From the NCBI GenBank assembly GCA_014859275.1, contig JACUUO010000014.1, positions 1 to 35,865 of the forward strand: a stretch of 35,865 nucleotides of DNA, given 5' to 3'. The position numbers and the translations under genes are program-made. Source of the DNA: Actinomycetota bacterium. GTDB lineage: Bacteria; Actinomycetota; Aquicultoria; Aquicultorales; Aquicultoraceae. The notes beneath the pieces were generated by a model, which made no database searches, was not told where the DNA came from, and was given only the letters and a program-made list of their open reading frames with translations. Shown one piece after another: positions 1-35,865 of the stretch (positions within the stretch are counted from its first letter, which is position 1; each line of letters opens with the position of its first letter).

Positions 1-2
1 CA

Positions 3-1049
3 ACATTAGATGTTGATAAGATATTGCAGAGGGTTGTTGTGGAGGCCGCAAAGGCACTAGGCTGCGAATCAGCCGGAATTGGTCTGCGTGAAAACGGTTA
101 CTGGACACTAAGGCATGTCTATGGATTGCCCCAAACGCTGGTTGGAGTGAAGTTTACCGACGAGGAATCCCCTCAAGCGGTCCTTGCCGCTAGAACCAGA
201 AGACCTCTTGCTATCAATGACGCTTGCCATGACGAAAGAGTCAATCGTGAAGTAACGGAAAAGTATAAGGTTCGCTCACTAATGATAGTTCCACTGATAG
301 TAAGAGAAGACGTTATAGGCCACATCTCTTTCATTTATCACTCAGATGCGGTTCCCTTTACCGAAGCGCAGATCGATTTTGCTAATAAGCTGTCACCGGC
401 AGTCTCACTTGCCTTGGAAAACGCTAGGCTTTATGCGGCCCAGCGAAATATCGCAGATACCCTGCAAGAGGCACTCCTTATCGTGCCACAAAGGATACTG
501 GGCATAGAATTTGGACACCTCTATCACTCTGCAACTGAAGCCACAAAAGTTGGCGGTGATTTTTACGATCTCTTTGAGCTAGAGCACGGAAAAGTCGGCA
601 TCACCTTAGGAGACGTCTCCGGTAAGGGGCTAGAGGCGGCAACCTTAACATCAGTGGTCAGAAACACAATTCGAGCCTACGCTATGGAAGGCTACAGTCC
701 ATCAGAAATTATGTCAAAGGCTAATGATACGGTGAGGATGGTATCGGGCCAGGCCTCCTTCATCACTGTGTTCTTTGCTGTGCTCGATACAGATACTGGT
801 AAACTTACCTACTGCTCAGCCGGACACCCCCCAGCAATAGTACAACGAGTATCAGGTGTTGAACTACTTAAAGAGCACTCGCCAATCATTGGAGCATTTG
901 CGGGCGTTAGCTACACGGAAACACGGGCAGACCTTCAAAAAGGCGATATTTTAGTCCTTTATACCGATGGGGTCACTGAGGCCAGAATAGGAAATCTCGC
1001 TAACTCTCAAAGTAGGCCGCCCCTGAAGTTGCCGATTCCCAAACAATGA
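3..1049 (+). CDS. GAF-PP2C (RsbU/SpoIIE-type) phosphatase, 5' cut by window edge, 3' truncated
   Basis: The reading frame is open from the window edge (first codons read TLDVDKIL), so the start lies upstream. A GAF domain fills about the first 140 residues and is followed by the helical linker ADTLQEALLIVP and a PP2C/SpoIIE phosphatase domain with GGDFYD, GDVSGKG, YCSAGHPP and YTDGVTEAR. Homology to the intact paralogue at 2308 stops right after YTDGVTEAR (about 986). The last 20 residues are encoded by the antisense of queD and resemble nothing in the family. The lost part, about 60 residues, contains the TDD metal-ligand motif seen in the paralogue. RsbU-type phosphatases dephosphorylate STAS anti-anti-sigma factors; this copy probably cannot, so it is either decaying or only a sensor. 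It overlaps queD tail to tail by 50 bp. Confidence 0.85.
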   Translation, partial: TLDVDKILQRVVVEAAKALGCESAGIGLRENGYWTLRHVYGLPQTLVGVKFTDEESPQAVLAARTRRPLAINDACHDERVNREVTEKYKVRSLMIVPLIVREDVIGHISFIYHSDAVPFTEAQIDFANKLSPAVSLALENARLYAAQRNIADTLQEALLIVPQRILGIEFGHLYHSATEATKVGGDFYDLFELEHGKVGITLGDVSGKGLEAATLTSVVRNTIRAYAMEGYSPSEIMSKANDTVRMVSGQASFITVFFAVLDTDTGKLTYCSAGHPPAIVQRVSGVELLKEHSPIIGAFAGVSYTETRADLQKGDILVLYTDGVTEARIGNLANSQSRPPLKLPIPKQ

Positions 1050-1338
1050 CTTTTATTATCGTCGGAATGCGCTCTTTAAGCTGCGCATATAAGTACTTTG
1101 CTAAATTCTCTGCCGTTGGGTTTGGGATAATATCGTTAAGAAGCGAGTGATCAGGGAGAATCGCTTTAAGTGTGGCTTTGATATCAACAAAGTCATGCAC
1201 CATACCGTTATTTAAAGTTTCTGACCGTATGGTGCACTCAATGCGCCATGTATGGCCATGCATGTTTGCGCATTTACCCTTGTGCTCGGGCAAGAAATGA
1301 GCGGCATCAAACGTTTCATGCACATAGATCTCAAACAT
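1000..1338 (-). CDS. queD: 6-carboxy-5,6,7,8-tetrahydropterin synthase QueD
   Basis: A protein of 112 residues in the pterin synthase family, making 6-carboxytetrahydropterin from dihydroneopterin triphosphate on the way to preQ0 and queuosine. The zinc ligands H14, H27 and H29, the catalytic C23 (GKCANMHGH), and the C-terminal WESATSG with its glutamate are all present. The start at 1338 follows a GGAGGGGGG ribosome site; the frame is open further upstream, but that part only shadows queC. The ATG overlaps the queC stop by 8 bp, so the two are translationally coupled. It is slightly shorter than the usual 120 or so residues, and its last codons lie inside the 3' end of the truncated phosphatase gene. 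queE is not in this window. Confidence 0.93.
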   Translation of the reverse strand: MFEIYVHETFDAAHFLPEHKGKCANMHGHTWRIECTIRSETLNNGMVHDFVDIKATLKAILPDHSLLNDIIPNPTAENLAKYLYAQLKERIPTIIKVIVWESATSGAAYFES

Positions 1339-2026
1339 TGCCCCCCTCCAAATCAGACTGGTACGGAATCGGATCATCGAGTCCGTTGGCTTTGAATGCC
1401 GCAAGGCGTGACAGGCACGTTGCGCACTGCCCGCATGCTTTTGCATCCCCTTGATAACACGACCATGTGAGCTCAAAGGGGGCGCCCAGTTTATTTCCAA
1501 GGGCTATGATATCAGCTTTGGTAAGCCATTCGAGTGGAGTTATGAGGCGTACCTTATGGTAAGTGCCTACCCAAACGGCATTTTTCATGGCCCCGAGAAA
1601 TTCAGGCGTACAATCAGGATATGCCCAATTTAGGGCGTCTTCTGCATGAGCTCCAAAGTATATGGTCCCGGCCCCTAGTTTTAGCGCATATGCTGTCGCA
1701 ATTGAAATAAGGTTGCCGTTTCTAAATGGCACGTACGTTGAGGCGGGTCCAACGTTATCGGGATAGGGTCCATACGGGATATCGCTGGCCGAATCCATCA
1801 AAGATGAGCCAGCGTCTTTAAATAGTTCATTGGGAAGGGTTATTGACTTGAACACTCTAAGACCAAGATGGCCAGCGATTGCTTCTGCAGCTCCAGATTC
1901 CTTTGAATGTCTTTGACCATAGAGGATATTTAAACCGGCTACTTGGTTAAAGCCAGATGTTCGGCCGGCAATGGCAGCACACACTGTTGAGTCAATGCCC
2001 CCTGATAGCAGTACTACAGCTTCCAT
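1331..2026 (-). CDS. queC: 7-cyano-7-deazaguanine synthase QueC
   Basis: A 231-residue ATP-dependent enzyme converting 7-carboxy-7-deazaguanine to preQ0. It has the PP-loop SGGIDS at residues 8-13 and the zinc-binding cysteines C190, C198, C201 and C204 (CGQCATC) near the C-terminus, as expected for the family. The ATG is preceded by GAGGTG. It is the first gene of a queC-queD pair on the minus strand. I looked for a preQ1 riboswitch in the leader (2027-2200) and saw no recognisable one. Confidence 0.96.
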   Translation of the reverse strand: MEAVVLLSGGIDSTVCAAIAGRTSGFNQVAGLNILYGQRHSKESGAAEAIAGHLGLRVFKSITLPNELFKDAGSSLMDSASDIPYGPYPDNVGPASTYVPFRNGNLISIATAYALKLGAGTIYFGAHAEDALNWAYPDCTPEFLGAMKNAVWVGTYHKVRLITPLEWLTKADIIALGNKLGAPFELTWSCYQGDAKACGQCATCLSRLAAFKANGLDDPIPYQSDLEGGNV

Positions 2027-2307
2027 GATACACCTCGATAAGAAGGATTAATCGCTGCTAAAGTGATGTTAAATACTGACAGTATAACATACAGGGACAT
2101 ACAGGGCTTTTGCGCCATATTGCTAATCTGTATTGGGGTATATTGATATGTGAGCCCCCTTCATTCAGAATTTAAGCATTCTGTTAGCGCTTAAAAAAAA
2201 TCCCTTCATTATTCTCACGCTGAAAGGAATTTGGTAACGTTTGCGCGAAATAAATTAAGGAAAAACATCTATGTGACCATCAAGAATATGGTTACAAGGA
2301 GAGCGAC
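2027..2307. other. Divergent intergenic region queC / PAS-GAF phosphatase
   Basis: No gene of convincing quality. It holds a tandem pair of the 10-mer ACATACAGGG at 2087-2106 and, for the plus-strand gene, the ribosome site AAGGAGAG just before the TTG at 2308. On the minus strand TATACT (complement of about 2080-2085) could be a -10 for queC, but there is no good -35. Confidence 0.4.
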
Positions 2308-4005
2308 TTGGCAGAGCTAAATAAAGAAACTGAAAGAATAAGTGCAGAAGAAGAGTACGAGAAGTTGCTTAAGCAGATTAGGCAGGAGCAGCAGCATGCG
2401 ATAGAATTAGCGCTGACCCTCGAGAAAGAGCGAGATACACTTCAGGCCATCATGGAGAGCACCGATGCACACCTTGCCTATCTTGACCCAGCATTCAATT
2501 TCATCACGGTAAACTCCACCTATGCAGAGGGCTCGGGCCACACCAAAGAAGAGCTTATAGGTCGCAACCATTTTGATCTTTTCCCTAATCCAGAAAACGA
2601 GGCCATATTTAAAAGGGTAAGAGATACTGGAGAGCTGGTAGAGTATAGAGCTAAGCCTTTTGAGTATGAAGATCAGCCCTGGAGAGGTGTGACCTATTGG
2701 GATTGGACGCTTACCCCGGTAAAAGATGCTTCTGGCAACGTTATAGGCCTGGTGCTCTCTTTAGTAGATGTAACGGAAAGTATACGTGCGAAGCAGCTAA
2801 GCGACGCATTAAACGATATTAACGCCACCATAAGCTCAACCCTTAATATTGATGAGATAATGCAAATGGTTGTTGTCGATGCTGCCCAAGCAATAGGGTG
2901 TGAGACATCTGCTCTTGATACGCGAGAGGGAGATGAGTGGGTTATACGGTATGTATACAAATTCCCACGAGAATCGGTTGGGGCACACTTTAAGGCCGAG
3001 GATGTTCCTTTTGTTGAGCTTGCCGCTAAAACTAAAGAACCTGTTGTTATAAATGACTCATTTACCGACCCAAGAGTTAACCCAGAAGTTCAAAGAAGGT
3101 ATAACGTTCGCTCTGTTACGGTGTTACCTTTAATAATAAGAGAAGAGGTTTTCGGTGCATTATTCTTTAATTACCATGCGGTACAGCACACCTTTACCGA
3201 TCTCGAGATCGATTTTGCGAAGAAGCTCTCATCGTCCGTCTCTCTTGCTCTTGAAAATGCCAGGCTTTACGAGTCAGAGCGCCACATCGCAGATACCCTG
3301 CAAAAGTCTCTTCTCGTTATCCCAGAGAAAATAGGAGGCATAGAGTTTGGCTATCTCTATAGAAGTGCAACCGAGGCAGCTCAAGTGGGTGGGGATTTCT
3401 ACGATATCTTTGAGCTGGAGCACGGAAAGGTAGGTATCGTCATCGGAGATGTATCCGGCAAGGGAATAGAGGCTACAGCTTTAACCACAGTGGTTAAAAA
3501 TACCATCAAAGCCCACGCCTATGAAGACGGAACACCGGCTCTCATTATGGCAAAGACCAACGACTTAGTAAGAAGGGTAAGCTCACCCGGAACCTTCGTA
3601 ACGGTTATCTTTGCTGTTCTTGATACGGAGACGGGAAAACTTACCTACTGCAATGCAGGACACCCTCCAGCAATAATTAAGCGAGCCTCAGGTAGCGTTG
3701 AGTTACTTACGAAATTCTCACCCATCATAGGTGCATTCTCTGGTATGCACTATAGAAGCGGTAACGAAAAGCTTAAAAAGGGCGATATATTAATTATCTA
3801 TACCGATGGCATCATTGAGGCCCGCTGCAATGGAGGCTTCTACGGGGAAGAAAGGCTTGTTAAGTTTATAAAGAGCCTAGAGCCAACACCGGCAAATGAG
3901 GTGCCCAAAGCGATCTTTAACAATGTTATGAGGTGTGCTGGCAACAAACTTACCGATGATGTGGCAATACTTACGGTGTCACTAGAAGGTGAGAGAAATG
4001 CTTGA
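2308..4005 (+). CDS. PAS-GAF-PP2C (RsbU-type) sensor phosphatase
   Basis: A soluble protein of 565 residues: N-terminal coiled coil (about 1-47), PAS domain (about 48-155), GAF domain (about 165-322), signalling helix (ADTLQKSLLVIP, 328-339) and PP2C/SpoIIE phosphatase domain (345-560). The phosphatase motifs are complete: GGDFYD 361-366, GDVSGKG 380-386, YCNAGHPP 447-454, YTDGIIEA 498-505 and TDD 549-551. By family it should dephosphorylate a serine or threonine on a STAS anti-anti-sigma protein in response to signals read by PAS and GAF. The start is TTG with AAGGAGAG upstream. It is a close paralogue of the truncated gene at 3-1049, and the STAS-like gene at 4214 lies downstream. No transmembrane segment is seen. 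The ligands of PAS and GAF cannot be told from sequence. Confidence 0.92.
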   Translation: MAELNKETERISAEEEYEKLLKQIRQEQQHAIELALTLEKERDTLQAIMESTDAHLAYLDPAFNFITVNSTYAEGSGHTKEELIGRNHFDLFPNPENEAIFKRVRDTGELVEYRAKPFEYEDQPWRGVTYWDWTLTPVKDASGNVIGLVLSLVDVTESIRAKQLSDALNDINATISSTLNIDEIMQMVVVDAAQAIGCETSALDTREGDEWVIRYVYKFPRESVGAHFKAEDVPFVELAAKTKEPVVINDSFTDPRVNPEVQRRYNVRSVTVLPLIIREEVFGALFFNYHAVQHTFTDLEIDFAKKLSSSVSLALENARLYESERHIADTLQKSLLVIPEKIGGIEFGYLYRSATEAAQVGGDFYDIFELEHGKVGIVIGDVSGKGIEATALTTVVKNTIKAHAYEDGTPALIMAKTNDLVRRVSSPGTFVTVIFAVLDTETGKLTYCNAGHPPAIIKRASGSVELLTKFSPIIGAFSGMHYRSGNEKLKKGDILIIYTDGIIEARCNGGFYGEERLVKFIKSLEPTPANEVPKAIFNNVMRCAGNKLTDDVAILTVSLEGERNA

Positions 4006-4076
4006 TATAGACATTCTACAAATATCTCGCCAAACCCAACCTGCTAATTTTATCGCCAACTAACTCTATTCAGGGT

Positions 4077-4082
4077 TATAAT
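4077..4082 (+). promoter_or_regulatory. Possible -10 box before the STAS-like gene
   Basis: A perfect TATAAT with TCGCCA 18 bp upstream as a weak -35. It lies 130 bp before the STAS-like gene. A small hairpin (GAAAAT...ATTTTC, about 4130-4146) sits in the leader. Confidence 0.3.
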
Positions 4083-4213
4083 ATTTTACAGTAGACATCC
4101 AGCCACAAAACGTGGCACCATCAGAGGATGAAAATAGCGAATTTTCAGGATAGGAAATAAGAAAAGCTCTAGAGATTAATCGGGACGGAGACGGAGGGAG
4201 AGAAGAGGGCTTG

Positions 4214-4585
4214 GTGTCTGAATTAAAGCTAACATATACTCAAGTGAAGAACTTTCCATATATCAGGTTCGAAGGGGAACTAACTATAAATAATTTTACC
4301 GCTCTTCACCTGGTAGTAAAAGGCGCAACTAAGTTTGCTACGATACCTGTTATAGTTAATTTGAGTGGTGATTTGCTTATCTCAGACGAAATAAAGAAAG
4401 TTAGGTGTTGGCAATATCCGCCTACAATTCCTGATTATGCTAACAGAGTTGTCTTGCTCATAATTAGCACTGCCGAGCGGCTTGAGGAGATTAAGACGCT
4501 ATTGACGCCGCATAAGCTGCAGCACGCATCAAGCTTGCAAGAGGCAATAGATATACTAGGAAAAACATCAGGGGAATCGACTTAG
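4214..4585 (+). CDS. STAS-like domain protein without the canonical phospho-serine
   Basis: A protein of about 123 residues. The pattern IRFEGELTINNFTALHL, then a strand ending VIVNLSG, and a C-terminal stretch LLTPHKLQHASSLQEAIDIL look like the first strand, core strand and last helix of a STAS (anti-sigma antagonist, SpoIIAA/RsbV) domain. Where RsbV-type proteins have D-S-x-G this one reads ISDEIKKV, so the usual phosphorylation site is missing. Either GTG at 4214 or TTG at 4211 could be the start; GGAGGGAG and AGAGGG lie just upstream. Position after an RsbU-type phosphatase supports a role in partner switching, but the domain call is by eye and moderate. It has no membrane segment. Confidence 0.6.
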   Translation: MSELKLTYTQVKNFPYIRFEGELTINNFTALHLVVKGATKFATIPVIVNLSGDLLISDEIKKVRCWQYPPTIPDYANRVVLLIISTAERLEEIKTLLTPHKLQHASSLQEAIDILGKTSGEST

Positions 4586-4904
4586 TATCCTAGAGATCTT
4601 CCGTGATAAGGGCGTTGGTTTCTTACATTGACTTACCGTACTATCTCTTCTACCCTTAGCTCATGTCAGAAAACCCGGCTTGTATGGGTAGAGGAACGAT
4701 TCCATGAACTCCACGGATTAATTTCTAGTAATCGCTTCCCTGATATAAAGAGGTAATCGGATATTAACGGCTTGCCCACTTGCATCCATGAAATAGGCGC
4801 AGGGCGCGACATCTTACCTGCCTTTAAGCGGTCTCTTCACAACGATAGGCGTAAACGGTTAGCAGGCAAGCGCTAAATTAGTAGCGGGTAAAAGGTAGAA
4901 TTCA
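4586..4904. other. Intergenic region without recognisable gene
   Basis: No coding pattern. A 7-bp inverted repeat TCTACCC/GGGTAGA (4649-4655 with 4686-4692) is the only clear structure; the loop is long and no T-tract follows. Confidence 0.4.
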
Positions 4905-4933
4905 CTGACAATGACCGAGTTAAATAGTATAAT
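4905..4933 (+). promoter_or_regulatory. Sigma-70-type promoter of the HD-secD-secF operon
   Basis: CTGACA (4905-4910), exactly 17 bp, then TATAAT (4928-4933). Five of six -35 bases and all six -10 bases match. Transcription would begin near 4940, about 60 bp before the likely start of the HD gene. Confidence 0.65.
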
Positions 4934-5001
4934 TACTGCAGCACTTCCGCAAAGATATTTTATTAGTCATGGCGTAAATTCGTGGCAGAGGTGGAGTAGA
5001 T

Positions 5002-5667
5002 ATAATACCAGTAACGCTAGCAGAAGTTAAAGAAGACCCCTATGTAAGAGCGTATATCTCACAGGCGGATAGGCATATGGAAGCTATTGGCTTTACTGAG
5101 CACGGGTTCCGCCATGCTGATCTAGTAGCACACATAGCGATGAATGTGCTAAAGAGATTGGGTTTCCCAGAGCGGGAGGCTGAACTTGCCGGAATTGCCG
5201 GATATCTACACGATATTGGCAATTCAATAAGCAGGAGTTTCCATGCCGTCTCGGCTGCATTGCTGGCCCAATCTGTTTTGATACGGCTCGGTATGGATCC
5301 CGAAGAGATGCTTGTTGTAATGAATGCTCTGGGGAATCACGAAGAAGAGTACGGCGTAGCGGCCAGTCCGATCAGCGCTGCCATTATTCTTGCCGATAAG
5401 ACAGATGTGCACCGTAGCCGCGTGCGCACCCCGGACCCACTTACAACGGACATTCACGATAGGGTGAACCTGGCGGCACAGAGGTCGTTTTTAAGGGTTG
5501 ATGCCGACCGTAAGCTAATTGAGCTTGAAATAGATATCGATACTAATATAAGTCAGGTCATGGAATACTTTGAAATATTCTTGTCTCGTATGGTAATATG
5601 CCGTAGGGCGGCTGAGTTTTTGGGTTGCCAGTTCGGATTGGTTATAAATGGCGTAAAGCTTCTGTAG
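5002..5667 (+). CDS. HD-domain phosphohydrolase family protein, probable ATA start
   Basis: A soluble protein of about 221 residues with the metal-dependent HD hydrolase signature: H in FRHADLV, the HD pair in GYLHDIGN, a conserved GNHEEE, and the D in ADKTDVHRSRVR. The first ATG in frame is at 5077, but the frame upstream already reads VTLAEVKEDPYVRAYISQADRHME, which resembles the N-terminus of this family as I remember it, and 5077 has no ribosome site. A strong GGTGGAG (4989-4995) stands 6 bp before ATA at 5002, which is followed by I-P-V-T. No ATG, GTG or TTG lies between the in-frame stop at 4975 and 5077. Substrate unknown. It precedes secD by 11 bp and shares its promoter. Confidence 0.85.
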   Translation: MIPVTLAEVKEDPYVRAYISQADRHMEAIGFTEHGFRHADLVAHIAMNVLKRLGFPEREAELAGIAGYLHDIGNSISRSFHAVSAALLAQSVLIRLGMDPEEMLVVMNALGNHEEEYGVAASPISAAIILADKTDVHRSRVRTPDPLTTDIHDRVNLAAQRSFLRVDADRKLIELEIDIDTNISQVMEYFEIFLSRMVICRRAAEFLGCQFGLVINGVKLL

Positions 5668-5678
5668 GAGGGAAGGAA

Positions 5679-6995
5679 TTGACTGATAAGCAAAAGCACT
5701 TACTGTCACTCGGTCTTGTGTTGGTTTTGGTCGTAGGCGCTATATTAATGATATATCCCATCAATAAATCGACAAAGCTCGGCCTTGATCTGCGGGGTGG
5801 GTTGAACGTAACGTACACCGCAAAAGATACGCCTAAAGTAAAGGTAAATGAGGCGAGAATGAAACAGGCGGAATATATTATTAACCAGCGCGTTAATGGG
5901 CTTGGTGTAACTGAGCCGGAGATTCAGCGTGAAGGCGCACGCAACATAATGGTCCAGCTTCCCGGGATTAAGGATCCGGAAAAAGCAAAGGAGCTATTGA
6001 GAAAGACCGCGGTTCTGGAATTTGCTATTGTTCAGCCTCAGTATGAGGACATGAATGAAAGCCAGCTCAATCAAGCCAAGAAAGAGGGTAAACTAGTTCT
6101 CGGACCGGTGCTTCTTACCGGCGACAAGATTAAAAGTGCTAACGCAACCTACGGAAGTTCAATAGGAACACAGCCAATCGTTAATATGACATTTAATAAT
6201 GAGGGCGCACTCACTTTTGCGCAAATTACGGCGCAGAACGTAGATAAAAGATTAGCTATCGTATTAGACGACAAGATAATTACTGCACCCAACATCAGAA
6301 GCGCAATTCCAGATGGGAAGGCGATAATCGAAGGCATAAAATCTATAGATGAGGCTAAGGAAATTGCGCTTGTATTAAATACAGGCTCAATGCCGGTAAA
6401 TCTAGAGATACGGAATTATGAGAGAGTCGGACCCACCCTCGGCTCCGATGCGTTGCGCGCGGGCGTTATCGCAGGTATCGTTGGACTTATTCTGGTTGCC
6501 CTCTACATGTTACTTTACTATCAGGGTCTCGGACTGGTAACGTGGGTCGGCGTATCTGCATATGCAACTCTGGTTTTTGGTGTTATAGCAACCATGGGGC
6601 GTTTATCTGGCTGGACGCTCACGTTGCCGGGCATTGCCGGTCTAATTATAAGTGTCGGTATCGCTGCCGATTCGAAGATAATCATATTTGAGCGCATAAA
6701 GGAAGAGATGCGCTCGGGCAAGACCTTTAGAACGGCGGTTGATTCAGGTTTCTGGAATGGCTTTAGGGCCAGCTTGGATGCCGACCTAGTGACGATGATG
6801 GTTGCGCTGGTACTTTTCTTAGTGGGCATCGGTTCGGTGAAGGGATTTGCCCTAGTCCTAATAATCGGTCTAGCCTTAGATATTGTAATGATGCTGTTAT
6901 TCACGCGCGCATCGCTGGGCTTATTAGCTCAGATATGGCCGATAAAGAGCCCAAAGCTGCTTGTGAGAATAGGAAGGGTGATGCAGGGTGCGTAG
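5679..6995 (+). CDS. secD: Protein translocase subunit SecD
   Basis: 438 residues. SecD and SecF form the proton-driven RND-like complex that helps SecYEG export proteins. TM1 is at residues 7-27, followed by LGLDLRGGLNVTY, the short first extracytoplasmic domain, and five C-terminal membrane segments starting at GVIAGIVGLILVALYMLL. The fourth segment reads GIAADSKIIIFERIKEE, and a later motif reads DADLVTMM. Proteobacterial SecD has DAN in these places; ADS/DAD is the form I associate with Actinomycetota. The start is TTG at 5679 after AGGAGGGAAGGA; the longer frame from 5625 would overlap the HD gene and carry no SecD homology. It overlaps secF by 8 bp. Confidence 0.96.
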   Translation: MTDKQKHLLSLGLVLVLVVGAILMIYPINKSTKLGLDLRGGLNVTYTAKDTPKVKVNEARMKQAEYIINQRVNGLGVTEPEIQREGARNIMVQLPGIKDPEKAKELLRKTAVLEFAIVQPQYEDMNESQLNQAKKEGKLVLGPVLLTGDKIKSANATYGSSIGTQPIVNMTFNNEGALTFAQITAQNVDKRLAIVLDDKIITAPNIRSAIPDGKAIIEGIKSIDEAKEIALVLNTGSMPVNLEIRNYERVGPTLGSDALRAGVIAGIVGLILVALYMLLYYQGLGLVTWVGVSAYATLVFGVIATMGRLSGWTLTLPGIAGLIISVGIAADSKIIIFERIKEEMRSGKTFRTAVDSGFWNGFRASLDADLVTMMVALVLFLVGIGSVKGFALVLIIGLALDIVMMLLFTRASLGLLAQIWPIKSPKLLVRIGRVMQGA

Positions 6996-7947
6996 TTTCG
7001 ATTTTATCGGCAAGAAAAATATATGGTTCGCATTGTCAGCGCTCATTATTGCCCTTAGCTTAGTGGGAATCATCGGGCGGGGTTTCAACTATAGCATCGA
7101 TTTTAAGGGCGGAAGCGCATCCGAAGTGAAATTTGAGAAGGTTGCATCGGTAGAGGATATAAGATCTGTGCTTAAGTCTCAGGGGTTGGGCAATAGTAAA
7201 ATTCAGCCGGTAGAAAATGTTGCTGGGGGCGAGTTTGGATTAAAGGGCTCAGCAGGTAAAGGTAGTCAGATGCTGATTAGAACTGAAAAGCTTACCTCAG
7301 ATAAAGAGGAAAAGCTGTTCAGGGCATTAGATGAAAAATTTGGCGTAGCGGACCGCCGGACAAAAACTGTTGATGCCAGCTGGGGGTCGCAGATTACCGA
7401 ACGCGCCATATATGCATTTATCACGGCTCTAGTAATTTTACTAATCTTCATAACGGTTCGATATGAGTTTAAGATGTCGGTAGCAGCGATAGCGGCTCTG
7501 TTCCACGATATATTAATTACGGCAGGTGTTTATGCGCTCGTAGGCCGAGAAGTAAACCCAAATATGATTGCGGCGCTAATCACCATCCTTGGCTACTCAT
7601 TGTATGATACTATAGTAGTATTCCATAGGATTAAAGAGAACTCGACGAACATTGTCCGCACGACCTATTCAGCGATGGCCAACAGATCTATAAATCAGGT
7701 ATTTATGAGATCGATTAACACCTCGCTGACAACGCTTATGCCGATTACAGCAATACTGCTATTTGGCGGCGAGACGCTTAAGGATTTCGCTTTTGCGCTT
7801 ATGATCGGCACAATAGCAGGCACGTATTCGTCGATATTCTTTGCGTCGCCAATATTCGTGGTGTGGAAAGAGGCTGAGCCATACTACCGGAACCTGAAAA
7901 ATAAGTATGGAAGAGAAGCGGTAGCGCCAGTTTCGGCATCATCATAA
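6988..7947 (+). CDS. secF: Protein translocase subunit SecF
   Basis: 319 residues. The N-terminal segment WFALSALIIALSLVGII is followed by the SecF signature FNYSIDFKGGSASEVKF, a periplasmic domain to about residue 135, and five membrane segments with the conserved GYSLYDTIVVFHRIKEN. The length is normal. The GTG start overlaps the end of secD by 8 bp, so the two are coupled. yajC is not upstream; the HD gene takes its place. Confidence 0.97.
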   Translation: MRSFDFIGKKNIWFALSALIIALSLVGIIGRGFNYSIDFKGGSASEVKFEKVASVEDIRSVLKSQGLGNSKIQPVENVAGGEFGLKGSAGKGSQMLIRTEKLTSDKEEKLFRALDEKFGVADRRTKTVDASWGSQITERAIYAFITALVILLIFITVRYEFKMSVAAIAALFHDILITAGVYALVGREVNPNMIAALITILGYSLYDTIVVFHRIKENSTNIVRTTYSAMANRSINQVFMRSINTSLTTLMPITAILLFGGETLKDFAFALMIGTIAGTYSSIFFASPIFVVWKEAEPYYRNLKNKYGREAVAPVSASS

Positions 7948-7975
7948 TTTATATTAGAATTTAAGGAATAAGAGT

Positions 7976-7989
7976 TGGGATATATCCCA
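7976..7989. terminator. Possible bidirectional hairpin between secF and the antiporter gene
   Basis: The perfect 14-bp palindrome TGGGATATATCCCA sits in the 88-bp gap between two converging genes, flanked at a few bases by ATAAG and CTTAT, which can extend the stem. There is no clean T-tract on either strand, so termination is only a guess from position. Confidence 0.3.
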
Positions 7990-8035
7990 TCACTTATAAC
8001 GTACGACTTGCCAAGCAAGAATTATTTATATAGCC

Positions 8036-10024
8036 TCATTCTTCCGGATCATTAAATAGCCCTATGACCTCGGCAATCTTGTCTCGTGTTCCAACCACGA
8101 CAACCACATCGTTAGCACGGAGCTGCGTTTCTCCGTGCGGATTGGACAACATCTCAGAATCACGGCGTATCGCCAGCATACTAACACCGTATTTCTTTCT
8201 TAGGGCAATCTGCCCCAGTGAACTCCCAGCTGCGGGTGATCTCTTACCGATCCGAAATGTGGTAATTTCGATATCTGGAAGGTGAAGACTAAAATCGGAA
8301 AAAGTTACTGGCTTTTTAGAAAGGCTCCTAAGCATTTCATAGCCACCTGAGCGCACATCAGCGACGAACTTTTCAATTTCGCTTCTCGGTATGAGGTATT
8401 TCTTTAGCACCCGAGTAAAGATTTCCACGGACGTCTCGAATTCTTCAGGAACGACCTCGTTTGCTCCCAGCCTATGTAAGGGCTCCAATTCTTGAAGATA
8501 GCGCGTTCGCACTATTATGTAAATCTTGGGGTTGAGTTCCCGAACAATCTCGGTAATTCTGCGCGTTGCGGTGGGATCGGAGATTGCCACCACAACAACC
8601 TTTGCATTTTTGATACCTGCGTGCTCGAGCACCGCCTCTTGGGTTGCATCGCCGTAATAGATCGGTTCACCTTTTTCCCGCTCAGTTCTGACTATTTCAG
8701 CATTCATTTCAATGATCACGTAAGGGATACTCGCTACTGAGGCAGCGCGAGCTAGGTTCTTACCATTAAAACCGAAGCCGATGATGATGAGGTGATCCTT
8801 TTTGGCCGTATCGCTTATCTCTTGCATGGAATTCCAGCCCAGCTTTAACCTGCTTGGCATAGGCAATCGCAGGGAGAAATCAGCGATGCGGGGTGCAAAG
8901 GCCATGATAAATGGGGTTACCGCCATGGTCAGCACCGATACAGTCAGAAATAGCTGGTAGACATCTCCAGTAAGCAAACCATACTTAGTACCAGTTCTAG
9001 ATAGAATGAAAGAAAACTCACCGACCTGGCTGAGTGCAAGCCCCACTAGAACAGTAGTGCGAAATGGAAGCCCAAGCAGTGTTGTTGTAGAGCCGGCGAT
9101 TATAGTTTTTAAGAACAAAACACCAAAAGTAATCAGTATGATGAATCCAGGCTGCCGGGAAAGGAATCCAACATCCAGCAACATCCCAACAGACACGAAG
9201 AAGAAGCTTGTAAAGACATCCCGGAAGGGTAGGATGTTGCCGAGCGCCTGATGACTATATTCAGACTCCGATATGATCAATCCCGCCAAAAAAGCACCCA
9301 GGGCAAGAGAAAGCCCGATGCTGGAAGTTAGCCACGCAACAGCAAGACCTATTACAATAATGCTCAGCAAGAAAAGTTCACGGTTGCGGGTCCGGGCGAT
9401 TTGATAAAGTAAATAAGGCACAACCCACTTAGCGCTAATAATAACCAACAGGATGATACCTATGCCTTTGCCCAGGAGGTTGAATAGGGATTCACCCGCG
9501 CTCTCCGTTGCTCCAGCCAATAGGGGAATTAGCAACATCATCGGGACGATGATGATATCCTGGAAGATCAATATGCCTAGTGCTGTACGACCATGGGGGC
9601 TATCAATTTCAGCCCTTTCTTGGATAAGTTTGAGCACAATGGCTGTGCTGCTGAGTGATACGAGAAATCCTATAAAGATGGATTGGCCAAAAGGCTGGCC
9701 GATCTCAGATGCTATGGCGAAACCGGCTAAGAATGTCAGCAGCACCTGAAGGGACCCGCCTAGCAGGACCGATTTCTTGATTTGCATGAGGCTCTTAAGC
9801 GAGAACTCCATGCCGATAGTGAAAAGTAATAGCACGATGCCGACTTCAGCCAGATCTTCAACTTCTTGAACCGCGTTTATCAATCCTAGCCCATGGGGTC
9901 CCGCCAATACTCCGGTCAGGAGGAATCCCACAATTGCCGGCACCCGAAGTCTATGACATATAAAAAGGATGGCAATTGACAGCCCAAATATAATGATGAT
10001 GTCTCTCAGAAATGATAGCTCCAT
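8036..10024 (-). CDS. CPA2-family cation:proton antiporter with RCK_N and RCK_C (KefB/YbaL type)
   Basis: 662 residues from the ATG at 10024 (MELSFLRDIIIIFG), the usual N-terminus of the family; the frame is open 13 codons further, but no ribosome site precedes that ATG. Residues 1-380 form about 12 membrane segments with VPAIVGFLLTGVLAGPHG, LSSTAIVLK, the IFQD motif at 153-156, and LSQVGEFSFIL. A TrkA-N (RCK) nucleotide-binding domain follows from about 410 (HLIIIGFGFNGKNLA), then a TrkA-C domain from about 585 (ITTFRIGKRSPAAGSSLGQIA). Such proteins exchange K+ or Na+ for H+ and are gated by nucleotides bound to RCK. It stands alone, opposite in direction to secDF and relA, where some actinobacteria have apt. 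Confidence 0.93.
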   Translation of the reverse strand: MELSFLRDIIIIFGLSIAILFICHRLRVPAIVGFLLTGVLAGPHGLGLINAVQEVEDLAEVGIVLLLFTIGMEFSLKSLMQIKKSVLLGGSLQVLLTFLAGFAIASEIGQPFGQSIFIGFLVSLSSTAIVLKLIQERAEIDSPHGRTALGILIFQDIIIVPMMLLIPLLAGATESAGESLFNLLGKGIGIILLVIISAKWVVPYLLYQIARTRNRELFLLSIIVIGLAVAWLTSSIGLSLALGAFLAGLIISESEYSHQALGNILPFRDVFTSFFFVSVGMLLDVGFLSRQPGFIILITFGVLFLKTIIAGSTTTLLGLPFRTTVLVGLALSQVGEFSFILSRTGTKYGLLTGDVYQLFLTVSVLTMAVTPFIMAFAPRIADFSLRLPMPSRLKLGWNSMQEISDTAKKDHLIIIGFGFNGKNLARAASVASIPYVIIEMNAEIVRTEREKGEPIYYGDATQEAVLEHAGIKNAKVVVVAISDPTATRRITEIVRELNPKIYIIVRTRYLQELEPLHRLGANEVVPEEFETSVEIFTRVLKKYLIPRSEIEKFVADVRSGGYEMLRSLSKKPVTFSDFSLHLPDIEITTFRIGKRSPAAGSSLGQIALRKKYGVSMLAIRRDSEMLSNPHGETQLRANDVVVVVGTRDKIAEVIGLFNDPEE

Positions 10025-10297
10025 ACCTTTAATACACCCAGGACTATTATCGAACCTACCCATAACAGGTCGCTTTTATAATTATAGCGGCCTCGTAAAC
10101 TGGTGTTTGCTGCACATCAAATTTACCACACTTTATGAAATTGCACGCAAATCAGCCCTTTGTTGGAAAGAGCTCTCCATTCGATATAGATAAGAAGATC
10201 ATTATCATCGTAACCCTCTAAAAGCACCGTCGTAATGGATGCGATTCCTGCTATCAAGGCAAGTGGAGATTGGAGATACAAGGGTTAATGCAAATCG
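10025..10297. other. Divergent intergenic region, antiporter / relA (left part)
   Basis: No gene is supported. On the minus strand TATAAT occurs about 60 bp before the antiporter start, without a convincing -35. A near-direct repeat AAGTGGAGAT / AAGTGGAGAC occurs at 10261 and 10309. Confidence 0.35.
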
Positions 10298-10348
10298 AAC
10301 AATAGGTTAAGTGGAGACATATGCTGAGCGCCGGTCTTACCTATTGTT
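10298..10348 (+). repeat. Inverted repeat in the relA leader
   Basis: AACAATAGGTTAAG (10298-10311) pairs with CTTACCTATTGTT (10336-10348); all 13 bases of the right arm pair, with one bulged T in the left arm. The 24-base spacer carries AGCGCC. It lies just upstream of TAAAAT (about 10363), a possible relA -10, so it could be an operator or, if transcription begins further upstream, a leader hairpin. Confidence 0.5.
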
Positions 10349-10395
10349 AGGCCGAGTTATCTGCTAAAATTTTTATACGGAACATGGGGGAGCAG

Positions 10396-12636
10396 ATGGT
10401 CAGAATCCGAAGCCTCATAAACAAGGTAAAACGATATAATCCCGGCGTAGACGTCGAGGCGATACGCAGGGCGTATAAACTGGCGCGCAAACTCCATATC
10501 GATCAATATCGCATGTCGGGGGAGGATTTCATATCACATCCTGTAGGGGTTGCTGATATTCTTGCCGATCTTGGCATGGATACGACAACGATTGTGGCAG
10601 GGTTACTCCACGATGCGGTTGAAGACACCGGCACCTCGCTCGAGGAACTTGAAAAAGAGGTAGGGGAAGATGTTACCGCGCTTATAGATGGGGTTACTAA
10701 ACTTGGCAAGATAGAGTTTAAAAGTCGCGAGGAGGAGCAGGCAGAGAACCTAAGGAAGATGTTCATCGCTATGGCAAGAGATATAAGGGTCATTATAATT
10801 AAGCTCGCGGACCGTCTGCATAATATGCTCACAATAAGGCATCTCGATCATGCTAAACAGGCCCAAAAGGCCAAGGAAACGCTTGAGATATACGCACCTC
10901 TTGCCCACAGGTTGGGGATTATGTCCCTTAAATGGGAACTTGAGGATCTATCCTTTCAGGTTCTTGAGCAGAAGATGTACGAACAGATTCAAAGAATGGT
11001 TGCCGAAAGGCGTTCTGAGAGGGAAGAGTACTTAAAAGATGCGATAAATGCGTTAAACAAAGAGCTTAAGGCTGTGGGTATTGAAGCTGAGATCAGTGGT
11101 CGCCCAAAGCATTTCTATAGCATATATGAAAAAATGGTTAAGAAAGGGCGCGATTTTAGCGAGATATACGACCTCTCTGCGGTAAGGGTTCTCGTTGAAA
11201 CGATAAAGGACTGCTACGGAGCACTTGGCGTTATCCATGCGATGTGGAAGCCGGTACCAGGTCGCTTTAAGGATTATGTTGCCATGCCGAAATTCAACAT
11301 GTACCAATCGCTGCATACAACGGTCGTCGGCCCCATGGGAAAGCCGCTTGAGATTCAAATAAGAACCCGTCAGATGCACAGAACTGCCGAATATGGTATC
11401 GCCGCCCACTGGCGCTACAAAGAAGGTGGTAAGGAAGATAAGTTCGATGAGCGGCTCATATGGCTGCGCCAGATGCTGGAGTGGCAGAGTGAATTGAAAG
11501 ACCCCCGGGAGTTTATGGAATCGCTGAAGATCGATCTGTTTGAGGATGAGGTGTACGTATTTACACCAAAAGGAGACGTGATCAACCTTCCAGCGGGGGC
11601 AATACCGCTCGATTTTGCATATACGATCCATACCGATGTGGGGCATAGCTGTATCGGGGCAAAGGTAAACAACCAGATAGTGCCGCTTGAGTATAAGCTG
11701 CGTACTGGTGATTTTGTAGAGATTCTGACATCGAAAGCGACCGCAGGTCCCAGTAAAGACTGGCTGAAGATCGTAAAAACATCGCGTGCTAGAAACAAGA
11801 TCAGGCAATGGTTCAGCAAAGAGAGCCGGGAGGGCAGCGAGGCCGTAGGCCGTGAAATGCTGCAGAAGGAGTTACGCAAGCTCGATCTTGGCCTTAAATC
11901 TAACGCTACCATTAGGGTTCTTGAAGCGATGGCCAAAGAGCTAAACTTCTTAAAGATGGAAGATGTCTATGCAAGTATAGGGGCTGGCAGGGTCTCCGCA
12001 AAGCAGGTAGCAGGAAGAATCGCAGATTTAATTTCAAAAGAAAAAGAAGGCGATAAGGAAGAAGCGGAGTACGGCATCGAGGAGCTAATGCTCGAATTCC
12101 CGAAGAAAAGACGTCATCGCGGTGGAAATAGGACCGGTGTTATCGTTAAAGGGGTAGATGATGTGCTCGTGAGGATTGCCCATTGCTGCAATCCGGTTCC
12201 TTATGATGATATAGTAGGCTTTATTACCAGAGGAAGAGGCGTCTCTGTGCATAGAGTAGATTGCTTAAATACCAAGCAACTGATGCAGGCTGCGCCTGAT
12301 AGGATAATTGATGTTAACTGGGATGCCGGGCAACCAGCGGCGTTCCAGGTCGAGATTGAGGTAGAGGCTCTAGACAGGCCTAAGCTTCTAAGGGATGTCA
12401 GCACTGTGCTGGGCGATGCGGGCGTTAATATCCTATCGGCGGCGGTAACAACGTCGCGGGAGCATATAGCTGTGCTAAGATTCTTATTTGAGATAGGAAA
12501 CATAAGTCACCTGCATACGATCATCGGCAATGTAAAAAAAGTGCCCGCGGTCTATAATGTCTATAGGGTTGAGCCGAATAAACCTAAGAGACAGAAGGTA
12601 ACGCCAAGATGGCAGGCTGAGGCCAATAAGGGATAA
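10396..12636 (+). CDS. relA: Bifunctional (p)ppGpp synthetase/hydrolase Rel
   Basis: 746 residues from ATG 10396, which has GGGGGAG just upstream; ATG 10384 in the same frame is the alternative and adds four residues. Counting from 10384, the HD hydrolase domain has H52, H76-D77 and D144 (SHPVGV, HDAVED, LADRLHN). The synthetase domain has GRPKHFYSIYEKM 239-251, YDLSAVRVLV 262-271 and YQSLHTTV 307-314. The RFKD at 294-297 is the RxKD motif typical of bifunctional Rel, not the ExDD of E. coli RelA. TGS starts near 388 (EVYVFTPKGDVI), the conserved-cysteine domain has HCCNPVP (600-606) and HRVDC, and an ACT domain spans about 653-728. All catalytic parts for making and degrading ppGpp are intact. 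It is first in the run with dtd, the MBL gene, hisS and aspS. Confidence 0.97.
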   Translation: MVRIRSLINKVKRYNPGVDVEAIRRAYKLARKLHIDQYRMSGEDFISHPVGVADILADLGMDTTTIVAGLLHDAVEDTGTSLEELEKEVGEDVTALIDGVTKLGKIEFKSREEEQAENLRKMFIAMARDIRVIIIKLADRLHNMLTIRHLDHAKQAQKAKETLEIYAPLAHRLGIMSLKWELEDLSFQVLEQKMYEQIQRMVAERRSEREEYLKDAINALNKELKAVGIEAEISGRPKHFYSIYEKMVKKGRDFSEIYDLSAVRVLVETIKDCYGALGVIHAMWKPVPGRFKDYVAMPKFNMYQSLHTTVVGPMGKPLEIQIRTRQMHRTAEYGIAAHWRYKEGGKEDKFDERLIWLRQMLEWQSELKDPREFMESLKIDLFEDEVYVFTPKGDVINLPAGAIPLDFAYTIHTDVGHSCIGAKVNNQIVPLEYKLRTGDFVEILTSKATAGPSKDWLKIVKTSRARNKIRQWFSKESREGSEAVGREMLQKELRKLDLGLKSNATIRVLEAMAKELNFLKMEDVYASIGAGRVSAKQVAGRIADLISKEKEGDKEEAEYGIEELMLEFPKKRRHRGGNRTGVIVKGVDDVLVRIAHCCNPVPYDDIVGFITRGRGVSVHRVDCLNTKQLMQAAPDRIIDVNWDAGQPAAFQVEIEVEALDRPKLLRDVSTVLGDAGVNILSAAVTTSREHIAVLRFLFEIGNISHLHTIIGNVKKVPAVYNVYRVEPNKPKRQKVTPRWQAEANKG

Positions 12637-12666
12637 CAGATCGAGGTATGAGGCATAAAGGAAGAA

Positions 12667-13110
12667 ATGAGAGCAGTAGTGCAAAGAGTTTCAGAAGCAA
12701 GCGTTAGTGTAAGCGGTAAGGTCCTTGTCGAAATCGGACAAGGACTTGTAGTTTTGCTAGCCGTAGGTAGGGGCGATACCGAGGATGATATTGACTATAT
12801 CGTTGATAAAGTCAGCAACATGAGAATTTTCGAGCGCGACGGTAAGTTTGATAGATCAATTTTAGATACCGGGGGCGAGGTTTTGCTCGTATCGCAATTT
12901 ACGCTCTATGGGGATGTGAGAAAGGGCCGGAGACCGAGCTTTACTGATGCGGCGCCACCAGACATAGCAAGAGGGCTCTACGAAGTTGCGTTAAAGAGAT
13001 TTAATCGGGTTTTACCGGCAAAAGAGGGTGAATTTCAGGCACGTATGTCTGTTACTATAGTAAACGATGGTCCAGTAACGATTTTGTTGGATAGTAAGAG
13101 GGTGTTTTAA
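12667..13110 (+). CDS. dtd: D-aminoacyl-tRNA deacylase
   Basis: 147 residues, full length. The enzyme removes D-amino acids, and glycine from mischarged tRNA-Ala, without side-chain chemistry of its own. It has the N-terminal [13 protein letters not shown], the SQFTLYGD motif at 76-83 and the Gly-cisPro motif in NDGPVT at 133-138 that builds the chiral proofreading site. GGAAG precedes the ATG, and relA ends 30 bp upstream, the usual pairing in Gram-positive genomes. AlaRS, whose errors DTD helps correct, is encoded 10 kb downstream. Confidence 0.97.
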
Positions 13111-13120
13111 GAGTCCAGGG

Positions 13121-13241
13121 TCCGGGATGTGGGTAAGATCAGTTACTCGGTGCTGCGGTGCTGCAGGATGTGGGTAAGAGGTGTGGGTACTACTCTATGG
13201 TCTACTAACTATGAACCACTAACTGTGAACTATGAACGAAC
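13121..13241 (+). repeat. Intergenic repeat element, copy 1 (GTGGGTAAGA units and AACTATG heptamers)
   Basis: The spacer between dtd and the MBL gene contains GATGTGGGTAAGA twice, a doubled GGTGCTGC, and the heptamer series AACTATG-AACCACT-AACTGTG-AACTATG at 13207-13234. The stretch from about 13164 to 13223 matches 32764-32823 at roughly nine positions in ten. It lies inside a co-directional gene run and shows no ORF or terminator. Confidence 0.75.
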
Positions 13242-13253
13242 CTGGAGGATTTT

Positions 13254-13877
13254 ATGTTTTTAGAAACATTAGTTGTCGGTGATTTAGATACAAACTGCTA
13301 TATCGTCGCATCTGAGCATGCGGGTGAGGCGATTGTGATCGACCCGGCCGGAAATGTAGGGATTATTCTCGATACGATAGCGGCTAAGTCGCTTGAGGTA
13401 AAATACATTTTATTGACACATGGGCACTGGGATCATTTTAGTGTTGCCGGCATCCTTGGCGAAAAAACAGGCGCAAAGATTGGAATTCATAAGGACGATC
13501 TTGAGATGATCGGGAATCCCATGCTAAGTATGGGGTTTATGGCCGGTGAGGATGAGAGCGCGACAATAAAAGCCGATTTTGAGCTTACCGACAGGCAGGT
13601 TTTAAAGGTCGGCGATATGGATGTTAAGATTATTCATACACCGGGTCACACTCGTGGAGGAGTAACCATTCAAATTGGGGATTCCCTGTTTACCGGCGAC
13701 TTAATATTTTACCGCTCGGTCGGCCGCACAGACTTAGCTGGAGGCTCTTTCAAAACATTGGTAAACTCAATTAAGGACAAGATTTACAGATTCCCCGATC
13801 AGGTAAAGATATATCCAGGACATGGCCCTCCAACCAGTGTCGGGGAGGAACGTCGGGAGAATCCATATTTTACATAA
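13254..13877 (+). CDS. MBL-fold metallo-hydrolase (glyoxalase II-like)
   Basis: 207 residues, soluble. It has the metallo-beta-lactamase motifs HGHWDH at 56-61, HTPGHT at 128-133, GD at 148-149 and PGHGP near 195, which bind two metals. The compact size and position before hisS match the MBL protein found there in Actinomycetota and Bacillota. Family members include glyoxalase II and other thioesterases; the true substrate cannot be read from sequence. GGAGG stands 6 bp before the ATG. Confidence 0.92.
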   Translation: MFLETLVVGDLDTNCYIVASEHAGEAIVIDPAGNVGIILDTIAAKSLEVKYILLTHGHWDHFSVAGILGEKTGAKIGIHKDDLEMIGNPMLSMGFMAGEDESATIKADFELTDRQVLKVGDMDVKIIHTPGHTRGGVTIQIGDSLFTGDLIFYRSVGRTDLAGGSFKTLVNSIKDKIYRFPDQVKIYPGHGPPTSVGEERRENPYFT

Positions 13878-13906
13878 TATACGTAGCCAATAAGGAGGCA
13901 GTAAGT

Positions 13907-15175
13907 TTGCAATTTAGGGCACCGAAAGGAACAACCGATATCCTATCCGATATTGCCACGAAGTGGCAATATCTCGAACGGAAAGCAACTGAGTTGTTCA
14001 AAGCTTACGGCTACAAGCCCATCATAACACCGATTTTTGAGAACACAGAGGTGTTCCAGCGGGGCATCGGTAGTTCAACCGATATAGTCCAGAAAGAGAT
14101 GTATACCTTTGAGGACAAGGGCGGCAGGAGCCTCACTTTGAGGCCAGAGGGTACCGCCCCGGTCATCAGGGCATATATTGAGCGCAATATGAACCAGCTT
14201 CCCCAGCCGGTTAAATTGTATTATATGGGCCCGATGTTTCGCTATGAGCGTCCTCAGGCGGGCCGGTATCGGCAGTTTTGGCAGATGGGCGTCGAGGCGA
14301 TCGGCTCGGATGACCCAGCTATTGATGCGGAAAGCATACTGTTGCTGATGAATTACTTCAAGGCCGTCGGTTTAAAGGAATTGATCCTCTACATAAACAG
14401 CATGGGGTGCGAGAGCGATCGACCCAAGTATATCCAGGTATTGCGAGAATACGCAGGGGAAAACCGCAAGCGGCTATGTAGGGATTGCCAGAAGCGGATT
14501 GAGCTTAACCCGCTACGCTTATTCGATTGCAAAGATGAGAGTTGCCTGGTGGTGATGGGAGATGCCCCAAAGCTGATTGATTATTTAGATGAAGGGTGCC
14601 GTAGGCATTTTGGCACGGTAAAGCACTATCTTGAAATGCAGGGCATGACTTATATTATAAAGCCTGAACTTGTTCGGGGTCTTGATTACTATACAAAGAC
14701 AACCTTCGAAATAGTAAGCCCTCTGCTTGGTGCGCAGAATGCTATAGGTGGTGGTGGTCGGTATGATCGACTGGTTGAAGAATTTGGCGGACCGCCTACC
14801 CCAGGCATGGGTTTTGCGCTTGGTACGGAGAGACTGGCGATAGCAATCGAGGAAGAAGGGGTTTCCATCCCAACGGAAGACAAGAATGATGTATTTATAG
14901 CAGTGGCGGATGATGTAGTAAAGCCTGCGGCGATCAATCTTCTGTATGCGCTCAGATCCAGATCGGTTGGCACAGATGTAGATTATATGGGCAGGAGCTT
15001 AAAAGCACAGTTAAGGGCTGCTAGCCGGCGAGGATTTCGATATACTGTATTTCTCGGATCTCAAGAGCTTGAGATCGGGATTGTTGCAATTAGGGATATG
15101 GAGAGCGGGGAGCAGCAAGAGGTGAAACTAAGCGAGCTAGTCCAATATTTTTCTGGTATCATGGAACGGGTTTAG
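13907..15175 (+). CDS. hisS: Histidyl-tRNA synthetase
   Basis: 422 residues, the normal bacterial class II HisRS. It shows FRAPKGTTDILSD at the N-terminus, motif 2 as MFRYERPQAGRYRQFWQMG, the histidine-specific LVRGLDYYTKTTFE, motif 3 in GGGGRYDRL and GFALGTERL, and an anticodon-binding domain from about residue 325. A CxxC...C-x4-C group (CRDCQKRIELNPLRLFDCKDESC) lies in the insertion domain as in many bacteria. The start is TTG at 13907 after GGAGG. It charges tRNA-His in the cytoplasm. Confidence 0.97.
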   Translation: MQFRAPKGTTDILSDIATKWQYLERKATELFKAYGYKPIITPIFENTEVFQRGIGSSTDIVQKEMYTFEDKGGRSLTLRPEGTAPVIRAYIERNMNQLPQPVKLYYMGPMFRYERPQAGRYRQFWQMGVEAIGSDDPAIDAESILLLMNYFKAVGLKELILYINSMGCESDRPKYIQVLREYAGENRKRLCRDCQKRIELNPLRLFDCKDESCLVVMGDAPKLIDYLDEGCRRHFGTVKHYLEMQGMTYIIKPELVRGLDYYTKTTFEIVSPLLGAQNAIGGGGRYDRLVEEFGGPPTPGMGFALGTERLAIAIEEEGVSIPTEDKNDVFIAVADDVVKPAAINLLYALRSRSVGTDVDYMGRSLKAQLRAASRRGFRYTVFLGSQELEIGIVAIRDMESGEQQEVKLSELVQYFSGIMERV

Positions 15176-15188
15176 CGAGCTAGGGGAG

Positions 15189-15253
15189 TAGAAGCCAGAA
15201 TTAAGAATCCAGGAGTTTCTTCTTTTGTTCTGGGTTCTGACTTCTGGATTCTA
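15189..15253 (+). repeat. Imperfect inverted repeat in the hisS-aspS spacer (CCAGAATT-type units)
   Basis: Arms of 26 bases (15189-15214 and 15228-15253) match at 21 positions around a 13-base T-rich loop. Each arm is itself made of AGAATCCAGAA-like units. In RNA it would form a long hairpin just ahead of aspS, ending 15 bases before the aspS ribosome site. It is not followed by a T-run and does not look like a T-box. Confidence 0.65.
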
Positions 15254-15280
15254 TATTAATGTAAAGATGGAGCGATTTAA

Positions 15281-17050
15281 ATGGAAGCACTTGTGAAATA
15301 TGCAATACGAACACATACGTGCGGTTCTTTATCAAAGAAGGATGTCGGTTCAGATGTTATTCTTACAGGGTGGGTGCAGAGGCGGCGAGACCATGGCGGA
15401 TTAATCTTCCTCGATATGAGGGACAGGACTGGAATAATCCAGGTAGTAGTCGACCCAGGTATGGGTTTGGCATTTGAAGAAGCGCAAAGGGTACGAAGCG
15501 AATATGTTCTCTATGTAATGGGAAGAGTTAGAGAGAGGCCCGAGGGAACGGTAAATCCAAACCTACCGACCGGCGAGGTAGAAGTGACAGTGGATAGCAT
15601 GAAGATACTGAATAGATCCAAGACCCCGCCGTTTGAGATTGATGGATCCCCGGTCGATGAGAGCCTAAGGCTAAGATACAGGTATCTTGACCTGAGGCGC
15701 CGTGAGATGCAGCAAAACTTGATAATGAGGCATGAGGTTGCAAAGATAGTAAGGAATTATTTAAACGATAACGGCTTTATCGAAGTTGAGACCCCGATGC
15801 TTACCAAAAGCACGCCAGAGGGTGCAAGGGATTTTCTTGTTCCAAGCCGCTTACAACCCCATCACTTCTACGCGCTGCCGCAATCCCCGCAACTTTTCAA
15901 ACAGGTTCTAATGGTTGCGGGTATAGAGCGGTATTACCAGCTTGCCCGTGCATTTAGAGATGAGGACCTTAGGGCCGATAGGCAGCCAGAGCATACGCAG
16001 ATAGATCTGGAGATGTCGTTCACGGATGTCGATGGCATATTGGCGCTTGTAGAGGGTTTAATTAAAGATATATTTGAAACTATCGGCGTTAAAGTGGAAA
16101 CCCCAATAATGCGCATGCCACATGATATTGCAATCTCAAGGTACGGAACCGATAAGCCGGATCTTCGCTATGGCATGGAGATAGGAGACGTAAGCGATAT
16201 TGTCGAGCGTGCGGGTTTTAAGGTCTTTGCCGATACCGTGAAGAATGGCGGTGCCGTCAGGGGTATAGCGGCCGCAGGATGTGGCAATTACTCAAGAGGC
16301 CAGATTGATGATCTGGCGAAGTATGCCGCAGATCACGGCGCAAAGGGACTTGCCTGGATAGCTATTGAGGCTGAGGGTAGCATACGATCACCTATAGCAA
16401 AATTCTTCACTGAAGAGCAACTCGAATCAATTATAAGTAGGTTGAATGCAGGTCCTAGTGACCTTCTGCTTTTCGTAGCTGATAAACCGGCGAAAGCTTC
16501 AACGGTTCTCGGAGCCCTAAGGGTGAGGTTGGCCGATGATATCGGCCTTATAAGGCCTGGAGTATTTAAATTCATGTGGCTCGTAGATTGTCCGCTTTTC
16601 GAATGGGATGAGACGGAAAATATGCTAACACCGAGCCATCACCCGTTCACAATGCCGACGATAGAGACAATTCCGCTTCTCGATACAGACCCGCTTAAAG
16701 TAAAGGCTTATGCCTATGATATAGTAATAAATGGCATCGAGGTGGGTGGCGGGAGCTTGAGGATATACGATCAGGAGTTGCAGGAGAAGATATTTAAGCT
16801 GCTAGGCTTGAATATGGAAGAGGCCCGCGAGAAGTTCGGTTTTCTTCTTGAGGCATTCGAATACGGTGCCCCACCGCATGGTGGCCTTGCAATCGGACTG
16901 GATAGATTGGTGGCGATACTTCTACAGAAGAGGACGATTCGTGAGGTGATCGCATTTCCGAAAACCCAAACGGGTTCGTGTTTGATGACAGGAGCCCCGG
17001 ATATGGTCAACGACCAGCAGCTAAGAGAACTTCATATTAAACAAAGGTAA
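15281..17050 (+). CDS. aspS: Aspartyl-tRNA synthetase, probably non-discriminating
   Basis: 589 residues, bacterial-type AspRS: OB-fold anticodon domain (1-110), catalytic core with FRDEDLRADRQPEHTQIDLEMSF (motif 2), the GAD insertion (about 300-420) and GLAIGLDRLVAILL (motif 3). In the anticodon domain H38 (RRRDHGG) and G89 (RPEGTVN) stand where discriminating enzymes such as that of E. coli have Leu and Lys. His and Gly there are linked to non-discriminating AspRS, which also makes Asp-tRNA-Asn for the GatCAB amidotransferase. That reading is an inference from residues. GGAG precedes the ATG. Confidence 0.97.
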   Translation: MEALVKYAIRTHTCGSLSKKDVGSDVILTGWVQRRRDHGGLIFLDMRDRTGIIQVVVDPGMGLAFEEAQRVRSEYVLYVMGRVRERPEGTVNPNLPTGEVEVTVDSMKILNRSKTPPFEIDGSPVDESLRLRYRYLDLRRREMQQNLIMRHEVAKIVRNYLNDNGFIEVETPMLTKSTPEGARDFLVPSRLQPHHFYALPQSPQLFKQVLMVAGIERYYQLARAFRDEDLRADRQPEHTQIDLEMSFTDVDGILALVEGLIKDIFETIGVKVETPIMRMPHDIAISRYGTDKPDLRYGMEIGDVSDIVERAGFKVFADTVKNGGAVRGIAAAGCGNYSRGQIDDLAKYAADHGAKGLAWIAIEAEGSIRSPIAKFFTEEQLESIISRLNAGPSDLLLFVADKPAKASTVLGALRVRLADDIGLIRPGVFKFMWLVDCPLFEWDETENMLTPSHHPFTMPTIETIPLLDTDPLKVKAYAYDIVINGIEVGGGSLRIYDQELQEKIFKLLGLNMEEAREKFGFLLEAFEYGAPPHGGLAIGLDRLVAILLQKRTIREVIAFPKTQTGSCLMTGAPDMVNDQQLRELHIKQR

Positions 17051-17062
17051 AAAGAAATCCTG

Positions 17063-17099
17063 TTGACATACCCAGCGGGTGATGTGATAAAATTATAAT
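17063..17099 (+). promoter_or_regulatory. Sigma-70-type promoter of the candidate RNA
   Basis: A perfect TTGACA (17063-17068) lies 17 bp before GATAAA and 19 bp before TAAAAT (17088-17093); a perfect TATAAT (17094-17099) follows at an over-long 25 bp. The exact -10 is unclear, but an AT-rich stretch right after TTGACA and right after the aspS stop argues for a real promoter. Confidence 0.5.
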
Positions 17100-17349
17100 A
17101 GGTCTATTGGCTCTGCCTTGTACGTGGAACGTAGTGTATATTTGAGCCAACACTATTACATAGGGAGATCAACTCTCATCTATGGCGCGAAAGCCCTCAT
17201 GATTAGGGACTCGTAAAGTAGATAGGCGATCACCCACCTGCGTGAGAGCAGGCTTCAATATGTATTTCGTGAAACGGCAAGGCGGGGCTTTCTTGTGGAA
17301 TAGTTTCCAAAGGTAATGGCCGGGATAATAGTCCCGGCCCTTCATTTTT
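17100..17349 (+). ncRNA. Candidate structured RNA of about 240 nt, family not recognised
   Basis: Between a promoter-like sequence and an intrinsic terminator lies a stretch with no ORF but many stems: TTGGCTC/GAGCCAA (about 17107-17113 with 17144-17150) enclosing TACGT/ACGTA; CATAG..CTATG enclosing GAGA/TCTC (about 17158-17185); CCCT/AGGG; CCTGC/GCAGG (about 17237-17252); and a long-range GAAAGCCC (17189-17196) with GGGCTTTC (17285-17292). It could be a standalone regulatory RNA or a riboswitch with terminator for the SLH protein 195 bp downstream. I compared it by eye with TPP, SAM, cobalamin, c-di-GMP, ydaO, 6S, tmRNA and RNase P and found no match. Confidence 0.45.
17318..17349 (+). terminator. 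Intrinsic terminator
   Basis: GGCCGGGA (17318-17325), loop of six, TCCCGGCC (17332-17339), then CTTCATTTTT. A perfect 8-bp GC-rich stem. It ends the candidate RNA and would also stop read-through from aspS. Confidence 0.8.
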
Positions 17350-17543
17350 GATGCCCCCACCTTTACCTGAAAATATCTCGTAAAATAGACTCACATAGCG
17401 GATAATTTCTTCTTAATTAAGGAATCGATAAAGTACCGATATTATCAATTTCTAGGTTAAGGTTTTATTTAAGCGCTTAGTAAAGTAAAATCACCAATAG
17501 GTAGAGACTAATTATGCTTTCCCCTTAGCTGGAGGTAGTGTTA

Positions 17544-19355
17544 TTGAGACGAGTAGCTATAGCTGTATTGATTATCTTATTAGCAGGTGTATCGCCGGAT
17601 ATCGCATTAACGGAAGCAGAGTCTGTTGTAACATATAAAACCGATCCTCAAGGAGTCCGCCTTACCGATTACGGCTCAACATTCGGTGGACTTGGCATTC
17701 AATACAATCCGGTTAGTATAGCTAATTATGCCCTTGACCGCTGGAATAAGTATCAAGAGACAAGTGATCAGGCCTATCTAGATGCGTTTATGAACCAAGC
17801 CAAATGGCTCCATGATAATCAGCGTAACGATGGAACCTGGAAGTACACCTTCAATATTCCATCATATAATCTGGACGCTCCATGGATATCCTGTATGGCT
17901 CAAGGTCTGGGAATGCAAGTACTGAATTATGCCTACTCGATTAATCGAGAGCAATCCTATTTGGATAAGGCTAAACTCAGCATTAGACCATTTAGCCGCT
18001 CGGTTAAAGATGGAGGGGTGCGCTCTTACTTTCCCGATGGTATCCCGTGGTATGAAGAATATGCAAGCGATAGTACACCAGTATATAAAGTGCTCAATGG
18101 TTTTATGTTCGCACTTCAAGGCATAGCGAGTTACTTGATCGGCAATGGAGATGAGGATGCAACCAGGATATTAAATGAAGGGCTATCATCACTGAGCAAG
18201 AAAATAGATAGCTATGATGCCGGCTATGCATCCTATTACGATGCGGCAGGGCACGTCAACGTCAATTACAATCGGGTTCATGTTGAGCAGTTGATGTACC
18301 TTTATAAGTTAACCGGCAACGAACGGCTTAGGGAGTACGCAAGGATTTTCGATACATACGAGCCAAAGGCAGGAATAAGGGCATCATCAGTGGCCTCAGG
18401 GCAGCAGGATCCAGCAATACTGGTGGATGGGAAGTGTTTTAACGGTAGTACATGGGAAAGGGGTAGCTGGGCAGCACAGCTCCAGCTTGATCTAGGGTCA
18501 AGCAGGCCAATTGAAGGAGTGAATTTCTTCTTTGCGGATCGGATAAATGTTCCATCATCGATTCAGATGGCTGTTTCAGCAGATGGGATAAGTTGGTCTA
18601 ACATCGTAGATTCAGCTTTAAACCCGAGATGGGCTTATTACCCTTCCGATACCAAGTCCATGTATATACGGATGCATTACCTCAAGCAGCCCATAAAGGC
18701 ACGTTTCATAAGGATTATCTTAAATCAAGGTTCGTCGAAGCTGATTCGGTTGAGGGAGATACACCCAATGTATAACCAAAATGCATCTCGCTTTGATAGG
18801 GTAGGTAACTCAACTAGGTGGAACGATATCTATATTAATGACTGGTATTATCCTTATGTACGATTCTTTGAGAGCTCCGGGTTGGCGACTGGCTATGCTG
18901 ATGGCTCATTTAGACCTGGTAATCCTATAACAAGGGCAGAGCTAACCGTGTGGATAAGCCGTGCTTATGGTTTCAAACCAGTGTTACCGGGCAGCCAAGG
19001 ACCGATATTCCCGGATATAGAATCGCATTGGGCTAGGTCATATATCGAAGCTGTGGGCGACATCGGGATTGTAAGCGGCTATCCAGACGGAACATTCAAG
19101 CCAGATGCTCTGGTGACCAGAGCTGAGATCGCCAAGATTATAGTTGGTGCGGGGAAACTGCCGTTATATCCGATAGCGCAATTTCACTTTAGTGATGTAT
19201 CCATAGGATACTGGGCGATACCCTACATCGAAGCTGCCAGAGAAGCTGGCATCATCAAGGGATATGACGGATTGGTATTCAAGCCGGATGCGCATACTAC
19301 AAGGGCTGAGGCGACTGCGATTTTAGTACGGGCTCTAAATGTTCCCACACTCTAA
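17544..19355 (+). CDS. Secreted SLH-anchored protein with D-glucuronyl C5-epimerase-like and F5/8C-like domains
   Basis: 603 residues. The signal peptide is MRRVAIAVLIILLAGVSPDIALTEA. Residues about 46-270 resemble the C-terminal domain of D-glucuronyl C5-epimerase: RWNKYQ, WLHDNQRNDGTWKY, W-x-SCMAQG, WYEEY, VLNGFMFALQG, and SYYDA..NYNRVHVEQL near the end. Residues about 278-406 look like an F5/8 type C (discoidin-like) carbohydrate-binding domain. Three SLH repeats follow (about 426-476, 486-538, 546-598), each with a YPDGTF-like turn and TRAE, anchoring it to cell-wall polymer. The role would be epimerising or binding a uronic acid polymer at the surface. TTG 17544 lies 8 bp after GGAGG; GTG 17538 is too close to it. 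No glycan-synthesis genes are adjacent, so the substrate is unknown. Confidence 0.87.
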   Translation: MRRVAIAVLIILLAGVSPDIALTEAESVVTYKTDPQGVRLTDYGSTFGGLGIQYNPVSIANYALDRWNKYQETSDQAYLDAFMNQAKWLHDNQRNDGTWKYTFNIPSYNLDAPWISCMAQGLGMQVLNYAYSINREQSYLDKAKLSIRPFSRSVKDGGVRSYFPDGIPWYEEYASDSTPVYKVLNGFMFALQGIASYLIGNGDEDATRILNEGLSSLSKKIDSYDAGYASYYDAAGHVNVNYNRVHVEQLMYLYKLTGNERLREYARIFDTYEPKAGIRASSVASGQQDPAILVDGKCFNGSTWERGSWAAQLQLDLGSSRPIEGVNFFFADRINVPSSIQMAVSADGISWSNIVDSALNPRWAYYPSDTKSMYIRMHYLKQPIKARFIRIILNQGSSKLIRLREIHPMYNQNASRFDRVGNSTRWNDIYINDWYYPYVRFFESSGLATGYADGSFRPGNPITRAELTVWISRAYGFKPVLPGSQGPIFPDIESHWARSYIEAVGDIGIVSGYPDGTFKPDALVTRAEIAKIIVGAGKLPLYPIAQFHFSDVSIGYWAIPYIEAAREAGIIKGYDGLVFKPDAHTTRAEATAILVRALNVPTL

Positions 19356-19388
19356 GCTGCCTTTAAAAGACCACATAAAATCTGCGAA

Positions 19389-19464
19389 CTGGTAACATAT
19401 CCCAGTTTACCAGGCGAAATTATCGGTGGATATAGCTAAAGAATAGCACCCATCCGCCGATAAT
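19389..19464 (+). other. Two strong hairpins behind the SLH gene
   Basis: First, CTGGTAA/TTACCAG (19389-19395 with 19407-19413). Second, a 13-bp stem ATTATCGGTGGAT/ATCCGCCGATAAT (19419-19431 with 19452-19464) with one wobble pair and an inner GCTA/TAGC. Neither is followed by a T-run, so these are not ordinary terminators; they could protect the 3' end of the SLH mRNA. Confidence 0.5.
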
Positions 19465-19598
19465 AAAGACAGATCGTAAATACTAATACAAAACCATAGA
19501 AACCCATCTACTACGATACTGCCGCAGAAACCCAGTACATATCCACTACAGGTCCATCCAGACAGCTAGTAATGGTAATTCACTTTAATTACAGTGTG

Positions 19599-19627
19599 TT
19601 AACTCAATAATGCTTGTTGTTGATAAT
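19599..19627 (+). promoter_or_regulatory. Possible promoter of the small transcription unit
   Basis: TTAACT (19599-19604), 17 bp, GATAAT (19622-19627): four and five matches to the sigma-70 consensus. A SigB-like pair GTTTAC (19638-19643) and GGCTAT (19655-19660) lies just after it, 11 bp apart, slightly short for that class. Confidence 0.35.
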
Positions 19628-19694
19628 AGTGGAAGCGGTTTACATGGGCACGACGGCTATATCGATAATCGAGTGCTAGAGTGGTGAATAAGCA

Positions 19695-19895
19695 ATGCAG
19701 TATCAAAATCATAACGCTGTGCATGTTTCAAACAATAGCCAATACCATGAAACGATAATTGTGCGAAGGCACGCTGCATCAAATCTATCGACGCTCGTAA
19801 CATGCAGGGACAAATGCATCATTTGCACCGTTGATTACCGCTTATGTGAATTCGGCCCTTGCCGTTACGGATGGCCGTCAGGCAATTTAAGTTAG
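19695..19895 (+). CDS. Possible small cysteine-rich protein, function unknown
   Basis: 66 residues with five cysteines in the second half (C37, C41, C44, C51, C56; CRDKCIIC then CEFGPC), spaced like a metal or Fe-S site. The stop is 17 bp before a very strong terminator and a possible promoter lies 70 bp upstream, which is what a short monocistronic gene would look like. Against it, the ribosome site is weak (only GAGTGGTG about 10 bp upstream) and I do not recognise a family. The same unit could be a non-coding RNA. Confidence 0.35.
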   Translation: MQYQNHNAVHVSNNSQYHETIIVRRHAASNLSTLVTCRDKCIICTVDYRLCEFGPCRYGWPSGNLS

Positions 19896-19912
19896 TAGTT
19901 TGCTGTTAAGGA

Positions 19913-19957
19913 CGGTGGCTGAGGGTTTCTTCTATCCTCAGCCACCGGTTTTATTTT
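19913..19957 (+). terminator. Very strong intrinsic terminator
   Basis: A perfect 12-bp stem CGGTGGCTGAGG (19913-19924) with CCTCAGCCACCG (19936-19947), an 11-base loop and the tract GTTTTATTTT. It is the strongest terminator in the window and sits 550 bp after the SLH gene, so it more likely serves the unit just upstream. Confidence 0.92.
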
Positions 19958-20380
19958 ATCCAAAATACAAGCGATCTTAGCTTGTGGAAATAATAAAGTC
20001 CGTGTGCTAGAATTTCAAAAATGGGGAAAATGTGACTTTATCTTCGATAATTATCCTCACCTTTGATAAAGAAATGATTTAAGTAAGGTATTGGTTTTTG
20101 AAATCTGCTTATTTTTCATTGTTAAGGGATATAAATAATTGAATAAGCGTCTTAGCGCTGTGGTTAGTGCTGAGCATAAAGACGCTAAAGTAACCGAAAT
20201 TAGATTAGAATGAGAAGCATCCATCGGTCCCTAATTACAACATTGGGGAACCTCCTAAATATATCTAGGTATGTGATCTAAGCATTAACAGGTTCTTAAG
20301 TGCTAAACCAATATTGAAATTTGATAGCAGTGCGTTAAGGTTGGAGTAGCTTTTTGTTTTTTTGAGGTGATGTGTGGAGT
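19958..20380. other. Intergenic region ahead of the anti-sigma gene
   Basis: No established gene. It contains GATAATTATC (20046-20055) nested inside CTTTATC/GATAAAG (20036-20042 with 20065-20071), and a long imperfect hairpin at 20146-20186 whose outer stem is AGCGTCTT/AAGACGCT. A 24-codon TTG frame at 20139-20213 runs through that hairpin after AAGGGAT; it is too short to judge. No clear sigma-70 or SigB promoter was found for the gene at 20381. Confidence 0.4.
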
Positions 20381-20758
20381 ATGAGTGACGTAGATAGGGT
20401 AGAGATGAGTTTGCCGGCAAGAAAAGAGTACGCGAGATTGTTGAGGCTTGCTATAGCCGGAATTTCCAGTCGGATGAATTTTAACTTCGATAGTCTGGAA
20501 GATTTAAAGATAGGTCTAGATGAGGCCTATCTTTTGGCAATTAACGACCCTGAACAAGAAAAGTTTGGCGTTGTGTTCGAGATTTACGATGACCGGCTGG
20601 AAATCCTGGTTACCGGATTAGGAAGTGCCGAGACCTTAGAAGAGGAATTAAGTCAGAAATTTGGGTTTTCAATTCTCAACTCGGTGATGGATAAAGTCGA
20701 ATGGACCAGGGTTGATGAGATGACCAGGAATCTTCGTATGACCAAAAATATTAGGTAA
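20381..20758 (+). CDS. RsbW-like anti-sigma factor with degraded ATP-binding site
   Basis: 125 residues from ATG 20381; GTG 20372 is an in-frame alternative 2 bp after GAGGTG. The N-terminus VEMSLPARKEYARLLRLAIAGISSRMNF..LEDLKIGLDEAY matches RsbW/SpoIIAB closely, and FGFSILNSVMDKVEW matches their last motif. However, the N-box asparagine (EAxTNA) is L52 in EAYLLA, and the G1 box DxGxG reads TGLG at 78-81. Both contact Mg-ATP in the GHKL fold, so kinase activity is doubtful while sigma binding may persist. The sigma gene begins 21 bp downstream, as in rsbW-sigB operons, but no rsbV precedes it. Confidence 0.88.
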   Translation: MSDVDRVEMSLPARKEYARLLRLAIAGISSRMNFNFDSLEDLKIGLDEAYLLAINDPEQEKFGVVFEIYDDRLEILVTGLGSAETLEEELSQKFGFSILNSVMDKVEWTRVDEMTRNLRMTKNIR

Positions 20759-20779
20759 CCATGAGGGGGCACACTTACT

Positions 20780-21580
20780 TTGGCCGGCTCGCAGAGTAGG
20801 AAGAAAAGAAAGAACAGCAAAACTTTGGCTTGGGATAGAGAACAAACCTCAGAGCTTTTTGAAAAGTACAAAGAGACCAGATCGCCGGAGATACGAGACG
20901 AACTGGTGGCCATGTATATTAATCTTGTTGAGTACCTCGCCAGGCGATTTAAGAACAGAGGAGAACCGGTTGAAGATCTGATACAGGTCGGCACCATAGG
21001 TTTGATCAAAGCGATTGATCGCTTTGATATAAAGCGACCGGTTGAGTTTACCACCTACGCCACTCCAACAATTGTTGGAGAGATTAAGAGGTACTTTAGA
21101 GATAAGGGTTGGGCGGTTAAGGTTCCGCGTAGGCTCCAGGAATTAAACCTGCTCGTAACCCAGGCGATGAATACTCTTACGCAGGAACTTAAGAGGTCAC
21201 CAACCATATCAGAGATCGCTCAACATCTCGGTGTAACCTCCGAGCAGGTTATTGAGGCAATGGAAACCAGTGAGGTATATAGCTTTGTTTCCCTCGATAG
21301 AGATCTCTCTTCAGATACAGATGATAGTTTCTCACTTTTGGAGTATATTGGAGAGGATGACAGAGAACTTACTGGCATTGAGGATAGAACATGCCTTGCT
21401 GAGGCGCTAAGTGAGTTAAGCAGGCAGGAACAGCGGATATTGTACTTGCGCTTCTTCCGAGGACTTACGCAAACGGAAATCGCACAGCAACTCGGCATTT
21501 CACAGATGCACGTTTCAAGGTTGCTTAGGAGAACACTGGAAGTATTGCGTGAAAAAATGCTTCAAGACCGGGAGACCTAG
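20780..21580 (+). CDS. SigB/SigF-family RNA polymerase sigma factor
   Basis: 266 residues, a group 3 sigma-70 factor. Region 2 (about 43-112) includes DLIQVGTIGLIKAIDRFD and FTTYATPTIVGEIKRYFRDKGW, region 3 (about 113-195) begins VKVPRRLQEL, and region 4 (about 205-260) has SRQEQRILYLRFFRGLTQTEIAQQLG with the recognition helix ISQMHVSRLLRR. No region 1.1 is present. Position right after an RsbW-like gene fits control by anti-sigma binding. The TTG start is 10 bp after AGGGGG. General stress or surface genes are the expected targets by family, and the SLH gene nearby is one candidate. Confidence 0.94.
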   Translation: MAGSQSRKKRKNSKTLAWDREQTSELFEKYKETRSPEIRDELVAMYINLVEYLARRFKNRGEPVEDLIQVGTIGLIKAIDRFDIKRPVEFTTYATPTIVGEIKRYFRDKGWAVKVPRRLQELNLLVTQAMNTLTQELKRSPTISEIAQHLGVTSEQVIEAMETSEVYSFVSLDRDLSSDTDDSFSLLEYIGEDDRELTGIEDRTCLAEALSELSRQEQRILYLRFFRGLTQTEIAQQLGISQMHVSRLLRRTLEVLREKMLQDRET

Positions 21581-21581
21581 A

Positions 21582-22691
21582 TTGAAAACCACAGATGGCC
21601 TTGAGCGCATCAAAAGTCTGGGCATAATTGCTTGGACATGGGTGGGTATAATCATTCTCGTGAGCGTAATACTGTATCTATTATACAGTATACACACGGT
21701 TCTTATGCCGTTTCTTTATGCTGTGGCGTTTGTTTATGTCTTGAGGCCTATCGTAAATTTTCTAGAAGATAAAGGCCTGCCGAGGATACTGGCGCTTGTC
21801 CTTTCCTATATAGGAATGATTTTAGTTCTTACGCTGTTTGGCATGTATATCGGCCCTATCCTCTTTAATGAGGGCAAAAGTCTGATCTTAAAGTTCCCAA
21901 AATATATTTATAATGTAAATGGATATGTAAACGAGTTTGTTGCGACTCACCCTTTCTTGAGGGGTGAAGAGGTAAGCAAGTTGATCACCAGGTTCGCGAG
22001 CTCGTTAAGTTCATTCGCACAGAAGGCGGCCCTATCTGTACCCGTGCTTACAGCCAGCTTCTTTGGCGGTATTCTTAACCTCATCTTAGCACCAATCATC
22101 GCTTTCTATATACTGAAGGATTTAAATGCTATAAAGACTACGGTAAGCGATATGATACCCGAGAGGCATAGAGTTGAAGGGATGCAGATCATAAGAAAGG
22201 TGGATTCCATTGTTGGTGGATACTTAAAGGGGCAAGCGATGGTTGCGCTTAGTGTTGCTATACTTTCCGGTATTTCTCTTAGCCTTCTTGGGATTGATTA
22301 TGCGATACTACTCGGTTTTTTGATCGGTGTTTTTAATATTATTCCTTATTTAGGCCCTATTCTTGGAGGGGCTCCTGCGGTTATAATTGCACTTGGGACA
22401 TCATGGCAATTGGCGGTTGCGGTAATTGTTGTATTAGCTGCTATTCAACAGTTCGATAGCGTGGTGATATCGCCTCGTATAATGAGCCAGCAGGTGAACT
22501 TACACCCATCGGTTGTAATATTTGCTATCCTTGTCGGGGGCACATTGTTCGGTTTTATCGGTATGCTGATAGCTATACCGATAGCAGCCGTTGGAAAAGC
22601 GCTCTACCTACACTTTAGAGAGCGCAATGTTAACAATGGAGAATCACCGACCCCCGACCTCAGCGAGCTGCAACCAACGACAAGACTTTAA
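21582..22691 (+). CDS. AI-2E transporter family (PerM-like) membrane protein
   Basis: 369 residues, integral membrane protein with about seven segments. The family hallmark is in the C-terminal half: IPYLGPILGGAPAVIIAL, then DSVVISPRIMSQQVNLHPSVVIFAILVGGTLFGFIGMLIAIPIAA. Family members have been proposed to export AI-2 or act as ion antiporters; the substrate here is unknown. TTG 21582 follows GGGAG at a good distance and starts 1 bp after the sigma stop; a GTG at 21549 would overlap the sigma gene. Coupled to the sigma factor by position. Confidence 0.9.
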   Translation: MKTTDGLERIKSLGIIAWTWVGIIILVSVILYLLYSIHTVLMPFLYAVAFVYVLRPIVNFLEDKGLPRILALVLSYIGMILVLTLFGMYIGPILFNEGKSLILKFPKYIYNVNGYVNEFVATHPFLRGEEVSKLITRFASSLSSFAQKAALSVPVLTASFFGGILNLILAPIIAFYILKDLNAIKTTVSDMIPERHRVEGMQIIRKVDSIVGGYLKGQAMVALSVAILSGISLSLLGIDYAILLGFLIGVFNIIPYLGPILGGAPAVIIALGTSWQLAVAVIVVLAAIQQFDSVVISPRIMSQQVNLHPSVVIFAILVGGTLFGFIGMLIAIPIAAVGKALYLHFRERNVNNGESPTPDLSELQPTTRL

Positions 22692-22714
22692 CTAGATCTT
22701 TTACGGTATATAAT
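22687..22714 (+). promoter_or_regulatory. Likely promoter of alaS-ruvX-mltG
   Basis: TTTAAC (22687-22692), 16 bp, TATAAT (22709-22714), 28 bp before the alaS ATG. The -10 is perfect and the -35 moderate. Confidence 0.5.
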
Positions 22715-22742
22715 GTAAAAAGCTTAAAGGTGATTTTTATTC

Positions 22743-25376
22743 ATGAAATCGAGTGAATTGCGCCAAAAATTTCTATCATATTTTGAGAGCAAGGGCCATA
22801 AGATACTTCCAAGTTCTTCGCTTGTGCCGGATGACCCTACACTTCTTTTAACTGCAGCTGGGATGGTTCAGTTTAAGCCCGTTTTCTTAGGCGAAAAAAG
22901 GGTCGATTACACCAGGGCAGCCACCGTGCAAAAGTGCCTAAGGACAACGGATATAGAAAATGTCGGCAAAACTGCCAGGCACTTCACTTTTTTTGAAATG
23001 CTCGGTAATTTTTCCTTTGGTGACTATTTTAAAAAAGAAGCGATAGCTTGGGGCTGGGAGTTTGTAACCGAGCACTTGAACCTTCCTGAGGACAACCTTT
23101 ATGTGACCGTTTTTGAAGACGATGATGAGGCCTTTGAGATATGGCGAGACGTCGTGGGTCTTACTGAGGATCGCATTTTTAGAATGAGTGCGGATGATAA
23201 TTTTTGGTCAGCCGGGTCGACGGGCCCATGTGGGCCGAGTTCGGAAATAATGTACGATTTGGGACCGGATTGTGGCTGCGGTAGGGATTGCTGTACTATC
23301 GGATGTGATTGCGACCGTTACCTTGAAATATGGAACCTGGTTTTTATGGAGTACAACAGAAATGAAATTGGACACTTGGAACCTCTGCCGAAAAAGAATA
23401 TTGATACCGGGGCGGGGCTTGAGAGAATTGCAAGAATTCTTCAGGGAGGACGTTCGAATTTTGACATTGACGTCCTCAAACCGATTGTAGATAAAGCTGT
23501 TAGTGTATCGGGCATCAACTATGGCGTTGACCTAGAGAAGGATATTTCGATTAGGATTATCGCCGATCATATCAGGGCGGTCACGTTTCTAATAAGTGAT
23601 GGCGTGCTTCCCTCAAATGAGGGTCGCGGATACGTGTTAAGGCGATTGCTAAGGAGAGCGATTCTCCATGCGAGGCTGCTTGGCGTAGAGAGTGCATTTG
23701 TTAATTTAATAATAGATGCGGTTATCAAAACGATGAAAGATGCATATCCAGAGCTGCAAGATAACGCATCATTCATTCACCGAATAGCGGGTCATGAAGA
23801 GACGCGTTTTATGCACACATTAAAACAGGGACTGAGCATACTTGACCAAGCGATTGCCCAGGCTAGAAGCGAGAACAGGAAAATTCTTGCGGGCGATTTT
23901 GTGTTTCGCCTCTACGATACATTTGGATTCCCGCTTGAGCTAACAGTCGAGATAGCAGAAGAGCACGGGATGAATGTTGACGAGGAGACCTTCCAGAGCT
24001 TAATGGAAGAGCAGAGAGAAAGGGCAAGGGTATCTTGGGCTGGAGTGCGAGAGCTCAGACACCAGGAAGTTTATCAGGAGGTAAAAGAGGAATTCGGAGA
24101 AACGGAGTTTCTCGGGTATGAGGTTGATGAAGCACAGGCCACATTAAGGGCGATAATAAAGAATAACGTGGTGGCAACTGAAGCTTCAGAGGGCGATGAG
24201 GTTGGAGTGGTCCTTGATAGGACCCCACTCTATGCTGAGAAAGGCGGCCAGGTTGGTGACAGGGGGGTAATTGAAACGGATTCAGGCCTAGTTGAGGTTG
24301 AAGATGTACAAGAGCCAGTAGAGGAGGTTTATGCTCATACAGGGAAGGTAGTTAGGGGAAAGATAAGCATTGATCAAAAGGCAAGAATAGCCGTTGCAGC
24401 GGAGCGCAGGCAATCAATACGAAGAAACCATACCGCCACCCACCTTCTCCATTGGGCCCTCAGGATTGTCTTAGGCGATCATGTAAAGCAGGCAGGCTCG
24501 CTTGTTGAGCCGGAGCGTCTGCGATTTGACTTAACCCACTTTGCGGCGATATCAAGAGATCAACTTAGGAAGATTGAGGAGCTTGTGAACGGGAAGATCT
24601 TCGAAAATTATCCAGTTCGCTCGTTCGCAACCTCTTATGAATTTGCAAAAGAAAGTGGTGCCATCGCTTTATTTGATCAAAAGTATGGAGAGTTTGTCCG
24701 GCTAGTCGAAGTTGGTAACTTCAGTAAAGAGCTCTGCGGCGGTACCCATGTCGGGAACACGAGCGAAATAGGGTTATTTAAGATAACGAGTGAAGGAAGC
24801 ATCGGGGCCAATACCAGGCGTATCGAGGCCGTAACAGATGGAGCTGCGCTCGATTACCTATACGCTGAAGAGGATAGACACCTCGAAGTAGCAGATATAC
24901 TAAAAACCGAACCGGAGCAGGTTGTAGATAAAGTAAAAAGCCTGCTACAAACCATAAAGCAGCAGTCACAGCAGCTGGAATCCGCTAGAAAGAAGATAAT
25001 AGGGGAAAGAGTAGATAAGCTAATAACTGGAGCAAGGCAATTCAACAAAACAAAGCTTATAGTCGATCAGGTTGAGGCTGTAGATATGGACAACCTGCGC
25101 TTATATGCTGATCTGCTGAGAAATAGGACCGGCACGGCCGCCTTGCTGCTCGCAAGCACCGTTGACGGTAAGGTAATGCTAATAGCGGCAGCAACGCAGG
25201 ATGTGGTTAGGGCTGGCTTCAATGCAGGTAGCCTGATAAAGAAGGTGGCCCCGATTGTTGGTGGAGGCGGAGGAGGGAGACCCGATCTGGCGCAGGCCGG
25301 CGGGAGAAAGCCCGAGGGCGTGAAAGAAGCGCTTGAAGAAGGTTTGAAAGAAATAGAGGGAATGCTCTCGAAGTAA
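22743..25376 (+). CDS. alaS: Alanyl-tRNA synthetase
   Basis: 877 residues, full length. The class II catalytic core runs to about 240 with TAAGMVQFKPVFLG and GAGLERIARILQGG. It includes a cysteine cluster CGCGRDCCTIGCDCDRY before EIWNLVFMEYNR, as in several Gram-positive AlaRS. The editing domain has HTATH near 563-567 and CGGTH near 665-669, the zinc site that clears Ser-tRNA-Ala and Gly-tRNA-Ala. The C-Ala domain ends with GGGGGGRPDLAQAGG. AAGGTGA precedes the ATG. Its stop overlaps the ruvX start (TAATG). Confidence 0.98.
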   Translation: MKSSELRQKFLSYFESKGHKILPSSSLVPDDPTLLLTAAGMVQFKPVFLGEKRVDYTRAATVQKCLRTTDIENVGKTARHFTFFEMLGNFSFGDYFKKEAIAWGWEFVTEHLNLPEDNLYVTVFEDDDEAFEIWRDVVGLTEDRIFRMSADDNFWSAGSTGPCGPSSEIMYDLGPDCGCGRDCCTIGCDCDRYLEIWNLVFMEYNRNEIGHLEPLPKKNIDTGAGLERIARILQGGRSNFDIDVLKPIVDKAVSVSGINYGVDLEKDISIRIIADHIRAVTFLISDGVLPSNEGRGYVLRRLLRRAILHARLLGVESAFVNLIIDAVIKTMKDAYPELQDNASFIHRIAGHEETRFMHTLKQGLSILDQAIAQARSENRKILAGDFVFRLYDTFGFPLELTVEIAEEHGMNVDEETFQSLMEEQRERARVSWAGVRELRHQEVYQEVKEEFGETEFLGYEVDEAQATLRAIIKNNVVATEASEGDEVGVVLDRTPLYAEKGGQVGDRGVIETDSGLVEVEDVQEPVEEVYAHTGKVVRGKISIDQKARIAVAAERRQSIRRNHTATHLLHWALRIVLGDHVKQAGSLVEPERLRFDLTHFAAISRDQLRKIEELVNGKIFENYPVRSFATSYEFAKESGAIALFDQKYGEFVRLVEVGNFSKELCGGTHVGNTSEIGLFKITSEGSIGANTRRIEAVTDGAALDYLYAEEDRHLEVADILKTEPEQVVDKVKSLLQTIKQQSQQLESARKKIIGERVDKLITGARQFNKTKLIVDQVEAVDMDNLRLYADLLRNRTGTAALLLASTVDGKVMLIAAATQDVVRAGFNAGSLIKKVAPIVGGGGGGRPDLAQAGGRKPEGVKEALEEGLKEIEGMLSK

Positions 25377-25813
25377 TGAGGATTTTAGCCTTAGATGTAG
25401 GGGCACAACGCATAGGAGTAGCGATATCCGATCCAACTGGCAGCATGGCGCAGCCGCTGATGGTGCTAGATAGGAGCAGGGATGGCTCAGAAATCGAGCG
25501 TATAGTTAAGCTGGCTGAAGAATACGATGTGGCTGAAGTGGTGGTGGGATTACCGCTCTCTCTAACCGGTGAAGCAGGACCGCAGGTCCAAGAGGTTCTG
25601 GAATATATTGATGAGCTTAAGGGTAGGCTTAAGGTAACGGTAAAAACGTGGGATGAACGGTTGACGACATCCTTTGCCGAGCGAGCGCTAATAGAGTCAG
25701 ATATGAAGCGCAAGCGAAGAAAACAGATTGTAGATAAGGTAGCGGCAGCGCTGATACTACAGGGTTACTTAGATTCAAAAGGGCAAGAGGAGCAGAAAGC
25801 TGAGTCCAGGTAA
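25376..25813 (+). CDS. ruvX: Pre-16S rRNA nuclease RuvX/YqgF
   Basis: 145 residues, RNase H-like fold. The motifs are MRILALDVGAQRIGVAISD at the N-terminus with the first catalytic Asp (D7), VVVGLPLSLTG in the middle with a conserved glutamate region, WDERLTTSFAERAL, and KIVDKVAAALIL-like VDKVAAALILQGYLD with the last Asp. The enzyme finishes the 5' end of 16S rRNA. It overlaps alaS by one base and is followed 7 bp later by mltG, the order alaS-ruvX-mltG known from Actinomycetota and Bacillota. Confidence 0.95.
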   Translation: MRILALDVGAQRIGVAISDPTGSMAQPLMVLDRSRDGSEIERIVKLAEEYDVAEVVVGLPLSLTGEAGPQVQEVLEYIDELKGRLKVTVKTWDERLTTSFAERALIESDMKRKRRKQIVDKVAAALILQGYLDSKGQEEQKAESR

Positions 25814-25820
25814 ACACGCG

Positions 25821-26867
25821 GTGCGGAAATCAAGCATAGCAAAAAAGGTCGTTGCGGCTGCGGTACTAGTTGTACTCATGGGAGCTGTAGCAATTGCTGC
25901 CTTTATTGCATGGGATGGATACATGAACAGGCGCGAGGTTCCACCGAGGCCAGTTAGTGTCAAGATAGATGAGGGGATGACTGCAACACAGATCGCTAAT
26001 ATACTAGAGGATAAAAAAGTTATCAAGAATGCTATAGTTTTCAGATTTATCGTTAAGAAGCAAGGCGTTGGAGAGAACTTTAAGCCAGGAGAATATGAGC
26101 TTAAGACAGACATGGCTTACGATGAGGTTATCAAAATACTCGTTGAGGGGCCGCCAATAGAATACATCAGCCTTACCCTGCCGGAGGGTTGGACGGCAAA
26201 GCAGATGTCGGAGCGTGTAGAAAGCCTAACCGGTATAAACAAGGACGATTACCTGCAAGCAGTTAAAGAAGGCAAACTCCTTGTGGAGTACCCGTTTTTA
26301 AAGAATAGCGGTGCACCAACGAAGGATCTCGAGGGCTACCTATACCCTGAGACTTACAAGGTTGAGAGAGGTATCACTGCCGAGGAATTTATAAATATAC
26401 AACTTAGCCAATTTCAGGAGAGGACCAGCAATTTAAATTGGTCGAATGCTCAAGCCCGGGGTAGAACGCCATATGAGATAGTAATCATCGCTTCGATGAT
26501 TGAGAGGGAGACCATCGTCAATGATGAAAGGCCGATCGTGGCGGCGGTTATTTATAACCGTCTAGCGAAGGGGATGCCGTTACAGATCGATGCAACCGTA
26601 CAATATGCGCTTCCGCAATGGAAGGATAGATTGATGTTTGAGGATCTAAAGATAGAATCACCGTATAATACATATAAACATAAGGGACTCCCACCTGGGC
26701 CGATATGTAGTCCCAGCTCTTCCTCAATTGATGCCGCGTTGAATCCGACAGATGACAAATATCTGTACTACGTTTTAGCTGGAGATAATTCCGGTAGGCA
26801 TGTATTCTCAAATACCTACAATGAGCATATAAATGCAAAGAATCAATATAAGGCGAATCAGCGGTAA
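25821..26867 (+). CDS. mltG: Endolytic peptidoglycan transglycosylase MltG (YceG)
   Basis: 348 residues, bitopic membrane protein. TM at about 9-30, a LysM-like region (VKIDEGMTATQIANILEDKKVI), and the YceG catalytic domain with EGYLYPETY, IASMIERET holding the catalytic Glu, PLQIDATVQYAL and SPYNTYKHKGLPPGPICSPS. MltG cleaves nascent glycan strands and sets their length at the outer face of the membrane. The start is GTG at 25821 with only CCAGG as ribosome site, consistent with coupling to ruvX. A terminator follows 24 bp after the stop. Confidence 0.95.
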   Translation: MRKSSIAKKVVAAAVLVVLMGAVAIAAFIAWDGYMNRREVPPRPVSVKIDEGMTATQIANILEDKKVIKNAIVFRFIVKKQGVGENFKPGEYELKTDMAYDEVIKILVEGPPIEYISLTLPEGWTAKQMSERVESLTGINKDDYLQAVKEGKLLVEYPFLKNSGAPTKDLEGYLYPETYKVERGITAEEFINIQLSQFQERTSNLNWSNAQARGRTPYEIVIIASMIERETIVNDERPIVAAVIYNRLAKGMPLQIDATVQYALPQWKDRLMFEDLKIESPYNTYKHKGLPPGPICSPSSSSIDAALNPTDDKYLYYVLAGDNSGRHVFSNTYNEHINAKNQYKANQR

Positions 26868-26890
26868 TCCCGGGTAATCCCGTAGAGTAA

Positions 26891-26925
26891 TAAAACGGCG
26901 AGACTCCTTTGCCGTTTTACTTTTA
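26891..26925 (+). terminator. Intrinsic terminator after mltG
   Basis: TAAAACGGC (26891-26899) with GCCGTTTTA (26911-26919), a perfect 9-bp stem followed by CTTTTA. The A-rich left arm lets it work for the minus-strand sod gene as well. Confidence 0.8.
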
Positions 26926-26959
26926 TAGGCAATCGATAGGATTGAGCTTTTTATTATCT

Positions 26960-27583
26960 CTAAGCCGCCTTTTTCATCATTTTTCGCCGGTTCACCAGAC
27001 CGTATTTTTCGACGATGCCGTTTACATAGTCCCAGTTGGCATTTTGCATGAATGCACTGATGTAGTCCTTACGATTTGTCCCATAATCGATGAAGTAGGC
27101 GTGCTCGTATACATCTAGAATAAAGAGCGGAATAGCGTTAAAAATATCGCCAAAGTTATGAGCGTCGAGCGAGAAGTTATGAACGACGTTCCAATCTAAA
27201 TCATAAGCTAGAACAACCCAACCTCTTGAGCCCATGCCAGCTGCTCTAAAGTCTTGCTCCCAGCGGTGATAGGACCCATAATCTTCATTAATCATATCAA
27301 GCACGGGACCGCTCGCCTGCCCATTGCCGCCAAGATTGGCAAAGTAGCCCTCGTGGAGCTTGACCGCATCGACAGCAAATGTCTCTTCAAGCTTTAGCTC
27401 TCTCACCATGCTAAAGGTTGCATTTGCTTCGCTCAGATCAACATCTTTAAGTTTACCTTGGATCTCATTTACTTTTTTCACATAGCCCCCGTAGAGCACG
27501 TCGTGGTGCTGTTTAAGCTGATTCTCGGATAGGCCGGGAAGGCTGGTATAAGGTAATGGCTTTACTTCAAGAGTTGGTATCAT
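26960..27583 (-). CDS. Fe/Mn superoxide dismutase, divergent group
   Basis: 207 residues from ATG 27583, which has AAAGGGGG before it; the longer open frame upstream is non-coding leader. The expected metal ligands are H27 (QHHDVLYGGYV), H77 (KLHEGYF), D157 and H161 (LDVYEHAYFIDY). The usual KHH after the first ligand is replaced by VLY, with a tyrosine where the active-site gateway His30 normally stands; I recall such forms from anaerobic clostridia and archaea. It should convert superoxide to peroxide, though activity and metal are uncertain with this change. Single gene facing a terminator, with a perfect dyad upstream. Confidence 0.9.
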   Translation of the reverse strand: MIPTLEVKPLPYTSLPGLSENQLKQHHDVLYGGYVKKVNEIQGKLKDVDLSEANATFSMVRELKLEETFAVDAVKLHEGYFANLGGNGQASGPVLDMINEDYGSYHRWEQDFRAAGMGSRGWVVLAYDLDWNVVHNFSLDAHNFGDIFNAIPLFILDVYEHAYFIDYGTNRKDYISAFMQNANWDYVNGIVEKYGLVNRRKMMKKAA

Positions 27584-27646
27584 GAGTAGTCCCCCTTTGG
27601 TTTTCGAGAATTTAGTCTGTTTTTTTACGTATAACACTGGTAGCCT

Positions 27647-27669
27647 TATTGCTGCCGATGGCAGCAATA
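27647..27669. promoter_or_regulatory. Perfect 23-bp dyad upstream of sod
   Basis: TATTGCTGCC and GGCAGCAATA surround GAT, a perfect dyad with 10-base arms, 64 bp before the sod ATG. On the sod strand it lies just upstream of a possible -10 TTATAC. The size and symmetry fit an operator for a dimeric repressor; alternatively the hairpin could act in RNA. Confidence 0.5.
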
Positions 27670-27843
27670 TTGGCGCTGAAAACAATATGGCACCGATCCG
27701 ATTTTATGATGGTTTTTTACCCTTCGAGCAGAGCACTCAAACGGATAAGTGAGAAGGGTGAAAGGAAGAAGGCAAAATTGTGATCGCGCTATAACCATAT
27801 GAAACGCCTAGCTTAGTTTTGATCCAGTAAGATTCGCCGGGTC

Positions 27844-28836
27844 TTATTCAAGTCCAAGATCAGTAGCAACCGTCTTGGGCCATGTCGGGTTCTTCAGGAG
27901 CGCCCTGCCGACGGCAACCAAGTCCGCCTCGCCGTCCCGTATAATGTCATCCGCAAGTTCTCCCGTTGTTATAAGACCGACCGCGATAACCGGGACACCT
28001 ACGGCTTGCTTAACCCTGGCAGCCTGCGGCACGAAGTGCCCGGGCTTCATATCGGCGGGCCTGGAGCCGCCAAGTCCACCGGATACATCCACTGCTTTAA
28101 CGCCGGCGTTGACGATAAGCTTTGCCATCTCAACACCCTCGTCTATAGTAATACCTCTATCGATCATATCATCTGCACCTAGGCGGTAGAGCAGCAAGTA
28201 ATCACTGCCGACGGATTCCCTTACGGCCTGTATAACCTCAACCGGGAAGCGCATACGGCCTGCCAGGTCAATCCCATACTCGTCATTTCGACTGTTCGTT
28301 AAGGGCGAGGCAAACTGGTTTAGAAGAAAACCATGCGCTCCGTGAATTTCAACTCCATCAAAACCAGCCTCTTTAGCTCGTATGGCAGCTTTTGCAAAAG
28401 CATCGATTATAGATATAATCTCGTCTTTAGATAAAGCTCGGGGGATTTCACCTCCGGTCGGATACGGCATGTCGGAGGCCGATACCGGTTGTTCACCAAT
28501 AAGCTCGGCGGTTGTGCGTGAACCCGCGTGGTCTAACTGGATGGCGCAAGGAACCCCCTCAGCGTGGATAGAGTCGACGAGCCGCCTAAAACCCTCAATC
28601 TGGCGGTCTGTATAAAGACCGAGCTGTCTAGGTGATAGGCGACCATTCGGCAAGACATAGGTATGCTCAACGATAATAAATCCGACACCACCCCGCGCTC
28701 TTTGGGTATAATGATCTATTATTTCTTGAGTAACGTCTCCCTCGGGTGTCCCCTTATTGATCTCCATCGGGGGCATAACTATCCTATTCTTCAGCCTAAT
28801 CCCATTGATTTCAATGGGGTCGAATAAACCTGGCAT
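27844..28836 (-). CDS. Old Yellow Enzyme family NAD(P)H:flavin oxidoreductase (YqjM-like)
   Basis: 330 residues, a single TIM barrel binding FMN. It has LFDPIEINGIRLKNRIVMPPM at the N-terminus, AIQLDHAGS, the substrate-binding pair in IHGAHGFLLNQFASPLTNSRNDEYG, and the FMN phosphate site VIAVGLITTG...ADLVAVGRALLKNPTWP. Family members reduce activated alkenes such as enones; the physiological substrate is unknown. The flavin reductase gene precedes it by 30 bp on the same strand, so the two probably form an operon in which reduced flavin may be shared. AGGAGGTAC stands before the ATG. Confidence 0.93.
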   Translation of the reverse strand: MPGLFDPIEINGIRLKNRIVMPPMEINKGTPEGDVTQEIIDHYTQRARGGVGFIIVEHTYVLPNGRLSPRQLGLYTDRQIEGFRRLVDSIHAEGVPCAIQLDHAGSRTTAELIGEQPVSASDMPYPTGGEIPRALSKDEIISIIDAFAKAAIRAKEAGFDGVEIHGAHGFLLNQFASPLTNSRNDEYGIDLAGRMRFPVEVIQAVRESVGSDYLLLYRLGADDMIDRGITIDEGVEMAKLIVNAGVKAVDVSGGLGGSRPADMKPGHFVPQAARVKQAVGVPVIAVGLITTGELADDIIRDGEADLVAVGRALLKNPTWPKTVATDLGLE

Positions 28837-28866
28837 AATAGTACCTCCTGTATTACGTGGTGACAG

Positions 28867-29385
28867 TTATTTAATACCCCAAAAAGATCCAAGGCGATCG
28901 CCTATAGAATAGTAATTGCCATGATATAAATATAGCGGGCTCGCCTCCTTTATATCGTGGTAAGCTACAACCAATCCAACGTAAAGGCTGTGCTTATCAA
29001 GCTCTATGGATCTATCAACTTTGCATTCAAGAACAGCGTGAGCTTCTTTTACTAAAGGACAGGATACCGATCTACCCTGAAAGGTCCCTATGCTAAACTC
29101 TTTAAATTTATCAATCCTGCGGCCGGTAGTGGAGCCAATATTTTTTGCTAGATTTAGTTGATCTGGAGATATCACGTTTACAGCAAACTCACCGCTACTA
29201 TCAATTAGGGTACGCGTAAGGGAATGGTGGCTCAAAGATATGCCTACCAGTGGAGGACTAAAGGAAAGCCCAGCGATCATATTTGCAGTCATTATGCCGT
29301 TCCGGCCATCGTGCGATGCCGTTATTAAAGCGACGGGGCTTCCGATTGCGCCCATAGCTCTTCTGCTTGTAAAGTCTCGAGACAC
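28867..29385 (-). CDS. Flavin reductase-like FMN-binding protein
   Basis: 172 residues with the flavin reductase split-barrel fold: SPVALITASHDGRNGIMTANMIAGLSFSPPLVGISL, then SGEFAVNVIS, and LECKVDRSIELDKHSLYVGLVVAYH. Such proteins bind FMN and either reduce free flavin with NAD(P)H or act as flavoredoxin-type electron carriers. The start is GTG at 29385, about 8 bp after GAGGTG. It is upstream of the Old Yellow Enzyme gene in the same direction and divergent from the thiamine operon. Confidence 0.9.
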   Translation of the reverse strand: MSRDFTSRRAMGAIGSPVALITASHDGRNGIMTANMIAGLSFSPPLVGISLSHHSLTRTLIDSSGEFAVNVISPDQLNLAKNIGSTTGRRIDKFKEFSIGTFQGRSVSCPLVKEAHAVLECKVDRSIELDKHSLYVGLVVAYHDIKEASPLYLYHGNYYSIGDRLGSFWGIK

Positions 29386-29433
29386 CTACCTCACCTCGCA
29401 GGATCGAGTTTAATCCATTATTCCCATTATAGC

Positions 29434-29450
29434 TACCCAGTAAATGGGTA
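29434..29450. promoter_or_regulatory. Small dyad between the flavin reductase gene and the TPP leader
   Basis: TACCCA-gtaaa-TGGGTA, perfect 6-base arms, about 50 bp ahead of the flavin reductase start and next to the presumed thiM promoter. Possibly an operator. Confidence 0.3.
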
Positions 29451-29452
29451 TA

Positions 29453-29481
29453 TTGCCATTACGTGCGTTTTTAGGTACCAT
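29453..29481 (+). promoter_or_regulatory. Possible promoter of the thiM-thiE-thiC operon
   Basis: TTGCCA (29453-29458), 17 bp, TACCAT (29476-29481). Five and four matches. Transcription would begin about 15 bases before the riboswitch. Confidence 0.4.
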
Positions 29482-29504
29482 CTAGTTGATAACAGCATAC
29501 TTAT

Positions 29505-29611
29505 CGGGAGCTGCTTCTTGGCGGCTGAGAGGTGAAGCGTAAACTTCATGACCGTTCGAACCTGAAATGCGATTGCAATCGCTTCTGGGTAATGCCAGCG
29601 AAGGGAAAAAT
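29505..29611 (+). ncRNA. TPP riboswitch (THI element)
   Basis: The conserved GGCTGAGAGG (P2/J region), GACCGTTCGAACCTGA and GGGTAATGCCAGCGAAGGGA are the TPP aptamer signatures in the right order. After CTGAGA comes an optional hairpin TGAAG/CTTCA. Between CCTGA and TCTGGGTAATGCCAGCG there is an unusual insert holding the perfect palindrome GCGATTGCAATCGC. The aptamer is followed by a terminator and then thiM, so TPP binding should stop transcription of thiM-thiE-thiC. Confidence 0.95.
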
Positions 29612-29620
29612 GTTCGGATT

Positions 29621-29656
29621 AAAGCCGCACCTTTTCTGGTGCGGCTTTCTTAGTTT
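29621..29656 (+). terminator. Terminator of the TPP riboswitch expression platform
   Basis: AAAGCCGCACC (29621-29631), six-base loop, GGTGCGGCTTT (29638-29648), then CTTAGTTTT. A perfect 11-bp stem placed between aptamer and thiM, the normal design for transcriptional control. Confidence 0.88.
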
Positions 29657-29709
29657 TAAGTGAGAATAGGCATTTCTGCCGGCATGTATCAATCTAAAGG
29701 AGGAGAAGT

Positions 29710-30534
29710 ATGGAACAGATGATTAAAGAGATTGCAGGGGATCTTCAAAGGATTAAGGAGGAAAAACCACTCATTCATCACATTACCAACTTTGTAGTGA
29801 TGAATGAGACCGCAAATGTAACCCTGTGTCTCGGGGCGCTTCCGGTTATGGCACATGCGAAAGATGAGGTTGCCGAGATGGTGAGCTTTGCCGGGGCGCT
29901 TCTGCTAAATATTGGAACCCTCACTACAGAACTGGTGGATTCAATGGTAATTGCCGGGAAGAGGGCAAACGAGCTCAGCATACCGGTCATTCTCGATCCG
30001 GTCGGTGCGGGCGCGACAAAACTTCGAACCGATGCGAGCAGGCGAATCCTCGATGAAGTTGCTATCGCCATAATTAGAGGCAATAGCGCCGAGATCGGCG
30101 TTCTTGCCGGTGCGGGCGGGGAGATAAAAGGGGTCGAAGCGGTCGGCAAGGATGAGAAAATAGTGGACGTGGCGCGCGGGCTGGCAGCAAGGGAAAAGTG
30201 CGTGGTGAGCGTAACGGGCCCGGAGGACATAATTACGGATGGAGAAAGGGTTGCGTTAGTTAAAAACGGCGATCCGATGATGGCGACCATAACTGGGACG
30301 GGTTGCATGTCGACAACGATTACAGCTGGATTTGCCTCTATACAGAAGGATTACCTTAAGGCCGCCACTGGAGCGCTTGTTACATTCGGGATTGCTGGAG
30401 AAAAAGCGGCCACAATGACCAGGGGCAAGCCAGGCAGCTTTCACGCGGCGCTTTATGACTCGGTCTATGCGGTTGATTATGACATAATATTAAAGGAGGC
30501 AAAACTTGAACTTGTCCTTCCGGTCAAGGCTTAG
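29710..30534 (+). CDS. thiM: Hydroxyethylthiazole kinase
   Basis: 274 residues, ribokinase-like fold, phosphorylates 4-methyl-5-hydroxyethylthiazole for salvage into thiamine. It has HHITNFVVMNETANVTL at 23-39, DPVGAGAT at 96-103 and GTGCMST at 196-202 with the catalytic Cys199. AAGGAGGAG precedes the ATG, downstream of the riboswitch terminator. thiE begins 29 bp before its end. Confidence 0.97.
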   Translation: MEQMIKEIAGDLQRIKEEKPLIHHITNFVVMNETANVTLCLGALPVMAHAKDEVAEMVSFAGALLLNIGTLTTELVDSMVIAGKRANELSIPVILDPVGAGATKLRTDASRRILDEVAIAIIRGNSAEIGVLAGAGGEIKGVEAVGKDEKIVDVARGLAAREKCVVSVTGPEDIITDGERVALVKNGDPMMATITGTGCMSTTITAGFASIQKDYLKAATGALVTFGIAGEKAATMTRGKPGSFHAALYDSVYAVDYDIILKEAKLELVLPVKA

Positions 30535-31162
30535 TAATAGCCTGGGCTTGTATGTGGTTACGGCGGAATTTCCGGGTAAAAGCCATATAGACGTTGCCAC
30601 TGCTGCTATAGAAGGAGGCGCTTTGATCATCCAGTACCGGGAGAAGGATACATCGAGCCGCAAATTACTGGAAACGGCGGGTAAGCTTAGAGAGCTAACC
30701 AGTAAAGCGGATGTAAAACTAATAATAAACGATAGAGTTGATATAGCGCTTGCCATAAGAGCGGATGGAGTTCACCTTGGGCAGGATGATTTAACCCTAG
30801 AAGCAGCTAAGAATATAATGGGGTATGATTACATTATCGGCATATCGGCAACAAATTTCGATGAAGCGTTAGCCGCTGCAAAGGATGGGGCCGACTATAT
30901 AGGACTCGGACCGATATACCCGACGCCCAGTAAGGATGATGCGGCCCCACCAATTGGACTCGAAGGATTATCGGCAGTCGCTGAGGCCATAAACATACCG
31001 GTAGTTGCCATTGGAGGCATTACTATCGATAATGTTGAGGAAGTTGTTATGGCAGGTGCCGATGCTATAGCTGTTATATCGGCTGTAGCAGCTGCGGAAG
31101 ATATGGCCGGTGCAGCGCGCTCTCTTAATGGAATAATCAAGCGCACAAAGATGCAACGATAG
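30506..31162 (+). CDS. thiE: Thiamine-phosphate synthase
   Basis: 218 residues, TIM barrel. It joins HMP-PP and thiazole phosphate to thiamine phosphate. Visible motifs are QYREK 43-47, NDR 75-77, HLGQDD 90-95, GPIYPTPSK 135-143 and AIGGIT 168-173. The TTG start at 30506 lies 6 bp after AAAGGAGG, both inside the thiM gene, giving a 29-bp overlap and coupled translation. Confidence 0.96.
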   Translation: MNLSFRSRLSNSLGLYVVTAEFPGKSHIDVATAAIEGGALIIQYREKDTSSRKLLETAGKLRELTSKADVKLIINDRVDIALAIRADGVHLGQDDLTLEAAKNIMGYDYIIGISATNFDEALAAAKDGADYIGLGPIYPTPSKDDAAPPIGLEGLSAVAEAINIPVVAIGGITIDNVEEVVMAGADAIAVISAVAAAEDMAGAARSLNGIIKRTKMQR

Positions 31163-31176
31163 GATTAGGGGTTTTG

Positions 31177-32478
31177 ATGGCGACAATAATAGAGCGTTTA
31201 AGGAAAGGCGAGGTTCCGGAGGCCATCGATATCGTTTTTAAGGATGAGGGTGTCTCAAAAGATCAGTTAGTTGAAGGATTGCTTGATGGTTCTATAGTAA
31301 TTCCCAAAAATGCTAATGTAAGCAGGACAAGAGTGGTAGGTATAGGAAAGGGCCTTCGGACCAAGGTTAACGCCAATATTGGCACATCCGAGGGGTATCC
31401 TTTCATCGATGAGGAATTGAAAAAACTTGAGGTTGCAGTAAAAGCCGGTGCTGACACGATAATGGATCTAAGCACCGGCGGTCCGCTTGTAGAAATAAGG
31501 AAGGAGATCGTTTCGCGGTGCCCTCTCCCCGTTGGAACCGTGCCGATTTATCAAGCTGCAGTTAAGGCAAAAGAAGCCTACGGCAGTATTATTGATATGA
31601 CGGCAGATGATATTTTCGAAGTTATAGAGGCCCAGGCGGCGGAAGGTGTAGACTTTATGACTGTTCATTCGGGAATCACCTGGCGAACGCTCGAGGCCCT
31701 TCAACAGCAGGGTAGGATTACGGATATAGTGAGCCGGGGCGGTGCATTTACCGTCGGTTGGATGATTCACAACAGTAAGGAAAATCCCCTTTACGAGCAG
31801 TATGATAGGCTGCTCGGGATAGCCCAGGAGTACGATATTACATTGAGCCTTGGCGATGGATTCAGACCTGGGTGTATTGCAGATGCATCCGATAGGGCGC
31901 AGATACAGGAGCTTTTAATATTAGGTGAGCTTGTCGATAGAGCAAGAGTGGCCGAGGTTCAAGTTATGGTAGAAGGGCCTGGCCATATGCCATTCGATCA
32001 AATTGCTGCTAATATGAGGCTTGAAAAAGAGATATGCAAAGGAGCACCATTTTATGTGCTCGGGCCGCTAGTGACTGATATTGCACCTGGCTACGACCAT
32101 ATAAACGCAGCTATAGGGGGCACGATGGCGGCCGTATCAGGGGCGGATTTCTTATGCTACGTCACTCCCAGAGAACACCTGGGCCTTCCCGATGCCCGGG
32201 ATGTTCATGAAGGGATAATAGCATCGCGCATAGCAGCGCACGCGGCAGATATAGTTAAAGGGATAAGAGGGGCCGCTGATTGGGATATCGCTATGGCGAA
32301 GGCAAGGAAAGCCCTCGACTGGAATGAACAGGTGAGGCTTGCCATTGATCCAGAAAGAGCCTCTACAGCTTATGCTGAACGAAAGGTCAAAGATGTTGAT
32401 GGGTGCACAATGTGCGGAGATTTTTGTGCCATGAAGGTGGTTGCAGAATACCTGGGGACGGAAGCGGAATCCTGTTAG
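31177..32478 (+). CDS. thiC: Phosphomethylpyrimidine synthase ThiC
   Basis: 433 residues, the short form without the long N-terminal extension of the E. coli enzyme. A radical SAM enzyme that rearranges aminoimidazole ribotide to HMP-P. It shows NANIGTSEG, TIMDLSTGG, VHSGITW, SLGDGFRPGC, EGPGHMPFDQI, and the C-terminal Fe-S motif CTMCGDFCAMK. The spacing there is C-x2-C-x3-C, one residue shorter than the C-x2-C-x4-C I know from E. coli ThiC. ATG 31177 follows AGGGG; TTG 31174 directly before is an alternative. Last gene under the TPP riboswitch. Confidence 0.96.
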   Translation: MATIIERLRKGEVPEAIDIVFKDEGVSKDQLVEGLLDGSIVIPKNANVSRTRVVGIGKGLRTKVNANIGTSEGYPFIDEELKKLEVAVKAGADTIMDLSTGGPLVEIRKEIVSRCPLPVGTVPIYQAAVKAKEAYGSIIDMTADDIFEVIEAQAAEGVDFMTVHSGITWRTLEALQQQGRITDIVSRGGAFTVGWMIHNSKENPLYEQYDRLLGIAQEYDITLSLGDGFRPGCIADASDRAQIQELLILGELVDRARVAEVQVMVEGPGHMPFDQIAANMRLEKEICKGAPFYVLGPLVTDIAPGYDHINAAIGGTMAAVSGADFLCYVTPREHLGLPDARDVHEGIIASRIAAHAADIVKGIRGAADWDIAMAKARKALDWNEQVRLAIDPERASTAYAERKVKDVDGCTMCGDFCAMKVVAEYLGTEAESC

Positions 32479-32880
32479 CAGTCAAGATCTGAGTAAGAGA
32501 TGTGGGCGACCGGGTGACCAGGTTACTGGGTGACCAGGGTCCAGGAACCAGGGATGTGGGTAAGAGATGTGGGTATGTACAGGTTACTGGGTGACCAGGT
32601 TACCATAAATGTAGGGGCGGACCCTGTGTCCGCCCGTAGTTGCCCGATTCATCGGGTGTATGAGTGTGGGTAGTAGATGAGGGTATTGCCAATGGCCAAG
32701 AGCCAATGGCCAATAAGTGGGTAGAGAGTGTGGGAAGAGTTGTCCAGTGCTACAGTTACCAGTTGATGTGGGTAAGAGGTGTAGGCACTACTCTATAATC
32801 TACTAACTATGAACTACTAACTACTAACTGGAGACTGAAGACTGGTGACCGAAGACTACTAAGGCTGCTCGATAAATCGG
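32479..32880 (+). repeat. Intergenic mosaic of short repeats between thiC and thiL
   Basis: No ORF. The stretch is built of several families. The 18-mer GGTTACTGGGTGACCAGG occurs exactly twice (32521-32538, 32582-32599). GATGTGGGTAAGAG-type units occur at about 32553 and 32765, with looser copies between. GGGCGGAC/GTCCGCCC forms a perfect 8-bp stem (32615-32622 with 32628-32635), next to CCCGAT/ATCGGG (32643-32656). CCAATGGCCAA occurs twice (32689, 32703). Heptamers AACTATG-AACTACT-AACTACT run at 32805-32825. The right part matches the spacer at 13164-13223. Confidence 0.85.
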
Positions 32881-32887
32881 GCTATAC

Positions 32888-32893
32888 TATAAT
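32888..32893 (+). promoter_or_regulatory. -10 box for the thiL operon
   Basis: A perfect TATAAT right after the repeat mosaic, without a good -35 at 17 bp. Transcription would begin near 32900, 20 bases before the small ORF. Confidence 0.4.
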
Positions 32894-32920
32894 TTATGTA
32901 TCACTAGTAGGGTTAGGTTG

Positions 32921-32992
32921 ATGAGTCAGGCAAGCACATCTCTTGCAATACGAGAAGCATATAAAGGTCTCTGGGCGAGAAAAATGTTATGA
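32921..32992 (+). CDS. Candidate 23-codon leader peptide coupled to thiL
   Basis: An ATG frame of 23 codons beginning MSQASTSLAIREAY, with GGTTAGG 3-9 bp upstream. Its TGA overlaps the thiL ATG in the arrangement ATGA. thiL itself has no clear ribosome site (only GAGAAAA), so ribosomes finishing this frame could restart on thiL. The peptide has no known relative that I recognise. Confidence 0.4.
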   Translation: MSQASTSLAIREAYKGLWARKML

Positions 32993-33987
32993 AAGTAAAA
33001 GATATAGGTGAATTTGCGCTTATAGAGCGCATAGCAGAGATAGTAGAACATGCAGACGAGCGCGTTATTCTCACTATAGGTGATGACACTGCGGTTGTGA
33101 GGCCAACAGAGTCTGGCTACTCACTCCTTACGACTGATCTATTAGTGGAGAATGTTCATTTTACCCTTGATACTATAAATTCATGGCAGTTAGGTTACAA
33201 ATCCATCGCAGTTAATATAAGCGATATAGCGGCGATGGGAGGGCTGCCCAATTATGCTGTTATATCGCTTGCAATGGATCCAGAAACAGATGTTGATCAG
33301 ATCGAAGATCTCTATAGGGGCATGGAGGATGCTTCAATAAAGTACGGGTTGAGAATTGTCGGAGGGGATGTTACTAAGTCAGAAAAGCTCATCATTAACG
33401 TTGCGCTACTCGGTGAAGTTGAAGAGGAGAACCTTTGCAGGAGAAGCGATGCGATGGTTGGGGATGTAATTATGGTTACGGGTGAACTTGGTGCGTCGGC
33501 TGCAGGCCTAAGGCTTATCCTTAATCCTGAAATTGCGCTCAAGGTTAAAGAAGCAGGTGCATTAAAGAGGGCGCATTTTCTGCCAGAACCTCGGGTTGAG
33601 CCGGGAAGGATTCTAGCATCCCTAGGTATAAATGCGATGGAAGATATAAGCGATGGACTGGTAAGTGAAGTTAAACATATTTGTGAGGCCAGCTCCGTTG
33701 GAGCAAGGCTTTTTCTAAACAAAATACCGGTGGCAAAGGGTGTGGATAAAGTAGCGACGCTTACCGGTGAAAGAGCGATAGATATCGCTATCTCTGGCGG
33801 CGAAGATTACGAGCTTGTGTTTACGGCTCCAAAGGAGTTGAATGGGCTGGTTGAGAAAGCTATGACCGCTATCGGCACAAGAGTAGCGGCCATCGGTGAG
33901 ATTGTAGATATTTCCAATGGAATAAAAGTTATTGATTGGTCAGGGGAAGAGAGACCGCTTGAGGTAAGCGGCTATACCCATTTCTAG
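32989..33987 (+). CDS. thiL: Thiamine-monophosphate kinase
   Basis: 332 residues, PurM-like fold, makes TPP from thiamine phosphate and ATP. It has FALIERIAEI at the N-terminus, GDDTAVV at 31-37, TTDLLVENVHF at 48-58, NISDIAAMGG at 76-85, and SGGEDYELVFT near the C-terminus. Start and N-terminus fit the family well. thiD follows 12 bp downstream. Confidence 0.97.
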   Translation: MKVKDIGEFALIERIAEIVEHADERVILTIGDDTAVVRPTESGYSLLTTDLLVENVHFTLDTINSWQLGYKSIAVNISDIAAMGGLPNYAVISLAMDPETDVDQIEDLYRGMEDASIKYGLRIVGGDVTKSEKLIINVALLGEVEEENLCRRSDAMVGDVIMVTGELGASAAGLRLILNPEIALKVKEAGALKRAHFLPEPRVEPGRILASLGINAMEDISDGLVSEVKHICEASSVGARLFLNKIPVAKGVDKVATLTGERAIDIAISGGEDYELVFTAPKELNGLVEKAMTAIGTRVAAIGEIVDISNGIKVIDWSGEERPLEVSGYTHF

Positions 33988-33999
33988 GATTGTAGGAAA

Positions 34000-34815
34000 A
34001 TGGAGATAAAAAAGGCTCTAGTAATAGGGGGTTCCGATCCGAGCGGCGGGGCCGGTGTTCAGGCAGATATGAGGACACTGGTCGAGCTGGGCGTACACCC
34101 ATATACTGTAATAACAGCTATCACCGCACAAAATAGCAGTGGCGTGTCATCATATGAAATAATGACGGCAAGGCTAGTTAAGAGTCAGATTGAATCCGTT
34201 ACCTCTGAGGAAGGCGTGGCCGGCATAAAAACCGGTATGCTTGGCAGTTCGGAGAATATATTGGAGGTAGCACGCTTAATTAGCGATCATAGGATCGGTT
34301 ATTCTATAGTAGATCCGGTAATAAAGGCGACGGATGGAAAGGTGTTAACTTCCGAAGCATCAACCGCGGTTTTAAAGAAAAGGCTTTTAGCGAGATCTTT
34401 TATGGTAACTCCGAATATCAGCGAAGCTACGTATCTAACCGGTATTGAGATATCTACCGAGGACGATTTATTAGAGGCGGCGAAGGCACTAAAAGAGATG
34501 GGAGTAGCCTGGGTCCTTATAAAAGGCGGGCATTTAGCAGGAGATACGGCGGTGGATCTACTGTACGACGGACAAAATGAGTATTATTTCGAAGTCAAGA
34601 AGGTAAGAGACGAAAATGTACGAGGGACGGGATGCATGATGGCGTCTGCAATCTGCGGCTATCTAATACATGGGTTAGAACCTTACGAAGCGGTTGATAA
34701 GGCCAAAGCATATGTCCTGAATAAAATAAAGAGTGCGGTTATTCTGGGTGAAGGCAGTCGTCAGGCGTCTCCGTTCAGGATAGAGGGAGAGGACATTGAG
34801 AATTGGGTTGATTAG
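34000..34815 (+). CDS. thiD: Hydroxymethylpyrimidine/phosphomethylpyrimidine kinase
   Basis: 271 residues, ribokinase superfamily. It has ALVIGGSDPSGGAGVQADM at the N-terminus, GIKTGMLGS, DPVIKATDG, TPNISEATYL, LIKGGHL and the catalytic GTGCMMASAI near the C-terminus. It phosphorylates HMP-P from ThiC to HMP-PP for ThiE. TAGGA precedes the ATG. Its last 20 bases overlap the next gene. Confidence 0.95.
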   Translation: MEIKKALVIGGSDPSGGAGVQADMRTLVELGVHPYTVITAITAQNSSGVSSYEIMTARLVKSQIESVTSEEGVAGIKTGMLGSSENILEVARLISDHRIGYSIVDPVIKATDGKVLTSEASTAVLKKRLLARSFMVTPNISEATYLTGIEISTEDDLLEAAKALKEMGVAWVLIKGGHLAGDTAVDLLYDGQNEYYFEVKKVRDENVRGTGCMMASAICGYLIHGLEPYEAVDKAKAYVLNKIKSAVILGEGSRQASPFRIEGEDIENWVD

Positions 34816-35350
34816 CGATACGCATGGGGACCTTGATGCGTGGGAAAAAGCGTTAAAGATATTCAATAACATAGATATCGCTATACACACGGGCGATATA
34901 TTAAGCAGCGGCCCATTTAATCCGAGGTCGCCATCTTATAAGCCAGTAGAACTGGCAGAAGCTATAAATAGGGCACCCTTTCCAATAATCTTTGTAAGGG
35001 GGAACTGTGACGCGGAAGTCGATTCGATCGCACTTGATTATCCAATTCAATCTCCCTACTCGTTTATCTCTACAAATGGTTTAAAAATTATGGCAACGCA
35101 TGGGCACCTTCATGATGAGAACAAATTAATTGAATTAGGGCACCGCTATAAACTTAATGTCGTAGTAAGCGGTCACACCCATGTAGAAAAAATAGTGAAG
35201 AGCGCTGGTCTTTACTTAGTAAACCCCGGTAGCGCGTCATTACCGAAGGGCGAGGAAGGTTTGCCAACGGTCGGATTTATTGAGGACAGATATATAAAGA
35301 TAGTATCACTCGAAGACGGCACTGAGCTAGAGAAAGTTGAAATAAGGTGA
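34796..35350 (+). CDS. YfcE/MJ0936-family metallophosphoesterase
   Basis: 184 residues, soluble. It has the calcineurin-like metal sites LISDTHGD (D8, H10), HTGDI, VRGNCD, ATHGH and SGHTHV, and the terminal NPGSASLPKG, all typical of YfcE-type phosphodiesterases. The natural substrate is not known for most members. The TTG start at 34796 lies after GAGGGAGAGG inside thiD. Its stop directly abuts the converging rpmB stop with no spacer. Confidence 0.93.
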   Translation: MRIGLISDTHGDLDAWEKALKIFNNIDIAIHTGDILSSGPFNPRSPSYKPVELAEAINRAPFPIIFVRGNCDAEVDSIALDYPIQSPYSFISTNGLKIMATHGHLHDENKLIELGHRYKLNVVVSGHTHVEKIVKSAGLYLVNPGSASLPKGEEGLPTVGFIEDRYIKIVSLEDGTELEKVEIR

Positions 35351-35542
35351 TTATACGGCACGGACCACTTTATTTGCCTTCAGGCACTTAGTACAGACGT
35401 AGATATTCTTCGGTGAACCATCTACAATGGCACGGATCTTCTGAACATTTGGGTTAAATCTTCTCGGCGTTACGCGATGGGAGTGACTTATACTGCTGCC
35501 CTTCATGGGCCCTTTTCCGCATATAGCACATCTTCTGGCCAT
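35351..35542 (-). CDS. rpmB: 50S ribosomal protein L28 (zinc-binding form)
   Basis: 63 residues. MARRCAICGKGPMKGSSISHSH at the N-terminus and NIYVCTKCLKANKV at the C-terminus give the four zinc cysteines C5, C8, C50 and C53 of the C+ form. AAAGAGGAG precedes the ATG. It stands alone, converging on the YfcE gene. Confidence 0.96.
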   Translation of the reverse strand: MARRCAICGKGPMKGSSISHSHRVTPRRFNPNVQKIRAIVDGSPKNIYVCTKCLKANKVVRAV

Positions 35543-35579
35543 ATTAATCTCCTCTTTAGAATAAATTCAGTACCGAAAA

Positions 35580-35608
35580 ATGTTACCATTTGTCCACCCG
35601 TAAGGCAA
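35580..35608 (-). promoter_or_regulatory. Promoter of rpmB
   Basis: On the minus strand TTGCCT (35608-35603), 17 bp, TAACAT (35585-35580), about 37 bp before the ATG. Four or five matches per box. Confidence 0.5.
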
Positions 35609-35727
35609 GTTTAATCACGACGGTTGTCTAATAAGTGCTATGCAATATTTAAATAGAGCAACTGGGAGCTATGGTCAGCGTGAGAAATCTACCATGGCAG
35701 CAAAAGAAGCCATTACTAAGAACCGAA

Positions 35728-35769
35728 AACTATGAACCATGAACTATCAACTATCAACTATCAACTATC
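35728..35769 (+). repeat. Six tandem heptamers (AACTATC family)
   Basis: AACTATG, AACCATG, then AACTATC four times in exact register. The same heptamer family occurs at 13207-13234 and 32805-32825. It lies between the divergent rpmB and the gene starting at 35839. Confidence 0.85.
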
Positions 35770-35838
35770 CTGCCGTTTAACCCAATTTTGTCATGGGTAA
35801 CTTAACCCTACCAGCTTACTTGAAGGGAGGTGAGTGAT

Positions 35839-35865
35839 GTGACAAGACAAGAGATCGTTGATAGA
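35839..35865 (+). CDS. Start of a further gene, cut by the window edge
   Basis: GTG followed by TRQEIVDR, with the strong ribosome site AGGGAGGTGA 6 bp upstream. Only nine codons are visible, too few to identify the product. Confidence 0.5.

Follow-up and report, generated by a model that had tools for sequence, protein, structure and literature searches.

The window examined here, which is the whole analysed stretch of 35,865 nt, comes from a 2.83 Mb genome (98.2% complete) of an uncultured member of the class Candidatus Aquicultoria, Actinomycetota. The placement rests on a relative ranked in the same class (G016, L009), whose protein is identical to that of Candidatus Geothermocultor quzhuomuensis (L025). 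It contains a gene whose product combines, as the original prediction had stated, a signal peptide, an epimerase-like domain, an F5/8C-like domain and three SLH repeats, an arrangement borne out by Pfam and hydropathy analysis (Table 1). The frame is open from a GTG codon at 17538 to 19355, and the GGAGGT motif stands 7 nt before TTG 17544 as against 1 nt before the GTG, which makes the TTG the better start. In the 605-aa reading, Pfam places C5-epim_C at residues 97-269 (140.6 bits, cut-off 23.3, E 5.5e-41) and F5_F8_type_C at residues 280-399 (43.2 bits, cut-off 28.2, E 5.2e-11). The three SLH repeats score 126.3 bits against a cut-off of 20.8, and all of these domain scores are far beyond chance. 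The N-terminus, which reads MRRVAIAVLIILLAGVSPDIALTEA up to the predicted cut and ES after it, is strongly hydrophobic (mean Kyte-Doolittle value of 2.98 over 14 residues) and looks like a typical export signal. The 138-aa segment that contains the F5/8C domain has a pI of 9.6.

Table 1. Features of the putative surface epimerase gene and its surroundings (window coordinates)
Feature	Position	Strand	Basis or remark
6S RNA	17107-17292	+	Rfam RF00013, 101 bits
Terminator-like hairpin	17318-17339		after 6S RNA
Shine-Dalgarno GGAGGT	17531-17536	+	sequence
Surface epimerase gene	17544-19355	+	603 aa from TTG 17544; 605 aa from GTG 17538
Signal peptide (predicted)	17544-17618	+	residues 1-25; probable cut between LTEA and ES; sequence, hydropathy
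GLCE-type alpha/alpha-toroid epimerase domain	17616-18359	+	C5-epim_C core 17826-18344; Pfam, alignments, fold matches
Catalytic E172-Y173 (human GLCE E499-Y500)	18057-18062	+	alignments
Catalytic N185 (human N510)	18096-18098	+	alignments
Catalytic Y232 (human Y560)	18237-18239	+	alignments
Catalytic Y242 (human Y578)	18267-18269	+	alignments
F5/8C (CBM32-like) domain	18375-18734	+	Pfam; CBM32 fold matches
SLH repeat 1	18825-18944	+	TRAE motif intact
SLH repeat 2	19008-19133	+	TRAE motif intact
SLH repeat 3	19188-19313	+	TRAE motif intact
Small ORF	19695-19895	+	66 aa
Strong terminator-like hairpin	19913-19947		after the 66-aa ORF

The gene lies outside any polysaccharide cluster. Its neighbours are aspS, the 6S RNA and rsbW-sigF, a setting that proved uninformative as a guide to the substrate. 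In five relatives hisS-aspS-6S RNA-rsbW-sigF is kept together without the epimerase gene, which is therefore taken to be an insertion specific to this lineage, downstream of the 6S RNA. The 6S RNA itself lies directly upstream of the epimerase gene, and its position between aspS and rsbW is conserved in five relatives. Upstream of rsbW-sigF there is also a small Cys-rich ORF with a C-x2-C motif, which has no Pfam match and is conserved (59-73% identity) in all nine relatives of the family for which the rsbW-sigF region was examined (L100-L108). Four of these loci (L100, L101, L103 and L106) carry an extra ORF of 117-128 aa with a hydrophobic start between the 6S RNA and rsbW; no such ORF was seen in the window.

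The catalytic residues of human GLCE have been published as E499, Y500, N510, Y560 and Y578 (PMC13308652). All five are present in the window protein in phmmer and profile alignments to PDB 6HZZ, where the human numbering follows from an offset of 90 deduced from residue types, and the profile match to human GLCE has an E-value of 1.8e-62. Across 35 diverse bacterial sequences drawn from many phyla, no columns other than N185, G186, Y232 and Y242 are invariant, and E171 and E172 are nearly so. The position of human Y500 is occupied in the same alignment by Y, F, V, N, W, A or L, so that Y173 by itself is weak evidence.

Two AlphaFold2 models of the protein (pLDDT 82 and 87) were compared by Foldseek, and for both the eight best PDB matches were GLCE chains, human and zebrafish GLCE outranking every other fold. 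The first model matched these chains at E ~1e-10 and the second matched the human GLCE substrate complex 6i01 at E 2e-14 (rmsd 1.7 Å over 210 columns), while other sugar-epimerase toroids reached only about 1e-3 to 1e-6. An AGE-type sugar 2-epimerase as the nearest kin was rejected because AGE chains rank behind all GLCE chains. The original prediction had pointed to structure and to the active-site tyrosines as the deciding comparison; GLCE is the best fold, Y173, Y232 and Y242 occupy catalytic positions, and a general alpha/alpha toroid lacking the epimerase active site is rejected by the GLCE-first ranking together with the complete catalytic set. Alignments and models thus support the assignment of the window protein as a GLCE-type epimerase of the C5-epim_C family with a full E-Y-N-Y-Y set. 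The C-terminal part of the second model matches CBM32 modules, alginate lyase modules among them.

The likeness to human GLCE (PDB 6HZZ, 6I01, 4PXQ) consists of the same alpha/alpha toroid, at 25-27% identity over about 210 columns, and the same catalytic residues. In the 527-residue human chain the alignment is confined to the C-terminal toroid, leaving the large N-terminal part unaligned. The beta-hairpin dimerisation and beta-sandwich domains found at the N-terminus of animal GLCE are absent from the window protein alignments; the mature window protein begins about 70 residues before the Pfam core. With only the toroid aligning, the window protein is a C5-epim_C family member and not an orthologue of animal GLCE. 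Unlike the human protein, which is a Golgi enzyme, it carries F5/8C and SLH domains after the toroid and is a predicted surface enzyme. The literature surveyed, in its accessible parts, holds a single characterised bacterial GLCE-type epimerase, which is reported to rely on a GLCE-like mechanism and, compared here by description only, has no F5/8C or SLH domain in the portion of that description available.

For most of the 34 relative loci, the product is about 300-350 aa long and lacks an export signal. Polysaccharide-synthesis neighbours were found at 23 of them; 83 kb of housekeeping sequence, taken as background, contained none. The query set for this count came partly from three of those same loci. 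A single clade (support 94/91) spanning Actinomycetota and Flavobacteriaceae unites the six proteins whose C-terminus is F5/8C-like, and all six have export-like N-termini, compared with 4 of 25 others. Only the three Actinomycetota members have an F5/8C domain that passes the Pfam cut-off; the region in the three Flavobacteriaceae copies falls below it and is recognised by alignment. The sisters of the window protein, from UBA912, Yes71-11, Myroides, Flavobacterium and Flavobacteriaceae (L021, L023, L028, L037, L038), share its export signal and C-terminal F5/8C-like domain and differ in having no SLH repeats. The Flavobacteriaceae copies differ further in their lipoprotein-like signals and their location in EPS/capsule clusters, where they sit among polymerase-, glycosyltransferase-, asparagine-synthase-like and UDP-uronate genes.

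A second SLH-bearing epimerase clade (100/100) occurs in five of the six genera of the family. Its members, one of them encoded in the same genome (C97; the others at L008, L010, L012 and L016), resemble the window protein in having C5-epim_C followed by SLH, and are set apart by their separate clade, the lack of F5/8C and a change of Y500 to V. Because these paralogues group apart, SLH seems to have joined the epimerase twice. We considered the V-bearing paralogues as dead enzymes and dropped the idea, as Y500 also varies in relatives within EPS clusters; the C97 gene adjoins sugar-transferase and PMT-type genes. A third copy in the genome is unexported and lies inside an EPS cluster. A fourth PF06662 match (C224, L004) was left out of the count, being weak and in a protein that resembles a thioredoxin-domain protein. 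At L006:11496-13714 an unexported epimerase and an adjacent glycosyltransferase lie in an EPS cluster, and in Omnitrophota (L042), Symbiobacterium (L046) and Endomicrobia (L050) a close relative of this glycosyltransferase immediately follows the epimerase.

The combination had been described at the outset as one not familiar from characterised enzymes. This is only partly borne out: among the relatives surveyed, the three-part fusion of epimerase, F5/8C and SLH was seen only in the window protein, but the epimerase-F5/8C and SLH-epimerase pairings recur. A phmmer sample of 397 Actinomycetota genomes (E up to 0.01), in which a weak F5/8C could be missed, gave no SLH or F5/8C beside an epimerase domain in the new loci checked, and our literature search found no report of an SLH-anchored GLCE. 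The enzyme family is already known; the wall-anchored architecture is a new variation on it.

In Paenibacillus alvei, the arginine of the SLH TRAE motif binds the pyruvate of the wall polymer (PMC6081394). The genome studied here encodes 71 SLH repeats and a CsaB equivalog (TIGR03609, 288.5 bits, cut-off 213.1), the enzyme of SLH-ligand pyruvylation, so that wall anchoring is well supported and the protein is predicted from its sequence to be held on the cell wall via SLH. The expectation of a wall-bound epimerase is thus supported by the export signal, the three intact TRAE motifs and CsaB. The CsaB pyruvyltransferase shares a single 586-aa frame with a TagA/TarA-like ManNAc transferase, to which it is fused (L018:1447-3204, contig C296 of G000).

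From these sequence and model comparisons, the protein is probably an exported GLCE-type hexuronyl C5-epimerase acting at the polymer level outside the membrane, and post-export C5-epimerisation of a hexuronic acid in the cell's own polysaccharide would be its likeliest function. After secretion, the SLH trimer would hold the enzyme on a pyruvylated secondary cell-wall polymer made through CsaB, and the basic F5/8C domain would dock it on an acidic chain. The toroid would then remove the C5 proton from a hexuronic acid of the polysaccharide that the cell itself has exported and put it back, converting D-GlcA to L-IdoA or altering a different uronic acid in the equivalent way. This would change how flexible the chain is and how it presents its charge, much as the secreted AlgE epimerases do for alginate. 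The AlgE and AlgG alginate C5-epimerases carry out polymer-level uronate C5-epimerisation, AlgE outside the cell, with a beta-helix fold unrelated to the toroid and with mannuronate as the substrate.

Which uronic acid and which polymer are involved is the least certain part of this explanation. By homology GlcA would be the default substrate, as those members of the GLCE fold that have been characterised, bacterial and animal, act on GlcA (PMC13308652, PMC4432689). The gene contexts are mixed. In Flavobacterium L037, the exported epimerase gene overlaps the one for a UDP-ManNAc dehydrogenase (NF008286, above cut-off), which itself comes after a UDP-GlcNAc 2-epimerase gene; this makes a ManNAcA-type residue a serious alternative, although we know of no such residue as a substrate of this fold. 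UDP-uronate supply genes are present in the window's genome, among them a UDP-ManNAc dehydrogenase above the model cut-off; against this, a UDP-glucose 6-dehydrogenase-like gene, TuaD-like and below the TuaD cut-off, occurs both there and at L038, where it stands in place of the ManNAc gene. We regard it as rather unlikely that the same enzyme class, in the same place, has as its target, in place of GlcA, N-acetyl-mannosaminuronic acid or some other uronic acid of an acidic wall or EPS polymer, yielding for example L-GulNAcA.

Action on a foreign polymer, an environmental glycosaminoglycan or polyuronate modified at the surface for scavenging, is suggested by the resemblance of the CBM32-like domain to modules of polysaccharide-degrading enzymes, including alginate lyase. 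We consider it highly improbable: the heparinase II/III family (Hepar_II_III), the uronate-degrading family covered by our search, has no match in the genome, relatives adjoin biosynthetic genes, and no degradation genes were noted beside the epimerase gene. The same missing heparinase match, and a neighbour at L037 for UDP-ManNAcA and not UDP-GlcA supply, leave the heparan-type polymer once proposed as substrate without support. The location of relatives in EPS/capsule gene clusters favours the other suggestion made with it, the cell's own polysaccharide, and nothing supports a host polymer. The least probable reading is that of a catalytically dead member that works as a lectin at the surface or as a structural protein of the wall; many SLH proteins are indeed structural and Y500 is variable in the family, but the five catalytic positions are all intact in the window protein. 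Taken as a whole, we give about an even chance to the reading in which a GLCE-type epimerase fixed to the wall alters polysaccharide that the cell itself has exported, so that iduronate or a different uronic acid inverted at C5 arises outside the membrane; the residue acted on might be of the ManNAcA type.

The accessible parts of the literature surveyed describe no polymer-level uronate epimerase of the GLCE fold at a bacterial cell surface. The exported clade, with one member predicted to be wall-anchored, offers immediate opportunities to test for iduronate-like sugars in bacterial exopolysaccharides, as well as candidates for compact enzymes useful in heparin-type chemistry.
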